From Gottfriedia acidiceleris (GTDB lineage: Bacteria; Bacillota; Bacilli; Bacillales; Bacillaceae_G): a stretch of DNA of 64,000 nucleotides. Positions 1 through 64,000 of this stretch are shown here, one piece after another. Under the pieces are notes generated by a model that was given only the letters and a program-made list of their open reading frames with translations, was not told the origin of the DNA and made no database searches. Position numbers and translations under genes: made by a program. Positions within the stretch are counted from its first letter, which is position 1; each line of letters opens with the position of its first letter. The stretch lies in contig NZ_NESS01000002.1 in assembly GCF_002128425.1 (NCBI RefSeq), forward strand, positions 372,001 through 436,000, written 5' to 3'.

Positions 1-14
1 TTGATACGGAAGAA

Positions 15-602
15 ATGAAAGAAAATCAATATTATTTTTCAAGGAAGCATCCTTTAATTATACATGAAGTATTAAACGGTCTATTACGAGCTGCATGCAC
101 TTTATTCCAAAAACAAAATATCCCAGCATATATAGCTTGTGAATATTTACGTACGGAAAAGAAAATAGGCTTAATTTTATCAAAAAAGCCATTCGAAAAA
201 GAAGAAGGAATTCGTTTTTTTATTGAATATCTTCGTGAGATTGGTCACTTAAAAAATGATAAAACAATAAGGGCTGAAATTTCAAATACTGGATTTATTG
301 GAGTAATATTTGTGGATTTATCTTATATTACAAGGTTTACATTCGAGACGGAAATGAAGTTGCTTTCTGCTTTCGTTATTAATTTCATGGAACCGTTAAA
401 AGAAATCTATCATCAAAATAAAATTCATTTATATATGTCAGGTGTAGAACTTCAAAAGGAAGATAAATTAGGATTTGTACTTTCTAAAAATCCTTATGAT
501 GAGCGAAAAGAGGCGAACTTGTACTTTAAGGAATATTTGAGAGAAAGAGGCATGCTAAAAAATTATAAAGAGAATGTATTTATTCAAAGACATCGAGCAT
601 GA
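15..602 (+). CDS. Hypothetical protein with internal duplication
   Basis: A 195-residue soluble protein that I do not recognise. It is built from two similar units, about residues 31-81 and 131-183. Each contains the pattern xGxxLSKxP, an acidic/aromatic helix and then EYLRExGxLKN, so the gene arose by internal tandem duplication; the segment between them is hydrophobic. No signal peptide or membrane span is obvious. The frame stays open to the left window edge, so the true start may lie outside; a GGAAG sequence just before this ATG is a weak ribosome site. A stem-loop terminator follows. Function unknown. Confidence 0.6.
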   Translation: MKENQYYFSRKHPLIIHEVLNGLLRAACTLFQKQNIPAYIACEYLRTEKKIGLILSKKPFEKEEGIRFFIEYLREIGHLKNDKTIRAEISNTGFIGVIFVDLSYITRFTFETEMKLLSAFVINFMEPLKEIYHQNKIHLYMSGVELQKEDKLGFVLSKNPYDERKEANLYFKEYLRERGMLKNYKENVFIQRHRA

Positions 603-652
603 CTTTTATAAATTAAACGTTGTATTATGATTTTTATTATACATATTGAATC

Positions 653-688
653 AAAGAGGAACTGAAGGGATCAGTTTCTCTTTTTTTA
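653..688 (+). terminator. Rho-independent terminator
   Basis: AGAGGAACTGA and TCAGTTTCTCT pair around a 5-nt loop, followed by a run of T. It closes the first gene. Confidence 0.8.
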
Positions 689-821
689 TTCAAAAAAGTT
701 CATAATTTGTTTACAGTTAGAAACTTTCTTAAAACATTCCTTTGCATAATATATAGAAAGGAAATAACTAAGAAGTAAAGAATAATATAGTATAGGACTA
801 AGCAAAAAGGAGGTTAGTACG

Positions 822-1196
822 ATGGCGAATAATGGGAAGTATGTAGATTGGTTAAGTGAAATTGTTCAACGTCATGAAAAAGAAGGTGGATTTGAAGATT
901 TACCTGGATTAGGTAAACCATTACCTAAAGAGCTCCTAAAAGATGATCTATTAACAACTGTTATTAAGAAATCCGGCTATAAACCAGATTGGGTAGTTCA
1001 ACAGAAGAAAATTTATCAGAAGCTTGAAACGATTTTAAAGAAATTAAATTCTGATGAAAATAGTAAAGAAATAGCTAAAATGATTTCAGAAGTTAATGAT
1101 GAAATTAAGAAATATAACTTAGGCTGTCCTTTTCCAATGCAAAGAAATTATGTAAATAAAGAAAACCTTGAGAATCAATTGATTTATTGGAATTAA
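822..1196 (+). CDS. DUF1992 (DnaJ-homologue C28 domain) protein
   Basis: A 124-residue protein of the DUF1992 family, a domain also found in DNAJC28 homologues. The family hallmark is seen near the N-terminus: an amphipathic helix followed by GGFEDLPGLGKPLP at about residues 22-35, then a basic helical region. Its biochemical role is not established. The start is well supported by AAAAAGGAGGT about 10 nt upstream. It stands alone as a monocistronic unit between two terminators. Confidence 0.85.
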   Translation: MANNGKYVDWLSEIVQRHEKEGGFEDLPGLGKPLPKELLKDDLLTTVIKKSGYKPDWVVQQKKIYQKLETILKKLNSDENSKEIAKMISEVNDEIKKYNLGCPFPMQRNYVNKENLENQLIYWN

Positions 1197-1228
1197 ACTT
1201 GTGAAAAATCGAACGTATTCACTATATT

Positions 1229-1268
1229 GATGTTTATACGATTAGACAGTATAAACATCTTTTTTATT
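1229..1268 (+). terminator. Rho-independent terminator
   Basis: GATGTTTATAC pairs with GTATAAACATC around a 9-nt loop, followed by TTTTTTA; it ends the DUF1992 gene. Confidence 0.8.
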
Positions 1269-1377
1269 TTCTTAGCCTTTATTCACATGTAATTTTTTAA
1301 AAATGGTAATCTATGAAAAAATCTTAATTTAATGTTAATGTATTAAATAGATAGAAGTTGTACAAGGGGGAAGAGGA

Positions 1378-2241
1378 ATGAGCGCCACTCTTGAAATGAG
1401 GAGATTAGATCGGAATTTTCCATTTTGTTTATTTTCAAATGATGGATTAACTTTAGTTGGTCATCATTGGCATAAACTTGTAGAAATTATTTACGTACAA
1501 AAAGGCATTTTAAAGATTGGTGTAAATGATGAGTTACTTCAATTAGAAGAAGGGGAATTTTATATCATTAATAGTGGTGACATACATTATTTTTTATCTT
1601 CACCGAATAGTATGAGATTGGTCGTGCAATTTGATTTTTCTATTTTTGAAGATGTACAGTTTTTGAAAAGACATAATATGGAACTAATCGAATTGTTTAA
1701 TTGTATTCAAAAATCTAGTGTGTTTTGGAACGAAGAAGTTAAACAGAAAATGATAACCTATTTAAAAGAACTTGAAAGTGAATATATCGATAAAAAAGAA
1801 GGATATGAACTAGCGATCAGAGCTAGATTATACGATATTTTACTACTAATCTATCGAGAACTACCCCACACAGAAAATAATAAGCAAAACTACCCTAATA
1901 GGAAAGCTAGTCTATTGAAATTAGAAAAAATATTTCACTACATAGAAGAGAATTATATGAATGATATTACATTAAATGATGTTGCGAATTATATCGGTTT
2001 TACGAATTCTTATTTTGCAAAGTTTTTTAAAAAATACACTGGTTCAACATTTTGTCATTTTGTAAATCAATATAGGATCACAAAAGCTCAATGGTATTTA
2101 TTTAATGAAGATTTACCAATTACTGAAATTACGTATAATGTTGGATTCATCAATGTGAAAACGTTTAATAGATTATTTAAAAATGAAGTTGGTTTATCTC
2201 CAACCCAATATAAAAAAAAGACAATATTTGAGAAGTTTTAG
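1378..2241 (+). CDS. AraC-family transcriptional regulator
   Basis: A 287-residue one-component regulator. Residues about 20-100 form a cupin-like sugar-sensing domain (VGHHWHKLVEIIYV, then LEEGEFYIINSGDIHYF). Residues about 185-285 carry the two helix-turn-helix motifs of the AraC/XylS family, ending in the typical GLSPTQYKK. A GGGGGAAGAGG ribosome site precedes ATG. No terminator is seen in the 75 bases before the dehydrogenase/TIM-barrel operon on the same strand, so it is most likely its local activator and may be cotranscribed. The ligand is unknown, presumably a sugar or polyol. Confidence 0.88.
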   Translation: MSATLEMRRLDRNFPFCLFSNDGLTLVGHHWHKLVEIIYVQKGILKIGVNDELLQLEEGEFYIINSGDIHYFLSSPNSMRLVVQFDFSIFEDVQFLKRHNMELIELFNCIQKSSVFWNEEVKQKMITYLKELESEYIDKKEGYELAIRARLYDILLLIYRELPHTENNKQNYPNRKASLLKLEKIFHYIEENYMNDITLNDVANYIGFTNSYFAKFFKKYTGSTFCHFVNQYRITKAQWYLFNEDLPITEITYNVGFINVKTFNRLFKNEVGLSPTQYKKKTIFEKF

Positions 2242-2316
2242 GCAAGATGTAAGGAAGACTCAAATCAAGTATTTCTATAAACTGGAAATGTAAATAACAT
2301 TTCTGGAGGTTTCATA

Positions 2317-3393
2317 ATGAAATTAAAAGTAGGAATAATCGGTTGTGGCGGAATAGCTAAAGGTAAACATATGCCTAGCTTAGCAGCATTAGATAACGTA
2401 GAAATGGTAGCTTTTTGTGACATTATTGAAGAACGCGCAATTAAAGCAAAGGAACAATTTGGTGTTGAGGAAGCAAAGACATATACAAATTACAAGGAAT
2501 TATTAGCAGATGAAACAATTGATGTAATTCACGTTTGTACACCAAATAAATCTCATTCATTTATTACGATTGATTCTTTAGAAGCAGGTAAACACGTTAT
2601 GTGTGAAAAGCCAATGGCAAAAACTTCAGAAGAAGCAAAGGCGATGGTAGAAGCGTCTAAACGTACAGGAAAAAAGTTAACAATCGGATATCAAAATCGT
2701 TTTCGAAACGATTCACAATATTTAAGCGAAGTTTGTAAAAATAATGAACTTGGTGAAATTTATTTTGCAAAAGCACATGCGATTAGAAGAAGAGCGGTAC
2801 CAACTTGGGGAGTATTTTTAAATGAAGAAGAACAAGGTGGTGGCCCATTAATTGATATTGGCACACATGCTTTGGATTTAACATTATGGCTAATGGATAA
2901 TTATAAACCTAAATGTGTAGTTGGAAACGTTTACCACGAATTATCACATAAAGAAAATGCGGCAAATGCTTTTGGACCATGGGATCCAAAGGAATTTAAA
3001 GTAGAAGACTCTGCATTTGGATTTATTACGATGGAAAATGGTGCAACCGTTATCCTAGAATCAAGCTGGGCTTTAAACACACTTGAAATTGGAGAAGCTC
3101 AAACTACTCTTTGTGGTACTGAAGGTGGAGCTGATATGAGAGATGGTCTTCGAATTAATGGGGAAGTATATGGGCGACTTTACGATAAAAAAATTGATAT
3201 CCAAACTGGTGGCGTAGCTTTTTATGAAGGTGCATCTGATTCTGCTGAAGTGTTAGAAGCGAGACTTTGGATCGACAGTATTATTAATGATACAGAACCA
3301 CTAGTTAAACCTGAGCAAGCATTGGTTGTAACTCAAATTTTAGAAGCAATCTACGAATCTTCAAAATCAAAGAAACCGGTATTCTTTAACTAA
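2317..3393 (+). CDS. Gfo/Idh/MocA family oxidoreductase
   Basis: A 358-residue NAD(P)-dependent dehydrogenase, first enzyme of a five-gene operon. The N-terminal Rossmann fold shows GIIGCGGIAKGKH (residues 6-18) and the family motif EKP at 97-99. The C-terminal substrate domain has DIGTHALDL around 180-188, with Asp180 and His184 as the usual catalytic pair. This family oxidises or epimerises sugars and inositols at a ring hydroxyl. TGGAGG lies 9 nt before ATG. A second family member is the last gene of the operon, so two redox steps are likely. The exact substrate cannot be read from sequence. Confidence 0.9.
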   Translation: MKLKVGIIGCGGIAKGKHMPSLAALDNVEMVAFCDIIEERAIKAKEQFGVEEAKTYTNYKELLADETIDVIHVCTPNKSHSFITIDSLEAGKHVMCEKPMAKTSEEAKAMVEASKRTGKKLTIGYQNRFRNDSQYLSEVCKNNELGEIYFAKAHAIRRRAVPTWGVFLNEEEQGGGPLIDIGTHALDLTLWLMDNYKPKCVVGNVYHELSHKENAANAFGPWDPKEFKVEDSAFGFITMENGATVILESSWALNTLEIGEAQTTLCGTEGGADMRDGLRINGEVYGRLYDKKIDIQTGGVAFYEGASDSAEVLEARLWIDSIINDTEPLVKPEQALVVTQILEAIYESSKSKKPVFFN

Positions 3394-3414
3394 ATAGTAT
3401 AGGAGATGGCTTAA

Positions 3415-4161
3415 ATGACACTACCGATTGCACTACAATTATGGAGTGTAAAAGAGGACGCTGCAATCGACTTTTTCGGTACTTTAGAAAAAGTAGCAGA
3501 AATGGGTTATGACGGTGTTGAGTTTGCGGGTTACTATGGTAAAAATGCATCGGAAATTAAAGCTGTGTTAAATAAACTAGGATTAAAAGCTGCGGGAGCT
3601 CATGTAAGCGCAGAACAAATTATTCATCATATTGATGACGTAATTGCTTTCGAAAAAGAATTAGGAAATAAATATGTCGTATGTCCTTGGGCAAATTTTA
3701 ATCGTTTAGAAGAATGGAATGAATTTGCAGAACATTTGCAACAATCTGGAAAGAAGCTGACTGAAGCAGGATTATCTTTGGTTTATCATAATCATGCTCA
3801 TGAACTAGTTACATTAGAAAATAAATATATTCTAGATATTTTATTAAACGCAGTTCCAACTAATCTATTAAAAGCAGAATTGGATACTTATTGGCTAGAA
3901 TTTGCTGGTGTTAATGCGGTCGAATATATGAGTAAGTATAAAGGAAGAACGCCATTAATTCATGTGAAGGATATGTCTCCTTCCAAAGAGGAAAGTACCG
4001 AAGTAGGAAATGGAATAATGGATATAAAAGGAATTGTTCGCCAAGCAAAACAAAATTCAGCCGAATGGTTAATTGTTGAGCAAGAAGCATTTACTAAACC
4101 TCAATTAGAAAGTGTTGAAATAGGATTGAATAACTTAAAAATGATCTTAGCTGAAGTTTAA
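3415..4161 (+). CDS. Sugar phosphate isomerase/epimerase (TIM barrel)
   Basis: A 248-residue xylose-isomerase-like TIM barrel. It begins with the family opening IALQLWSVKEDA and has the metal-site strands YHNHAHEL, AELDTYW, HVKDM and IVEQEAF in order, supplying the usual Glu/Asp/His ligands for a divalent metal. Such enzymes isomerise or dehydrate keto-sugars or keto-inositols. It follows the first dehydrogenase by 21 nt with AGGAG upstream, so it is cotranscribed. It is probably the partner that acts on the keto product of a Gfo/Idh/MocA enzyme. Substrate unknown. Confidence 0.85.
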   Translation: MTLPIALQLWSVKEDAAIDFFGTLEKVAEMGYDGVEFAGYYGKNASEIKAVLNKLGLKAAGAHVSAEQIIHHIDDVIAFEKELGNKYVVCPWANFNRLEEWNEFAEHLQQSGKKLTEAGLSLVYHNHAHELVTLENKYILDILLNAVPTNLLKAELDTYWLEFAGVNAVEYMSKYKGRTPLIHVKDMSPSKEESTEVGNGIMDIKGIVRQAKQNSAEWLIVEQEAFTKPQLESVEIGLNNLKMILAEV

Positions 4162-4204
4162 GTCGCAATTAAACAATTTTAAAAAATAGAGATGGGTGAG
4201 CCAT

Positions 4205-4924
4205 ATGGTAAAAGTAACGGTTTGGAATGAGAATCGACATGAACAAATTAATCCGGAAGTAAAAAGTATTTATCCAAGCGGAATACACACTACAATTGCT
4301 ACTTTCTTAAATGAGGCAGGGTACGATGCTGCGACGGCTACATTAGAACAAACTGATCATGGTTTGACGGATGAAGTGTTAGAAAATACTGACGTATTAA
4401 TTTGGTGGGGACATATTGCTCATAACGATGTGGAAGATCAAATTGTTCAAAAGGTTTATGAAAAAGTATTGCAAGGAATGGGCTTAATTGTTCTTCATTC
4501 TGGACATTTTTCTAAGATTTTTAAAAAGTTAATGGGGACTAGTTGCGATTTAAAATGGCGTGAAGCAGCGGAAACTGAAAGACTTTGGGTTGTCGATCCG
4601 TCCCATCCAATAGTAGATGGTATTGGTGAATATATTGAGATTGACCAAGAAGAAATGTATGGCGAACATTTTGATATACCTACGCCAGATGAGCTAGTAT
4701 TAGTTAGCTGGTTTAAAGGTGGAGAGGTATTTAGAAGTGGATGTACATTTAAAAGAGGGAATGGGAAAATCTTTTATTTTAGACCAGGACATGAAACATA
4801 TCCAACTTATCATCATAAAGAAATTCAAAAAATAATCATTAATGCAGTAAATTGGGCGAATAAATCTAAAAGAAATTATCCTTCATATGGACATAAAGAG
4901 GCAATAGAGGCATTAACAGATTAA
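4205..4924 (+). CDS. ThuA domain-containing protein
   Basis: A protein of about 239 residues with the ThuA (trehalose utilisation) fold, related to class I glutamine amidotransferases. Characteristic segments are [11 protein letters not shown] at the N-terminus, the [11 protein letters not shown] strand-turn, [12 protein letters not shown] at the pseudo-nucleophile elbow (no catalytic Cys) and [10 protein letters not shown] near the C-terminus. A GTG three codons upstream (4196) is possible, but GGGTGAG is better spaced for this ATG. It sits between two TIM-barrel genes of the same operon. In rhizobia ThuA and a Gfo/Idh/MocA enzyme (ThuB) act together on disaccharides, so a keto-glycoside role is plausible but inferred. 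Confidence 0.85.
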
Positions 4925-4942
4925 TAGAATGGAGAGAAAACG

Positions 4943-5911
4943 ATGAAATTAGGAGTATTCACGGTATTATTTGCGGATAAATCATTTGAAGAAATGCTTG
5001 ATAAAGTTGCAGACTCCGGATTAAAGGCTGTTGAAATAGGAACTGGTTGTTACCCTGGGAATGCTCATTGTCCGTTGGATCGTTTATTAGAAAGTGAGCA
5101 ACTTAGAAGAGAATATATTGAAAAAGTTGAAAAACGCGGATTAACGATTAGTGCTTTTAGTTGTCATGGTAATCCAATATCACCTGATAAAGAGTTTGCG
5201 AAGGAATCACATGCTGTTTTAGCTAAAACGATTAAATTGGCTTCGCTATTAGGTGTTCCAGTTGTAAATTGCTTTTCTGGAACTAGTGGTGATCATGAAG
5301 AAGCAAAATTCCCTAGTTGGCCTGTAACTGCTTGGCCAAATGAATATAGGGATGTACTAAATTGGCAATGGGAAGAAAAGCTAATACCTTATTGGAAAGA
5401 AATGGGTAAATTTGCGGAAGATCATCAAGTAAAAATTGGGCTAGAACTACATGGTGGCTTTTTAGTTCATACTCCATATACATTATTAAAGTTGCGTAAA
5501 GAAACTAGTAATGCAATTGGTGCTAACTTAGATCCTAGTCATCTTTGGTGGCAAGGAATTGATCCTGTAGCAGCGATTAAAATACTTGGAAAAGAAAATG
5601 CGATTCATCATTTCCATGCAAAAGATACTTATATCGATCAAGATAATGTAAATATGTATGGTTTAACTGATATGCAACCTTATGGTGAAGTTCAAACTAG
5701 AGCTTGGACATTCCGATCAGTAGGCTGTGGACATAGTTTGAAAGATTGGTCAGATATGATGAGTGCACTACGAACTTTTGGATATGATTATGTCGTTAGT
5801 ATTGAACATGAAGACCCGATCATGTCAATTGAAGAAGGTTTTTCACGTGCCGTTAAAAACTTACAATCCGTATTAATAAATGAAGAGCCATCGCAAATGT
5901 GGTGGACTTGA
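4943..5911 (+). CDS. Sugar phosphate isomerase/epimerase (TIM barrel)
   Basis: A 322-residue xylose-isomerase-like TIM barrel, second of its kind in this operon and only distantly similar to the first. Metal-site strands are recognisable: KIGLELHGGFLVH, GANLDPSHLWW, HHFHAKDTYI and VSIEHEDP. The longer form, with an extra loop after PSWPVTAWP, resembles the inosose-dehydratase or keto-sugar epimerase subgroup. GGAGAG precedes ATG by 6 nt, 18 nt after the ThuA-like gene. It probably converts a different intermediate from the other TIM-barrel enzyme. Confidence 0.85.
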   Translation: MKLGVFTVLFADKSFEEMLDKVADSGLKAVEIGTGCYPGNAHCPLDRLLESEQLRREYIEKVEKRGLTISAFSCHGNPISPDKEFAKESHAVLAKTIKLASLLGVPVVNCFSGTSGDHEEAKFPSWPVTAWPNEYRDVLNWQWEEKLIPYWKEMGKFAEDHQVKIGLELHGGFLVHTPYTLLKLRKETSNAIGANLDPSHLWWQGIDPVAAIKILGKENAIHHFHAKDTYIDQDNVNMYGLTDMQPYGEVQTRAWTFRSVGCGHSLKDWSDMMSALRTFGYDYVVSIEHEDPIMSIEEGFSRAVKNLQSVLINEEPSQMWWT

Positions 5912-5951
5912 TAAAAAATAGGTTACCAATCAAAAAAAAGTTGGTGAAAAA

Positions 5952-6980
5952 ATGGGAAAATTAAGAGTTGCGATTATAGGTTGTGGAAATATTTTTTTAA
6001 TGCATGCGCAACCTGCTTTCGTAAGAGAAAATGTAGAATTGGTAGCGGTTTGTGATATTAAAGAAGAGCGAGCAAAAGAGAAAGCTGAACAATTTAATTG
6101 TGCTTATTATATAAACTATCTTGAGCTTTTTGAGAAAGAAAATTTAGATGTTATTCATATTTGCTTACCGCATTATTTACATGCGCCGGTTGCAATTGAA
6201 GCAGCTAAACGAAAAATTCATGTTCTTACTGAAAAACCAATGTCTATTCATTATTCTGATGCTCAAGATATGGTAGAAACAGCAAAAAATAATGGAGTAA
6301 CTTTAGGTGTCATTTTTCAGAACAGGTATAATCCTGGATCCGTACTAATTAAAGAAATATTACAAAATGGTACTTTAGGAAAAATAAAATCTGGAAAACT
6401 TTCAGTTACATGGGATCGTTCTGACCAGTACTATTTGAATAGTGATTGGAAAGGGACTTGGGATAAAGAAGGTGGCGGGGTAGTCATTGACCAAGCTATT
6501 CATACGATGGATTTAATGCGATGGTTCGTTGATGATGAGATTGAATATGTAGACGCGACAATCAGTAATAGAGCTCATGAAATAATTGAAGTAGAAGATT
6601 GTGCAGAAGGTGTTATTAAGTATAGAAGTGGTGTAGTTACTGCTTTTCATACGATAAACTATTATTCTTATGATGCACCAGTTACAATTGAACTGCATTG
6701 TGAAAACGGAATTGCTAAAATGGTTGCTGACCGAGGTGTAGTCTCTTTAAATGATGGAAGAGAGTTTGTTGCTGATAACAATCCAAATGAAACTTTTGAT
6801 TACGGCAATGGTGCAAAAGGATATTGGGGCGTTAGTCATGTAAAACAGATTAATAACTTTTATGAATCATTGGAAGATCATTCTCAGTTACACATTACTG
6901 GTGAAGAAGCGATGAAAACTCAAAAAATGATTTGTGCAATCTATGAATCAGGTAAGAAAAAAGAGCGGATTTATTTATAA
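5952..6980 (+). CDS. Gfo/Idh/MocA family oxidoreductase
   Basis: A 342-residue NAD(P)-dependent dehydrogenase, last gene of the operon. It has the Rossmann motif AIIGCGNIFLMH at residues 7-18, TEKP at 93-96, and the catalytic-domain motif VIDQAIHTMDL with Asp180 and His184 at the same positions as in the first dehydrogenase. The two are paralogues but diverged, so they likely act on different hydroxyls or in opposite directions. TTGGTGA upstream is a moderate ribosome site. A strong terminator follows within 40 nt. Confidence 0.9.
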   Translation: MGKLRVAIIGCGNIFLMHAQPAFVRENVELVAVCDIKEERAKEKAEQFNCAYYINYLELFEKENLDVIHICLPHYLHAPVAIEAAKRKIHVLTEKPMSIHYSDAQDMVETAKNNGVTLGVIFQNRYNPGSVLIKEILQNGTLGKIKSGKLSVTWDRSDQYYLNSDWKGTWDKEGGGVVIDQAIHTMDLMRWFVDDEIEYVDATISNRAHEIIEVEDCAEGVIKYRSGVVTAFHTINYYSYDAPVTIELHCENGIAKMVADRGVVSLNDGREFVADNNPNETFDYGNGAKGYWGVSHVKQINNFYESLEDHSQLHITGEEAMKTQKMICAIYESGKKKERIYL

Positions 6981-7018
6981 ACTATTAAATCTCCTTATAA
7001 TTTAAATGTTAGACCGAG

Positions 7019-7072
7019 AAAAGTAAATGACGTGGACTGTTTTGTTCACGTTGTTTACTTTTTGGTTTTTTT
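7019..7072 (+). terminator. Strong terminator ending the dehydrogenase operon
   Basis: AAGTAAATGACGTGGAC (7021-7037) pairs with GTTCACGTTGTTTACTT (7044-7060), then a T-rich tail. Confidence 0.85.
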
Positions 7073-7541
7073 AGGAAGGGATTTCATATCATTAAATGTT
7101 TAATATTCAAGTTGGTGAAAGCCATGGAGATATAATTGTTTGACATTAAAAGCTTTAAGTAATTACCTTCTAGAATCATAGGATTTCAGTATATTAGCGG
7201 GAGAAATTTCATTTACCGAAATGGGTTTATTTCAATTAATTAAGAATAAAACAAGCTTACTAGAACATACATGATACCTTCGTATGGAGATGGTGAATGG
7301 GATGAGCACTTCAACCTGCAAATGCTCAATTGAAAATTTACATGATGGTATGCATCGTATTGATATTTATATCTAATGTTGGTTCGGATAAAGGGAAGCT
7401 TTTTAAGTTGTTAATAATCCGATTTGTTTTAGTCTTTTTAAAATTTTAATCAACTAAATGACAGGATAATTGAATAGTAAAAGGAAAAAATATCCACTTC
7501 GTCGAAATAAAAGAGAAAAGGTTTTAATAAAGGAGAAGTCG
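7073..7541. other. Non-coding stretch with only coding scraps
   Basis: No intact gene is seen in these 470 bases. Short frames such as 7302-7376 (24 codons from ATG, after a GGAGATGG sequence) have no recognisable product. Another frame around 7260-7330 reads like a piece of an enzyme (PSYGDGEWDEHFNL) but closes on both sides, so the stretch may hold a decayed gene. The right part is the leader of the Nudix gene. Confidence 0.35.
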
Positions 7542-8006
7542 ATGAATTACATAGCAGAAATGAGAAAATATATTGGTGAACAAACCCTTTTAACTGTAGG
7601 TTGTGGGATAATTATAGAGGATAATGAACAGATATTGTTGCAACATCGAACTGACGAAGACAATTGGTGTATTCCAGGTGGAATTATGGAAATTGGAGAA
7701 ACTTTTGAGGAGACAGCAAAAAGGGAATCTTTTGAGGAAACGGGGCTAACGGTAACAGGTTTAGAGTTGTTTGGAATTTATTCAGGAGAAAAATGTTTTG
7801 TTCAATATCCCAATGGAGATAAGGCATTTAGTGTTCAAATAATTTTCAAATCCAAACATTTTACAGGGGAAATAAAACAAAAGGATGTTGAAAGCAGAGA
7901 ACATCGATTTTTCAGAAAAACAGAACTTCCTGTTAACATAAATCCACGTCAAAAACCATTTATAATTGATTGGGCAGAAGAAAATAGATATCCAATTATA
8001 AAATAA
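7542..8006 (+). CDS. Nudix hydrolase
   Basis: A 154-residue Nudix-fold pyrophosphohydrolase. The Nudix box is complete at about residues 48-70: GGIMEIGETFEETAKRES then FEETGL, which supplies the Mg-binding glutamates. The start is placed at the ATG after AAAGGAGAAGTCG; an in-frame upstream ATG at 7470 gives a lysine/arginine-rich extension without a good ribosome site and unlike the family. The substrate (a nucleoside diphosphate linked to X) cannot be predicted. It appears to be a single-gene unit. Confidence 0.88.
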   Translation: MNYIAEMRKYIGEQTLLTVGCGIIIEDNEQILLQHRTDEDNWCIPGGIMEIGETFEETAKRESFEETGLTVTGLELFGIYSGEKCFVQYPNGDKAFSVQIIFKSKHFTGEIKQKDVESREHRFFRKTELPVNINPRQKPFIIDWAEENRYPIIK

Positions 8007-8180
8007 TTCGTTTACTAAAGTATAAATTTGTTGAAGATCAAGGGTTTTTGGTTACTTCAGTTGCTCATTTCATGTTGAACTATTAACGGTATAGCTCAAT
8101 AAGGATGATTAAAGGATATAACTTTATTTTGCTGAATATGTATTAGTTATCAGAATGTTTTCTTTAGGAGGACCTATATA

Positions 8181-8825
8181 TTGAAAACCATTAAGATTGT
8201 ATCGATAACTTTTATTTGTGCTTTAATATCATTTGTTGTTTTTTTGGCGGTAAAAGAAGTATTTAAATATGCTCATCAATCAAAACCAGTGAATGTAGAA
8301 ATTAGTAAGATTAATGCACAAAAATCATTAACATTATTAAATGCAAATGTTGATATCATCAATGATAAAAATAAAGTGGGTGCTATAGGCATTACTGAGG
8401 GAGAAAATAAGGGGAAAGAACTTGTACCAACTGCTTTATATTATGAGTTTACTATAAAAAATACTAGTAAAAGAACGGTTGGAATGTATAATAAACAAGG
8501 ACTTGAGGTTAATATTATCCCTAATGATAATTTAATTTCATTATCAAAAGAAATAATAGGATTTAATATATTCAATCCTTCAGAATATAGTAATAGTGGG
8601 GTTGGTTATGGAAAGTCCTTTGATTCTGTCCTTAAGCCTGGTCAAGTAGGTCAGTACAGTATTCATTTTGATTTAGGTGTTAGTGAAGAGAATTCTCAAG
8701 TTCCTTTATTAGTGCCATCAGCAGAAAAATTACAATTACTTAAAAAAGATGCTTTAAATGCTACGCTTGTTGTAACCTTAGAGGATAAAGAAATATTACG
8801 TTTTAATCTAAAAGAATATAAATAG
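8181..8825 (+). CDS. Membrane-anchored exported protein, DUF4352-like
   Basis: A 214-residue protein starting at TTG behind TAGGAGG. A single hydrophobic segment at about residues 5-25 anchors it (no lipobox Cys), and the rest is predicted outside the cell. The extracellular part alternates beta-strand patterns (YYEFTIKNTSKRTVGMY, then VLKPGQVGQYSIHFDLG), like the immunoglobulin-like DUF4352/TRAP-type domains. Function unknown. It is followed at once by a terminator. Confidence 0.6.
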   Translation: MKTIKIVSITFICALISFVVFLAVKEVFKYAHQSKPVNVEISKINAQKSLTLLNANVDIINDKNKVGAIGITEGENKGKELVPTALYYEFTIKNTSKRTVGMYNKQGLEVNIIPNDNLISLSKEIIGFNIFNPSEYSNSGVGYGKSFDSVLKPGQVGQYSIHFDLGVSEENSQVPLLVPSAEKLQLLKKDALNATLVVTLEDKEILRFNLKEYK

Positions 8826-8859
8826 TTTGTTTAACCAAGGCTTTGGGAGTTGAACAACA

Positions 8860-8887
8860 AACTCGGCTATATAGTCGAGTTTTTTTG
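8860..8887 (+). terminator. Rho-independent terminator (recurrent sequence type)
   Basis: AACTCGGCTATATAGTCGAGTT forms a self-complementary stem followed by T7. A close variant stands at 10808-10833. Confidence 0.85.
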
Positions 8888-9017
8888 AGATAATAGCTGT
8901 ATAGTTCAATAAGTAAAGTACTGCGTGAATATTTAATAGAGAACTTATCTAGTATATTCTAAGAGAAGATTTGTTTTTTTATGCAATGTCAATGTTTAAT
9001 AAAAGGTGCTGATTTCA

Positions 9018-9305
9018 TTGACCAAAAAAGTAAGAGACATTATGAAATATCGAAAAATCTCTTTAGCATGTTTATTCAGTGCAATGTTTATTTGTTTATT
9101 AGATTTTGTGATAAATAGCATGTTCTTAGTGAAACTTGCATGGTTTCTTATCTTCCTATTTATAGTAATAACAACCATATTCTGGAGATGTCCACAATGT
9201 AAAAAGAGACTGCCTTTTCGATTTAATATCAATAAAGACGTACATGATTATTACCGATGTCCTTATTGCGAGACAAAGTTTTTAGACGGAGAAATCGTTG
9301 AGTAA
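9018..9305 (+). CDS. Small membrane protein with C-terminal zinc ribbon
   Basis: About 95 residues. Two hydrophobic helices lie between roughly residues 15 and 55. A cytosolic tail follows with two CxxC knuckles, CPQC and CPYC, about 24 residues apart and separated by basic residues, a zinc-ribbon arrangement. The start is uncertain: TTG at 9018 is placed about 9 nt after AAAAGGTG; GTG 9006 and ATG 9042 are alternatives. No family recognised. The strand and reading frame are supported by the conserved-looking zinc knuckles. Confidence 0.6.
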   Translation: MTKKVRDIMKYRKISLACLFSAMFICLLDFVINSMFLVKLAWFLIFLFIVITTIFWRCPQCKKRLPFRFNINKDVHDYYRCPYCETKFLDGEIVE

Positions 9306-9360
9306 TTGTAATGTTTTTGTTATTAGATAATCACTAATACAAGAGCTAGTTACTTACCAA

Positions 9361-9408
9361 GAAGTTGACCCAAAAGTCGTTTTTCAACGTCCTTTTGAGT
9401 CAACTTCT
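9361..9408. repeat. Long imperfect inverted repeat
   Basis: Arms of about 22 nt (starting GAAGTTGAC and ending GTCAACTTC) with CAAAAG/CTTTTG cores enclose a 4-nt loop. The arms differ at only two or three places. There is no clear T-tract, so a mobile-element end or a structured RNA hairpin is as likely as a terminator. Confidence 0.6.
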
Positions 9409-9818
9409 ATTAATTTAAGGAGTTCAGATAATAATTTTTGATAACTTCTTACTTATTAAATCTAACCTTTGAAGGGCTATTGGCTATTTAAACATCATTA
9501 TCCTGTTCGAGCATACTAATGTTATAACTTTTTTGATTTGAATCTTAGGCAAATGATGAAAAAAGTAAGAAATAAGTCATTATGGCGTTTTTTATAGACA
9601 ATTAAACCGCACTCTAATTGTAAGATATAACAAACAATAGGATGTGCAATTTTTTCATAGCTAAGTTTACTTTGGATTTTCAGTCTTATTTAAATGTGTG
9701 TTCTAAGCAAATAAAGAACCACTTTGAAAGGTTCTTCGGCGAAAAACACTTAAAAGCGATGTTTGAATATGATGGGTATAAATGAGAATAAAAACTTGAT
9801 GTTGAAAAGAGGTATAGT
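9409..9818. other. Non-coding stretch before tgl
   Basis: About 400 bases with no supported reading frame, T/A-rich on both strands. It contains the tgl leader. As tgl homologues are transcribed late in sporulation in the mother cell, a sporulation promoter is expected in the last 60 bases, but no confident match could be assigned by eye. Confidence 0.4.
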
Positions 9819-10652
9819 ATGAATCATTTTTCGGGGATGCCAATTCAACAAAGTGACACGGGGGCGTCTGATAGTGTAATAAGAATGAAAGTTCAACAGA
9901 TGAATGTAAATCCAGCTATTCATGCATATCGATCGATTGATGAGTTTGAAAGTATGTTGCGAAATAACATCATTCTAAGTGCAAGAGCGATGTTTCAAAG
10001 TAGAGTGAGCTTTGCAGTATTTGAAAAATCGCGTTGTAATCCAATGTACTGGCAATTAATGAGAACAGGAGGATTCCTATTAAGGCAAGGTGTAAAACCT
10101 TCTGACGCGATTAATGATATTTACTATAATAGTTCATTATATGCGTTTGAATGTGCAACGGCAATGGTCATTATTTATTACCATGCAGTCCTAAATCTGA
10201 TTGGTGAAAACTTATTTAATCAAATTTTTCAAAGCATTTATTTATACGGATGGCATACTGATTCTGACTTAGGAGTAAATGCCCAGTATTCTGACCGTTT
10301 TTTTCCTGGAGATATCGTATATTTTAAAAATCCAGAATTTAATCCACTAACCCCAGAGTGGAGAGGAGAAAATGCAGTTGTACTAGGAGATGGTACGTTT
10401 TTTGGACATGGAATAGGAATTATGACAGCTGAACAAATGATTTATACCTTAAATAAAATGAGATGGCCAGGAGCATATCGGTCTGCCTACCTGACTAATT
10501 CAGTTACAAGACCGAATTTTAAACATCTGGCAGAATTATCGAATTGGCAAAGAGATCACTCAATTAATAAATATAGAAATATAGTCATCCATCATAATCA
10601 AAGTTCAATTTCATTTGATTTTTATAGATATTTATTAAATTGCCTCACATGA
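9819..10652 (+). CDS. tgl: Spore coat protein-glutamine gamma-glutamyltransferase
   Basis: A 277-residue transglutaminase, slightly longer than B. subtilis Tgl (245 residues) because of N- and C-terminal extensions. It forms epsilon-(gamma-glutamyl)lysine cross-links between coat proteins of the maturing spore. The active-site segment YAFECATAMVIIYY places the nucleophile at Cys112. Downstream family blocks FFPGDIVYFKNPEF, WRGENAVVLGDG and FFGHGIGI are all present. AAGAGGTATAGT lies before ATG. It indicates a spore-forming host. Monocistronic. Confidence 0.95.
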   Translation: MNHFSGMPIQQSDTGASDSVIRMKVQQMNVNPAIHAYRSIDEFESMLRNNIILSARAMFQSRVSFAVFEKSRCNPMYWQLMRTGGFLLRQGVKPSDAINDIYYNSSLYAFECATAMVIIYYHAVLNLIGENLFNQIFQSIYLYGWHTDSDLGVNAQYSDRFFPGDIVYFKNPEFNPLTPEWRGENAVVLGDGTFFGHGIGIMTAEQMIYTLNKMRWPGAYRSAYLTNSVTRPNFKHLAELSNWQRDHSINKYRNIVIHHNQSSISFDFYRYLLNCLT

Positions 10653-10688
10653 TATTCAATAAATTATGCAATTAATTAATCTTAAACA

Positions 10689-10722
10689 AAACCAAGGTCA
10701 TATCTTGGTTTGAGTGTTTTAT
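10689..10722 (+). terminator. Probable tgl terminator
   Basis: AAACCAAG pairs with CTTGGTTT around a 7-nt loop, followed by a T-rich but interrupted tail. Confidence 0.6.
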
Positions 10723-10807
10723 TTGTCTAAAATAGTATTCTATTTATTTTTGTCTAACATTCCTTATGACAATTTATCTATTTAAGTTAAAACTAAACAA
10801 CAACTTG

Positions 10808-10833
10808 ATCGGCTGTATAGTCGATTTTTTTTA
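10808..10833 (+). terminator. Terminator-like hairpin, same type as 8860
   Basis: ATCGGCTGTATAGTCGAT followed by T8. It shares the ACAACAA leader and CGGCT-TATAGTCGA core with the 8860 hairpin. No gene directly precedes it on this strand. Confidence 0.7.
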
Positions 10834-10906
10834 TTAAAATAAATGGCAATATAATTACAAAGGGGCTGATATAATTTGAGTAAAGTAACCATTTAAGGGG
10901 AACAAG

Positions 10907-11308
10907 ATGAAGAAAAAAATTATAGTATTCTTGACTACTATTGTAGTACTTCTAATTCTGGATCAAGAAATAAAACCGTTTGAACGTAAAACTGGCATTA
11001 ATGGAGTTCCAAAAGGAGAACTAATAGTTGAAAAGAAAGCACCAAATCAAAAGTATATATTTCGATTATATGAAACAACTGGTGATGCCACAGTTGGAAT
11101 TGGAAGAGTAGGGGAAGTCGAGAGTACGAAGGATAACATAAGAAAAGTAGTTTACCAAAGTTATCCAAATGAAAAAAATGAAATTAATTGGATTACAAAT
11201 AACAAATTAATGGTTAATGGAAAAACATTAAATGTGAAAAAGGATGTCTTTAACTACAAAAGACATGTATATAATTTTTTCAAAGGCTATTATTCTAAGA
11301 ATAAATAA
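10907..11308 (+). CDS. DUF5412-like exported protein
   Basis: A 133-residue protein with an uncleaved or cleavable N-terminal hydrophobic segment (residues 4-20) after a KKK start. The pattern resembles DUF5412: GVPKGELIVEKKAPNQKY, a central charged part, then INWITNNKLMVNGKTLNV and a basic C-terminus. Function unknown; likely faces the outside of the membrane. AAGGGGAACAAG precedes ATG. Small proteins of this kind are common lineage-specific genes in Bacillus. Confidence 0.6.
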   Translation: MKKKIIVFLTTIVVLLILDQEIKPFERKTGINGVPKGELIVEKKAPNQKYIFRLYETTGDATVGIGRVGEVESTKDNIRKVVYQSYPNEKNEINWITNNKLMVNGKTLNVKKDVFNYKRHVYNFFKGYYSKNK

Positions 11309-11503
11309 TTCACTTTTTAAGCAACTAACGCAAAAATTTTGAGCAAATATTTACGGTCAGTAGGATGAAAAAATGTAGGTAAATTTTATTTTATATTGAT
11401 AAAATTATTAACTGTATTATATATTATTTACATTTAATTTAAACGTAATAATAGTAAAATAGAAAAAATGGCTTTTTGGTATACAGAGAATGGAGGATAT
11501 GGG

Positions 11504-12460
11504 ATGGCGGGAATAAAAGACATAGCCAAAGAAGCTGGAGTTTCCATTTCAACGGTGTCATATGCATTAAATGGTAGCCCAAAAGTAACAGAAGAAACTC
11601 GAAGCAGAATCATGAAAATCGCAAATAGATTAGGGTATGTTCCTAATGCAGCTGCAAGGATGTTAAAGGTTAAAGAAACAAAAATTATTGGGGTATTTTT
11701 AGCTGATTATGGAGGTTATTTTTACGGACCACTATTAAGAGGAATGAGACAAGCTTTAAATGACAAAGGGTATGAATTAATTGCATGTTCTGGTGTGCAA
11801 TCACATCGACTTTTATTAGAAAAAGTAATTGATGGTGGAATCATTTTAGATCAGGCTTTTTCAGATGAAGAACTTTTAGATTATGCTGAAAAAAATTATA
11901 AAATTGTAGTGATGGATAGAGAATTACAGCACAACAATATTAAAGGAGTTTTATTAGATAATAATGGCGGAGCTAAATTAGCTATTAAAGAACTTCTTAA
12001 AAATGATGTAAAAAAAGTATATGTTGTAACAGGGCCAGAAGGATCATACGATTCAAGTAAACGTATAGATGGTGTTAGAGAAGAATTAGCAAATTATCCT
12101 GAAATTGAGTTAATTGAAATTGGCGGAAATTTCATGAAAGATTCAGGAGAATTAGCAGCAAAACAAATCTTTTCAAACTATAACGAACCAACTGCAATTT
12201 TCTGTTTAAATGATGAAATGGCAATTGGAATCTATAACTATTTACAAGATACAGATTACAAAGTTGGTAAAGATGTTTTTATTGTAGGTTTTGATAATAT
12301 TGAATTATCACAATATGTTTCACCAAGATTAAGTACAATATCTTATTCTACATTTGATTGGGGTTCATTAGCGGCTAAAAATTTATTGAAACTCATATCT
12401 AACGAAGTTGTTGAGAATAAGAAAATTGAAGTTTCATTAACTGTTGGTGGTTCTTCTTAA
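11504..12460 (+). CDS. LacI-family transcriptional regulator
   Basis: About 318 residues. The N-terminal helix-turn-helix is classic (IKDIAKEAGVSISTVSYALN, then NGSPKVTEETRSRI) with the hinge helix ending in PNAAARML. Residues about 60-315 form a periplasmic-binding-protein-like sensor domain (IIGVFLADYGG, DGGIILD, VFIVGFDNIELSQYVSPRLSTIS). The start is set at the ATG 7 nt after TGGAGG; an upstream ATG (11468) has no ribosome site. No neighbouring catabolic gene shows its target; it lies upstream of the pyroglutamate operon but a strong terminator separates them. Confidence 0.9.
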   Translation: MAGIKDIAKEAGVSISTVSYALNGSPKVTEETRSRIMKIANRLGYVPNAAARMLKVKETKIIGVFLADYGGYFYGPLLRGMRQALNDKGYELIACSGVQSHRLLLEKVIDGGIILDQAFSDEELLDYAEKNYKIVVMDRELQHNNIKGVLLDNNGGAKLAIKELLKNDVKKVYVVTGPEGSYDSSKRIDGVREELANYPEIELIEIGGNFMKDSGELAAKQIFSNYNEPTAIFCLNDEMAIGIYNYLQDTDYKVGKDVFIVGFDNIELSQYVSPRLSTISYSTFDWGSLAAKNLLKLISNEVVENKKIEVSLTVGGSS

Positions 12461-12497
12461 GAAGGAAATTATATCAGAAACTTAATTTTTTCTTAAA

Positions 12498-12543
12498 GAG
12501 ACTTAAATTTCTCTTAAAAAGAGAGGTTTAAGTTTCTTTTTTT
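12498..12543 (+). terminator. Strong terminator after the LacI-type gene
   Basis: GAGACTTAAATTTCTCTT and AAGAGAGGTTTAAGTTTC form an 18-bp stem with few mismatches, followed by T7. Confidence 0.85.
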
Positions 12544-12735
12544 ATGACTAATACTTAAAATTTCACATACCGTAATAGGATGACTTAAATGAAAAAAACA
12601 GTTTTTATAGTCAAAATTGAACAGACGACCAGATTTAAAAAGAACATACTTTGGAATTCAACCTTACTAATATGACAGGAAAATAAACTGACTTTGTCGA
12701 AATATTGAACTATATAAATTCTACCAAAGGACTGA

Positions 12736-13353
12736 TTGCTTTTGAACACATTATTGTTAACAGGTTTTGAACCTTTTCTGAACTTTTCAATTAATCCTAC
12801 AGAAGAAATTGTGAAAGAGCTAAATAATCAAGAGGTTGGAGGGTTTCACATTATCGGGTCAGTTTTACCTGTTGATTTCAGTAAAGCAGGTAATGAATTA
12901 ATAAAATTGTTTCATACACATAACCCATCGGCGGTTATCTCATTAGGATTAGCAGGTGGTAGATTTAAAATATCACCAGAACGGATCGCCATAAATTGCA
13001 ATGATGGTGCAGCGGACAATAAAGGGAAAAAATATGCTGGGGCAAAAATTGATCCAGAAGGCCCTGATGGACTATTTTCAACGCTTCCAATTCAGAAAAT
13101 TGTTAATGAATTAAACAATCACAAATTTCCAGCTGAAATATCCAATTCTGCAGGTACTTATTTGTGTAATAACGTTATGTATCAAATGCTTAATGAATTA
13201 AAAAAAACTAACAAGCAAATTCCGAGTGGCTTTATTCATATTCCAGCTTCACATGAAATGGCCGTAATTGATCAGAAGTTGCCAAGTTGGTCGCAAACTG
13301 ATTTGACGGATGCTATAAAGCTTGCAATTGAAGTGATTAGTCTAAATGACTAG
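12736..13353 (+). CDS. pcp: Pyroglutamyl-peptidase I
   Basis: A 205-residue cysteine peptidase (family C15) that removes N-terminal pyroglutamate from peptides. The opening LLLTGFEPFLNFSINPTEE is diagnostic. The catalytic triad is visible: Glu82 in SPERIA, Cys144 in GTYLCNNVMYQ and His168 in HIPASHEM. TTG at 12736 or the in-frame TTG at 12742 can serve as start after AAAGG. Its last 8 bases overlap pxpB, so it is translationally coupled to the 5-oxoprolinase genes. Together they release and open pyroglutamate. Confidence 0.93.
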   Translation: MLLNTLLLTGFEPFLNFSINPTEEIVKELNNQEVGGFHIIGSVLPVDFSKAGNELIKLFHTHNPSAVISLGLAGGRFKISPERIAINCNDGAADNKGKKYAGAKIDPEGPDGLFSTLPIQKIVNELNNHKFPAEISNSAGTYLCNNVMYQMLNELKKTNKQIPSGFIHIPASHEMAVIDQKLPSWSQTDLTDAIKLAIEVISLND

Positions 13354-14089
13354 CACCAAATTAGATATTTTTCCGTTAGGTTGCTCTGGCTTAGTATGTT
13401 ATTTAGGTGATTCAATTTCAATGGAAACAAATAGTCTACTGCATGCTTTTTCAGAATATCTAAAAACTGAATTAATGACGAAATTAACAGCAGTCGTACC
13501 ATGTTATCATTCCATTACGATTTTTTATGATTCAATTAACTTTTCATACGCGGAAATAAACCAAGAAATAAATTCGCATTTTAATCGTTTTAATCGTTCA
13601 AAAATTAACAGAGAGAATACAATTTATGAAATTCCTATTTGTTTTAATTCCACTTTTGGGACAGAACTTCAAAAAGTAGCAGAGCATAATAAACTAAAAA
13701 CTGAAGAGGTAGTGCGACTTTATCTAGAAAAAATGTATCCCATTTATATGATTGGTTTTATACCTGGGTTTCCGTATCTTGGCGGGTTAAATCCTAAACT
13801 ATCAACTCCAAGACTAATCAAGCCAAAAACAGTTTTAAAGGGTTCGATTGGGATTGCTGGAAATCAAACAGGGATCTATCCATTTGAATCTCCAGGTGGC
13901 TGGAATATTATTGGACGTACTCCAATTTCAATATTTTCAACGAAATATAATGGCACAGAAAACTTTAAACCTGGAGATTTAGTGAAATTTTTTGAGATTA
14001 ATATCGAAACATTTAATCAAATTGAACAGCTAGTGAAAGAGGGTAACTATTTAATTAAAAAGGAAGTGCGTTTTATTGATACAAATTGA
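13346..14089 (+). CDS. pxpB: 5-oxoprolinase subunit PxpB (KipI family)
   Basis: A 247-residue subunit of the ATP-dependent 5-oxoprolinase complex PxpABC, which converts 5-oxo-L-proline to L-glutamate in the cytosol. The KipI-family core is seen: IGFIPGFPYLGGL, then PRLIKPKTVLKGSIGIAG and YPFESPGGWNIIGRTP. In B. subtilis the homologue KipI also inhibits the sporulation kinase KinA, so a regulatory side role is possible but not shown. It overlaps pcp upstream and pxpA downstream (14 nt), so the operon is tightly packed. Confidence 0.93.
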   Translation: MTSTKLDIFPLGCSGLVCYLGDSISMETNSLLHAFSEYLKTELMTKLTAVVPCYHSITIFYDSINFSYAEINQEINSHFNRFNRSKINRENTIYEIPICFNSTFGTELQKVAEHNKLKTEEVVRLYLEKMYPIYMIGFIPGFPYLGGLNPKLSTPRLIKPKTVLKGSIGIAGNQTGIYPFESPGGWNIIGRTPISIFSTKYNGTENFKPGDLVKFFEINIETFNQIEQLVKEGNYLIKKEVRFIDTN

Positions 14090-14834
14090 TTTAAACTGTG
14101 ATTTAGGTGAAAGTTTTGGAAATTACAAAATAAATGATGAGCAAATTATGCCACATATTACTTCAGCCAATATTGCTTGCGGATTTCATGCAGGAGATCC
14201 GTTTGTAATTTATGAAACAGTAAAATTAGCTAAGCAGTATAATTTATCAATTGGTGCGCATCCAAGTTTTCCAGATTTACTTGGTTTTGGTAGAAGAGAA
14301 ATGAATTTTAGTGAAGAAGAAATATACAAATTAGTCCTCTATCAAATTGGAGCACTTTATTCGGTTTGCAAAGTAAATCGAGTTGAACTTCGTCATTTAA
14401 AACCTCATGGTGCACTTTATAATATGGCAGCTACTAATTTGAAGCTCGCTTTAGCGATTACAAAAGCAATGAAAGACTTCGATTCTTCACTAACCTTATA
14501 TGGACTAGCAAATAGTAAATTAATAGAAGCAGCGATTGAGATGAATATTCCTTTTTCTTCAGAAGTATTTGCAGATCGAGCATATGGTGATGATGGTTTA
14601 TTAGTACCTCGTAATCAATTAAACTCGGTTCATCACAATACAAAAGATGCCATTAATCAGGCACTTCAAATTGTAACAACCAAAACCGTATCGACAATTT
14701 CCGGTAAAGATATTCCAATTCAAGCTGATACCATTTGTATACATAGTGATTCTGATATTTCAATTAAATTAGCGATGGAATTACGTAAGGTATTTAGTGA
14801 AAATAATATTCTTGTTAAGTCTATAGGAGCGTAA
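14076..14834 (+). CDS. pxpA: 5-oxoprolinase subunit PxpA (LamB/YcsF family)
   Basis: A 252-residue LamB/YcsF-family protein, the ring-opening subunit of 5-oxoprolinase. The N-terminal signature DLNCDLGESFGNYKINDEQ and the following ANIACGFHAGDP are typical. Further blocks include GAHPSFPDLLGFGRREM, RHLKPHGALYN and EVFADRAYGDDGLLVPR. The start is TTG, 10 nt after AAGGAAG and inside the end of pxpB. Coupled in the order pcp-pxpB-pxpA-pxpC. Confidence 0.95.
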   Translation: MIQIDLNCDLGESFGNYKINDEQIMPHITSANIACGFHAGDPFVIYETVKLAKQYNLSIGAHPSFPDLLGFGRREMNFSEEEIYKLVLYQIGALYSVCKVNRVELRHLKPHGALYNMAATNLKLALAITKAMKDFDSSLTLYGLANSKLIEAAIEMNIPFSSEVFADRAYGDDGLLVPRNQLNSVHHNTKDAINQALQIVTTKTVSTISGKDIPIQADTICIHSDSDISIKLAMELRKVFSENNILVKSIGA

Positions 14835-14838
14835 TACT

Positions 14839-15783
14839 TTGAAAGAGTTTTTTGAAGTTTTACAAAGAGGTGTATCTATTTCAATTCAAGATAATGGTAG
14901 GAATGGATTTAGACATTTAGGGATCCCCGTATCTGGTGCTATGGACAAATTAGCTTATCAAATTGGAAATCTATTGATGGGAAATAAATTAAACGCGGCT
15001 AGTATCGAAATTGCGATTGGTGGTACTGTCCTAAAAGCATTAAATCATTTTTCAATCGTCATTACAGGTGGAAATTTGAAACCTACAATTAACGGCAAAT
15101 CTGTTGAGATGAATAAAATAATTGACATAGCAAAAGGAGAGATTTTGACTTTTAACGGGGGAGACACTGGTGTTTACTCATATATATCAGTACCCGGCGG
15201 AGTTAAAAGTGAAACTCATTTCGAAAGTCAGTCATCGTATGAACCTGCTTCTCTTGGATTAGTTCCTAAAAAAGGTACAATAATTTATGGTTCCAGCACT
15301 ACTTATAAACTAGTGAAAAATGGACTAAAACATGAGTATATTCCAATCTATCCAAAGCATAATTTGGTTCATTTTATAAAAAGTAGTCATTTTGAGAAAA
15401 TACCTCACCAGATAAAATCACAAATTTTATCTGAACCTCTTACGATTGGTACGTTTAATAGAATGGGAATGTATTTAAGTTCAAAAAATGCTAATTTAGA
15501 ACCGTTTGATTCAAATATTCTATCAGAAGGTACTACTTTTGGAACGATTCAAATACTACCAACTGGCCAACCAATTATCTTACTAGCAGATTCTCAAACT
15601 ACAGGCGGATATGCAACAATAGGTACAATAATTTATTCAGACCTTTGGAAACTTGTACAATTGCAACAAGGAAATACAGTTCAATTAATACCAGTAGATG
15701 TAGATGAGGCGAGACTTTTAAATAAAAAGCTTCATTTATTTTTGAATTATTTACAAATTGAATGTAGAAATAGGGAGAGATAA
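14839..15783 (+). CDS. pxpC: 5-oxoprolinase subunit PxpC (KipA family)
   Basis: A 314-residue KipA-type (AHS2 domain) subunit of the 5-oxoprolinase complex. Family features: ISIQDNGRNGFRHLGIPVSG, GAMDKLAYQIGN and, near the C-terminus, GTTFGTIQILPTGQPIILLA then ADSQTTGGYATIG. TTG start 9 nt after TAGGAG, 4 nt beyond pxpA. It has the usual family length. The ankyrin-repeat gene follows after 2 nt, so it belongs to the same transcript. Confidence 0.94.
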   Translation: MKEFFEVLQRGVSISIQDNGRNGFRHLGIPVSGAMDKLAYQIGNLLMGNKLNAASIEIAIGGTVLKALNHFSIVITGGNLKPTINGKSVEMNKIIDIAKGEILTFNGGDTGVYSYISVPGGVKSETHFESQSSYEPASLGLVPKKGTIIYGSSTTYKLVKNGLKHEYIPIYPKHNLVHFIKSSHFEKIPHQIKSQILSEPLTIGTFNRMGMYLSSKNANLEPFDSNILSEGTTFGTIQILPTGQPIILLADSQTTGGYATIGTIIYSDLWKLVQLQQGNTVQLIPVDVDEARLLNKKLHLFLNYLQIECRNRER

Positions 15784-15785
15784 CT

Positions 15786-16289
15786 ATGGGAAATTTACTT
15801 GCAAAATTATTTGATGCTACCCAAAAAGGTGAAAACGAAATTGTAATTGAAATAATAAGTAACCAGCCAAATTTGATTCATGAAGAAAATGAGCATGGGT
15901 TAACATTACTTGGAATCGCAGCACATTACGGTCAATATGAAGTTGTAAAAACTTTAGTAAATAATGGTGTTCAGATCAATGCACTTTCTCATTCAAAGCT
16001 TTCATTCATTCCACAAAACACTGCCCTACATGCAGCAATTGCAGGTGAAAAATCAATAGAAGTGATTGATTTTCTTTTAACAAATGGAGCAGATCCTAAT
16101 ATTAGCGACAGTGAAGGTCACACTCCATTACATATCGCAGCATTTGAAGGAAATACGTCTATAGCTGAACGTTTGTTAAAAAATGGTGCTGAAATTAAAT
16201 CGAACAAGTCTGGTAAAACCCCAATAGAAATTGCTGAAGAACGTGGTAATTCAGAGTTTATTAAATTAATAAGAGAAGTGACTTTATAA
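15786..16289 (+). CDS. Ankyrin-repeat protein
   Basis: A 167-residue cytosolic protein made almost wholly of ankyrin repeats. About four units are visible, with the motifs HGLTLLGIAAHYGQYEVVKT, NTALHAAIAGEKS, GHTPLHIAAFEGNTSIAERL and GKTPIEIAEERGNSEFIKLI. Ankyrin repeats are protein-binding scaffolds; the partner is unknown. AGGGAGAG immediately precedes ATG, and only 2 nt separate it from pxpC, so it is cotranscribed with the 5-oxoprolinase genes. Whether it has a role in that pathway is unclear. A terminator follows. Confidence 0.9.
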   Translation: MGNLLAKLFDATQKGENEIVIEIISNQPNLIHEENEHGLTLLGIAAHYGQYEVVKTLVNNGVQINALSHSKLSFIPQNTALHAAIAGEKSIEVIDFLLTNGADPNISDSEGHTPLHIAAFEGNTSIAERLLKNGAEIKSNKSGKTPIEIAEERGNSEFIKLIREVTL

Positions 16290-16298
16290 GACATTCGT

Positions 16299-16334
16299 AG
16301 TGTTGTGATGACTGTTATGTCACAACACTTTTTG
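16299..16334 (+). terminator. Terminator ending the pcp-pxp operon
   Basis: AGTGTTGTGA pairs with TCACAACACT, followed by TTTTTG. Confidence 0.85.
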
Positions 16335-16372
16335 TTATGATAAAGGAAAGACTAGTAAAAGAGGAATATGTA

Positions 16373-17089
16373 TTGAGAATTAATGTTTATATTAGCGCAT
16401 CAGGGTATTGTTCTAGAAGAGCGGCAGAGCGACTAGTAGCTTCGGGACAGGTTAAAATTAACGGGCTACCTGCTGAGAAAAACAGCATAGTCGAAGAAAA
16501 TGATCTTGTACTAGTAAATGATGAAGTTATTTACTTAACGAGTGAAAAAGACTATATTATTCTAAATAAACCAGTAGGAATTACTTGTACAGGATTACAA
16601 ACTGTTGAAGGAAATATAATTGATTTTGTAAGCTTTCCAAGGAGAGTTTTTCCAATAGGTAGATTAGATAAAGATTCTGAAGGATTAATTATCCTTACAA
16701 ACGACGGGCCTATTGCACATAAAATTTTACATAGCGAACATGGACATGAAAAGGAGTATATTGTCACAGTCGATCATTCAATTGATGAAGATTTTATTAA
16801 TGGCATGACAAATGGCGTTCTTATAGGAAATGTTTTAACTAAAAAATGTAAAGTAGAAAAAATAGATGATTACACATTTCGAATTATTTTAACGCAAGGG
16901 TTAAATCGTCAAATACGAAAAATGGCAAAAAGTTTTGGATTTAAAGTGACTAATTTAAAGAGAATTAGAATTATGAATATCCATTTGGAAAATCTAGAAT
17001 TAGGTAAATGGAGAAAATTAACGGATATCGAATTATTTAATTTAAAAGAACAATTGAAAGAGGAAGAATCAAATGAAAATTTTAATTGA
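16373..17089 (+). CDS. RNA pseudouridine synthase, RluF/RsuA type
   Basis: About 238 residues. An N-terminal S4 RNA-binding domain (RINVYISASGYCSRRAAERL) is followed by the RsuA/RluB/E/F catalytic domain with GRLDKDSEGLIILTNDG, which carries the catalytic Asp. QGLNRQIRKMAKSFGF near the end is the KOW-like motif III. The S4 plus catalytic order is closest to RluF (23S rRNA) enzymes. TTG 16373 after GAGGAATATG gives the family N-terminus; an ATG at 16337 would add 12 residues without a proper ribosome site. It overlaps the next gene by 17 nt. Confidence 0.9.
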   Translation: MRINVYISASGYCSRRAAERLVASGQVKINGLPAEKNSIVEENDLVLVNDEVIYLTSEKDYIILNKPVGITCTGLQTVEGNIIDFVSFPRRVFPIGRLDKDSEGLIILTNDGPIAHKILHSEHGHEKEYIVTVDHSIDEDFINGMTNGVLIGNVLTKKCKVEKIDDYTFRIILTQGLNRQIRKMAKSFGFKVTNLKRIRIMNIHLENLELGKWRKLTDIELFNLKEQLKEEESNENFN

Positions 17090-17513
17090 TGCAGATGGCT
17101 GTCCAGTAGTTTCAGAAACAATTAAAATTGCAGCAGAATTTAAGATAAACGTTCTTTTATTATGTGATACTGCTCATATTATGCAAAGAGATGGCGCGGA
17201 AACGATTGTTGTTTCACAAGGTGCAGATGCAGTTGATTTTGCATTAGTGAATCGAGTTGAAATTGGAGATCTCGTAATTACTCAAGATTATGGTCTTGCT
17301 GCAATGGTTTTATCAAAGCAAGCATATGTATTAAATCAAAACGGCTTTCAATATACAAATGAAAATATTGATTCACTTTTACATACTCGATATGTTTCAA
17401 AAAAGATTCGAAATGCAGGTGGGCGAGTGAAGGGACCAAAAAAACGTCAGAAGCTTGATAATACAAATTTCGAAAACGGCTTAAGAAAATTACTTACTTC
17501 AATTTCTTTATAG
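17073..17513 (+). CDS. YaiI/YqxD family (DUF188) protein
   Basis: A 146-residue member of the UPF0178/DUF188 family, a PIN-like putative nuclease fold. The invariant N-terminus KILIDADGCPV is present, then DTAHIMQR, VSQGADAVDF, VITQDYGLAAM and the C-terminal RNAGGRVKGPKKR. Its substrate is not known. It begins inside the pseudouridine synthase gene (17-nt overlap) with AGAGGAAGAA as ribosome site, so the two are translationally coupled. Confidence 0.92.
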   Translation: MKILIDADGCPVVSETIKIAAEFKINVLLLCDTAHIMQRDGAETIVVSQGADAVDFALVNRVEIGDLVITQDYGLAAMVLSKQAYVLNQNGFQYTNENIDSLLHTRYVSKKIRNAGGRVKGPKKRQKLDNTNFENGLRKLLTSISL

Positions 17514-17554
17514 TAAAATAGAGTTGTACAAATAAAATAAAAAAGGAGGATTGT

Positions 17555-19666
17555 ATGCTAACACTTGCAAGAGAAAACTTAAAAAAGTATTTTGGATATG
17601 AAAATTTTAGAGCAGGACAAGAACAAATTATTGAACGAGTTTTATCAGGAAAGCACACAGCAGGTATAATGCCTACAGGTGGTGGAAAGTCGATCTGTTA
17701 TCAAATTCCAGCCACAATTCTTCAAGGAGTTACCCTCGTCATTTCTCCTTTAATCTCTTTAATGAAAGACCAGGTAGATGCACTGCATCAAGTAGGTATT
17801 CCTTCCACATTTATTAATAGTTCACTTTCTTATAATGAAGTAAATGAAAGAATGATGGATTTAAGTTATGGTGAATACAAAATTCTATATGTTGCACCTG
17901 AAAGACTAGAATCTGAAAGCTTTATTAATGAATTAAAAAGATTGCCGATTTTACTTGTAGCAGTAGATGAAGCACACTGTATATCATCATGGGGACATGA
18001 TTTTAGACCAAGTTATTTACGCATTAAAAACTTAATTCAAGAATTGCCGACTAACCCAACAATATTGGCACTTACCGCGACGGCAACTCCTCAAGTTAAA
18101 TCAGATATTTGTCATCAACTAGGAATAATTGAGGAATCAACAATCATTACAGGCTTTGAAAGAGAGAATTTGTCATTTAAAGTCATTAGAGGTCAAAATC
18201 GATTAGATTATATTTGTAATTACATAAAACAAAATAAAAACGAATCAGGTATTATTTACGCAGCAACTAGGAAAGAAGTAGATAATGTTACGAATAAAAT
18301 AAAAAATCTTGGCATCTCCGTCGGGAAATATCATGCAGGCTTAAGTGATGCTGAACGTACAAAACAACAGGATGCATTTTTACAAGATAATATTAATGTA
18401 ATGGTCGCTACGAATGCATTTGGAATGGGAATTGACAAAAGTAATGTTAGATACGTAATCCATTACCAAATGCCTAAAAATATGGAAAGCTATTATCAAG
18501 AGGCTGGAAGAGCAGGACGAGATGGATTAGAAAGTGAATGTATTTTGCTTTTTACAGCACAAGATGTTCAAATACAAAGATTTTTGATTGAGCAATCTAC
18601 CTTTGATCCTAATAGACTAAAACAAGAAATTTCAAAACTACAATCAATGAAGGATTATAGTTATTGCGAAACATGTTTACAGGCATTTATTTTAAAATAT
18701 TTTGGTGATGAAAATGACCACTCCTGTGGCAAGTGTAGTAATTGTATTGATCAAAGAACCGCTATAGACATTACAATCGATGCTCAAATCATCTTATCAT
18801 GCATTATTCGAATGGGCGAAAGATTCGGTAAAACGATGGTTGCATCAGTACTTACTGGATCAAAGAATAAAAAACTAATAGACTTGAATTTTCATACTTT
18901 AACGACTTACGGTTTATTCAAAAATCGTACATTAAAAAGCGTTGGAGATTTAATTGATTATTTAACATCAGAACAATTTATAGGTGTAACAAGTGGTAAA
19001 TTCCCACTATTAACCGTAACAAATAGGGGAAGAGAAGTACTATTAAATAAAATAAACGTGATGAAAAAAGAAGAAATCCAAGTTGCTGAAATACAAAACG
19101 TTGATAATGATTTATTTAATCAACTACGAAGTTTACGTAAAGAAATTGCTACAGAACTTGGTGTACCGCCATTTGTCGTATTTGCAGATAGTACTTTGCG
19201 AGATTTATGTAATTTACTTCCTACAACTGATGAGGAGTTCTTACAAGCAAAAGGTGTCGGTTTACAAAAACAACAAAAATTTGGTAAGCAATTTATAGAA
19301 GTGATCAAGAAATATAAAGAAGAGAATCATATTGAAGAAGAAGCAATAATCCCAAAAGCGACATCAATCAATAAAGTACCTTCTCACAAAATATCATATG
19401 AATCTTATCAAAATGGACTCACTATTTCTGAAATTGCAAAAGAGAGAGGATTAAATACGACGACTGTTGAAAATCATATTCTGCAAAGTGCAATGGAAGA
19501 TGATTATTTTGATTGGGATGAATTGGTTCCTAATGAGGTTGAAAAACAAATTAAAGAAGTCATCAATACAGTTGGAAGCGAAAAACTTCGACCTATTAAA
19601 GATGAATTACCTGCTGAAATTAGTTACTTTATGATTAAAGCAGTGATTATGAAATCTGCAACATAA
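17555..19666 (+). CDS. recQ: ATP-dependent DNA helicase RecQ
   Basis: A 703-residue 3'-5' DNA helicase of RecF-pathway repair and fork processing. Motif 0 Gln and Walker A (PTGGGKS, residues 40-46) and the DEAH box at 138-141 are intact. The second RecA lobe includes VMVATNAFGMGIDKSNVR and QEAGRAGRDG. The RQC zinc site is at about 369-396 (YCETC, then CGKCSNC). An HRDC domain spans about 515-595 and a helix-turn-helix tail about 615-700, as in long Bacillus RecQ. AAAAAGGAGG lies 8 nt before ATG. Confidence 0.97.
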   Translation: MLTLARENLKKYFGYENFRAGQEQIIERVLSGKHTAGIMPTGGGKSICYQIPATILQGVTLVISPLISLMKDQVDALHQVGIPSTFINSSLSYNEVNERMMDLSYGEYKILYVAPERLESESFINELKRLPILLVAVDEAHCISSWGHDFRPSYLRIKNLIQELPTNPTILALTATATPQVKSDICHQLGIIEESTIITGFERENLSFKVIRGQNRLDYICNYIKQNKNESGIIYAATRKEVDNVTNKIKNLGISVGKYHAGLSDAERTKQQDAFLQDNINVMVATNAFGMGIDKSNVRYVIHYQMPKNMESYYQEAGRAGRDGLESECILLFTAQDVQIQRFLIEQSTFDPNRLKQEISKLQSMKDYSYCETCLQAFILKYFGDENDHSCGKCSNCIDQRTAIDITIDAQIILSCIIRMGERFGKTMVASVLTGSKNKKLIDLNFHTLTTYGLFKNRTLKSVGDLIDYLTSEQFIGVTSGKFPLLTVTNRGREVLLNKINVMKKEEIQVAEIQNVDNDLFNQLRSLRKEIATELGVPPFVVFADSTLRDLCNLLPTTDEEFLQAKGVGLQKQQKFGKQFIEVIKKYKEENHIEEEAIIPKATSINKVPSHKISYESYQNGLTISEIAKERGLNTTTVENHILQSAMEDDYFDWDELVPNEVEKQIKEVINTVGSEKLRPIKDELPAEISYFMIKAVIMKSAT

Positions 19667-19683
19667 TTTTCAGTAATAGTATA

Positions 19684-19718
19684 AAGAGCTTCCTATAAAA
19701 AATGGAAGCTCTTTTTTT
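19684..19718. terminator. Bidirectional terminator between convergent genes
   Basis: AAGAGCTTCC pairs with GGAAGCTCTT, followed by T7 on the plus strand. It lies between recQ and the convergent hydrolase gene and probably serves both. Confidence 0.8.
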
Positions 19719-19720
19719 AC

Positions 19721-21322
19721 CTATTCCTTGCTAGCTTTAACCTTTATTTGATTACTTACTTTACTTTCATTATGAAGTCGATCTACAGCTGTTATTTCAT
19801 AAGTGTAGTCTCGATTATTTTTTGCTGTTGTATCAAGGTATGTTGTTTCTCCATTTTCTGATTTTCGAACAGTGTTTACGATGTTTCTTGGATCATCAAT
19901 ACTTTCCTTATGTAATCCATCAAAACGATATACAACATAATATGATACATCTTTATCATTTGGATGAGTGTTCAATGTCAGTTGGATGCCATCTTTTGTT
20001 CGAAGGGCATTTTCAAATTTTGGTTTCTTTGGAGCTTGATCATCTAACCATGGCATTGATGGAATTAATGCCTTTGTTCTATACAAGTCTTGGCTTAAAC
20101 GATCTTTAATACCTAGTGGATTTCGATTTAAGTCTTTTATTGAAAAATGCATACTACCTTTGATTTCAGGTATTGTACGATTTAATGCAATTTGATTCGG
20201 TAATTCGTCAGGATTAGCCCATGCTTCATTGTTAGCGTTAATTTTGTAATCAGCTTGTCCAATATATAAATCAACATTCTTACCTTTTACTTCCTTCGTC
20301 CACCAATTTGCAAGCGTATCGTATGCAGCAGCTTCAAATCCTATATTCCAATAGATTTGAGGGGTTATATAATCAATGTATTCTTTATTAATCCATTCTC
20401 TAGTATCAGCGAATAAATCATCATAATTTGTTTGACCAGCAGTAGTATTTGAACCAGTAGGATCTTTTGCTATATTCCGCCAAACTCCAAAAGGACTAAT
20501 TCCAAATTTCACATAAGATTTTTCTTTCTTTATTGAACTTTGAAGAACTTTTACGAATTCATCTACATTGTCTCGTCGCCAATCTTCAATATTAGCAAAC
20601 TTTTGTTTACCATATTTTTCGTACGAGGCTTGATCTGGAAATTCTTGCCCTGCAATACGATAAGGATAAAAATAATCATCCAAATGTACAGCATCTATAT
20701 CATATTTTTTTACAACTTCCATAATCCCATCAATAATAAATTTGCGTGCATCAGGATTACCCGGATTAAAATATAATTGCTTCCCATATGGGACTACCCA
20801 ATCAGGATGTTTTCTTGCTGGATGGTTTTCGGCTAAAGTATTTAAATCATCTAAAGTCGCATCTCCTGGTACAGTTTTAGGCATGGTAATACGATATGGA
20901 TTAAACCAAGCATGAAATTCAATATTACGCTTATGTGCTTCTTCGACCATAAATGCAAGCGGATCATAGCCTGGATCCTTTCCTTGAGTACCAGTTAAAT
21001 ATTTAGACCATGGACCATATTCAGAAGGATAAAAAGCATCGGCTGTCGGCTTAATTTGTACAACGACTGAATTCATTCCCATCTTTTCTACATCATCTAA
21101 TAGTTTTATAAACTCCGATTTTTGTTGCATTTCAGACAATCCAGTAGCTGATGGCCAATCTATGTTTGTAACTGATGCAATCCAAGCTGCTCGCAACTCA
21201 TGCTTAGGCGGGACTGAATACTGTGTAGTAGTTTCAGCATGAACATTTTGAATTTGTTGAAATAATAGAGATGCGCCTACTGTCGCAGCAATCGCATATT
21301 TTCCTAGTTTTCTTTTTTTCAT
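19721..21322 (-). CDS. Secreted GHL10 (DUF187) glycoside hydrolase, YngK-like
   Basis: A 533-residue exported protein. A signal peptide (residues about 1-29, ending VHAETT) is followed by the GHL10/DUF187 TIM-barrel: RAAWIASVTNIDWPS, MNSVVVQIKPTADAFYPS, FHAWFNPYRI, DAVHLDDYFYPY and KFGISPFGVWRN. The C-terminal 100 residues look like a fibronectin type III domain. B. subtilis YngK is similar in length and layout. The family acts on glycans; substrate not defined here. Start supported by AGGAGGAACACTT upstream on the minus strand. Single-gene unit. Confidence 0.9.
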   Translation of the reverse strand: MKKRKLGKYAIAATVGASLLFQQIQNVHAETTTQYSVPPKHELRAAWIASVTNIDWPSATGLSEMQQKSEFIKLLDDVEKMGMNSVVVQIKPTADAFYPSEYGPWSKYLTGTQGKDPGYDPLAFMVEEAHKRNIEFHAWFNPYRITMPKTVPGDATLDDLNTLAENHPARKHPDWVVPYGKQLYFNPGNPDARKFIIDGIMEVVKKYDIDAVHLDDYFYPYRIAGQEFPDQASYEKYGKQKFANIEDWRRDNVDEFVKVLQSSIKKEKSYVKFGISPFGVWRNIAKDPTGSNTTAGQTNYDDLFADTREWINKEYIDYITPQIYWNIGFEAAAYDTLANWWTKEVKGKNVDLYIGQADYKINANNEAWANPDELPNQIALNRTIPEIKGSMHFSIKDLNRNPLGIKDRLSQDLYRTKALIPSMPWLDDQAPKKPKFENALRTKDGIQLTLNTHPNDKDVSYYVVYRFDGLHKESIDDPRNIVNTVRKSENGETTYLDTTAKNNRDYTYEITAVDRLHNESKVSNQIKVKASKE

Positions 21323-21638
21323 AAGTGTTCCTCCTTACTTTCTATCAAATGAATAGCGCTTACATAATATTAAACTATCAAAAATGGAAAGTATTGTCTA
21401 TAAGATATGAAACAAAATTTCAAAAAAATCTAAAAAATAAAGAAATTAAATTTCGGTTTGTTTTAAAATTTAGTGTAATCCCTCATCTAAATATAACTTA
21501 TCATTTACGAACTATAGCTTGTATTGTCTTAAATTGTTAAAATATTTAATGTAAGTATAATTGCATATATTAAAGGTCATATAAGGAAAGAGTCTACATA
21601 ATTTATACAAAAATTGAGAGACAAGAGAGGATAAGAAT
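21323..21638. other. Divergent promoter region
   Basis: About 315 bases between the minus-strand hydrolase and the plus-strand UvrA-like gene. Very A/T-rich with no supported gene. It should hold promoters for both; no site was assigned with confidence. Confidence 0.4.
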
Positions 21639-24600
21639 TTGAAAATAAGTCAACTAATTGCAAATAATATTAATAAATTAGATGCAATTTTACCTGAGAA
21701 TCAGTCGTTAGGAATTGCTGGATTATCTGGTTCTGGTAAAACAACCTTTTGTCAAACAATTGGGGAAGAATCAAAGAAACGACTTGTATCTTTACTTCCA
21801 AAGGCTGAATATCAATATTTGTTTCCAAACATTATGGATACAAATTTTAGTGCTATTAAGATGGAAGATATGCCATTAGTACTTTTCCTAGGCAAATCAT
21901 CCATTTCTACTAATCCACGTTCAACACTTGGAACACATACTGGTGTATTTAAAGACATTCGTGTAAGTCTTGCAGAAAAGTTTAATCTTTCTCCAGAAGT
22001 TTTTTCGTTTAATAATGAATTAGGCTGGTGTCCGGATTGTAAAGGTCGTGGAATTACAAAAAATATTGAATGTAAAAATTGTAAAGGAAACCGTTTTAAT
22101 CAAAAAATTGAAGAATATACAATTGAGTTATTTGAACGTCCACATTCTATTTCAGATATTAATAACTTAAGTGTCGAAACAATTTTATCACTAGCAGAAG
22201 AATTACAAATTAGTGAAGCTAAACAGCATCTACTCAACAATATAATCAAAATGAATATTGGCTATTTATCTTTAAATCGAATAACAGGAACATTATCTGG
22301 TGGAGAAATAACTCGACTTTATTTAGCCGAATTTATGGCAACTAGTGAAAATACAGTAATTATAATCGATGAAATTTCGGTAGGGCTTGATCATGATACG
22401 TTAATTAGAATATTAGATGAGATAAAGGAATTAGGATTGAAAAATCAAATATGGTTAATTGACCATTCTGATACTGTATTAGACGCGACTGATGATCAAG
22501 TATTTTTTGGACCCGGCAGTGGAAAGTATGGCGGTAAAATTGTTGAAGAGTCTCCACGACCAAAACCAATTTACTGCCAAAGAAATCAAACTTTGCCTAA
22601 TGAGTTTTATGAGTTTAAAGATCTTCATTGTCGCAATATCCAAATTCAAGAGATACAAATTCCTAAAAATAGACTAGTTACTTTTACCGGCGAATCCGGT
22701 TGTGGTAAATCAACTCTAGTAAATGAGTGTATGTCAAAAGACTTTTTAAAACGATATCCTAAAGATAAATTAGTGATGGTAGGGCAGGATCGAAACCAAT
22801 CGATTACGAGTCGTTCAACAGTTGCTACATTTTTAGATATAAAAAGAAAGTTAACAAAATATAGTAATGAAATTGATGATATTTTCCAACGTTCAATCGA
22901 GGATATTATTGAAGAACTACCGAACGAAGACATTGCACATAAGCGATTAAGCCTATTAATCAAACTTGGTCTTGGCTATCTCACACTTGAAAGAAAAACA
23001 CAAACACTATCAACTGGAGAATTTCAATGTGTACATCTAGTTTCTGAACTATTTTCTAATTCAAGAAACCCTCATACTCTATTTATTTTTGATGAACCTT
23101 CAAAAGGATTATCACAAAATATATTAAATCAATTTATCGATAGTATTCGAGATATTCTAAATGATGAATCGATTTCCATTATGATGATTGAACACAATGC
23201 ATACATGTTAGAAAGCTCAGATTATATTGTAGATTTTGGAAAAAGAAAGATAACGCCTGTTGAACATCTTGAAGTTGTAGGTCATGATGACTATTTTAAT
23301 CAATTAAAACAGGACAATGAAAAGCGTCAAGCGCATATTTCATCAGAGCTCAAAGTACAAAATGGCGTTCAATATATACAAGAAAATAATATAAATTATT
23401 TCAAAAATGCTGAAAACATATATAAGGGTGGAATATTAAAAAGTCTATCATCAATGGCACGACTTATTTATGGGGAATATGAAGCAGATGCTATTCTTCC
23501 TGTTATTGCAATTGATTTAGAAAGACATTTATATAGTCAATATACATTTTTATATGAAATTGGTGGACTAATTAATCAAATTGTTGCTTCACATCCAACT
23601 AATAAGGATTCAAGAAGCTTTGACTTTTATAACCAAGAAAATCATTGTCCATCTTGCTCTGGCCGTAGAGTAATTGAGAAGTTTGATATTGATGTAGTCA
23701 TTCAAGATAAAACAGTACCATTTTGGGAAGGCTTATTGCATCCAGATGTAATGGAAGTTTTAAAATATTACCAATATCCTAAATTACAATTCCTATTTGA
23801 TGAAATTAAAAATGAACTAGGTCATGACATTAGTAAAAGTTTTAATGAGATGTCAGAAGCAGAAAAGCATACTTTTTTATATGGATATTATGAAAAAACT
23901 TTTTATGATAAAGCTGGAAAGACGCAAAGATTATGGGAAGGCTTTAACACCATTATTGGAAGGTATATGTCTATTTCGAAATCGACTATTAAAGAACAAA
24001 TGAAGGCTTCAAAGAAGCAAATTACATGTCCAATTTGCGAAGGCACAGTATTAAACCATCACAAAAAATTAATGTTTGGTGATTCTGATATTCGTGAAAT
24101 AATAAATCAGCCTGTAGATCAAGTAATTAAAACGGTTGGTCAGCTAACAGTTTTAGAAGAAATAAAATCAATTGTTGGTGGAGAATCAGCTTTGACAATA
24201 GAAGTTTCTTTACTATCACGAGAGCAACAGGTTGCTTTAAAAATGCTAGAAATAAAACAAGCAAGTTTCGTTGGATATGAAGTTGTCTTACAAAATGCTT
24301 TACCATTTTGGGATCGTGTTAAGACAAATATTGAAGAAGTAAGCAATAAAAACTTAGTAACGATAACTGATTTTAAAGATATATATGAAACTAGAGAAGA
24401 CATTATAGACAAATATTTTACAAATGGTAAATTCAAAAAACTAACATATGTTTATGAAGCATTTGGATATAAAAAAATTGTTACTCTAATTAATAAAATA
24501 AAAGCAAGTAATCCTTGTCCGTTCTGTAAAGGAAAGAAAGTAATTTCTGAAGATAATCTACATGATGGGGTATATAAATTAACAATTCCTTGTGTTAGCT

Positions 24601-24809
24601 GTTATGCTAGTGGGATCAATGAGAGTGGACGTCAGCAGCTTGTTGAGGGTATTGCGGTTCAAACATGGCTCACTGGTAAAGTAAGTGAAATTGTACCTGA
24701 AAATTTAATAACGGAAGAAGTTAAAGACATACCGATTTTCAATCGTATAAGAGAACTAAATAAACGTGATATGATGGCAGTATATCAATGTTTGATTCAA
24801 AATAATTAA
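21639..24809 (+). CDS. UvrA-like ABC ATPase with long Cys-rich C-terminal extension
   Basis: 1056 residues, TTG start after GAGAGGA. Module 1: Walker A GLSGSGKT (28-35), a four-Cys zinc site at C131/C134/C145/C148, signature LSGGE (219-223), Walker B IIIDE (241-245). Module 2: Walker A GESGCGKS (351-358), altered signature LSTGE (457-461), Walker B FIFDEP, His519. Only about 95 residues separate Walker A from the first zinc site, so the UvrB-binding and insertion domains of canonical UvrA seem to be missing. Residues about 560-1056 add further Cys pairs (C670/C673, C797/C800, C960/C963, C985/C988). It is a UvrA paralogue, not the repair protein itself; drug-resistance or DNA-related roles are possible. 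It stands alone. Confidence 0.8.
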   Translation: MKISQLIANNINKLDAILPENQSLGIAGLSGSGKTTFCQTIGEESKKRLVSLLPKAEYQYLFPNIMDTNFSAIKMEDMPLVLFLGKSSISTNPRSTLGTHTGVFKDIRVSLAEKFNLSPEVFSFNNELGWCPDCKGRGITKNIECKNCKGNRFNQKIEEYTIELFERPHSISDINNLSVETILSLAEELQISEAKQHLLNNIIKMNIGYLSLNRITGTLSGGEITRLYLAEFMATSENTVIIIDEISVGLDHDTLIRILDEIKELGLKNQIWLIDHSDTVLDATDDQVFFGPGSGKYGGKIVEESPRPKPIYCQRNQTLPNEFYEFKDLHCRNIQIQEIQIPKNRLVTFTGESGCGKSTLVNECMSKDFLKRYPKDKLVMVGQDRNQSITSRSTVATFLDIKRKLTKYSNEIDDIFQRSIEDIIEELPNEDIAHKRLSLLIKLGLGYLTLERKTQTLSTGEFQCVHLVSELFSNSRNPHTLFIFDEPSKGLSQNILNQFIDSIRDILNDESISIMMIEHNAYMLESSDYIVDFGKRKITPVEHLEVVGHDDYFNQLKQDNEKRQAHISSELKVQNGVQYIQENNINYFKNAENIYKGGILKSLSSMARLIYGEYEADAILPVIAIDLERHLYSQYTFLYEIGGLINQIVASHPTNKDSRSFDFYNQENHCPSCSGRRVIEKFDIDVVIQDKTVPFWEGLLHPDVMEVLKYYQYPKLQFLFDEIKNELGHDISKSFNEMSEAEKHTFLYGYYEKTFYDKAGKTQRLWEGFNTIIGRYMSISKSTIKEQMKASKKQITCPICEGTVLNHHKKLMFGDSDIREIINQPVDQVIKTVGQLTVLEEIKSIVGGESALTIEVSLLSREQQVALKMLEIKQASFVGYEVVLQNALPFWDRVKTNIEEVSNKNLVTITDFKDIYETREDIIDKYFTNGKFKKLTYVYEAFGYKKIVTLINKIKASNPCPFCKGKKVISEDNLHDGVYKLTIPCVSCYASGINESGRQQLVEGIAVQTWLTGKVSEIVPENLITEEVKDIPIFNRIRELNKRDMMAVYQCLIQNN

Positions 24810-24816
24810 CAATCAT

Positions 24817-24856
24817 AAAACTCATTTTCAAAGATTTTTTGAAATGAGTTTTTTAT
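24817..24856 (+). terminator. Rho-independent terminator
   Basis: AAAACTCATTTTCAAA and TTTGAAATGAGTTTT form a long stem followed by a T run, 8 nt after the UvrA-like gene. Confidence 0.85.
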
Positions 24857-25055
24857 TTTGGGGTTTATATATATGTGTCAATATAACAGCTAAAATTGTT
24901 AAAAAATTTTCATAGAATAATGTTCACACTTTATACATGGAAATAAAACAGAATACTTAGTATGATTAATCTGTAGCAATTAACGAATTTTCTAAAAATA
25001 CATTTTTATAATAATAATATTACAACCAATATTTTATTTGAAAGTAGGAGATATG

Positions 25056-25145
25056 ATGAATCATTTAAACTTAGGTAGGAATTTAAAAATATCAGCAGGT
25101 TTAACAGTATTTGTAATATTTTTGATGTCATATCTTTTAAATTAA
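25056..25145 (+). CDS. Possible 29-residue membrane peptide
   Basis: ATG lies 5 nt after GTAGGAG, a good ribosome site (a second ATG one codon earlier is closer). The product has a polar N-terminus (MNHLNLGRNLK) and one hydrophobic helix, ISAGLTVFVIFLMSYLL, ending LN. About 110 bases later there is a terminator-like hairpin on the same strand, so this can be a self-contained short transcript. No homologue recognised. Single-membrane-span peptides of this size are often regulators or toxins, but no function is claimed. Confidence 0.45.
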   Translation: MNHLNLGRNLKISAGLTVFVIFLMSYLLN

Positions 25146-25254
25146 ATATTTGTATTTAGCATGATACTTTGATCTAAAATCAGATAACATTGATATTGAA
25201 TTAACTATTTAAGTTACTGAATATAAATTAAAATACAAAAGAAGAAATAAAATT

Positions 25255-25290
25255 GAGGGTCACACTTAAGTTGTGGTCCTCTTTTATTTG
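25255..25290 (+). terminator. Terminator with wobble-paired stem
   Basis: GAGGGTCACA can pair with TGTGGTCCTC (two G-U pairs), followed by TTTTATTT. It ends the short unit carrying the 29-residue ORF. Confidence 0.65.
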
Positions 25291-25437
25291 CTAAATACAA
25301 TAAACCTTTTGTTTTCAAAAGTTAACTATATCATCGGGGTAAATATTTAATTCGTAAATACATGACTTAATCTAACAAATGCAAAAAGGAGATAGCATGC
25401 CAGTATAGAATATAAGCATTGTAAGGAGTGTGAGGGC

Positions 25438-26019
25438 ATGATAGACGGAGAAGTTATATTAACTAGTTCTCAAATAAGAGAGCAGTTGGAGTTGAAACCT
25501 AGCACCTTCAGAAAGTATCAGGACATCTTAGAGAAGGTTGGTTATTCAATCAAGAAGAATAGTAGAGGACATCGACAATATTCAAATTATGATTTCGTGA
25601 TATTCGAAAAACTAATTGAATTAAGTAAGCATGATGGTATGACGTTAGAGAAGTCTGCGAGAATGATAATAGAGCAAACCAATAGATTAATACATAATAC
25701 TGAAATGATAGACGAAAAAAAATCATTTAACTTAACAGAGCACCTAATACAGATAAACAATGAACACCAATTGCAAACAATTGGAAAACTAATGAATGAA
25801 ATGGAAGAAAGACTTTCTAATAAGATGGATCTACAACATAAAGAAGTATTAAAGCAACGTGAAAAGCAGACCAGCTTACTGTTAGAAGAATGGAGAAAAC
25901 AAAGAAAACAAGATCAACAACTTTTATTAGAAACGGCAGCCACTCAAGAAAAGACTTCATTACGAAAGAAAGTAAAAGAAAAAATGGAAGAATTAAAAAA
26001 ATGGTATTTCGAAATATGA
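25438..26019 (+). CDS. MerR-like DNA-binding protein with coiled coil, DUF3967-like
   Basis: A 193-residue protein. Residues about 8-80 form a winged helix of MerR type (TSSQIREQLELKPSTFRKYQ, RGHRQYSNYDFVIFEKL, DGMTLEKSARMI). Residues about 100-190 are a charged coiled coil rich in Glu, Lys and Gln ending ELKKWYFEI. This layout matches the MerR/DUF3967 proteins often carried by Bacillus plasmids, thought to be DNA-binding maintenance factors. AAGGAGTG precedes ATG. Its stop overlaps the start of a 31-residue membrane peptide (ATGA). A broken homologue lies on the minus strand at 48883-49230. Confidence 0.75.
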   Translation: MIDGEVILTSSQIREQLELKPSTFRKYQDILEKVGYSIKKNSRGHRQYSNYDFVIFEKLIELSKHDGMTLEKSARMIIEQTNRLIHNTEMIDEKKSFNLTEHLIQINNEHQLQTIGKLMNEMEERLSNKMDLQHKEVLKQREKQTSLLLEEWRKQRKQDQQLLLETAATQEKTSLRKKVKEKMEELKKWYFEI

Positions 26020-26111
26020 GCTTAGATTACATTATAGCGATTTCTTCCGTTGCTTTTGTCGTTGGAATGATACAAGCTATCTTATATGGAATTGTACGAT
26101 CAATAAATTAA
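26016..26111 (+). CDS. 31-residue membrane peptide coupled to the MerR-like gene
   Basis: The start codon overlaps the stop of the preceding gene as ATGA, the classical arrangement for translational coupling. The product has a short N-terminus (MSLDY), one hydrophobic helix (IIAISSVAFVVGMIQAILYG) and a short basic tail (IVRSIN). A terminator begins immediately after its stop. Overlap, composition and terminator together support a real gene despite its size. I do not recognise a family. A membrane anchor or partner for the DNA-binding coiled-coil protein is an attractive but unproven idea. Confidence 0.6.
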   Translation: MSLDYIIAISSVAFVVGMIQAILYGIVRSIN

Positions 26112-26140
26112 GGAGCACTTAAAACAAGTGTTTCTTTTTA
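26112..26140 (+). terminator. Terminator of the MerR-like operon
   Basis: GAGCACTT pairs with AAGTGTTTC, followed by TTTTTATTT. Confidence 0.7.
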
Positions 26141-26397
26141 TTTATCTGAAATTATTATGTAAACTCGATACATATTGAGCGTTGTTGAAGTGTAGAGGAT
26201 CTTGAATAAAGTTGCGGATCTACCCGGCATTGATATTATCTGAACACTTCGTATAGAAAAAAGAACCAACGTTCTGTTTGAATATACCTTCTAGCTTCAT
26301 AATTCTATTACCCTTATCAAGTTCAAAAGCTGCCGTTGAAGTAATGTTAATCCTCTCTTATGCACTAAATGGCTCAAAATTAAATCCTAAAAAAACA
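26141..26397. other. No intact gene; possible minus-strand coding relic
   Basis: Reading the minus strand from about 26350 to 26222 gives an open stretch with normal-looking composition (ITSTAAFELDKGNRIMKLEG, then IFKQNVGSFFYTK), closed by stops on both sides. It looks like a fragment of a lost gene; its family was not recognised. Confidence 0.25.
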
Positions 26398-26429
26398 GAA
26401 CATACATTCTAGTATTTTGAATATACTTA

Positions 26430-26438
26430 TGGTAAAAT
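26430..26438 (+). promoter_or_regulatory. Extended -10 promoter of the type I toxin mRNA
   Basis: TGGTAAAAT is an extended -10 element without a good -35. GAACATACATTC at 26398-26409, just upstream, resembles a degenerate LexA/DinR box (GAAC-N4-GTTC with one change in the core). If real it would put the toxin under SOS control; the match is imperfect. Confidence 0.5.
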
Positions 26439-26494
26439 TAGGTAGAGTAGAGTTGTGGTAGGTGCCTTTCTTCGCTAAGAAGGGAGGTGAGAAT

Positions 26495-26602
26495 GTGACT
26501 GGTTATGAGATTGCAAATTTAATTATTCAGAGTGTTGGGATAACCGCAACTGTAATCTTAAGCATAATCGGTATTATCATTTCTATTAGCAAAAAAAAAT
26601 AA
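26495..26602 (+). CDS. Type I toxin, putative holin-like toxin family
   Basis: A 35-residue peptide from GTG: short polar start MTGYEIANLIIQ, one transmembrane helix (VGITATVILSIIGIIISI) and a lysine tail. This is the layout of the small holin-like/TxpA-BsrG-type toxins of Firmicutes, which insert in the membrane. The ribosome site GGGAGGTGA is strong, but its 5' side (AAGAAGGG, 26477-26484) can pair with CCTTTCTT at 26465-26472, a hairpin that would restrain translation. The three AAA lysine codons are, on the other strand, the T9 tract of the antisense RNA terminator. The mRNA would run from about 26445 to the hairpin at 26682-26712. Confidence 0.8.
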   Translation: MTGYEIANLIIQSVGITATVILSIIGIIISISKKK

Positions 26603-26725
26603 CCACCCTACCCCTCGAATGGTTGTGGTGATTATTTCTTCACTGGATCCGAGGAAAGCAACTTTACCAATTACTACTCGGAAGGGGTGTGTTCGCAGCA
26701 CATCCCTTTTTAGTATATTCTTTAT
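26591..26725 (-). ncRNA. Antisense antitoxin RNA (predicted)
   Basis: A minus-strand transcript of about 135 nt predicted from two signals. Its promoter at 26732-26760 is near-consensus, giving a start near 26725. Its terminator is formed by AATCACC/GGTGGTT (26601-26633) followed by nine T on the minus strand. It would base-pair with the 3' part of the toxin mRNA, including its terminator hairpin and the end of the coding region, as in txpA/RatA and bsrG/SR4. Ends are inferred, not measured. Confidence 0.7.
26682..26712 (+). terminator. Terminator of toxin mRNA
   Basis: GGGGTGTG pairs with CACATCCC around a 7-nt loop, followed by TTTTT. It lies within the region covered by the antisense RNA. 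Confidence 0.75.
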
Positions 26726-26731
26726 GACTTT

Positions 26732-26760
26732 ATTATAGTCCTTTTAGTATAGTTTGACAA
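26732..26760 (-). promoter_or_regulatory. Promoter of antisense antitoxin RNA
   Basis: On the minus strand, TTGTCA (26755-26760) and TATAAT (26732-26737) are separated by exactly 17 nt. This is one of the best vegetative promoters in the window, and it points at the 3' end of the toxin gene. Confidence 0.8.
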
Positions 26761-26793
26761 TGTAGTTAAAGTTCTTTTTAACTGAATGAATCG

Positions 26794-27708
26794 TTAATTT
26801 GCGATTTTTTCATTTGAATTTTGCGATACCTTTTTCGGTGAGTTCAGTAACAGAATTAAAGCGATACCTAAAAATGTCATAAAAATTCCAATTATTTGGG
26901 TTGGTGTTGGTTTAAACCCTGTTATAACTATATCCAATACAATTGCAACTGCAGGATCTAAAAATGTTAACACAGCAATTATATTAGAAGGTAAAAATCG
27001 AATATTTCCAAAGAATAATGCATAGATAACGCCTGTGTGAACAAATCCAATAATCAAAATAAAACTCCAGTTTTCTATATGCAAGTTTTGAAAAGAATCA
27101 AATTTAACAAATGGAATTAAAAATAGAAAACCTAATGTTGTCTGAAGTAAAGTCGTAAAATATGAACTCGTTTGTGTAATCCCTTTATTCACGATCATTA
27201 ATAATCCATAAAATATTGCAGCAAGAAATGCCCAAATAACACCTGAAGAAAGGAATTTATCAATTGTAAAATCGGAATTAATACCGGATAAAAGGATTGA
27301 TCCGATAAAACTACTTAAAACTCCAAGTAAAGGAACTAGCGTTATTTTTTCTTTATAAATTAGACTTCCTAATAAAAATAAAATAACTGGAGCTAAGTAG
27401 TAAATTGAAACTGAAATTGTAACCGATAGATTTTCAAATGATTTAAATAAAAATACCCAATTCAAAACTAATAAGATCCCACTAAATAACGAAAGAGTTA
27501 TATCTTTTTTATTAAATATTTCTTTTTTAGCTAATCCTGAAAAATACCAAACAGCAAATAAAAAGATACTTGCAAAAACACATCTAATAAAAACTAAATC
27601 AATGGCTTTTAGGCCTGTTTTAGGAGCGACGAAACCTACTGTACCGAAAGTAGCCATTGCAATAATGATACTAATTGTCGCCTTTTTATTTACTGCCATA
27701 TTCCCCAA
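26794..27708 (-). CDS. EamA/DMT family transporter
   Basis: A 304-residue inner-membrane protein with ten hydrophobic helices arranged as two EamA repeats (about residues 8-145 and 158-292). Family features include TFGTVGFVAPKTGLKAIDLV at the start of repeat one and a Pro/Gly pair in helix 4. The second repeat opens with GVIWAFLAAIFYGLLMIVN. Drug/metabolite transporters of this kind export small metabolites or amino acids; substrate unknown. The start may be ATG 27708 or the ATG three codons later. Single gene, convergent with the toxin-antitoxin locus. Confidence 0.88.
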   Translation of the reverse strand: MGNMAVNKKATISIIIAMATFGTVGFVAPKTGLKAIDLVFIRCVFASIFLFAVWYFSGLAKKEIFNKKDITLSLFSGILLVLNWVFLFKSFENLSVTISVSIYYLAPVILFLLGSLIYKEKITLVPLLGVLSSFIGSILLSGINSDFTIDKFLSSGVIWAFLAAIFYGLLMIVNKGITQTSSYFTTLLQTTLGFLFLIPFVKFDSFQNLHIENWSFILIIGFVHTGVIYALFFGNIRFLPSNIIAVLTFLDPAVAIVLDIVITGFKPTPTQIIGIFMTFLGIALILLLNSPKKVSQNSNEKIAN

Positions 27709-28343
27709 TATGTATCACATCCATTTCATGTGTAATTTCAATATTCTGTTAATTAAGTATATATTATACATTATTATTATATCAATTGTTTAAAACAAGG
27801 TAAAAATAAAGAAACTCTCACTTATCATGATAAGAAACTAATACAATATACTAGTTAGTTAGTAATAATATAAAAAACTATTTAAAGATTTCTTAAAAAT
27901 AGTTAAGAATTGGAAGCTCACCGTTTCTTTGGTTTTACATAATTGTAAATGCCCATATTAATAAATGTGGGCATTTACGATTATGTATTCATATTGAGGT
28001 AGTGCACAAAATATATGAAAACGGTAAGTAGACTCAGACAGACTATAAAGTGACATAACTGCAATCGAAAGTTTCCTTTGATCCTGTCTAATAAAATATA
28101 TACATATATATTGATAATCAGATTTTTCTATAGTGAGTCTTACTATAATCAGTACCAGCTTTTACGATAGTTGCTAATGGATTATCTATTAATAGCAAAT
28201 CTGCCTATTAAGTTTTTAATTCATCAGGTGAACTATTGAAGGAATTAATGTTCTACATAAGAGGATATTTTTTGTTTGTAACGAATAGTATTTAACGTAT
28301 ATTAAATATTAATGTTAATTAAATAATAAAGGAGGTTAATATA
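27709..28343. other. Intergenic region with a long hairpin
   Basis: No gene seen. It holds the inverted repeat at 27938-27985 and a short palindromic patch near 27850 (ACTAGTTAGTTAGTAAT). The final 80 bases are the leader of the marR-type gene. They are A/T-rich with AATATTAATGTTAATTAA just upstream, a plausible operator for that regulator. Confidence 0.4.
27938..27985. repeat. Long near-perfect inverted repeat
   Basis: About 21-nt arms, beginning CATAATTGTAAATGCCC and ending GGGCATTTACGATTATG, enclose a 7-nt loop. There is no T-tract on the plus strand and no adjacent gene end, so it is not an obvious terminator. Confidence 0.7.
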
Positions 28344-28772
28344 TTGGGTAGCACGAATGAATACATCGAACGAATTCAGATTGCACTTCAAACTACTATT
28401 CATAAAATGCAGCCTAAAATGACAGAGAATATGAATAAACATGGGGTAACAGCTACTCAATTTCATGTACTAATGTACTTACGTAAGAATACGAGCTGTA
28501 AAATTTCTGAAATCGTAGAAATAATGGGCGTTAAACCTAGTGCGGTATCATTTATGATTGATCGACTTGAACAAAATAACTTTGTTTATAGAGAACATGA
28601 TAAAAAAGACCGCAGAGTTGTAAATATTTTGTTAACTGAGAAAGGCATGAAAAAATTAGATTCAATAATCAATGATCGGAAAGAAATGTTTGAAGGTATT
28701 CTACTTAATTTTACTGAAGAAGAGCTTCTACAATTTGTAAAGGTTACTGAAAAGCTTGCAAATACCAGCTGA
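28344..28772 (+). CDS. MarR-family transcriptional regulator
   Basis: A 142-residue winged-helix regulator. The core is typical: GVTATQFHVLMYLRKNTSCK, the recognition helix in VKPSAVSFMIDRLEQNNFV and the wing REHDKKDRRVVNILLTEKG. TTG start behind AAAGGAGGT. It lies 58 nt upstream of a DHA2 efflux pump in the same direction with no terminator between. It is most likely the pump's local repressor, released by the pump's substrates or by phenolic compounds. Confidence 0.93.
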   Translation: MGSTNEYIERIQIALQTTIHKMQPKMTENMNKHGVTATQFHVLMYLRKNTSCKISEIVEIMGVKPSAVSFMIDRLEQNNFVYREHDKKDRRVVNILLTEKGMKKLDSIINDRKEMFEGILLNFTEEELLQFVKVTEKLANTS

Positions 28773-28776
28773 TTAA

Positions 28777-30447
<1,671 letters not shown>

Positions 30448-30535
30448 TAAAACTATATAAAATCTCAACTAGTACTTTATTGAAAATTTTATGAGTAGAT
30501 ATAATAATTTAGATAAGTAACCGAGGTGACTTAAA

Positions 30536-31570
30536 ATTAAAACATATCTTGTGACAGGTGGTTCTGGTTTTATAGGTTCACACATTTGTGAGCGACTTAT
30601 GATGAAAGGAAATAGGGTTATTAATCTAGATAACTTCTCAAACTATTATGACTACAAAATAAAGATTAAAAATGTACTTGAAAGTATGGGAATGACTACA
30701 AATTTTGAATTCTATAATAAAGCAGAAGACCTAATAAGATTAGCTAAGAAAGTTACGAATCAATACTATCGTTTATATGTGGCTGATATTACAGATGGCA
30801 AAAGTTTTGATGTTATTTTTCGGGAAGAAAAAATAGATGCAGTGATTCACTTAGCTGCAAATGCTGGTGTAAGACCATCTATTGAAGATCCGATAGGATA
30901 TATAGATGTTAATATTCATGGAACAGTAAAACTATTAGAAAAAATGAAAGAGTATCATGTGAAAAAATTAATTTTTGCATCTTCATCTTCTGTTTATGGA
31001 AATAATCAAACAGTACCCTTTTCAGAAAAACATAATGTAGATTTTGCTATTTCACCCTACGCGGCAACAAAGAAAAGTGGCGAAGTTATTTGTCATACTT
31101 ATCATCATCTATTTGAGATCGATATGTTGCTTCTTCGGTTTTTCACTGTATACGGAGAAAGACAACGACCTGATCTTGCGATTCATAAATTTACGAGATT
31201 GATAGATGAGGGGAGGGCAATACCTTTTTATGGAGATGGTCAGTCTGAAAGGGATTATACGTATATTGGAGATATTGTAGATGGGATTGAAAAGTCTTTA
31301 CATTACGTAGAGAATTATCGCAATATTTATGAAATTGTTAATTTAGGTGAGAGTCAAACCATTTCTCTAAATGAAATGGTTACTATAATCGAAAAGGTAT
31401 TAAACAAAAAAGCAACATTTGAAAAATTTCCAATGCAACCTGGTGATGTTCAAAAAACGTATGCTGACATTTCAAAGGCAAAGAAATTATTAGGTTATAA
31501 GCCTATAACAGTTTTTGAAGATGGGATTAAGCAATTTATAAAATGGTATAAGGGGGATAAGAATGATTAA
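30536..31570 (+). CDS. NAD-dependent epimerase, UDP-glucuronate 4-epimerase type, with probable ATT start
   Basis: An extended short-chain dehydrogenase of about 344 residues. The NAD-binding TGGSGFIGSHICERL motif, the catalytic SSSSVYG and YAATKK (Ser/Tyr/Lys) and VYGERQRPDLAIHKF are clear. The last is typical of UDP-glucuronate 4-epimerases. The first ATG/GTG/TTG in frame is GTG 30551, which would cut off the first beta-strand. Starting at ATT 30536, 6 nt after GAGGTGA, gives the family N-terminus (KTYLVTGG). UDP-glucose dehydrogenase lies downstream, so UDP-GlcA to UDP-GalA is the likely reaction. It overlaps the glycosyltransferase gene by 8 nt. Confidence 0.85.
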   Translation: MKTYLVTGGSGFIGSHICERLMMKGNRVINLDNFSNYYDYKIKIKNVLESMGMTTNFEFYNKAEDLIRLAKKVTNQYYRLYVADITDGKSFDVIFREEKIDAVIHLAANAGVRPSIEDPIGYIDVNIHGTVKLLEKMKEYHVKKLIFASSSSVYGNNQTVPFSEKHNVDFAISPYAATKKSGEVICHTYHHLFEIDMLLLRFFTVYGERQRPDLAIHKFTRLIDEGRAIPFYGDGQSERDYTYIGDIVDGIEKSLHYVENYRNIYEIVNLGESQTISLNEMVTIIEKVLNKKATFEKFPMQPGDVQKTYADISKAKKLLGYKPITVFEDGIKQFIKWYKGDKND

Positions 31571-32267
31571 ATTATCTGTTGTAGCCCCAATTTATAATGA
31601 AGAAGAAAATATAAATAATCTTTATCAAACTATCACAAATGCGGTTAAAGGCAAAATAAAAGACTATGAAATTATACTAGTTGACGATGGAAGTAAAGAT
31701 AACAGTGCAAAACTAATTAATCAGTTAGCACAAGCAGATCCCCATGTCAAAGCCGTATATTTTAAAGATAATTGTGGTCAGACGGCTGCACTTTGGGCAG
31801 GAATGAGGGAAGCTAGTGGTGAGTATATTTCATTAATTGATGCAGATCTTCAAACGGATCCTCGTGATATATTCACTTTAATGCCTTATATGGAAGATTA
31901 TGATTTCGCGAATGGGATGAGGGTTAGAAGACAGGATACATATATAAAAAAGATCTCCTCTCGAATTGGAAATGGCGTGCGAAATAAATTAACGAACGAT
32001 ACAATCTATGATACTGGTTGTCCAATGAAATTAATGAAACGAGAAGTTGCACAAAGCTATTATTTACATGAGGGAATGCATCGTTTTTTACCAACTTTAG
32101 CTAAAATGAATGGGTTTAAAGTCATTGAAGTTGCAGTAAACCATAAAGAAAGAGAATTTGGAGTTTCAAAATATGGTGTTTTTGATAGAGCATTTGTCGG
32201 ACTTATGGATGCAATTGTAATAGGTTGGTTAAAAAAACGGGTGATTAAATACAAGATGAAGTCATAA
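31563..32267 (+). CDS. Family 2 glycosyltransferase, polyprenyl-phosphate type
   Basis: A 234-residue GT2 enzyme. It has the nucleotide-sugar site LSVVAPIYNEEENINNL, VDDGSKDNS and the metal motif DADLQTDP. Its length and the VNHKEREFGVSKYG segment fit the DPM1/GtrB/ArnC-like subgroup that loads a sugar on undecaprenyl phosphate. No strong C-terminal membrane helices are present, so it is peripheral. AGGGGG upstream, overlapping the epimerase gene. Its donor is probably the sugar made by the neighbouring epimerase. Confidence 0.88.
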   Translation: MIKLSVVAPIYNEEENINNLYQTITNAVKGKIKDYEIILVDDGSKDNSAKLINQLAQADPHVKAVYFKDNCGQTAALWAGMREASGEYISLIDADLQTDPRDIFTLMPYMEDYDFANGMRVRRQDTYIKKISSRIGNGVRNKLTNDTIYDTGCPMKLMKREVAQSYYLHEGMHRFLPTLAKMNGFKVIEVAVNHKEREFGVSKYGVFDRAFVGLMDAIVIGWLKKRVIKYKMKS

Positions 32268-32343
32268 AATATTATTTCATTCTCCGTAGCATCATCAAGA
32301 ATGCAGTAGGTAAAATATAAAAGATAGGAGAGTGTAATATTAA

Positions 32344-32652
32344 ATGGCTATTCCAATTAGAGAATTAATTTGGATTACTTTTGGATTTATAGGTCAAGCC
32401 TTATTTTCCTTACGATTTTTGACTCAATGGTTGGCTAGTGAAAAGGCTAAACAGACAATCATTCCATTTTCATTTTGGGTATATAGTATTCTAGGTTCAA
32501 TCATTCTTTCTATTTATGCCATTTATCGTAAGGACCCGGTATTTATTCTCGGGCAACTGCCTAGTGTGTTTGTATATATTAGAAATGTTATGATTTATCG
32601 TAATAATAATAAAAAGAATAAAGAAAATGAAGAATCAACTCTTAGTGGCTAA
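32344..32652 (+). CDS. Lipid-A-disaccharide synthase N-terminal-like (LABN) membrane protein
   Basis: A 102-residue membrane protein with three hydrophobic helices. The LABN-domain pattern is seen: FGFIGQALFSLRFLTQWLAS, PFSFWVYSILGSIILSIYAI and FILGQLPSVFVYIRNVM. Small proteins with this domain accompany polyprenyl-phosphate glycosyltransferases in envelope glycosylation clusters. They may help to flip or present the lipid-linked sugar, but the function is not proved. The organism need not make lipid A. AGGAGAG is the ribosome site. It has a charged Asn/Lys tail. Confidence 0.8.
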   Translation: MAIPIRELIWITFGFIGQALFSLRFLTQWLASEKAKQTIIPFSFWVYSILGSIILSIYAIYRKDPVFILGQLPSVFVYIRNVMIYRNNNKKNKENEESTLSG

Positions 32653-32901
32653 CAATCTTCCTCTCAATTATACGGGAGCAGATTTTTTATTAGGATTTAT
32701 ACAATGGAAACTCCCTAGAGGTCTATTGGTAGTGAAATAAAATAAATGATTCCGTTTTAAGACCTTCAAATCAGTTTGACAAAAAAGACGACAAGTAGGT
32801 TCCATGAAATAAAATTTTTATAAAAAATAAATCTTAATTAGACTTTTGATCTTAAAAGTGATTTGGAGCCATATTCTAAAGAAGATAAGGGTGAAAAATT
32901 T
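32653..32901. other. Spacer before ugd
   Basis: About 250 bases with no gene. The lack of a clear terminator leaves open whether the dehydrogenase gene is in the same transcript; a separate promoter is possible. Confidence 0.4.
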
Positions 32902-34221
32902 ATGAAAATTGCCGTTGTCGGAGTTGGATACGTTGGATTGGTAACAGGTGTTTGTCTAGCAGAAAAAGGACATACTGTCTCTTGTGTAGATATAGATGAT
33001 AGAAAAGTATCCTTATTAAAATCTGGAGTTTCACCAATTTACGAACCTTATTTAGAGGATTTAATGGTAAAAAATATGGTGAGGTTAAACTTTACTACAA
33101 ATCATAAGGAAGCTTTTAAAGATGCTGATGTCATATTCATCGGGGTAGGAACTCCAGAAAATCATGATGGATCCGCTAATTTAAGCTACATTAGTGAAGT
33201 AGCTATCCAAATTGCTCAATTTGTTGAAAAAGACTGTATTGTTGTAATCAAATCAACTGTACCAATTGGAACAAATGATATGATTGATGAATTAATTAAA
33301 ACGAACCTATTTAATAATGTTAATGTTAGAATTGCTTCAAATCCAGAGTTTTTGTCTCAAGGTACAGCAGTTCAGGATACCTTAAATCCTTCAAGAATCG
33401 TTATTGGAGTAGAGGAAAAAATTGCTGGAGATATTTTAAATGAAGTCTATAAGGATTTTGGTGCTCCAATAATCGTTACAAATCGTAAAAGTGCTGAGAT
33501 GATTAAATATGCATCAAATGATTTTTTGGCCCTAAAAATTTCCTATATTAATGAAATAGCTAATCTTTGTGAAATCACAGGAGCAAATATTGATGATGTT
33601 TCGCTTGGTATGGGTCTTGATAGTAGGATAGGAAATAAATTCTTAAATGCTGGTATAGGGTACGGTGGATCCTGTTTTGCAAAAGATACAAAAGCTTTAT
33701 ACTGGTTAGCTAATTTTTATGATTATGAATTAAAAACGATAAAAGCTGCTATAGAAGTAAACGAAAATCAAAAACTAAAATTAATAACTAAATCAAGAAA
33801 TTATTTTGATAGCTTAAGAGGATTAGAGGTTGCTGTACTTGGACTTACTTTTAAACCTGGTACGGATGATTTAAGAGAATCCCCATCCTTAATCAATATT
33901 CCAATTATGCTTAACGAGGGAGCAAATGTTAGGGCATGGGATCCTGTGGGAGTTAATAATTTTCAAAAATTATACGATGAACACATAAATTATTATAGTA
34001 CAATTGAAGAAACGATTAGAGGTGCAGATATTTGTTTCATACTTACTGAGTGGGATGAAGTAAAAAAATTTGACTTATTAAAATACAAGGAATTAATGAA
34101 AAGTCCAATTATTCTAGATGGAAGAAACTGCTATGAACTTACTAATACTAAAAAGGCTAACATCATTTACGACTCTATTGGAAGACAGTTAACCACTCCT
34201 ACTTCATTAAAAACGTTTTAG
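32902..34221 (+). CDS. ugd: UDP-glucose 6-dehydrogenase
   Basis: A 439-residue enzyme oxidising UDP-glucose to UDP-glucuronate with two NAD+. The N-terminal Rossmann motif is KIAVVGVGYVGLVTGVCLAE, the catalytic Cys lies in GYGGSCFAKDTKAL, and the C-terminal domain has LGLTFKPGTDDLRESPS. The ATG after AAGGGTGAAAAATTT is the start; 13 in-frame upstream codons lack a ribosome site. It provides the substrate for the epimerase upstream and so joins the envelope-sugar cluster. Confidence 0.95.
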   Translation: MKIAVVGVGYVGLVTGVCLAEKGHTVSCVDIDDRKVSLLKSGVSPIYEPYLEDLMVKNMVRLNFTTNHKEAFKDADVIFIGVGTPENHDGSANLSYISEVAIQIAQFVEKDCIVVIKSTVPIGTNDMIDELIKTNLFNNVNVRIASNPEFLSQGTAVQDTLNPSRIVIGVEEKIAGDILNEVYKDFGAPIIVTNRKSAEMIKYASNDFLALKISYINEIANLCEITGANIDDVSLGMGLDSRIGNKFLNAGIGYGGSCFAKDTKALYWLANFYDYELKTIKAAIEVNENQKLKLITKSRNYFDSLRGLEVAVLGLTFKPGTDDLRESPSLINIPIMLNEGANVRAWDPVGVNNFQKLYDEHINYYSTIEETIRGADICFILTEWDEVKKFDLLKYKELMKSPIILDGRNCYELTNTKKANIIYDSIGRQLTTPTSLKTF

Positions 34222-34647
34222 AGCAATCCTACTCATTTTGGAATCAATTAAATGCCTTTCATAATTGTGCTTATTGAAACATTATCATAGTATACTCTAT
34301 TTGTGAGATGCTCTAATGTTATTATTTCCAAGTCTATCGGTACAATGATTTCGAAGATTTTTAATTATAATAAAATGAGGCTTATTCAAAAAAACGTTGA
34401 ACAATCAAGCGATTTTTTTGAATAAGCCTCATTCTTTATATTATATTTTTATTCTTTAAATGGAGAAAGAGATACCGTAAAGTCTTGCTAATACCTACTC
34501 TAAAATAATTAAGTTTTCTTTAAATTCAGTTTAAAATAATAGGCAAATAAATAGTTTTCATTTATACTATAATTTGAAGTTTTAAAGTATTATTAGTAAA
34601 AATTGTCAATTAAGTGACAACAATTTTATATTGTGAGGGGAATTTAA
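34222..34647. other. Intergenic region with a large inverted repeat
   Basis: No gene seen. It contains the inverted repeat at 34374-34434. The last 80 bases form the leader of the flavin reductase gene. Confidence 0.4.
34374..34434. repeat. Large inverted repeat
   Basis: Arms of 21-23 nt beginning AATGAGGCTTATTCAAAAAA and ending TTTTTTGAATAAGCCTCATT surround a 15-nt loop containing CGTTGAACAATCAAGCG. The T-tract lies inside the stem. It could be a bidirectional terminator, but the length and symmetry fit a Bacillus-type intergenic repeat or small mobile element better. Confidence 0.7.
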
Positions 34648-35199
34648 ATGAATATCGTCGTAGTAAATGGTTCACCAAGAGCAAATGGTCGAACTAGATT
34701 CTTAGCTAAACAAATCGCAGAGTCTAATAATTATACAAATTTAGATTTAGCATTTGAACAAGTTCCTCTTTATAACGGGGAACCTGAACAAAAAGAAATA
34801 GAAGCAGTTAAAGCAATTAGAGAATTATTAGTTAAAGCTGATGGAATCGTCCTTTGTACACCAGAGTACAATAATGCGATGAGTGGAGCTTTAAAAAACC
34901 TAGTTGAATTATTAGGCTCTGAGCCATTCAAGAAAAAGCCAATTTCTTTATTAGCAGTAGCTGGTGGCGGAAAAGGCGGTATTAACGCTTTAAATAGTAT
35001 GAGAACAGTTATACGTGGTGTATATGGTAATGCATTACCGAAACAACTTGTTTTAGACCCAGTTGATTTTGAAAATGATACAGTTGTGAAGCCTGAAGCA
35101 TTTTCAAAAGTAACTGAAGTAATTGATGAACTAAAAGAATATGTACAAAAAGAAATTTTATATAAAGAATACATAGAATCAAGTAGTGTTTCTAAGTAA
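34648..35199 (+). CDS. NADPH-dependent FMN reductase
   Basis: A 183-residue flavodoxin-fold enzyme. The FMN phosphate loop is in VVNGSPRANGRTRFLAK; DGIVLCTPEYNNAMSGALKN and LAVAGGGKGGINAL are the family blocks seen in azoreductase/chromate-reductase-like enzymes. It reduces flavin, quinones or azo compounds with NADPH in the cytosol. GTGAGGGGAA lies before ATG. A strong terminator follows. Physiological substrate unknown. Confidence 0.9.
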   Translation: MNIVVVNGSPRANGRTRFLAKQIAESNNYTNLDLAFEQVPLYNGEPEQKEIEAVKAIRELLVKADGIVLCTPEYNNAMSGALKNLVELLGSEPFKKKPISLLAVAGGGKGGINALNSMRTVIRGVYGNALPKQLVLDPVDFENDTVVKPEAFSKVTEVIDELKEYVQKEILYKEYIESSSVSK

Positions 35200-35205
35200 T
35201 AAATT

Positions 35206-35242
35206 AATGGTCCTAATCAATTATTGATTGGGACCATTAAAA
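35206..35242 (+). terminator. Terminator of the FMN reductase gene
   Basis: AATGGTCCTAATCAA pairs with TTGATTGGGACCATT, followed by an A-rich rather than T-rich tail. The hairpin is strong, but the missing U-run means it may mainly protect the 3' end. Confidence 0.6.
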
Positions 35243-35245
35243 ATA

Positions 35246-35267
35246 GCTTAACATTTTTGTTAAGCTT
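35246..35267 (-). terminator. Terminator of the TRIC-type gene
   Basis: On the minus strand AGCTTAACA and TGTTAAGCT form a stem followed by ATTTTTA, just after the stop. Confidence 0.7.
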
Positions 35268-35892
35268 AAAGTAAAAACGATTTATCATTCACATTTCGAA
35301 TCGGAAAGTTTACTTTGTATCGTACAGCGATCATTCTAATTGCAGTTGTAATTAGAAAGCAAATATACAAAGATTGAAGTTTAGTAAATTCATTATGTGT
35401 AAACAAAATTGTTATAGAGCCAATAATTGCTGCAATTGCATATATTTCTTTTCGGAATACAAATGGAATTTCTCGTGCGAATACATCACGCATAATTCCA
35501 CCACCAATTCCAGTAATTAAACCCATTGAAATAATTAAAAACGAACCTTTTAAACCGTGATCAATCGCCGAATATGAACCAACTGCTGTAAAAACACCTA
35601 GACCAATTGCATCAGTAATGATTAAGGTTGATTGGAACTGCATTGTTCGTTGATAAAATAACCATGTTACGATGGAAACTACTGTACTTACGATAAAGTA
35701 TTGAGGTTTTGCAAAAGCATTCGGTACCGTTTGACCTAAAATAATATCACGAATTAACCCTCCGCCAAGCGCAGTACAAGCTGCTAAAAAAACAACACCA
35801 AATAAGTCTAATTTCTTTTGAATACCAACCAAAGTACCCGAAATGCTAGCAGCGATAATTCCTGCATAAACAAAAACCTCGATCAAAATCAT
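35266..35892 (-). CDS. Trimeric intracellular cation (TRIC) channel family protein
   Basis: A 208-residue membrane protein of the UPF0126/TRIC family with seven hydrophobic helices in two repeats. Each repeat opens with a Gly-rich signature: ISGTLVGIQKKLDLFGVVFL then TALGGGLIRDIILG, and GLITGIGGGIMRDVFA. Members form K+/Na+-permeable channels in bacteria. The minus-strand start follows AAGGGGATAG. Convergent with the flavin reductase gene and divergent from the serine hydrolase. Confidence 0.9.
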   Translation of the reverse strand: MILIEVFVYAGIIAASISGTLVGIQKKLDLFGVVFLAACTALGGGLIRDIILGQTVPNAFAKPQYFIVSTVVSIVTWLFYQRTMQFQSTLIITDAIGLGVFTAVGSYSAIDHGLKGSFLIISMGLITGIGGGIMRDVFAREIPFVFRKEIYAIAAIIGSITILFTHNEFTKLQSLYICFLITTAIRMIAVRYKVNFPIRNVNDKSFLL

Positions 35893-36066
35893 CCCATTCT
35901 ATCCCCTTAATTCCATTTTCCTATGATTCATTTTAGCAACAGGTAGGGACTATTACAATATTAAAATAACTTTGAAAACGCTTCACTTAAAAAAATTTTT
36001 TTATATAAAAAATTTACAGTATTTTACATAAAATTCACTTGAAATTTATAGATTGGAGAGGTTAAA

Positions 36067-37278
36067 ATGCAAAAAAATATTGAACTTCAAAAAAATAAAC
36101 TAGTCACGAAAGAAATCCAATTAATAATGGACAAATTTAATATTGTCGGCTGTCAAGCAGCAGCGGTTTTAAAAGATAAACTAATTTGGTCTGATGCTTA
36201 TGGATTTCGGAATTTAGAAACAAGAGACTTAGTTACGGAAAATACGATGTTTCGTATTGCTTCTATTTCAAAACTTTTTACTGCCACAGCAATCATGCAA
36301 TTAGTCGAAAAAAAATTAATTGAGTTAGATAATGATATTAGTCATTATTTAGGATTTAAAGTAAGAAATCCTAAATTCCCAAACATTTACATTACTTTGA
36401 GACAAATTTTAACTCATACATCTTCACTAAACTCAGACGATGCATCAAATAGTGTTTATGCAAAGTTTATTAGAGAAGGACATTCAAATTTTTCTTTAAA
36501 ACTTGAAGATTTAGTAGTTGTAAATGGAAAGTATTTTACAAATGAAACATGGGGGGACTGTAAACCAGGGGATCATTGGATGTATTCAAATATTGGTGCT
36601 ATCATATGTGGTTCAATTATTGAAAAAGTCACTAATTTACGCTATGACGAGTATATCAAACAAAATATATTTGAACCTTTAGAAATGAAGAATGTAGCTT
36701 TTTCATATTCAAATATTAAAAATATCCATGAACTTGCAAACCTATATGAAAAAAATAAAGAGACAAACGAATATAAAGTAACGATTGATGATGTTAAGCA
36801 AAGAGAATATTCGAAAACTCATTGGGATCAATACATCATAGGTAATCACGGTGGATTATTTGAACCTCAAGGTGGACTAAGGACATCAGCAGTTGAATTA
36901 AGTAAGTTTTTACGAGCACATATGTTAAACGGGAGTCTATATGGACAACAATTTCTTGAACAAAAAACTTCAAAATTAATGAAATCAATTCAATGGTCTA
37001 GAGAAGAAAGTAATCATTTCTTTAGTAAAATGGGTCTTGGTTTTCATATTAGCCACGACTTCTTACCGGATTATAAAGAAATGATTGGACATGCGGGTGA
37101 AGCATACGGATTAATCAGTAATTTATATTGGCAAGAAGAAAAACAATTTGGCATCATCTTTATATTAAACGGAAGTCAATTCGATTTATCCGAAAATTCA
37201 AGATTCGAAGTAGAGAAAGAATTAGCAGAAGTTATTTATAAACATGTTATTGAAGAAAAATTATTGAAACAGACTTAA
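36067..37278 (+). CDS. Serine hydrolase, beta-lactamase class C family
   Basis: A 403-residue penicillin-binding-protein-fold hydrolase. The active-site motif SISK (Ser66, Lys69), the YSN motif at 173-175 and HAGEAYG near residue 340 are in the expected order. There is no signal peptide, so unlike secreted AmpC it is likely cytosolic, as are many Bacillus esterase/peptidase-like members. GGAGAGG lies 4 nt before ATG. Actual substrate (ester, D-peptide or other) cannot be told. Confidence 0.88.
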   Translation: MQKNIELQKNKLVTKEIQLIMDKFNIVGCQAAAVLKDKLIWSDAYGFRNLETRDLVTENTMFRIASISKLFTATAIMQLVEKKLIELDNDISHYLGFKVRNPKFPNIYITLRQILTHTSSLNSDDASNSVYAKFIREGHSNFSLKLEDLVVVNGKYFTNETWGDCKPGDHWMYSNIGAIICGSIIEKVTNLRYDEYIKQNIFEPLEMKNVAFSYSNIKNIHELANLYEKNKETNEYKVTIDDVKQREYSKTHWDQYIIGNHGGLFEPQGGLRTSAVELSKFLRAHMLNGSLYGQQFLEQKTSKLMKSIQWSREESNHFFSKMGLGFHISHDFLPDYKEMIGHAGEAYGLISNLYWQEEKQFGIIFILNGSQFDLSENSRFEVEKELAEVIYKHVIEEKLLKQT

Positions 37279-37373
37279 TGTAAATAATGAAAAAATATTG
37301 AATCATAACCTTAACCTGTAAATTAAATTACTCACTTTAGCAAACAGTACTCTTATTGTTTGTGCAATTTCAG

Positions 37374-37410
37374 TAAAAAGGAGCTATTTTTAAAATAGAT
37401 CTTTTTTTAT
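37374..37410 (+). terminator. Rho-independent terminator
   Basis: AAAAGGAGCTATTT pairs with AAATAGATCTTTT, followed by a T run. A small hairpin (CAAACA/TGTTTG) sits just before it. Confidence 0.7.
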
Positions 37411-37499
37411 TTGAACAACAAGTTCACAACTGAATTTTCATCAATTTTTCATAAAACTTTTATATAATAATTTCCAATCAAAAAACGGAGGAAATTTTA

Positions 37500-38105
37500 A
37501 TGAACTACTCAATTTTTAAATTAATAAATAGTTTTGCTGGTAAATGGCCAGCATTAGATAATTTAATGATATTTTTATCTAAATCAGCCATTTTAATCGT
37601 AATAGGAATTTTATGCTATTTATGGTTTCAAAAAGGTAACGAACGTAAGCATACTGCTTTTTATATCGTTTTAACACTTATTTTAGCACTAGGCAGTAAC
37701 TTTATAATCCATCAATTTTATTACCACGCACGTCCATTTGTTGATCACCATGTGACGAAACTAATTTCACATTCATCCGATTCATCTTTTGTAAGTGATC
37801 ACGGAACATTAGTATTTTCAACAGCTCTTATTTTATTGCTTAGAAAAGATCGTTTAGGTATTTTTTCACTTGTATGGGCAATATTAGTTGGCGTTTCACG
37901 AATTTATGTTGGGGTACATTATCCCTTTGATATTATTGGTGCATTTATTTTGGCTAGTATAGTCGCGATTGGTGTTTTAAAAACTTCATCATTAACAGAA
38001 CCATTAATGAAAATATACGAAAGAATAATCAATAAGCTACCTTTTAATACGAGAAAAAAATTAAATTCTACTGAACAAGAACTTAATAGAGGAGACATCT
38101 TTTGA
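37500..38105 (+). CDS. PAP2-family phosphatase, likely undecaprenyl-diphosphatase
   Basis: A 201-residue membrane protein with about five helices and the three-part PAP2 acid-phosphatase site: HARPF (Arg), SFVSDHGTLVF (His) and SRIYVGVHYPFDIIGA (Arg/His/Asp). The middle motif has SFVSDH where SFPSDH is usual. BcrC-type enzymes of this layout recycle undecaprenyl pyrophosphate at the outer membrane face and protect against bacitracin. AACGGAGGAAA lies before ATG. Its end overlaps the response regulator start, so this enzyme and the two-component system are coexpressed. Confidence 0.88.
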   Translation: MNYSIFKLINSFAGKWPALDNLMIFLSKSAILIVIGILCYLWFQKGNERKHTAFYIVLTLILALGSNFIIHQFYYHARPFVDHHVTKLISHSSDSSFVSDHGTLVFSTALILLLRKDRLGIFSLVWAILVGVSRIYVGVHYPFDIIGAFILASIVAIGVLKTSSLTEPLMKIYERIINKLPFNTRKKLNSTEQELNRGDIF

Positions 38106-38776
38106 AAATTTTATTTGCTGAAGACGATCAGAAATTAGGAAAAATGACAACCCATTTGCTAAAAACGCAAACTCCATTTCAAATCGAATGGACTACTAAT
38201 GGAAAGCAAGCTTTAGAATTAGCTACTCACTATGATTTTGATTTAATTATTTTAGATTGGATGTTACCTGAAATTAGTGGTTTAGAAATATGCAAAAAGT
38301 TAAGAAAAGATGGATTTAAAGGACCTATTTTAATGTTAACTGCGAGAGATAGTATTAACTATCGTGTTGAAGGATTAGAAGCTGGAGCGGATGACTATTT
38401 AATCAAACCATTTGATTTTAGTGAACTTGCCGCAAGAATTAAAGTACTCAATCGTAGGAATTTTGCGCCACTTCAAGATGAAATAATCTCCATCGAAGAC
38501 TTAACATATAATCGGACAAATTTTAATTTATATAGAGGAAATGAACAAATAATTTTAACTCAAAGAGAATTACAATTATTTGATTTATTAGTAAAAAATA
38601 GAGGAATTGTGCTCACTAGAGAAGTTATTTTTGAAAGAGTTTGGGGAATTGAATCAGAGGTAACAAGCAATGCTGTTGAAGCGTATGTAAAAAATTTAAG
38701 AAAAAAAATTGATGTACCAAATCAGAAAACTTATATAAAGAGTGTTAGAGGTGTTGGATATACAATCGAAAAATGA
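38102..38776 (+). CDS. OmpR-family response regulator
   Basis: A 224-residue regulator. The receiver domain has the acidic pair EDD (7-9), phospho-acceptor Asp52 in ILDWMLPEISG and Lys102 in IKPFD. The DNA-binding winged helix (about 130-222) includes LTQREL, VLTREVIFERVWG and VRGVGYTIEK. TTG start overlaps the PAP2 gene stop by 4 nt. The neighbouring kinase gene overlaps its end. The pair probably senses envelope stress, judged only from neighbours. Confidence 0.94.
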   Translation: MKILFAEDDQKLGKMTTHLLKTQTPFQIEWTTNGKQALELATHYDFDLIILDWMLPEISGLEICKKLRKDGFKGPILMLTARDSINYRVEGLEAGADDYLIKPFDFSELAARIKVLNRRNFAPLQDEIISIEDLTYNRTNFNLYRGNEQIILTQRELQLFDLLVKNRGIVLTREVIFERVWGIESEVTSNAVEAYVKNLRKKIDVPNQKTYIKSVRGVGYTIEK

Positions 38777-40106
38777 GATCTCCTTATTTCAGCAAATTAG
38801 CAAGCGATTAACATTTTTCAATCTTAGAATTTTAATGATTTTCATTCTATTATTTAATATTTCTGTAGGAATTGTATTGTCGTTTTACATTTATTTAGAC
38901 CAAAAGAGTGATCTAATTACAGTATTAAAGGAAGAAATAAAGGAAGTAAAAATGAATGCTGCCTCTCTTGGTCCAAATGATGACAATATTCAAAGAAAAC
39001 ATAAACGTAAAAATGTTTATTTTAATTATTTTTTAAATAAAAATAATGGATTTGAGATCTATGATGAAACAGCTCCCGGGTATACAAAGGATATAGAAAA
39101 AGTTTTAAAGCAGGTTAGTCCCAATCAAAATAAAGTAGTTATTAAACGAATAGTTCCTCATCATAAAGAAGAACTAAATTTAATGATTGCTGCAGAAAAG
39201 GTGTATGATTCATCAAATAATTACCTCGGTACGATTTACAGTGGTAAAGACTTATCATCAGTAATTTATTTAATAAAGCAGTTTATTAGTATCTCATTTT
39301 TACTCTCCATTATCTTTTGTTTTATGGCGTACTATTTCGGCAAAAAAATAACAAATCAGGCAATGGAACCGATTATTGCATCTTATAAAGAGCAGCAGGA
39401 ATTTGTAGAAAATGCTTCACACGAATTAAGAACACCGTTGTCTGTATTACAGGCAGGTATTGATGTATTAAGCGTTGAGCAAAATCGCCTCTCTGAATTT
39501 GGAAAAGAAACCTTATCCGACTTAAAGAAGGAATTAAGCGATACCCGTAATCTAGTCCATCAATTACTGTTTCTAGCAAGACTTGATCATAAACAAATCG
39601 CCAAAGTTAATTTAGAAGAATTTAGAATCGATGTCTTTTCTGAGCAAATTCAAAAAGCATGGCAATATAAAGCAATAGAGAAAAAACAAAAAATACAGCT
39701 AATGAATAAAGAGGAATTTATTGTTAAAACAAATCAAGAGAGTCTAAAACAATTGATTAATATCTTTGTTGATAATGCGATTAAATACTCACTTGAGGAT
39801 TGTACAATATCACTAAATTACTACGTAAGATCAGAAAAAAAAGCAAACTATTTCTATTATGAAATAAGTGATAATGGAATTGGTATTGCAAAAGAACTAC
39901 AAGACAAAATATTTAATCGGTTTTATCGAATCGAAGAGCATAGGTCAAGAGATGAGGGGAATACGGGGCTCGGGTTATCAATCGCAAAATCGATTATCGA
40001 ATCTTTCAATGGCGAAATCATTGTTAATAGTGAATTTGGAAAAGGAAGCACTTTTAAAATTAAAATTCCTCTTTCATATTTGTTTCAAATTTATAAAAAC
40101 AGTTAG
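38742..40106 (+). CDS. Sensor histidine kinase; start codon uncertain
   Basis: About 454 residues from the first possible GTG. Two transmembrane helices (near 29-52 and 175-195) bracket an extracellular sensor of about 120 residues. The HisKA motif is ASHELRTPLSVLQAG and the ATPase motifs are DNAIKYSL (N), DNGIGI (G1) and GNTGLGLSIAKSI (G2). The start is unclear. GTG 38742 lies deep in the regulator gene. The neat ATGA overlap at 38774 opens a different frame that ends after 12 codons. Either an unusual start is used or one base is lost here. Partner of the preceding response regulator. Confidence 0.88.
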   Translation: MLEVLDIQSKNEISLFQQISKRLTFFNLRILMIFILLFNISVGIVLSFYIYLDQKSDLITVLKEEIKEVKMNAASLGPNDDNIQRKHKRKNVYFNYFLNKNNGFEIYDETAPGYTKDIEKVLKQVSPNQNKVVIKRIVPHHKEELNLMIAAEKVYDSSNNYLGTIYSGKDLSSVIYLIKQFISISFLLSIIFCFMAYYFGKKITNQAMEPIIASYKEQQEFVENASHELRTPLSVLQAGIDVLSVEQNRLSEFGKETLSDLKKELSDTRNLVHQLLFLARLDHKQIAKVNLEEFRIDVFSEQIQKAWQYKAIEKKQKIQLMNKEEFIVKTNQESLKQLINIFVDNAIKYSLEDCTISLNYYVRSEKKANYFYYEISDNGIGIAKELQDKIFNRFYRIEEHRSRDEGNTGLGLSIAKSIIESFNGEIIVNSEFGKGSTFKIKIPLSYLFQIYKNS

Positions 40107-40134
40107 AGAAAATTTTAGGAAGAGCTAGATTTAC

Positions 40135-40785
40135 ATGGAGATTATAAAAAATTTTGTTGATCTCATATTGCATTTAGATCAACATTTATTAACTTTTGTA
40201 CACAATTATGGATCAATAACCTATTTCATCTTATTTTTCATTATTTTATTGGAAACTGGACTTGTTGTGACACCATTTTTACCAGGAGATTCATTAATTT
40301 TTACTGCAGGTGCACTTGCATCCTTACATTTATTAACCTTTTTTGGATTATTAATCCTTTTCATTATCGCAGCTAGTTTAGGTGATACTTTAAATTATTT
40401 TATAGGTAGGAAATTCGGAAGAAAATTTAGTCAGACTAAAATAATAAATTTAAAATACATTCATGAAACCGAAAACTTTTACAATCAAAAAGGTCCTAAA
40501 TTTATTGTATTAGCAAGGTTTATTCCGATTGTTAGGACATTTGCTCCATTTGTAGCTGGGATTGGTGAAATGAATTATTCAAAATTTATCTCATATAACG
40601 TTTTCGGAGCGACACTTTGGGTTGGACTAATGATGTCGGTTGGTTTCTTTTTTGGTAATATTCCAATTGTTAAAAATCATTTTGGTCTATTAACTATTGG
40701 AATCATCTTTGTTTCAATCATTCCAATCATAATCGATGTACTAAAAAAAATAAGTAAGAAAAGAAGATTAAAACAAAAAGTCTAA
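40135..40785 (+). CDS. DedA family (VTT domain) membrane protein
   Basis: A 216-residue multi-spanning protein. DedA signatures are clear: ETGLVVTPFLPGDSLIFTAG, then LGDTLNYFIGRKFG and ARFIPIVRTFAPFVAGIGEM with the conserved Arg residues. Several DedA proteins act as undecaprenyl-phosphate or phospholipid scramblases. With the PAP2 phosphatase three genes upstream, a shared role in lipid-carrier recycling is likely. GGAAGAGC precedes ATG, and only 28 nt separate it from the kinase. Confidence 0.93.
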   Translation: MEIIKNFVDLILHLDQHLLTFVHNYGSITYFILFFIILLETGLVVTPFLPGDSLIFTAGALASLHLLTFFGLLILFIIAASLGDTLNYFIGRKFGRKFSQTKIINLKYIHETENFYNQKGPKFIVLARFIPIVRTFAPFVAGIGEMNYSKFISYNVFGATLWVGLMMSVGFFFGNIPIVKNHFGLLTIGIIFVSIIPIIIDVLKKISKKRRLKQKV

Positions 40786-40927
40786 ATTTCACTAAAACAT
40801 AATTCTATTTTCATTAAATTTTCACTTTTATTTTGTACATTTTTTATATAAAAAAGGAAGGGAAAATTCTTGAGTAGGGGTTATGAATTTTCAATAATCC
40901 TTCAATATTTGAAAGGATCGAATCAAA

Positions 40928-41500
40928 ATGATTAGAAATTGGATAAAAAATAAATCTGAGAGAAAATTAATTTATATAGCAGTATTAATCTCCATCATTA
41001 TTTTCATCATTGCATGGTGGAAAGTCATGCATCGAACTGAATTATTAACAAATATAGGACCCCATATACAAAATGGAATACAACATGGATTTCATAAAAT
41101 GAATCCTTTGAAATATTACGCGAAAGATAAGGGATCCCTTGGTAGATTAGGTGTATTTGCGGCATTTATTCTCTTTCCACTTTATTTTTTGATTAGATTA
41201 AAAAAATTAAATGACAAAAAGCAATTCAAGAAATACTTGAGTAAATTATTGAAATGGTGCAAGTTAATACATGTCCCGATTTCGTTAATTACTTTTGCTT
41301 TGATTACAGTACACTCTGTGATTATGACTTTTTTTGAATGGAAAACAGATGCTGTTTATATTTCAGGTGTAATAACTTATTTGCTATTACTTCCATTAGG
41401 AATCTTTGGGTTTTTAAGATATAAACGCAAAGATAAAAACTGGCATTACTATCTATCATTTGCAGTTGTAATCTCAATGTTATTTCATACATTTGTTTAA
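40928..41500 (+). CDS. Multi-span membrane protein, ferric-reductase/cytochrome-b-like
   Basis: A 190-residue protein with about five hydrophobic helices at residues 14-30, 74-92, 116-135, 144-163 and 173-190. Histidines in helix positions (CKLIHVP, ALITVHSVIM, NWHYYLS, MLFHTFV) suggest haem ligands, as in ferric-reductase-like or cytochrome b561-type four-helix proteins. No soluble flavin domain is present. GAAAGGATCG precedes ATG. The gene precedes the UgtP-like gene by 31 nt and may be cotranscribed. The assignment is from histidine pattern only. Confidence 0.5.
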   Translation: MIRNWIKNKSERKLIYIAVLISIIIFIIAWWKVMHRTELLTNIGPHIQNGIQHGFHKMNPLKYYAKDKGSLGRLGVFAAFILFPLYFLIRLKKLNDKKQFKKYLSKLLKWCKLIHVPISLITFALITVHSVIMTFFEWKTDAVYISGVITYLLLLPLGIFGFLRYKRKDKNWHYYLSFAVVISMLFHTFV

Positions 41501-41531
41501 TTAATTTGTCTATTCTGAGAGGTTGATCAGT

Positions 41532-42635
41532 ATGGTATTGAAGCCTAAAATACTTGTTGTTACATCCAGTTTTGGAAATGGGCATAAAGAAGTCTCAAAA
41601 GCGTTAAAAAGTGAGTTTGAACATATAAACTTTAACGATGTAACAATTATTGATATATATGAAGAAGCATATCCGACAATAAATGTATTCGCTAAAAGTA
41701 TACATTTGCAATTATTCCAACATGCTCAAACAATTTATAAATGGTTCTTCTATGGGACTGAGAAATTATTTAGCACAGTCATTTTTGACAGGCTATTAGA
41801 AATATGTGGCAAGAATATAAAAAGCATACTTCAAAAAGAAAAACCAGATATTATCATTACCACATTTCCAGTTGGATCTGTAGCGAAATGGAAAAAGTAT
41901 TCATCACATCCTTGTAAACTATATACAGTTGTAACCGATTATTATATCCACCGCTCTTGGATTCATAAGGAAATCGATCGCTACTATATAGCGACGGAAG
42001 GATTAATACATCAGATGATAAATCTAGGCGTTTCTTTATCGAAAATATTTGTAAGTGGTATACCGCTTAGACAAGAATTTAAAGAAATAGATTATTTAAA
42101 AGAAGGAACAAGCAAATCGAAATCAAACGATCAAATCTTAATAGTTGCTGGGGCAGTTGGAATATTAAAGGACGTAGAAAAAATGGCCAAGCAGTTACTT
42201 GCTGAAACAAAACTTAATGTAGCAGTTGTTTGTGGCTATAATCACATCCTTTATAATAAATTAAGCAAGTTGAAAGAAGAATACGAAGACCGCCTACAAG
42301 TATTTGGATACGTAAATAATATACGTAATTTATATAAAAAATCTGACCTGTTAATAACAAAGCCTGGTGGTATTACATTATCGGAATGTATTGCATGTAG
42401 TTTACCAACAATCCTATATAAACCAACGCCAGGTCAAGAAAAAGAGAATTCTCTATTATTTGAAAGTGCAGGTGCTTCAGTTACAGTAAAGTCTTTGAAT
42501 GAATTAACATATTATATTAATCGAGTTTTGTTCAAATCAAATCATTTAGAACAAATGAAAACTTCTTTAACTGCATTAAATAAAGGTTTTAGCTCACAAT
42601 TAATTGTAAATGATATTTTTAGTTCAATTTCATAG
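41532..42635 (+). CDS. Diacylglycerol glucosyltransferase, UgtP-like (GT28)
   Basis: A 367-residue enzyme similar along its whole length to B. subtilis UgtP, which adds glucose from UDP-glucose to diacylglycerol to make membrane glycolipid and lipoteichoic-acid anchor. Recognisable blocks: VVTSSFGNGHKEVSKAL (acceptor side), DIIITTFPVGSV, VVTDYYIHRSWIHKE, VSGIPLRQEF and the donor site ITKPGGITLSECIA with YKPTPGQEKENS. ATG 41532 lies 9 nt after GAGAGG; TTG 41523 is an alternative. It may be a paralogue rather than the main ugtP. Confidence 0.85.
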   Translation: MVLKPKILVVTSSFGNGHKEVSKALKSEFEHINFNDVTIIDIYEEAYPTINVFAKSIHLQLFQHAQTIYKWFFYGTEKLFSTVIFDRLLEICGKNIKSILQKEKPDIIITTFPVGSVAKWKKYSSHPCKLYTVVTDYYIHRSWIHKEIDRYYIATEGLIHQMINLGVSLSKIFVSGIPLRQEFKEIDYLKEGTSKSKSNDQILIVAGAVGILKDVEKMAKQLLAETKLNVAVVCGYNHILYNKLSKLKEEYEDRLQVFGYVNNIRNLYKKSDLLITKPGGITLSECIACSLPTILYKPTPGQEKENSLLFESAGASVTVKSLNELTYYINRVLFKSNHLEQMKTSLTALNKGFSSQLIVNDIFSSIS

Positions 42636-42649
42636 ATGAATACGTAAAT

Positions 42650-42682
42650 AAACCACAAGGTATAAATGTATCCTTGTGGTTT
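42650..42682. terminator. Bidirectional terminator between convergent genes
   Basis: AAACCACAAGG pairs with CCTTGTGGTTT and is followed by TTGG on plus; A-rich on the other side. Confidence 0.75.
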
Positions 42683-42699
42683 TTGGTTTGAATTAAAAA

Positions 42700-43401
42700 C
42701 TAATCATCAATCCTAACAAATTGATATTGGTTTTGAAAACAATGTTCAATAAATCTTTCTAAAGCTTTTATTGTATGAATAGGTGCATCTTCATCTGCAC
42801 CTAATGTATCTCCATTATCATGTAATAAAATAATTGATCCTGGTTTCGTTTGACTTATCAAACGAGTATAAATGCCTTCACTTCCTTTTTTACTACTCCA
42901 ATCATTTGCCATTACAGACCATAAAATAATTTTGAGTTTCTTTTGAAATAGTAGAGGGAGTGACACTAATCCCCAAGGTGGTCGATAATACAGTGGATCA
43001 TTGTTCGTTAATTCCCTAATAATACTAGCTGTCTTTTCTATTTGATTTTTTAATTTTTTTGGACTGAGAAACCAATTGCATTTATGTTTATAATTATGTA
43101 TTCCTATTAAGTGACCGTCTTCATGTATTTTTTTAATAATCGTTGGATACTTTTCTGCCTCTGAACCTAATACAAAAAAAGTTGCTTTAATGGAATGCCT
43201 TCGGAGTAAATCTAAAAGTAAGGTCGTATAAACTGGATGTGGGCCATCGTCAAAAGTTAATGCTATGCGTTTTTGACTATTATTTGAAACTTGATGGATT
43301 GAAACTATTTTAAATAAACGCGTAAGTAAACTAGGTATTGGTCCATAAAGAATAAATAATAGTAAAAGTAAACCCCCGATTATGATGAAAATTGTAAGCA
43401 T
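42700..43401 (-). CDS. Polysaccharide deacetylase family protein
   Basis: A 233-residue NodB-homology (CE4) enzyme. The N-terminal helix (residues 2-24) anchors or exports it. Catalytic motifs: RIALTFDDGPHP (metal Asp pair), HNYKH (the HxxxH metal site), YYRPPWG and LHDNGDT. Such enzymes deacetylate N-acetylglucosamine in peptidoglycan or other envelope glycans. Convergent with the UgtP-like gene. The minus-strand ribosome site is weak (AAGGAGAATT, close to ATG). Confidence 0.9.
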   Translation of the reverse strand: MLTIFIIIGGLLLLLFILYGPIPSLLTRLFKIVSIHQVSNNSQKRIALTFDDGPHPVYTTLLLDLLRRHSIKATFFVLGSEAEKYPTIIKKIHEDGHLIGIHNYKHKCNWFLSPKKLKNQIEKTASIIRELTNNDPLYYRPPWGLVSLPLLFQKKLKIILWSVMANDWSSKKGSEGIYTRLISQTKPGSIILLHDNGDTLGADEDAPIHTIKALERFIEHCFQNQYQFVRIDD

Positions 43402-43538
43402 AAATTCTCCTTAACTAACTCGTTAAATAAAAATGATAGTATAACATTATTATAATCGAAAATGCTAATTGTTGGTAATTAAGTGAGGATAATATTATGA
43501 TGAAATAAGATCGTACTAGCGATAAGTAGGTAGATGAT

Positions 43539-43792
43539 AAAATAAGAAAGATTATTTCGATTCAAGGCGGAATGGCTAGTGGAAAAACAACACTTGCGAA
43601 ACGATTAGAAAATCTATTAAAAAATTTCCAAGTATTATTTGAAAATCCTTATCCAAGAAGTTCATTTGATTAAAATATGAAAAAGTTTGGTATAAGCATT
43701 TTAAGACTATGATAATTGATGTAAATGAAAAGACCCCAAATGAAGTAGAAAAATCAGTTCTGCAAATATTAATTAATAATAATTTTCTATAA
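43539..43792 (+). pseudogene. Remnant of a P-loop nucleoside/shikimate-type kinase
   Basis: A first frame from 43539 reads KIISIQGGMASGKTTLAKRL, a clear Walker A, and runs to a stop at 43671. A second frame from 43676 continues with plausible C-terminal sequence (YEKVWYKHFKTMIIDVNEKT) to 43792. The middle, including any Walker B or lid, is missing, and there is no start codon with a ribosome site. The gene has therefore lost at least an internal segment and a frame. Confidence 0.65.
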
Positions 43793-43967
43793 AATTGAAA
43801 TTCACTATAATAAAAAGGGATTAAGTATATTACATAGAATTATTACAATATACGTTTCGAATTTTCCATTTTTAACTATTGAAGTATAAAAATGGTATTG
43901 AAATACATATACAAATTTGGATAAATATGATATTTGTGTAAAAAATAAAAAATTTGAGGTGAATAAT

Positions 43968-44288
43968 ATGATCGTAGTTACAACTGAAAATATTGAAGGG
44001 TATAAACTAGTTGAAGTAAAAGGACCTGTATTTGGAGTAATTGTCCGTAGTAGAGGATTAGGTGGCGATATTTTAGCTGGTCTAAAAAGTCTTGTTGGTG
44101 GAGAAATCAAACAATACACTGCTATGCTTGAGGATGCAAGAAAAGAAGCGATGGATCGAATGACTAAAAACGCAAGTGAAATGGATGCAAACGCAATTAT
44201 CATGATGCGCTTTGATTCAGGTGAAATTGGGCAAAATATGAGTGAAATTGTTGCATATGGAACTGCAGTAGTAGTAGAGAAAATATAA
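43968..44288 (+). CDS. YbjQ family (UPF0145) protein
   Basis: A 106-residue protein of the YbjQ/UPF0145 family, sometimes called heavy-metal-binding domain proteins. The opening [20 protein letters not shown], the central [20 protein letters not shown] and the C-terminal [10 protein letters not shown] are characteristic. It likely forms a ring-like homopentamer as in the family; function is not settled. ATG 43968 follows TTGAGGTGA. A terminator follows at once. Confidence 0.93.
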
Positions 44289-44290
44289 TG

Positions 44291-44320
44291 AAAAAACCTT
44301 GAAATTTCAAGGTTTTTTTA
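44291..44320 (+). terminator. Rho-independent terminator
   Basis: AAAACCTTGAAA pairs with TTTCAAGGTTTT, with a T run after it. Confidence 0.85.
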
Positions 44321-44449
44321 AATTTAATTTTTTATAGAGTTAAATATAAATAACAAAAGTGCGGACAATTCCACGGATAAGTTTCCACTCAATTGACTTT
44401 ATATTACATTTAAGCTCTACAATTGTAATTAATATATTGCTATTTTTAT

Positions 44450-44690
44450 GGACCTTAGTGGTCATCCCGGATTAACAAGTATCTCTTTTATGGTACGTTG
44501 TAATGCCCAGTAATGTTTTCAATAAAGTCGATTTTTCTCCTCATTTCCACCTACAATTGCGTGAATCTCCCCTTTTTGTACGGACATGGTCCCCCTTAAA
44601 ACATTAATTCCAGAGATTGCTTCCATACCTGATGTATTTCTAGTAGAGTTCGTTACGATTCATTGGACTTTTGTCACTGCCCCAATAAAA
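44450..44690 (-). pseudogene. Relic of a sugar/AI-2 importer ATPase gene (lsrA/rbsA-like)
   Basis: On the minus strand the sequence reads GMEAISGINVLRGTMSVQKG followed by EIHAIVGGNEEKN. That aligns with the start of ribose-type ABC ATPases ([27 protein letters not shown]). A frame change then gives TLLKTLLGITTYHK, the helix after Walker A. There is a stop near the presumed start (VTKVQ-stop-IVTN). The remainder of the gene is gone. Its place beside lsrR and lsrK suggests it was lsrA, the AI-2 importer ATPase. Confidence 0.6.
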
Positions 44691-44746
44691 AGTTCAGAAA
44701 CACTTACAAACTGTCCAAAAAAATTTACCATATAATTCTTCTGTAC

Positions 44747-44854
44747 ATGGAGACAACAGTAGTTAATTATTACAGAAAAAAGTTAGAAAAATATTACCAG
44801 TCTGAAATAAATTTTGAATGTCCGGAAACTTATTTTGTAAGGTCTTATTATTAA
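44747..44854 (+). pseudogene. Possible gene fragment
   Basis: ATG followed by 35 codons (TTVVNYYRKKLEKYYQSEIN, FECPETYF) gives a plausible start of a small soluble protein, maybe of acetyltransferase type, but it stops early and no ribosome site is clear. Low certainty. Confidence 0.25.
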
Positions 44855-44940
44855 AATTATGGATATATTTCTAATAAGCAGGCGAACATTTTTTTCGTGG
44901 GAAATTTCGTTAAGGGGTGTAGTAGCTGAGCCAAGAAAAT

Positions 44941-45669
44941 ATGCTGATGAAAGTAGCTTGGTACTACTATAAAGTGAACTTAATTCAAAATGAATTATAC
45001 CAACCCCTCTAAAAAAATGGATGTGAGCGATTCTTAATCAAAGGCAGCTGCTCAGTATTTACAGAAAAAACTGCAGCCGAATGAAATGGTTGGCATTGGT
45101 TGGGGGAAGAGCCGTTCTAAAACGATTTAATGCTTAACAATTTTGTGATCTTAACAGGAGTAGTTCATTACTAACTCCATAATCGTCGTCAAAAAAAGGG
45201 TGGTTTGGAAAAGTTTCTGGAAATACATGTAACTCCTGCTCCATTTTTGACTTCAACCGAAGAAATGGCAGGAAAATTCTGATCTGAACCTTTAATAAAG
45301 GACATTCTCGAGCTGGCTAAATAAACAAAATATATCATTGTTGGTATTGGAGGTATTTATCCCGATGCCACGTTTATTCAGGAAGAAAAAATGACCATGA
45401 ACGAACTGACATTTATTAAACATCAGTATGCAGTCGGCGATATTTTAGGTCAATTTTATGATCAAAATGGTAAAATTATTGATTTGCCTCACCATAAAAA
45501 GCTAATCGGAACGGACTTGAAGAGTCTAAGGTCCTTAAATGTGATAGCTGTGGCTGCTGGTGAGAAAAAAATTGATGCCATTTACGGAGCTTTAAAAGGT
45601 AAGGATATTACGACGTTAATAACAGATGAAGCTACAGCTATTTCATTACTCAATATGGAGGTGAAATAA
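44941..45669 (+). pseudogene. lsrR: Broken lsrR-like SorC/DeoR-family regulator
   Basis: The start MLMKVAWYYYKVNLIQNELY matches the helix-turn-helix of LsrR/SorC regulators. Pieces then follow in different frames: AAAQYLQKKLQPNEMVGIGW, EIHVTPAPFLTSTEEMAG, YIIVGIGGIYPDATFIQEEK. A last open stretch (45391-45669) codes for the C-terminal sugar-binding domain (NELTFIKHQYAVGDILGQFY, then IAVAAGEKKIDAIYGAL, ending LITDEATAISLL). At least four stops or shifts interrupt it, and part of the DNA-binding domain is deleted. In intact systems LsrR represses the lsr genes until phospho-AI-2 binds it. Confidence 0.8.
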
Positions 45670-45673
45670 ATTA

Positions 45674-47236
45674 ATGGCGTACATTCTGGCATTTGATGCT
45701 GGTACAGGTAGTATTCGCGCTGTTTTGTTTGATCAATTAGGAAATCAAGTTGGGTTTTCACAAATAGAATGGAACCATTTATCAAAAGAGAAGTATCCAG
45801 GATCTATGGATTTTGACTGGGAGACAAACTGGAAGTTAGTCGTTCAGTGTGTAAAGTCTGTTATTGAAGAAACAGGAGTTGACGCAAAAAATATAAAAGC
45901 GATAAGTGCCACGAGTATGAGGGAAGGAATTGTCCTTTATGATAAAAAGGGTAAGGAAATTTGGGCTTGTGCAAATGTAGATGCTCGAGCTTCGGATGAA
46001 GTCAAAGCATTAAAGGAATTAGATCCTAAATTAGAATACAAGATTTATAGGTTATCAGGTCAAATGTTTGCATTAGGAGCACTGCCTAGGCTTTTGTGGA
46101 TAAAAAATCATTTACCAGGGATTTATGAAAAAGCCACTGATATGACTATGATTAATGATTGGATTCTTTATAAATTGTCAGGGAAACTACAAGTGGATCC
46201 TTCAAATGGGTGTACTACAGGGATATTTGATATTGAGAAAAGGAATTGGGAAAGTGATGTTGTAAAAATGTGCGGACTAAAAAATAATTTATTTCCACCG
46301 GTAAATGAAGCTGGTACCGTTATCGGTTACGTGATAGATGAAGTAGCCGCGTATACAGGTTTGAAAACAGGAACTCCGGTTATTAGTGGAGGTGGAGATG
46401 CTCAAATGGCTTCTGTTGGTGTCGGTGCGGTAAAAGCGGGGCAAGCCGTAGTATCAGGTGGATCATTTTGGCAACAGGAAGTCAATGTGAGACAGCCGTT
46501 AGCTGACAAAAGTGGCCGTATCCGGGTTAACTGCCATGCCGTGCCTGAATTATGGCAGCTAGAAACCATTGCTTTTTTCCCCGGGCTTGTAATGAGATGG
46601 TTTCGTGATGCATTTTGTGATTTGGAAAAAACAGAAGCAAAAGTGACCGGTAGAGACCCGTATGAAATTTTAGAAGAAAAGTCAAAAAATGTTCCGATAG
46701 GGGCAAATGGGATTATTCCTATCTTTTCAGATACGATGAATTATAGCGCTTGGCGCCATGCATCTCCATCATTTATTAATCTCACTCTAGATCCTCTAAA
46801 GACTGGAAAAAAAGAAATGTTTAAATCGATTCAAGAAAATGCTGCGCTTATCACACTTGGAAACTTAAAGATTATAGAAGAAGAAACTGGTTATTATCCA
46901 AGTGAAGTTATTTTTACAGGTGGTGCTGCGAAAGGAAAACTTTGGAGTCAAACCCTTGCAGATGTCCTTGGAGTACCAGTGAAAGTTCCTGTAGTTAAAG
47001 AAGCAGCAGCACTAGGCACCGCATTATTTGCGGGGATTGGCATAGGAATTTATGAGAATATCCATCAAGCAGTTAATCAAGTTGTAAAGTGGGAGAGGAC
47101 ACATATACCTAATAATGAAAACCATGACAAATACCTAGAAATCTATGAAAAATGGAGAAGTGTATATTTAGAACAGCTTCAACTTGCTGATCGTGGTTTA
47201 ACCACTCATATGTGGAAGGCACCTGGTTTGGAATAA
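45674..47236 (+). CDS. lsrK: Autoinducer-2 kinase
   Basis: A 520-residue FGGY-family kinase that phosphorylates AI-2 (DPD) after uptake. It matches E. coli LsrK throughout: ILAFDAGTGSIRAVLFD, SATSMREGIVLYDKKG, IWACANVDARASDEV, VDPSNGCTTGIFDIE, GGGDAQMASVGVGAV, MRWFRDAFCDLEK, VIFTGGAAKGKLWSQ and the very C-terminus GLTTHMWKAPGL. It is full length. GGAGGTG is about 9 nt upstream, in the tail of the lsrR pseudogene. It heads a three-gene unit with a cupin and lsrF. No importer gene is nearby. Confidence 0.95.
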   Translation: MAYILAFDAGTGSIRAVLFDQLGNQVGFSQIEWNHLSKEKYPGSMDFDWETNWKLVVQCVKSVIEETGVDAKNIKAISATSMREGIVLYDKKGKEIWACANVDARASDEVKALKELDPKLEYKIYRLSGQMFALGALPRLLWIKNHLPGIYEKATDMTMINDWILYKLSGKLQVDPSNGCTTGIFDIEKRNWESDVVKMCGLKNNLFPPVNEAGTVIGYVIDEVAAYTGLKTGTPVISGGGDAQMASVGVGAVKAGQAVVSGGSFWQQEVNVRQPLADKSGRIRVNCHAVPELWQLETIAFFPGLVMRWFRDAFCDLEKTEAKVTGRDPYEILEEKSKNVPIGANGIIPIFSDTMNYSAWRHASPSFINLTLDPLKTGKKEMFKSIQENAALITLGNLKIIEEETGYYPSEVIFTGGAAKGKLWSQTLADVLGVPVKVPVVKEAAALGTALFAGIGIGIYENIHQAVNQVVKWERTHIPNNENHDKYLEIYEKWRSVYLEQLQLADRGLTTHMWKAPGLE

Positions 47237-47255
47237 TGTGAACGGGGGTGAAGGG

Positions 47256-47624
47256 ATGAAGAAAGTTCACGAAAATGACTTCGATTATCGGTTTGGCGAC
47301 AACGGGCCGAAATATTTAACAAAAGGTCCGAACATAGATATTGGTGTGGTTGTATTGAAACCAGGTCAAGACTTCCAAAACCATTATCATACAGTTTGTG
47401 AAGAAATTTTCTATATCCTAGAAGGGCAGATAGATTTCTATATAAATGGTAATAAAGTTCCTACAATACCAGGTGATATGATTCAATGCCACCCAGGCGA
47501 TGCTCATTACCTTATCAATCAAACTGACAAAACCTTTAAAGCCCTCTTCATTAAATCTCCGCATATTTTGGAAAGAGATGTTGTGAATATAAAGAATCCA
47601 GAAATTAAGTTAAGGAGTGAATAG
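47256..47624 (+). CDS. Cupin-domain protein of the Lsr operon
   Basis: A 122-residue single-domain cupin. Metal-binding motif 1 is NHYHTVCEEIFYILEG (two His and a Glu) and motif 2 is PGDMIQCHPGDAHYLIN with the third His. It begins with ATG after GGGGGTGAAGG and is sandwiched between lsrK and lsrF. In enterics this place is filled by LsrG, which isomerises phospho-AI-2 before LsrF acts. No LsrG-type protein is present here, so the cupin may have taken that role; this is inference from position only. Confidence 0.85.
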   Translation: MKKVHENDFDYRFGDNGPKYLTKGPNIDIGVVVLKPGQDFQNHYHTVCEEIFYILEGQIDFYINGNKVPTIPGDMIQCHPGDAHYLINQTDKTFKALFIKSPHILERDVVNIKNPEIKLRSE

Positions 47625-47627
47625 ATA

Positions 47628-48419
47628 GTGAGCTGGGGATTTCAAAACCGATTAAACAAAATATTACCAAATAAGAGGGCAGTAATGCTCGCGATAGATC
47701 ATGGCTATTTCTTAGGGCCAATAAGAGGTTTAGAAAGGCCAGAGGAAACTGTCAAAGATTTACTTCCATACACGGATTCGCTATATTTAACAAGAGGTAC
47801 ACTTGCAGCATGTATTCCGAAAAACACGGAAAAACCAATGGTTCTTCGTGTTTCGGGCGGTCCTACAACGTTAGGGAAGGATTTAGCGAATGAAAGGATT
47901 GTTACTTCAATAAAAGAAGCAATTCGCCATAATGTTGTTGGTGTAGGGGTTTCGGTTTTTATCGGATCTGACTATGAAACTCAAACAGTAACAAATCTAG
48001 CTCAGGTTGTAACTGATGCTCATGATTATGGAATACCTGTACTTGGAATTACTGCAGTTGGAAAAGAACTTGAAAAAAGGGATGCCAGGTTCTTAGCATT
48101 AGCTTCAAGAGTTCTTGCTGAAATGGGTACCGATATTGTGAAGACTTATTACTGCGACAACTTTGAACAGGTAACTAGTAAGTGCCCGGTTCCTATAGTT
48201 ATTGCAGGTGGCCCAAAATTTGATACAATTCGTGAAGCACTAGAAATTACGTATAATGCTATGGAGCAAGGTGCAGCTGGTGTGGATATGGGAAGAAATA
48301 TTTGGCAATCTCAGCATCCTCTTGCAATGATCCAAGCGATACATTCCATCGTTCATAAAAGATTCACAGTAAATGAAGCGGTAGATTTATATGAATCTTC
48401 CTCAAAAGTAAAAGCTTAA
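47628..48419 (+). CDS. lsrF: LsrF-like 3-hydroxy-5-phosphonooxypentane-2,4-dione thiolase
   Basis: A 263-residue class I aldolase-fold enzyme that, in the Lsr pathway, transfers the acetyl group of processed phospho-AI-2 to CoA. Blocks shared with E. coli LsrF: WGFQNRLNKILPNKRAVMLA, IDHGYFLGPIRGLE, DIVKTYYCDNFEQV (with the Schiff-base Lys), CPVPIVIAGGPK and GAAGVDMGRNIWQSQHPLAM. The N-terminus is shorter than in E. coli by about 28 residues. GTG start after TTAAGGAGTGA. Last gene of the unit. Confidence 0.93.
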   Translation: MSWGFQNRLNKILPNKRAVMLAIDHGYFLGPIRGLERPEETVKDLLPYTDSLYLTRGTLAACIPKNTEKPMVLRVSGGPTTLGKDLANERIVTSIKEAIRHNVVGVGVSVFIGSDYETQTVTNLAQVVTDAHDYGIPVLGITAVGKELEKRDARFLALASRVLAEMGTDIVKTYYCDNFEQVTSKCPVPIVIAGGPKFDTIREALEITYNAMEQGAAGVDMGRNIWQSQHPLAMIQAIHSIVHKRFTVNEAVDLYESSSKVKA

Positions 48420-48775
48420 TATATGTCAAAAAAGATAGATTTTACAATAACACCCTTAAGGTACAGAGACAGTATCAGCAGAAGTGGTTAGTAAACAAGG
48501 TTTTTAAGTTACAACAAGTCCAAAAACAATAAAAGTATCATGAAAATTAATCTATTAAGAAAAGTGTAGGGATGTAAAAATTTCTTGCACTTTTTTATTA
48601 GTTTAAAAGATTGTTAGTTTTAATAAGTGAAAATTGATACGAGCAACGTGTTTTCCCAGTTTATATAATAGCTCGAAAATGCAATTACACTACAGATAGT
48701 CCCAGTGCTTTTAAAAAAGAGACTGGTCTTTATTGTAGTTTATAGTAATCTTTCAATAAGCCATATGTTCGAGTT
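48420..48775. other. Non-coding stretch downstream of lsrF
   Basis: No gene. A weak terminator-like hairpin (AAAAGTG/CACTTTTTT, about 48559-48596) may end the lsrK unit. The rest shows no recognisable structure. Confidence 0.4.
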
Positions 48776-48812
48776 AAAAAAAAAGACGATACCCTAAGAT
48801 GCCGTCGTTTCA
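48776..48812 (-). terminator. Minus-strand terminator beside pseudogene
   Basis: On the minus strand GACGGCA and TATCGTC form an imperfect stem followed by T9. It lies at the end of the broken MerR-like gene. Confidence 0.6.
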
Positions 48813-48882
48813 TTTTCTTAAATACTTAGATTGGTGAGAAGCTGTTTTCATACAAGGTAGTGATTTGCTTTCCGAAAAAGCT

Positions 48883-49230
48883 TTATCGAATATTTACTAA
48901 AAGCATCTTTTCATGTTTTTCCTCTGCCTTTTGTTCATACCCCTTTAATGCCTTTTCTACTCTAAAATTAACCTGATTCCTCGTTAGCCCAGATTGAATT
49001 TCATAATCCCCTATGTCTTTATGAGTTGGTAAATTTGATTGTCGAAGAACCATTTTAGCTTTTTTTAAGTGTCAAACCGTCATGTTTTTTATATTCAAGC
49101 ATATTTTCAATGGCCAGAAGGTTATGAGTTGAAAAAGTTCTATGTTTCTTTACTATTCCCTCGATGTCAAAACCTTCATTTTCTAAGATACTTACACAAT
49201 GTCTAAAAGTACTTTCTTTAAGGTAAAAAA
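48883..49230 (-). pseudogene. Broken MerR-like/DUF3967-type DNA-binding gene
   Basis: Read on the minus strand: a first frame gives STFRHCVSILENEGFDIEGI, then THNLLAIENMLEYKKHDGL. A one-frame shift near 49055-49065 follows, and a second frame continues MVLRQSNLPTHKDIGDYEIQ to a stop at 48883. The first part aligns with the protein at 25438 (STFRKYQDILEKVGYSIKKN; KLIELSKHDGMTLEKSARMI). No start codon with a ribosome site survives. It is a decayed paralogue of the 25.4-kb gene. Confidence 0.65.
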
Positions 49231-49589
49231 TGAAAAGACGATGCTACACTCCTAAAATTTAATTATTCAATATAAATACTATATTTATTTCTGAAATTTT
49301 GGTAATATAATAAAAAAGTAGTTTGAAAGAAATAGTAATTAAAATAATTACTTCTTAATTTTTCATCATTGTATGAAAAGAATAAAAAAATGTCCACTAG
49401 GTTATTTGTATAAGATAGAATTACAAAAAGGATTTAGTCGTATTATTCATTAAGGGTCTAGCTAACTTGGTACGAATTAATGTTCATGTACATATTGATG
49501 AAGACGTTTTCAATTGTGATTAAGAAAAATCAAAATATAACAACAAAGTAAAACTAAGAAAAATAATGATGATGATTGGGGAGAAGAAG
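49231..49589. other. Spacer before the DUF2187 gene
   Basis: No gene seen in about 360 A/T-rich bases; the right end is the leader of the DUF2187 gene with GGGGAGAAGAAG as ribosome site. Confidence 0.4.
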
Positions 49590-49784
49590 ATGAAATTCAA
49601 GGCAAAAAAGATAGCAGGCTTAAGGGATCGTGTCTTTTTTAAGAATGGAATTAAAGGGATTGTTGAAAAGGTCAATGAAAATACAGTTATTGTAAATATA
49701 ATTGATAATAAAACGGAATTGGTGTTTGAAGGAAACAGAACAGTTGTAGCACATAAAAATTACAAAGTGATTGATGGTGTATGA
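49590..49784 (+). CDS. DUF2187 family small protein
   Basis: A 64-residue basic protein of the DUF2187 family common in Bacillus. A single KOW/SH3-like beta-barrel is seen: IAGLRDRVFFKNGIKGIVEK, ENTVIVNII and VAHKNYKVID. A nucleic-acid-binding or ribosome-associated role would fit the fold but is not proved. ATG 49590 lies 7 nt after GGGGAG; upstream in-frame ATGs lie before that ribosome site. Confidence 0.75.
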   Translation: MKFKAKKIAGLRDRVFFKNGIKGIVEKVNENTVIVNIIDNKTELVFEGNRTVVAHKNYKVIDGV

Positions 49785-49852
49785 AGGAAAAGAAAAGTCA
49801 GTAATTCTTGAGTTATTAAAATATATCTAATTAATATTCTAAAAATTGAAAA

Positions 49853-49866
49853 TGTAAGCGTTTTCT
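49853..49866. promoter_or_regulatory. Orphan cre (CcpA) box
   Basis: TGTAAGCGTTTTCT fits the catabolite-responsive-element consensus and is identical to the box at 57501. TTGAAA just upstream and TAATAC 16 nt further make a promoter-like arrangement with the box in the spacer, but no gene follows for more than 1 kb on the plus strand. Confidence 0.55.
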
Positions 49867-50068
49867 GTAATACTAAATAGTAGGTTGGATGGCATGTGTG
49901 GCTATCATCGTATTTGGCGTAGGTGGGGCCAATACAAGGGACTAAAGAAATAGTATATGTGATGTAAATTGTTAATGCTTTTGAAAATGTAATGACTTGA
50001 TAAAAAGTAATAAGAGTAATAATGTAATTGGATAAAAAGAAAGTACTGGATAGTTTTAAGAGGCTATC
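49867..50068. other. Stretch after orphan cre box
   Basis: No gene is recognisable. The G-rich patch at 49885-49940 gives short open frames without a known product, possibly the edge of a deleted catabolic gene. A small hairpin (GGATAG/CTATCC, 50049-50070) abuts the palindrome that follows. Confidence 0.35.
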
Positions 50069-50115
50069 CAGTTTTATAGAACCCTAGGCTAGGCCTAGGG
50101 TTCTATAAAACTGGA
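50069..50115. repeat. Perfect 21-bp palindrome
   Basis: Arms of 21 nt, beginning CCAGTTTTATAGAACC and ending GGTTCTATAAAACTGG, are exact inverted copies around a 5-nt centre. It marks the left edge of the higher-GC FUSC segment. Confidence 0.85.
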
Positions 50116-50160
50116 AAAGATACCCGAAATATTAAAGCATCTTTTGCTAGATAACCACCT

Positions 50161-51206
50161 TTACACTGATTTCGCCATCGCTCTACTGAATATCAAGTTC
50201 ACTGTAATCACGAGGACTGCACCGATAAGGGTTGCAAATACACGGTCGAACAGAATAATAAACTGGAACGGCTTGCCGGCTTCCATGATCAAAATAATTA
50301 GTGGGATCATGGTTGCAGAGTATACAAGATAATTTCGAACCTTTAGAAGAGGTCGAACACCTGCGAAGAGCCCAATACTTATAACTACCCCCAAATTGGT
50401 AGCCTAGTTGCCAGAAGCAAGCTCGCAACAATTACGCCGATTACTGTACCATGCACTCGTTGTGTTGTTTTGATTGGAAAGAGTTCTATTTTCCACTGAG
50501 TAAGGATCGCTACGGTAATTGCGACCCAATAGAAGTGGTGCTCTGGCCAAAGTATTCGTAATCCCTCAGTTATACCTAGACATAATGCGAGCCTGATTGG
50601 GAATTGCCAACCGGATAGGTGTGCAAGTGAATTCCGACATAGAATGATTTTTTTCGATGTTAGCCCTTTCACAGCTCCTTCCAGCGAGGATTTAAAACAA
50701 CTGTGTACCCAGATGCCTAGCACCAAGCTGAAACTGACGGTCCAAAACGCCCCTGCTAAGATTGAAAAAATTAGTTCCATCCGGTACTCAGTCTGGTCGA
50801 CCATGTTGAGGATGATAATCAGAAATACGACAAAGCGTGTTGTTGCCACCGACAAGGCACGATTATATCCGCCGATTAACGCAGCAAGGCTTACCAGCAG
50901 GATTAAGACTCCAAATGTCAGGTAGCCGTGTCCGAAACAGAGAACAGCAGCAATCGCAGCCAGCACTACTGATATCAGCGCTGATGCCAATTTTTTCCCG
51001 TGATTTATAAAACTCGAACCGACTTTCACGCTACTAACTGCCAAACTGCCGACCGATGCAGCGAAACCAAGAGCGGGATAACCTAAAACTGTGGCGAACA
51101 GAACAGGTCCGGCCATACCTATGCCGGCGGAAATGAGTTCTACTATTTCTACTTTGGCCTCCTTAGACCAAGAAAACACTTGAGCCCTATATGTCTTTCC
51201 ATTCAT
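50161..51206 (-). pseudogene. Frameshifted FUSC-family transporter
   Basis: Two minus-strand frames together code for one protein of about 345 residues. The first 273 residues (from ATG 51206) have about nine hydrophobic helices and the FUSC signature (WVAITVAILTQWKIELFPIK, then RVHGTVIGVIVASLLL), ending ATRLPIWG. The second frame, 50394-50161, carries on with VVISIGLFAGVRPLLKVRNY, as expected of the intact family. A single base change in length near 50385-50400 separates them. FUSC proteins export aromatic acids such as fusaric acid. The segment is visibly richer in G+C than its flanks. It could be a true pseudogene or a sequencing error. Confidence 0.8.
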
Positions 51207-51594
51207 CTATAGCACCTCTTCCAACCCAAAGAGTAGGGTACATTTTAATAATAGGCCCTTTCTTTAATCCCTGGACATGTGGTGATACCTATGTTTATCA
51301 GGCTAATATTTTGAAGAATCCCCTAAAATAAAATTTTATCTTTCCAGAGTTATTTTAAATACCCAGGATTGTACCTATATTAGTTAGGGGAAAGAAACCT
51401 TTTGTTCGGCTATTCGGCATTTCACCATTTCGTTTAGATTGGTTCTTCTTCATTCATAAAAGCTTCTTTTTAAATATCACCCATAAGAAGAAGGCAACCG
51501 GGAGTGGCTGCCTTCTTCATGAGGGGGCTTGAGCTGTAACTTACATTCTTAATAAAACTAATTGAACCGAAAAATGCAAACTTGTATAAAAAAA
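51207..51594. other. Intergenic stretch with one hairpin
   Basis: No gene. GAAGAAGGCA (51487-51496) and TGCCTTCTTC (51509-51518) form a perfect stem without a T-tract on either strand. The left part is the upstream region of the FUSC gene. Confidence 0.45.
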
Positions 51595-52167
51595 TCAATT
51601 TTTCGTTCTTAAATTATCCGATAAGCCATTGTCATTAATGATTTTGATTACCGAGATTTTTCCTTTTTCTTTTGAATAGAAGTAGACTTTACCTTCTACA
51701 TTTGCAGTTTTTTCTTCTTTATTTTTCTGATAGGTGACTTCTGCTATGAAGGTATAACGAGATGAATCAGTATCATTTTGCTTAATTGAAATCTTCTTAA
51801 GACTTAACTTATATCCATTATCGTAAGCAAAATTTGTATATTTACTAAGAATAGTTGAAACGAAGGGATCGAGATAAGAATCTGAAATGTATGGTCCGTA
51901 TATCTTTGCTACATATTTATCGAACGTTGGGTTTTCTTCTTTATTATTTACAACAGTCCTATATTTAGGATTCCACATTAGATCAATAAGCTTCTTATCT
52001 GGACCAGTAAAAAGGTTCTCAAGAACTTTTTTTATTGCTTTCTTAGATGTTTCAAAAGATGACGCTTCGGTAGATTGTTCATTTTTTTGTTTTGTTGTAT
52101 TGCTAGAATCAGAACAGGCAGTAAGCATCATTGCAGCAATAAGTAGAATAGATAATTTCTTAATCAT
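51595..52167 (-). CDS. Lipoprotein of unknown function
   Basis: A 190-residue exported lipoprotein. The signal sequence ends in the lipobox LTAC at residues 15-18, so it would be lipid-anchored on Cys18 outside the membrane. A Ser/Thr/Gln/Lys linker follows. The mature domain has an NTF2-like flavour (KKVLENLFTGPDKKLIDLMW, then YTFIAEVTYQKNKEEKTANV). On the minus strand AAAAGGAGAATAAACT precedes ATG. No partner gene nearby; function unknown. Confidence 0.75.
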   Translation of the reverse strand: MIKKLSILLIAAMMLTACSDSSNTTKQKNEQSTEASSFETSKKAIKKVLENLFTGPDKKLIDLMWNPKYRTVVNNKEENPTFDKYVAKIYGPYISDSYLDPFVSTILSKYTNFAYDNGYKLSLKKISIKQNDTDSSRYTFIAEVTYQKNKEEKTANVEGKVYFYSKEKGKISVIKIINDNGLSDNLRTKN

Positions 52168-52596
52168 AGTTTATTCTCCTTTTAATTAAAACTTAATTCA
52201 TTTTATCTTAGCATGATAATAAATATAAATTTGTCGATAGAAGTAGAAAGAAAGTAAAAGATAAATATAATACTAAAAATAACTCTTACATTCATTTTTA
52301 AAAATGATAAAAACAAAGTTTCAACTGGAAAATGTGATTAATCCAGTAAATATACCAATTCTTAAAGCAATCATTTTTTTTGTTCAATTTAAAAAATATG
52401 ATTTTGTTGGTTGCTAAATGAAAACAAAATTTACAGGAATAACCAAATAAAGTTAAGTACTGGCCCTCTTACGAAGATATATAGCAGTTAAAGGGGGCTT
52501 TTTTATTTTGAACAAAGATTAAAAAACAAAAAGAGTGTAGTATTTTAAAAATACATAAAGATTTTTGATAAAAATCTAAAAATATTGAATTATTTC
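52168..52596. other. Divergent upstream region
   Basis: No gene. A terminator-like hairpin on the plus strand (GCCCTCTT/AAGGGGGC, 52463-52498, then TTTTTTA) stands alone about 190 nt before the pectinase gene. It may be the end of a deleted gene or an attenuator. Confidence 0.45.
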
Positions 52597-52610
52597 AGAA
52601 AACGTTTTCA
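52597..52610. promoter_or_regulatory. cre (CcpA) box at the pectinase promoter
   Basis: AGAAAACGTTTTCA has a perfect GAAAACGTTTTC palindrome and matches the cre consensus. TATAAT follows 2 nt downstream (52613-52618) as a -10 element, so CcpA binding would block the promoter when glucose is present. Confidence 0.7.
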
Positions 52611-52683
52611 CCTATAATTAATTTCCAAAGGGGGGAGAAAGGTATTTGTTTTTCAAAAGAATATAAGAAAGGTGGAGACATAG

Positions 52684-55632
52684 TTGAAGAGATTTAAAAT
52701 TTGTAACTCTATCATTTTGGCATTTATACTAGTATTCAGCCAACTTGGTGCAACAGCTCACGCTTATAAACATTCCGCTCCAAACGCTCCTGCATCGCCA
52801 GTAAACTTACAGATTCCAAAGCTTGCAATTGACGAAGATAGCATAACACTTGTTTGGGAAAAGCCTAAGAACTATAGTGACATCGTGGATTTTAATGTCT
52901 ATATGAATGGGAAGAAAATCGGCAGCGCTTCAAAGGATAACAGCGGCCCTGCAAAAGCTTATATCGATAATTTCTATAAAAATATTGATAAAGATAACTT
53001 CCACATGGATATTCTTATTCATAATTTTAAGGTTGAAAACCTTAAACCAAACAAATCTTATGAATTCTATGTAACTTCAGTTAATGCAGACGGTGTCGAG
53101 TCTCCTCATTCTAATAAGGTTGTTGGAAAAACAACCGCAGTACCTGAGGTTTTCAATATTGTTGATTTTGGTGCAACACCAAATGATAAAACAAAAGATA
53201 CAAAAGCCATTCAAGCCGCGATTGATGCAGCTACACCAGGAGCAAAAGTGTTAATTCCAGAAGGTCAATTTATTTCTGGGGAATTATGGCTTAAATCTGA
53301 TATGACGTTACAGATAGATGGGTATTTACAGGGTTCTTCAGATCCTGAAGACTATAGCAAGAATTTCTGGGTGTACGACTACTCTACTGATGAGCGCTCT
53401 TACTCGCTAATAAATGCTCATACATACGATTACGGTAGTTTAAAAAATATTCGAATCGTAGGAAAAGGAACTATTGATGGGAACGGCTGGAAAAAAGATA
53501 AAAATAATCCTACCATAGACGAACTAGGCAATGAACTTCCCCGCTTAGCTGCAGGAAATAACTCAAATGTAACTGGGAATGTAAAAGTAATCAATGGAAG
53601 AATGAGTCCTTTAGAACTTGATGCAGAGAACACCCTCGGAATCTTGGCTGCAAAGCAATCTTATGCTGCTCAAGTGTTAGGTATGGACGAAAAATCCGCT
53701 TATAATGCCCGTTCAAATTTAATTACGATACGTGGTGTAAACGGTATGTATTACGAAGGTATCACGCAGGTTAATCCTTCCTTCCACGGAATTGTAAACC
53801 TTCACAGCAAAAATATTGTTGTAAATGGAACGATTTCAAAAACCTATGATGGAAATAATGCTGATGGATATGAGTTTGGTGACTCCCAGAAAATTATAGT
53901 CTTCAATAATTTTGTTGATACAGGAGACGACGCCATTAACTTTGCGGCAGGTATGGGACAAGCCGCAGCTGGTGAAGATCCTACCGGAAATGCCTGGATT
54001 TTTAATAACTATATTCGCGAAGGACATGGCGGTGTGGTAACAGGTAGTCATACGGGGAGCTGGATTCAGGACTTGGTTGTGGAAGATAACATAATGTATA
54101 AAACTGATGTTGGTTTACGCAGTAAAACGAATACCCCGATGGGTGGTGGCGCTAAAAATATTCTTTTCAGAGACAATGCGTTAGAAGGTATTGATGGGGA
54201 TGGTCCATTCGTATTTACTTCTGCATATACGGATGCAAATGCGTCTATTCTTTATGAACCAACCCAAGACATCTCGCATTTTAAGGACATCGAAATTCTC
54301 AATACAACCGTTCGTAACCAAGGAGGTAGTAATAAACAATCGATCCTTGTGACTGGGAATAATGACGCAGGAGAAGTATATCATGAAAATATTATATTTA
54401 AGAATGTGAAATTTGATAATGTCTATTCAGTTAATATGGATTATGCAAAAGATTTTAAATTTATTGATGTATCCTTTACAAATGTTAAAGATAATAATGG
54501 AAATCCTTGGAGAATCAAAAACTCTACAGGCCTTGTTTTTGAAAATACAACGGCGGCTCCTGAAGATACTGCTCAAAAACCGGTCTGGTCAGAAAATTCT
54601 GCAGTTAAGGCAGTATCTTCAGCTGATGGAAAGAGTGTGGACATAACTTGGAATGCAGCCAGCGATAATAAAGGTGTTACTGGTTACACCATCTATAAAG
54701 ATGGCGTAAAAGTCGGTGCTAACTATACAACAACCAATAAAACAAGTTTTACATTAACCGGGTTAACTCCGGAAAAAGAGTATACGATTAAAGTTGAAGC
54801 TGCCGATGCAACAGGAAATCGTACTTCGAATGGTCCAGAAATTAAGGTTAGAACAAATGGAGAAGCTGACAAAACAGCCCCTTTACTTCCAGCTAATACA
54901 GAAATCAAACAACCAACAACGACGATCCCTGCTAGTGATACATTTAGTGGGAATGAAATAAACGCTGTGTATCCCGGCTTTACATGGGCTTCAATTGCCT
55001 GGGAAGCAGCAATTGATGAAACTGGAATTGCAGGTTATAACGTGTATGCAAATGGGAAACTCCATGGATTTGCGACTTCTAACAAGTATACTCTGGATAA
55101 TCTTCAACCAGGCAAAAAGTATAAAGTAGAAGTGGAAGCAGTGGATTTAGCAGGAAATAAGACTCCTTATAACCGTTTACTCGAAATCGAAACAGCTGCT
55201 CCGTACGCAATTGGTGCTCCATCAATTACTGGCAAGCTAAAAGCTCAGATTGGATTAGATGGGACTAGTGTTTCCCTCTCCTGGAACAAGGCAACCGCCA
55301 TTAATCAAGATGTAATTGGATACCGTGTTTATGTAAACGGAAAACCTAGCAATCCCAAAGGAGCTGAATTTACACCAATTAATGCAGAAATGACAACAGC
55401 TAAAACATATTATAGAGTGACTGGCCTTAAAAAAGGTCAACAATATACTTTTAAAGTGGAAGCAGTCGGACAGGGAATTAAATATTCGAAAAGAGAACGA
55501 CTATCCGATGTAATTCCAAACGGTCTTACAAAGGTTTTAGGATATCGCTGGAGTGGCTTTGGGCCCAGCGAAACAGTTCATTTATCATTAGGAAGGCACA
55601 AAAGTGAACAGCCTAATCAGAGAATTTTTTAG
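52684..55632 (+). CDS. Secreted exo-polygalacturonase (GH28) with fibronectin III domains
   Basis: 982 residues from TTG after AAAGGTGGAG. Signal peptide about 1-27 (ending AHAYK). A fibronectin III domain covers about 40-155 (PASPVNLQIPKLAIDEDSIT). The parallel beta-helix of GH28 (about 158-650) opens with FNIVDFGATPNDKTKDTKAI and holds the catalytic blocks GNNADGYEFGDSQKI, VDTGDDAINFAAG and GHGGVVTGSHTGS. The layout is of PehX-type exo-poly-galacturonosidases. Two to three more fibronectin III domains follow to the end. The last 30 residues look unlike family ends, and the frame continues beyond the TAG. It cuts digalacturonate from pectate outside the cell. Confidence 0.9.
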   Translation: MKRFKICNSIILAFILVFSQLGATAHAYKHSAPNAPASPVNLQIPKLAIDEDSITLVWEKPKNYSDIVDFNVYMNGKKIGSASKDNSGPAKAYIDNFYKNIDKDNFHMDILIHNFKVENLKPNKSYEFYVTSVNADGVESPHSNKVVGKTTAVPEVFNIVDFGATPNDKTKDTKAIQAAIDAATPGAKVLIPEGQFISGELWLKSDMTLQIDGYLQGSSDPEDYSKNFWVYDYSTDERSYSLINAHTYDYGSLKNIRIVGKGTIDGNGWKKDKNNPTIDELGNELPRLAAGNNSNVTGNVKVINGRMSPLELDAENTLGILAAKQSYAAQVLGMDEKSAYNARSNLITIRGVNGMYYEGITQVNPSFHGIVNLHSKNIVVNGTISKTYDGNNADGYEFGDSQKIIVFNNFVDTGDDAINFAAGMGQAAAGEDPTGNAWIFNNYIREGHGGVVTGSHTGSWIQDLVVEDNIMYKTDVGLRSKTNTPMGGGAKNILFRDNALEGIDGDGPFVFTSAYTDANASILYEPTQDISHFKDIEILNTTVRNQGGSNKQSILVTGNNDAGEVYHENIIFKNVKFDNVYSVNMDYAKDFKFIDVSFTNVKDNNGNPWRIKNSTGLVFENTTAAPEDTAQKPVWSENSAVKAVSSADGKSVDITWNAASDNKGVTGYTIYKDGVKVGANYTTTNKTSFTLTGLTPEKEYTIKVEAADATGNRTSNGPEIKVRTNGEADKTAPLLPANTEIKQPTTTIPASDTFSGNEINAVYPGFTWASIAWEAAIDETGIAGYNVYANGKLHGFATSNKYTLDNLQPGKKYKVEVEAVDLAGNKTPYNRLLEIETAAPYAIGAPSITGKLKAQIGLDGTSVSLSWNKATAINQDVIGYRVYVNGKPSNPKGAEFTPINAEMTTAKTYYRVTGLKKGQQYTFKVEAVGQGIKYSKRERLSDVIPNGLTKVLGYRWSGFGPSETVHLSLGRHKSEQPNQRIF

Positions 55633-55898
55633 AGTTATTATTATAAAAAAAATGGTAAGAAACAAGAAACACCTCCCGTTTGTGTTAATGCTTGGAATCA
55701 TGTGAACTTTCCGAATGGAGTTAGGGAACGTAAACATTTTCATAAACATGTGTGAAAGAATTAGCTTGTCTAGTTCTTGAAGGATTTGTATTTATTACAG
55801 TTAAGTATTCGTATTTAAAATAAGGTATGTTTAGCGCAGTAAAAATCGTATTAATTTTTCAAAAAAGTTTTTGTAGCTAATAAAAAGGTAGGTGAAAA
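55633..55898. other. Spacer between two GH28 genes
   Basis: No separate gene. Directly after the TAG of the secreted enzyme the same frame stays open for about 40 codons (PPVCVNAWNHVNFPNGVRER). It may be an old C-terminal extension. The right end is the leader of the next gene with AAAGGTAGGTG. Confidence 0.35.
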
Positions 55899-57254
55899 AT
55901 GTTTAGTTCAACGACATCAAGTATTTATAATATCAAACATTTTGGAGCAATCAGCGATGGAGTAACCAATAATACTAAAGCTATTACTCTGGCGATTGAA
56001 ACATGCGCAGAAGCAGGCGGAGGGACTGTCTATGTACCCGCTGGACAATTTCTAACTGGAGCTGTCATTTTAAGAAGCAATGTTCATTTTTATTTAGAGG
56101 CTGGTTCTATTTTAGTATTTAACCCAGATAAAACTGATTACCCAATCGTACATTCTAGTTGGGAGGGAGTATCAAAAGAAGTCTATTCCTCCTGTATTTA
56201 TGCCGAAAATGCAGAAAATATTTCGGTAACCGGTTATGGTACGTTGGACGGTAGCGGGTATTACTGGTGGAACATCGTTCGGAGAAAAGAAAATCAATAC
56301 CCGAGGCCGAAGCTAATTAGTTTCGACCATTGTAAAAATGTCTTGATTTCAGGAGTGAAGCTAACGAACTCCCCGAGCTGGACCGTTCATCCTTTCTGCA
56401 GTGAAGACGTCACAATCCACAATATTCGGATTGAAAATCCCAGCGACTCTCCAAATACGGATGGGATTAATCCGGAATCCAGCAGAAACGTTCGTATTTC
56501 TGATTGCCATATTGACGTCGGTGATGATTGTATTGCGATTAAGTCAGGTACTGAGGAAACAAAGGAGCGTATTCCTTGTGAAAATATTACCATTACCAAT
56601 TGTACAATGATTCATGGCCATGGTGGTATTGTGTTTGGCAGCGAGATGAGCGGAGATATCCGAAATGTTACAATAAGCAATTGTATTTTTGAGGGTACAG
56701 ACCGCGGCATCCGAATGAAATCAAGAAGAGGCAGAGGCGGTGTGATTGAAGATGTGCGTATCAATAATATAATCATGAAAGGTGTCATCTGTCCTTTTAT
56801 TGCTAATTTATATTACAACTGTGGTCCAAATGGCGAGGAAAAATATGTGTGGGATAAAAATCCCTACCCAATTACAAAAGGAACACCTGTGTTTAGAAGG
56901 ATCCATTTTGCCAATATTACTGCAAGTGACGTTAGCGCCGCAGCAGGTTTCTTATATGGTCTTGCCGAAATGCACGTGGAGGATTTCACGTTTGAAAATG
57001 TTTCGGTATCAATGGCTCAAGATGCACAACCTGGAATGCCTGCGATGATGGCGGGAATTGAACCAATGAAGCAAAGAGGTTTTTATTGCTGCAATGTTTC
57101 TGATATTCGATTCCAAAGGGTAACAGTCAGTAATCATAATGGACCGGCTTTCTATATTGAAAACGGTAATGTGATTGAAATAGATGATTGCAAGTCCAAA
57201 AGTACTCAGTCTACTGCCCCACTTTATATATTTAATAATGTACGTAATATTTGA
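55899..57254 (+). CDS. Cytoplasmic polygalacturonase-type glycosidase (GH28)
   Basis: A 451-residue GH28 enzyme without a signal peptide, so it probably acts on imported oligogalacturonides. Beta-helix blocks: YNIKHFGAISDGVTNNTKAI, GGTVYVPAGQFLTGAV, then the active site NTDGINPESS, DVGDDCIAIKSG (Asp pair) and HGHGGIVFGSEMSG (His), with RGIRMKSRRGRGG as the substrate Arg/Lys motif. AAAGGTAGGTG precedes ATG. It works after the secreted exo-enzyme and the ABC importer. Confidence 0.93.
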   Translation: MFSSTTSSIYNIKHFGAISDGVTNNTKAITLAIETCAEAGGGTVYVPAGQFLTGAVILRSNVHFYLEAGSILVFNPDKTDYPIVHSSWEGVSKEVYSSCIYAENAENISVTGYGTLDGSGYYWWNIVRRKENQYPRPKLISFDHCKNVLISGVKLTNSPSWTVHPFCSEDVTIHNIRIENPSDSPNTDGINPESSRNVRISDCHIDVGDDCIAIKSGTEETKERIPCENITITNCTMIHGHGGIVFGSEMSGDIRNVTISNCIFEGTDRGIRMKSRRGRGGVIEDVRINNIIMKGVICPFIANLYYNCGPNGEEKYVWDKNPYPITKGTPVFRRIHFANITASDVSAAAGFLYGLAEMHVEDFTFENVSVSMAQDAQPGMPAMMAGIEPMKQRGFYCCNVSDIRFQRVTVSNHNGPAFYIENGNVIEIDDCKSKSTQSTAPLYIFNNVRNI

Positions 57255-57391
57255 TAGTGAAATAGAATTTTTCTCAATTGCCTGTCCCAATAACAAAAAG
57301 CAGGTAACGTTACGCTATTAAAATATTAAATTCTGATTCTATAAAATGATTAAATAAGGGTAAAATAGTTGAAGTAGAAGAATAATGTATT

Positions 57392-57424
57392 GAAGGCAGC
57401 TGCTCACAGCTGTCTTCTTTATTT
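57392..57424 (+). terminator. Terminator after the GH28 gene
   Basis: GAAGGCAGCTG pairs with CAGCTGTCTTC around CTCA, followed by TTTATTTT. Confidence 0.8.
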
Positions 57425-57500
57425 TCAAAAATCAAATAGTATAAAAAATTATGAGCACATAAAAAAATCAAACAAACGTCTAAAGATATTGGATTCTTCG

Positions 57501-57514
57501 TGTAAGCGTTTTCT
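57501..57514. promoter_or_regulatory. cre (CcpA) box before the ABC importer
   Basis: TGTAAGCGTTTTCT, the same 14 bases as at 49853. It lies about 40 nt before the permease start, downstream of a possible -35 (TTGGAT). CcpA binding here would repress the importer operon. Confidence 0.7.
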
Positions 57515-57549
57515 ATTAAAATGAAAAATAAGAAAGGAGGATCCATTCA

Positions 57550-58497
57550 ATGAATCTAAGACAAGCGTTGGAAGCATCAGTAGTTTCTACTGAAAAAAAG
57601 AAATCAACAAAAAAATTTAAATTACAAAAGTGGATACCTTATTTGTTTATTTTGCCATCAACACTAATGATTGTAATCTTTTTGTTTTATCCGATTGGGA
57701 CGGTGTTCTACTACAGCCTTCAAAATTATGATTTATCCGCTCCCTTCTATAACGGTTTTGCTGGGTTAGACAATTTCAAGAAAATTTTTACGGGAGATAA
57801 ATTATTTCTTCCTAGTTTGCTAACCTCTTTTAAATGGGTGGTTTCTCAAGTAGGACTACAGCTAATTTTTGGTTTATTTGCAGCACTTCTTCTCAATCAA
57901 AAGTTTAAGTTTAGAGGGATGGTAAGGGCAGCTGCCTTTATTCCATGGGCAATTTCGGGTGTGTTAGCCTCGGTAATGTGGTCTCTTATGTTTAATGAAC
58001 ATATGGGGGTAATCAATGATCTATTCATCAGATTAGGGTTTATCAGTGAAAATAAGGCATGGCTTGCTGATAGTTCTACTGCTTTTACATCGGTCGTTAT
58101 AGCTGAATTATGGAGAGGGATTCCTTTCTTTGCCATTACTTTACTCGCTTCACTTCAAAGTATTCCAGAAGAACTGTATGAGGCGGCAAAGATGGATGGT
58201 GCAGGAAGAGTGAAATCTTTCTTATATGTGACACTGCCGTCTTTGAAAAATACAATTGTCCTGACAACTTTACTACGTGTAATTTGGGAGTTTAATAACG
58301 TCGATCTTCTTTTCAACCTCACTGGAGGAGGTCCAGCACACAGTACCACAACTTTGACAATGTACATTGCTGAACAGGCAGTTCACGGATCAAATTTTGG
58401 ATATGGGTCAGCACTAACTGTAGTTGCTTTTTGTATATTACTACTTTTTGCCATTATCTATTTATTAATAACGAGATATGATAGGGAGGGGAACTAA
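57550..58497 (+). CDS. Sugar ABC transporter permease (MalF-like)
   Basis: A 315-residue inner-membrane permease of the CUT1 family. A charged N-terminal tail of about 30 residues precedes six helices. The EAA loop is EELYEAAKMDGAGRVKSFLY, followed by VTLPSLKN. Cytosolic contact is with a shared ATPase of MsmX type encoded elsewhere. AGAAAGGAGGATCC lies before ATG. First gene of an importer unit of two permeases and a binding protein, set between pectin-degrading enzymes, so oligogalacturonides or unsaturated rhamnogalacturonides are the likely cargo. Confidence 0.93.
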   Translation: MNLRQALEASVVSTEKKKSTKKFKLQKWIPYLFILPSTLMIVIFLFYPIGTVFYYSLQNYDLSAPFYNGFAGLDNFKKIFTGDKLFLPSLLTSFKWVVSQVGLQLIFGLFAALLLNQKFKFRGMVRAAAFIPWAISGVLASVMWSLMFNEHMGVINDLFIRLGFISENKAWLADSSTAFTSVVIAELWRGIPFFAITLLASLQSIPEELYEAAKMDGAGRVKSFLYVTLPSLKNTIVLTTLLRVIWEFNNVDLLFNLTGGGPAHSTTTLTMYIAEQAVHGSNFGYGSALTVVAFCILLLFAIIYLLITRYDREGN

Positions 58498-58498
58498 C

Positions 58499-59332
58499 AT
58501 GAATAAACAAAATAAAATTGACCGGCTACTGACATTTAATCTACCGCTACTGGTTATGCTCGCTTTTACTCTCTTTCCGTTATATTGGACTATTAATACG
58601 GCCTTAAAGCACGAAGGAGATATCGTCAAGCGGCCCCTTGGATACATACCAGCTTCTCCGACAATCGATAACTTTGTAACAGCATGGACTAATGTAGGGT
58701 TTTCAACCTACTTTAAAAATAGTTTAATAGTTGGTGTATGTACGGTTTTGATAGTATTAATACTATCAACATTATCAGGTTATGCATTAAGCAGATACAA
58801 GTTTAAGGGTAAGCGAGCATTCCTTCTTATGCTTTTATGCACTCAATTTATTCCAAGGTCCATGTTGATTATTCCTTTGTTTATTATTTTTAAACACTTG
58901 GGGCTAATCAGTAACCCACTTTCATTAATTATTACCTATGCGGCTGTTGAGATCCCATTTACGACAGTATTAATGAATGGTTTTATATCAAGTGTTCCAC
59001 GAGAACTTGAGGAAGCAGCCATGGTAGATGGTTGTAACAAGTTACAGGCAATTCGCTATGTAATTTTCCCACTCTTAGTTCCGGGAATCGTAGCGACGAG
59101 TGTATTTACCTTCATTTACACTTGGAATGAATTCCTGATTTCTTTAATGCTCACAAATCAACAGGGGAAATTTACACTCCCAGTCGGTCTTAGCTATATG
59201 ATGGGGGAATTCAATATAAACTATGGCGCTTTGGCAGCTGGAAGTGTAATCGCTTTAATTCCAGCAGTACTTATGTTTGCTTATGCCCAGAAGCATTTGG
59301 TTAATGGTATGGGTGGAAGTGTTAAAGGTTGA
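58499..59332 (+). CDS. Sugar ABC transporter permease (MalG-like)
   Basis: A 277-residue CUT1 permease, partner of the preceding one. Six helices; EAA motif RELEEAAMVDGCNKLQAIRY, then VIFPLLVPGIVATS. The N-terminus has the MalG-type segment LFPLYWTINTALKHEGD. ATG 58499 is 7 nt after GGGAGGGG and 1 nt after the preceding stop; an in-frame ATG at 58478 precedes the ribosome site. Forms the membrane channel with the first permease. Confidence 0.93.
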   Translation: MNKQNKIDRLLTFNLPLLVMLAFTLFPLYWTINTALKHEGDIVKRPLGYIPASPTIDNFVTAWTNVGFSTYFKNSLIVGVCTVLIVLILSTLSGYALSRYKFKGKRAFLLMLLCTQFIPRSMLIIPLFIIFKHLGLISNPLSLIITYAAVEIPFTTVLMNGFISSVPRELEEAAMVDGCNKLQAIRYVIFPLLVPGIVATSVFTFIYTWNEFLISLMLTNQQGKFTLPVGLSYMMGEFNINYGALAAGSVIALIPAVLMFAYAQKHLVNGMGGSVKG

Positions 59333-59372
59333 TACAAGGTCTAATATATTTCAAAAAAAGAGGAGGATTTTT

Positions 59373-60710
59373 GTGCACAAAAAGTTTTGGAAAACAGTTG
59401 CAACTACATCGATGACTGCTTCATTACTTTTAGCAGGATGTAGTTCAAGTGCTAATAATGAAGCTAGCGTTAAGGGCAAGAAAACAGATTCAAATGAAAA
59501 AATTACGCTAACGTTCTGGGATGAAAATGCCGGACCGCAGCGTACACCAATCTGGGAAGAATTAATAAAGCGATTTGAAGAGAAAAACCCTAACATTGAC
59601 GTTGAATATGTTGGGCTGCCAAAGGACTCTGCAAAAGCGAAATACGATGCATCCATTGCGGCTGAGGATACTCCTGACGTGGGTAGTGTGCAGACAAGCT
59701 GGCTTCCAGAGTTTGCACTCAGAGACGCATTGCTGCCATTAGATCCTTATTTCAATAAATGGGAGGATAAAGACAAGATTAATAAAGGAGCAATCGATTT
59801 CAACAAAGAAATCGTTGCAGACCACAAGTTATATGGAATTCCATATACACAAAATCTTGATATTCTTTGGGTTCGTACTGATTGGTTCAAAGAAAAAGGG
59901 ACAAAAGTTCCCGAGACATGGGATGACTTCTTTAATGCCGTTAAAATTCAATCAAACAAAGCCAATAACCGCTTTGGTTATACGATACGAGGTGGAGCAG
60001 GCGGATCTTTCCAATTACAGCGTTTAATGTTTGCAAACTCTGGTGAAGAAGATTACATAAAAAATGGTAAAAGTACCATTAACAGCAAAAAAAATATTGA
60101 GTTTTTGAAGAAGTATTTCGGATTGTATAAAAAATATACTCCTCAAAGTGATATCACAAATGGATATAAAGAAATGATTGCTGGATTTGACACAGGTGCA
60201 GTAGCAATGGTTCAACATAACATTGGTTCTTATGGCGAACATAAAGAGGCATTAAAGTCAGATCAGTTCCAGGCTATTCCACTTCCAAAAACGGCTGATG
60301 GAAAATATGTAGCAGAAGGCGGAAATACGATCGGAATCAGTGTATTCAAAGGGACGAAACACCCAGAAGCATCATGGAAATTTGCAGCATTCCTGAATTC
60401 AAAGGACAGCCAATCTTATTGGAACCAGCAGGTTGGACAGATTCCTACGAACTCAGACGTATTAGGTGAGCAATGGATTAAGGATTCACCACATATTCAA
60501 ACAGCATTCAAAGTTTATGATGATCCAAATACCATTCTTTACAAGCCACCTTTCTATCTGCCTGAATATCGATCCATTCTTGATACAATCGTTGATCCAG
60601 GGACACAGGCAGTTATGAGTGGGAAAATGACGGTAGAAGAGTTCCTTGACGAGTGGGCAAAAGCGATTGAAGACGCTCAAAAGAAATACGATGAGCATTT
60701 CAAAAAATAA
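59373..60710 (+). CDS. Sugar-binding lipoprotein of the ABC importer
   Basis: A 445-residue extracellular solute-binding protein (family 1). The signal ends with LLLAGCSSS, so Cys at about residue 22 is lipidated. The mature part starts KITLTFWDENAGPQ and has the two-lobe pattern of CUT1 binding proteins (YGIPYTQNLDILWVRTDWFK, then GAVAMVQHNIGSYG and AEGGNTIGISVFKGTKHPEA). GTG 59373 follows AGAGGAGGATTTTT; earlier in-frame codons overlap the upstream permease gene. It delivers the oligosaccharide to the two permeases. Confidence 0.93.
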   Translation: MHKKFWKTVATTSMTASLLLAGCSSSANNEASVKGKKTDSNEKITLTFWDENAGPQRTPIWEELIKRFEEKNPNIDVEYVGLPKDSAKAKYDASIAAEDTPDVGSVQTSWLPEFALRDALLPLDPYFNKWEDKDKINKGAIDFNKEIVADHKLYGIPYTQNLDILWVRTDWFKEKGTKVPETWDDFFNAVKIQSNKANNRFGYTIRGGAGGSFQLQRLMFANSGEEDYIKNGKSTINSKKNIEFLKKYFGLYKKYTPQSDITNGYKEMIAGFDTGAVAMVQHNIGSYGEHKEALKSDQFQAIPLPKTADGKYVAEGGNTIGISVFKGTKHPEASWKFAAFLNSKDSQSYWNQQVGQIPTNSDVLGEQWIKDSPHIQTAFKVYDDPNTILYKPPFYLPEYRSILDTIVDPGTQAVMSGKMTVEEFLDEWAKAIEDAQKKYDEHFKK

Positions 60711-60721
60711 ACATTCAAAAG

Positions 60722-60756
60722 AAAGCCGTCTAGATACTTGTTTCGAGACGGCTTTG
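60722..60756 (+). terminator. Stem-loop after the binding-protein gene
   Basis: AAAGCCGTCT pairs with AGACGGCTTT around a 14-nt loop. The tail (GTCTCTTC) is poor in T, so it may be a partial terminator or an mRNA-stabilising hairpin between the binding protein and the hydrolase gene. Confidence 0.6.
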
Positions 60757-60854
60757 TCTCTTCATAGGAAGCAAATAGGGTTATATATATATTCCCCCTT
60801 TTACACCCCAACGAGACTATTTTCTTAAATTTTCGGAAAACAGGAGGTATATTT

Positions 60855-61973
60855 ATGAATTATTCTGAAACTAAAACTGTAAATGTAACGGCAGAAATAG
60901 CGTTAGAGATGGCTGAAAAAGCATCGAGAACATTAATGAAAACTTTTAAACCAAAAGAACTTCCTCCAGCAAATGTGTGGCATTATCATCAGGGGGTATA
61001 CCTTTATGGAATGCAACGTGTTTGGGAGCTAACTAAAAACCAAGAGTATTTTGACTATCTTAAAAGCTATATTGATAATCTCCTAGATTCAGAAGGCAAT
61101 TTCATGTTCGAGAGGGATCAACTCGACTCGATTCAGGTAGGTATTTTGTTATTTCCATTAATGAATGGGGCGAAGGATCAACGTTATAGGAAAGCTGCCG
61201 GAAAATTAAGACATTTATATGATACATTGAATAAGACAAAGGAAGGTGGTTTCTGGCATAAAGACAAGTATCCATATCAAATGTGGCTTGATGGTTTGTA
61301 TATGGCTGGACCTTTTGCTTTAATGTATCAAAACACCTTTAATGAACAAGGGTTAGATGACATGGTCTTATATCAAGAAAAGCTAATGAGGAAAAATATG
61401 AAAGATGAATGTTCAGGTCTTTTTTATCACGCTTATGATGAAAGCAAAAAGATGCCTTGGGCAAATCCTAAGACAGGTTGCTCCCCAGAATTCTGGGGGC
61501 GTTCGGTTGGCTGGTATGGCACTGCACTAATTGATATCCTCGACTATCTTTCAAAGAACCATATCGGAAGAGGAGAATTAATCGAGGCACTGCAAAGTCT
61601 TATTAAAAGCCTTGTCAGCTATCAGGACGAAAAAACGGGATTATGGTATCAAATCATAGACAAAGGAAGTCAAGAAGATAACTGGCTCGAATCTTCTTGC
61701 TCCAGTCTTTTCATATACACAATTGCCAGAGCGGTTCAACAAGGATATGTAGGTAAAGAATACATTGAAGTCGCTATCAAAGGATACAACGGTTTATTAA
61801 ATGAGATGATAGAAGTCGATGGTGATTCATTGACGATGAAAGGAATCTGTATTGGAACTTCTGCAGGCGTATATGACTACTACGTTTCCCGTCCAGTGTC
61901 CGAAAATGACCTTCATGGAGTAGGTGCCTTTATTTTAGCCAGTGTGGCATTAGTGAATATGATTAAAAAATAA
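60855..61973 (+). CDS. Unsaturated rhamnogalacturonyl/glucuronyl hydrolase (GH88/105)
   Basis: A 372-residue (alpha/alpha)6-barrel enzyme of the YteR/YesR type. It hydrolyses the unsaturated uronic acid left at the end of oligosaccharides by pectate or rhamnogalacturonan lyases. Family blocks: WHYHQGVYLYGMQRVWELTK, YPYQMWLDGLYMAGPF (catalytic Asp), WGRSVGWYGTALIDIL and the C-terminal GVGAFILASVAL. No signal peptide, so cytosolic. ACAGGAGGTATATTT precedes ATG. Uses what the ABC importer delivers. Confidence 0.93.
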   Translation: MNYSETKTVNVTAEIALEMAEKASRTLMKTFKPKELPPANVWHYHQGVYLYGMQRVWELTKNQEYFDYLKSYIDNLLDSEGNFMFERDQLDSIQVGILLFPLMNGAKDQRYRKAAGKLRHLYDTLNKTKEGGFWHKDKYPYQMWLDGLYMAGPFALMYQNTFNEQGLDDMVLYQEKLMRKNMKDECSGLFYHAYDESKKMPWANPKTGCSPEFWGRSVGWYGTALIDILDYLSKNHIGRGELIEALQSLIKSLVSYQDEKTGLWYQIIDKGSQEDNWLESSCSSLFIYTIARAVQQGYVGKEYIEVAIKGYNGLLNEMIEVDGDSLTMKGICIGTSAGVYDYYVSRPVSENDLHGVGAFILASVALVNMIKK

Positions 61974-62065
61974 ATTAATGTTTTTTACCATAATCCATTT
62001 GACTAAAGTCAGACTCTGCACTGGTAAACGCTAAGGTGGTACAGATAAACAAAAAAAGCTATAAA

Positions 62066-62091
62066 GAAACCCATAAAACTTTATGGGTTTC
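62066..62091 (+). terminator. Stem-loop after the GH88/105 gene
   Basis: GAAACCCATAAA pairs with TTTATGGGTTTC; there is no clear T run. Confidence 0.55.
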
Positions 62092-62203
62092 AGCCATTTC
62101 GTTATGGAAGTTTTTGGATGCGAGTGAAGATTCATTTACCAGTCGTGAAAAATAATGTATTTTTAATATTAAGATTTATAGTAGTAAAGGAATGGAGTGG
62201 AAG

Positions 62204-62245
62204 TTGAAGATTTATCTACGCTTCCTATTTATCTATGAGAAATAA
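62204..62245 (+). promoter_or_regulatory. 13-codon upstream ORF overlapping the sensor kinase start
   Basis: TTG behind GGAGTGGAAG opens a short frame (MKIYLRFLFIYEK) that ends 8 nt inside the kinase gene. The kinase ATG has no ribosome site of its own, so translation of this leader could couple to it. Alternatively a lost base separates the real kinase start from its body. Confidence 0.45.
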
Positions 62246-64000
62246 ATTCATCGTATTTATTAAAAAATATTTTTTATATTCATTAAGATCCACAATCATT
62301 TCGTTATTTTTGCCAGTTATCATCTTTTTTATTGCATTTACAGGATGGATCTCCTACCATCTGGCTGTGACCCAACTGGAGGAAAACGCTTATAAAAATG
62401 TAGATGATACAATATTCCAAACCAAATCCTATTTAGAAAACAGACTCTATGATGTGTTCGAACAATTAGTTGCTTTCTCGAACGATCCAAAGACATTGGA
62501 CTTAATAGATTCTGAATTTTCTGAGGTCGATCCTAATGATTACATTCAAATGAACAATTCATTGAAAGTGATCCATTTAACTTATAACACGATAATTGAA
62601 TCAATTTATGTTGATATGCATAATGGGAAATTTTCTTTATATCGAAGTGATTTCCGGAAAAATTTTAATCAATTTCCCTATAAGAAATATAATGAAGAAT
62701 ATCGTGGCAGCAAGGAAGGATTTTACTGGCATAATGAGCATCTCGATGATATATTTGCCAGTAAATCAGATGTGGTAAGTGTGTTTAAGTTGATTGGTAA
62801 CGAGCACACTAAAGCCAATGGTATTTTGCTTTTTAATTTACGAAAGAGTTTTTTTGAAAACGTCTTAAACAAATCATTGATCGGGGATCATGGCTATCTA
62901 ACTCTTGTCAGCCGGGATGGAACGTTTAATTCAAAAACAGTTTCAGACAAATACCGTTTGAGCTCAAAGGAATTAAGCTTTCTGCAGTCATTACAGGATG
63001 AAAAAGGGAGATATGAGTTTCAAAATGCATTTGGAAAAAACATGACGATTATTTACGATACAATCGGTGTGAATAAGTGGAAAGTAGCTGCTGTTTTCCC
63101 AACGGATGAGATTTTAAAGAAAGTCAATTATATAAAATTTGTAACGGTTATTATTATTTTACTGTTAACAACAATTGCTATTTTAATTGCAAATTTTTTA
63201 GCTAAATACATTACAAATCCAGTCTCTACCCTAGTCGATCAAACAAAGAAAATTAATGAAAATAATTTAAATATTACCTTTTCGCATAAAGGTCCTAGAG
63301 AAATAGGAATTATGAAAACAGCATTAGATGATTTATTGGTTAAAATTAAAACGCTTTTGGAGCAAATTAGATTAGAACAAGATGAAAAGCGGCAACTTGA
63401 GTTCTCAATCATGCATGCACAAATTAATCCTCATTTTCTATATAATACACTTTACTCGATAAAAGGCCTATCCGATATGGGAATGAATAGAGAAGCCAGT
63501 AGTATGATAACAGCACTTTCTAACTTTTTTCGGATTAGTATCAGCAGAGGGAAGGAAATTATTAGTTTAGAGGAAGAAATTGCTCATATCGAGAATTATC
63601 TAATCATTCAGGAAATGAGATATGGAGATGATTTTTCTTATGAAATTACCTTCAATCCAAATCTATTAAACTTTAAAATTGTTAAACTAACTTTACAGCC
63701 TTTGATTGAAAATGCCATTTATCACGGAGTAAAGCAAAAAAGGGGTAAAGGAAAGATTATAATTAATGCATATGAAATAAACGATATCTTATGCCTTGAA
63801 GTAATCGATAATGGCTCGGGGATTGACTGTGACAAATTAAGAATTATAAATGAAGAACTACATAGTAAAAAGAGCAATTCTTCGACAATTGGAATTGGTA
63901 TTAGAAGTGTACATGAAAGGATCAAACTTCATTTTGGGGAAGCTTATGGGTTATCAATTGAAAGTGCAAAAGGAGTTGGTACAAAGTCTATGGTAAGAAT
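62235..64000 (+). CDS. YesM-type sensor histidine kinase (cut by window end)
   Basis: At least 588 residues; the gene runs off the right edge. An N-terminal helix (about 20-42), an extracellular Cache-like sensor, a second helix (about 298-319) and a HAMP domain are followed by the His_kinase family block: HAQINPHFLYNTLYSIKGL with the phospho-His, LQPLIENAIYHGVKQ (N box) and DNGSGIDC. This class works with an AraC-type response regulator (YesN) to induce pectin and rhamnogalacturonan genes. Its partner should lie just beyond the window. No in-frame stop was seen. Confidence 0.88.
   Translation, partial: MRNKFIVFIKKYFLYSLRSTIISLFLPVIIFFIAFTGWISYHLAVTQLEENAYKNVDDTIFQTKSYLENRLYDVFEQLVAFSNDPKTLDLIDSEFSEVDPNDYIQMNNSLKVIHLTYNTIIESIYVDMHNGKFSLYRSDFRKNFNQFPYKKYNEEYRGSKEGFYWHNEHLDDIFASKSDVVSVFKLIGNEHTKANGILLFNLRKSFFENVLNKSLIGDHGYLTLVSRDGTFNSKTVSDKYRLSSKELSFLQSLQDEKGRYEFQNAFGKNMTIIYDTIGVNKWKVAAVFPTDEILKKVNYIKFVTVIIILLLTTIAILIANFLAKYITNPVSTLVDQTKKINENNLNITFSHKGPREIGIMKTALDDLLVKIKTLLEQIRLEQDEKRQLEFSIMHAQINPHFLYNTLYSIKGLSDMGMNREASSMITALSNFFRISISRGKEIISLEEEIAHIENYLIIQEMRYGDDFSYEITFNPNLLNFKIVKLTLQPLIENAIYHGVKQKRGKGKIIINAYEINDILCLEVIDNGSGIDCDKLRIINEELHSKKSNSSTIGIGIRSVHERIKLHFGEAYGLSIESAKGVGTKSMVR

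Follow-up and report, generated by a model that had tools for sequence, protein, structure and literature searches.

A probable type I toxin-antitoxin locus of the Hol_Tox/txpA kind, conserved across Gottfriedia, with a predicted LexA-type box at the toxin promoter

What is a one-helix toxin gene with a facing antisense RNA for in the chromosome of Gottfriedia acidiceleris, and what would switch it on? The question is raised by a short locus in a 64 kb stretch of contig sequence from this bacterium, a stretch that is termed the window here. Judged from its sequence, the segment at 26398-26760 holds all parts of a type I toxin-antitoxin system of the Hol_Tox/txpA kind, and it is conserved. A predicted LexA-type box in front of the toxin gene alters the likely purpose of the locus. 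Coordinates of the features are collected in Table 1.

Table 1. Features of the putative toxin-antitoxin locus, in window positions
Feature	Positions	Strand	Basis or remark
Predicted LexA (SOS) box AGAACATACATTCT, core GAACATACATTC at 26398-26409	26397-26410		Matrix and conservation
Predicted toxin promoter, extended -10 TGG-TAAAAT	26430-26438	+	Sequence; no clear -35
Predicted toxin mRNA, about 267 nt	26445-26711	+	Start inferred from -10; 3' hairpin with double changes
Leader GGTAGG	26457-26462	+	Can pair with CCTACC 26607-26612, directly 3' of the stop codon
SD hairpin GCCTTTCTTC / GAAGGGAGGT over the SD core	26464-26488	+	Fold; genus consensus fold
Shine-Dalgarno (SD) sequence GGGAGGTGA	26482-26490	+	GGTG invariant in genus alignment
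Toxin ORF	26495-26602	+	35 aa from a GTG start; one hydrophobic helix, Hol_Tox-like; KKK end
Lysine codons AAA AAA AAA (+) / T9 tract (-)	26591-26599	both	Sequence; 13/13 genomes
Predicted antisense RNA (antitoxin) of about 135 nt	26591-26725	-	Promoter and terminator; start inferred from -10
Antisense terminator hairpin	26596-26638	-	Stem 26624-26601; consensus fold extends the stem
Toxin mRNA terminator AAGGGGTGTG-loop-CACATCCCTT and T run	26682-26711	+	GC to AU double change in 3/13 sequences
Antisense promoter	26732-26760	-	-10 TATAAT 26737-26732, -35 TTGTCA 26760-26755

The original prediction placed a 35-residue frame with a strong ribosome site at the centre of the locus. The frame is found as claimed, from its GTG to its TAA, with a strong SD sequence in front. 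It fits a type I toxin gene, encoding a small hydrophobic peptide (best 19-residue mean hydropathy, 2.39) that is present in all 13 Gottfriedia genomes. The other elements of that account also lie where it put them, except that the best-folding hairpin at the SD is shifted. Three elements are added to it here, namely the toxin promoter, the toxin terminator and the LexA-type box. The first base of the box core, 26398, is the position at which that account began the locus.

On the opposite strand, the near-consensus promoter TTGTCA-17-TATAAT is present as foreseen and agrees with the consensus at 11 of 12 positions. TTGTCA is found in 13/13 genomes and TATAAT in 12/13, with TATACT in the genome termed G004. 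The antisense RNA predicted to start there would end at a stem followed by a T9 tract that is the complement of the three lysine codons, again as proposed, and this tail is kept as AAAAAAAAA or AAAAGAAAA throughout the genus (13/13 genomes). At the sequence level, an antisense RNA gene with its own promoter and terminator overlaps the toxin mRNA. The first hairpin of the antisense RNA comes from the opposite strand of the toxin terminator. When the antisense strand is folded by consensus, 5 of 35 pairs show double compensatory changes. Four of these occur solely in G004; the fifth, a GC to AU change common to three genomes, sits in the hairpin that is the toxin terminator on the other strand.

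Could frame, promoter and terminator be fortuitous in AT-rich DNA? Promoter-like sites are not rare in the region, with four found in the 1 kb scanned against 4.5 expected from shuffles. However, the conservation in 13 of 13 genomes, a third-position bias in close relatives and the compensatory pairs all speak against chance. Because the locus is conserved, a chance origin is in effect refuted, and we give it next to no credence.

The statement that one stretch serves as both coding tail and terminator was right, but this is a habit of the whole family and therefore not special to the present locus. The family was sampled as 138 distinct toxins outside Gottfriedia, 80 from the order and 58 from the class outside the order. 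The loci were the best-scoring among the matches listed and were hand-picked to spread over genomes, so the sample is not random. Loci in which the ORF rule found no toxin were dropped (16/100 in the order, 29/88 outside it) and duplicates were removed (84 to 80 and 59 to 58). In 115 of the 138, the minus strand has a hairpin of -10 kcal/mol or lower and, right after it, a T-tract with its start within the toxin ORF; when the 70 bases 3' of the stop codon were shuffled 20 times, the mean was 36 and the maximum 46. A threshold of -7 kcal/mol separates worse (115/138 versus a shuffle mean of 68). A minus-strand promoter matching at 10/12 positions or more comes next in 46 of the 138 relatives; one shuffle gave 13 and the plus strand 5. 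The idea that selection on the T-tract shows as a preference for AAA was rejected, the AAA:AAG ratio being 211:94 in the last four residues versus 27:7 elsewhere. Since the tail has no AAA preference, selection on the tail lysine codons themselves is unsupported. The overlap of lysine tail and antitoxin terminator ties the two genes together, and the tail could hardly change without touching the antitoxin.

The hairpin proposed at the ribosome site exists, but in another register. Its arms, at 26464-26473 and 26479-26488, pair around the loop GCTAA, and with this shift the SD core itself is hidden and not just its 5' side. The unpaired probability is at most 0.06 at 19 of the 20 paired bases and 0.18 at 26488. 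Because the pairs show one-sided changes only and zero double changes in the genus consensus fold, the hairpin is conserved, short of proof by covariation. In the wider Hol_Tox-type family, the SD is paired in only 65/131 members. The leader motif GGTAGG and its CCTACC partner beyond the stop codon also appear in the consensus fold (columns 25-30 with 181-188) and are paired in 11-12 of the 13 sequences. Family-wide, the leader/3' UTR pairing has a mean of -20.8, versus -17.6 with shuffled and -17.7 with swapped tails, which is a modest tendency. At -10 kcal/mol, 123/138 real cases compare with 126 and 125 of 138 in the controls; since these hardly differ, leader/3' UTR pairing is a tentative step.

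Clear matches to the toxin peptide are confined to Gottfriedia among the 60 genomes searched. The peptide is found in the genome under study and 12 others of the genus at 57-97% identity, in none of the six same-family genomes outside the genus, and as weak matches only (E 0.2 and up) in 7 of the other 41 genomes. A search with the toxin-start pattern returned 22 stretches, ten of which encode the Gottfriedia toxin, from Gottfriedia luciferensis, acidiceleris, solisilvae, endophytica or 'Bacillus sp.'; seven encode other Hol_Tox-like peptides, mostly from Clostridia, and five are unrelated. Among the nine closest relatives, the second codon position of the toxin gene is free of differences and the third has the most. 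The most distant genomes, G001, G008 and G004, have non-synonymous to synonymous changed codons of 9/7, 10/6 and 16/7, respectively.

Within 1.5 kb of flanking sequence, an EamA-type gene adjoins the toxin in 12/13 genomes and a MerR-like gene lies upstream in 7/13. The locus appears from these comparisons to be a settled chromosomal place with a replaced upstream flank, and its promoter region stands out as a conserved footprint against that changing flank. A 31-residue hydrophobic ORF at 26016-26111 and the MerR-like gene overlap at the latter's stop codon. The ORF is matched over 30 residues in one relative (G009) and partly in two others (G005, G003); it is possibly a translationally coupled micro-protein. 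A blastn search of the locus against phages and plasmids gave zero matches, as did a tblastn search of the same sets with one Hol_Tox toxin, a short query that makes the search insensitive.

Is the peptide a holin-like toxin? A profile comparison points to kinship with this family; the Pfam cut-off is not reached. Against Hol_Tox (PF16935), residues 1-35 align with profile positions 1-34 at 12.4 bits, where the cut-off is 23.3, and the unrelated, eukaryotic-type one-helix family ATP1G1_PLM_MAT8 scores slightly higher (15 bits, cut-off 26.9). Four of seven orthologues match Hol_Tox at E up to 1, the best at 0.031. Whole-genome Hol_Tox searches had other loci of the same genome among the matches listed, with the toxin at 26495-26602 absent. 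A profile of seven toxin orthologues, compared with ten peptides from Hol_Tox loci, matched along its full 35 columns (probability 96.4, E 1.2e-9), and a control with exactly reversed peptides failed to match (30.4, E 5e-4, 12 columns). Other collections gave little: NCBIfam had sub-threshold matches only, PHROGs one weak unnamed match in 1/7 members, a PDB profile search zero matches, and an Rfam gathering scan of the window zero matches. The toxin shares with Hol_Tox its length, a Y-E near the start, the one helix and the lysine end, and the loci share leaders with an SD hairpin that are similar by eye and an antisense terminator in the ORF. Because it differs in falling below the Pfam cut-off, it is called a divergent Hol_Tox subfamily; with the profile match, it is read as a divergent Hol_Tox relative that would work like txpA/RatA. 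Hol_Tox itself is over the cut-off in 209/299 genomes of the order and 101/200 of the class. Two tandem Hol_Tox-type toxins, 385 bases apart and with near-identical leaders, were seen in Candidatus Stoquefichus massiliensis (L041, 7215-7628).

The fixed place beside the EamA-type gene, the want of a plasmid or phage copy by blastn and the low Pfam score would also suit a regulatory or structural membrane micro-protein, the expression of which is merely tuned by the antisense RNA. This is improbable in view of the full-length profile match to Hol_Tox-type peptides, the same sense/antisense design, and a strong SD hidden in a hairpin.

For a toxin-antitoxin locus, the txpA/RatA-type arrangement that had been suggested is the best reading, given the one-helix peptide, the convergent 3' antisense overlap, the hairpin changes and the profile match. 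The likeness is one of layout, and the txpA toxin is longer than the present peptide. The predicted ends of the two RNAs give an overlap of about 120 nt (26591-26711). In Bacillus subtilis, txpA and RatA are described in passages of one account as convergent RNAs with a 3' overlap of about 120 nt, a txpA mRNA of about 270 nt, a very strong SD and a small toxin (PMC3531473). The sprG1/SprF1 pair of Staphylococcus aureus may be likened to the locus by description, being termed in parts of two papers a txpA/RatA homologue with 3'-end complementarity (PMC8309996, PMC8167048).

At the predicted toxin promoter lies a palindrome that resembles a LexA box. It scores 14.3 bits, first of all positions in the window, and the next score is 11.5, at 26261. 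The matrix was built from the promoters of 13 recA, 12 uvrB, 13 lexA and one uvrX gene of Gottfriedia, which we take to be SOS genes, with the toxins excluded, distinct sites used and equal weight given to each gene; boxes were picked in these promoters by a LexA-like regular expression, and one uvrB promoter of 13, that of G001, was dropped by the protein motif filter. With their own gene left out, the SOS-gene boxes score 9.3-16.8. Boxes of the same type stand before recA, uvrB, lexA and a UvrX-like polymerase gene of the genome under study and in relatives (uvrB and the UvrX-like gene, unlike recA and lexA, were named by eye from sequence), and the toxin promoter carries a box like those of recA, uvrB and lexA. 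GAACRTAYATTCT is present at the toxin promoter in 13/13 genus genomes. Of the box columns, 11/13 are invariant, versus 4/20 directly upstream, and ten relatives with a box in the scored range reach 11.2-13.1. The -10 region reads GGTAAAAT in 12 genomes and GATAAAAT in one, at a spacing of 20 nt from the box, or 18 nt in G004. In genome G006, the G. luciferensis counterpart by sequence, the box lies 197 bases before the SD, and an extra 125 bases stand between the boxed promoter and the toxin SD. This copy of boxed promoter and leader with extra bases (L013, upstream of 1501) looks like a duplicated leader.

Some further LexA-type sites and a UvrA-like gene were seen in the same genome. The second-best site of the window, AAGAACCAACGTTCTG at 26261-26276, is followed by TTTGAATATACCTT, which is like the toxin promoter spacer; none was seen at this place in the aligned relatives. 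Perhaps it is the remnant of a duplicated promoter. Sites at L088 1255 and L082 1246 precede genes that by eye are MFS-type and oligopeptidase-like, neither of which we know as an SOS gene. A UvrA-like protein of 1056 aa, encoded at 21639-24809 of the window, falls far below the UvrA model cut-offs and appears to be a divergent UvrA paralogue.

Does the palindrome belong to the SOS response, or is it the site of another regulator, or a promoter element, in a type I locus free of SOS control? The toxin box departs from strict CGAACN4GTTCG in one half-site (ATTC), relatives lack the similar site at 26261, and three other Hol_Tox-type loci of the same genome have no box, their upstream regions scoring 0.4-3.8. 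Against this, the matrix holds sites of SOS genes only, and toxin boxes and uvrB boxes can be the same sequence. The toxin box of G008 is the exact reverse complement of AGAATATACGTTCT, the uvrB box of the genome under study, and the toxin box of G002 is identical to AGAATGTACGTTCT, the uvrB box found in several relatives.

The wider family also bears on this question. At a threshold of 11 in the 200 bases before the start codon, the matrix found LexA-type boxes before 31 of the 138 Hol_Tox-type toxins outside Gottfriedia, compared with one among the 242 other ORFs in these loci and a summed shuffle expectation of 0.8; the remaining 107/138 have no box at this threshold. In the order, 23/80 toxins have a box, versus 2/79 and 1/80 in the flanking controls and a mean of 0.48 (maximum 2) in 100 shuffles. 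In the class outside the order the count is 8/58, with 0/58 in both flanks and shuffles with a mean of 0.34 and a maximum of 2. Boxes of the order at a threshold of 13 touch 11/26 protein clusters. The position is nearly constant, 30 of the 31 boxes beginning at -73 to -112 from the rule-chosen start codon. Strict GAACN4GTTC stands before 12/80 toxins in the order and 5/58 outside it; the shuffle mean is 0.13 in each set and the flanking controls of both sets gave 0, 0, 0 and 1. The family sites fit the Firmicutes LexA box given in part of one paper as TACGAACATATGTTCGTA (PMC2248561) and the B. subtilis box CGAACN4GTTCG given in part of another (PMC9578287).

A type I locus with no SOS control is therefore considered unlikely, given the uvrB identities, the make-up of the matrix and the strict boxes before family toxins. 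The preferred reading, which we hold to be probable, is a chromosomal type I locus of the Hol_Tox/txpA kind with toxin transcription under LexA (SOS) control. From the family counts it also seems likely that SOS control is widespread among the Hol_Tox type I toxins of Bacilli and is a standing trait there.

With LexA control, the locus might work as follows. In the undamaged cell, LexA would sit on the box beside the toxin promoter. Any toxin mRNA that leaks through would be silenced by the SD hairpin, and perhaps also by leader/3' UTR pairing, and the antisense RNA from its near-consensus promoter would pair over the last 120 nt or so of the mRNA 3' end and invite RNase III. The toxin would in this way be doubly silenced, by LexA and by its own antisense RNA. 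DNA damage would remove LexA and let toxin mRNA exceed the antisense RNA, the second lock being out-titrated as for tisB. The one-helix peptide would then enter the membrane, and growth would stall.

Such logic has precedents in Escherichia coli. In the tisB/IstR-1, symE/SymR and dinQ/AgrB systems, according to parts of the papers cited, a LexA box likewise lies at the toxin promoter, and the antitoxins IstR-1, SymR and AgrB are made constitutively from their own promoters (PMC5848175, PMC4147584, PMC6562991). These systems differ in belonging to another phylum, and the analogy is one of logic and not of protein comparison; IstR-1, moreover, as partial accounts have it, pairs with the 5' UTR, whereas the Gottfriedia overlap is 3'. 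Relevant sections of four papers name SOS control for tisB, symE and dinQ of E. coli, and temperature, other stresses, SigB and ResD for type I systems of B. subtilis and Clostridioides difficile (PMC6562991, PMC4147584, PMC5848175, PMC6563280). Genotoxic stress is listed in general terms, in a passage of one of these, among type I triggers in B. subtilis, S. aureus and E. coli (PMC6563280). In contrast to the box predicted in Gottfriedia, sections on txpA in B. subtilis and on Clostridia name no LexA control. The relevant parts of PMC8309996, PMC8167048 and PMC11264685 mention no LexA-controlled type I toxin in Gram-positive bacteria, bar one sentence. That sentence, in a passage of PMC8167048, assigns tisB/IstR to B. 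subtilis and looks like a slip, because the text goes on to E. coli. A literature search, mostly of papers outside subscription, found neither LexA control of holin-like toxins nor a Gottfriedia toxin-antitoxin system.

The predicted LexA box gives a hypothesis for the purpose of chromosomal txpA/Hol_Tox modules, namely that, like tisB, they serve arrest or persistence under DNA damage. It also shows which members of the Hol_Tox family to test first. If the reading is true, the 31 boxes at a near-constant position among 138 toxins would mean that Bacilli hold damage-induced type I toxins on txpA-like modules, independently of E. coli.
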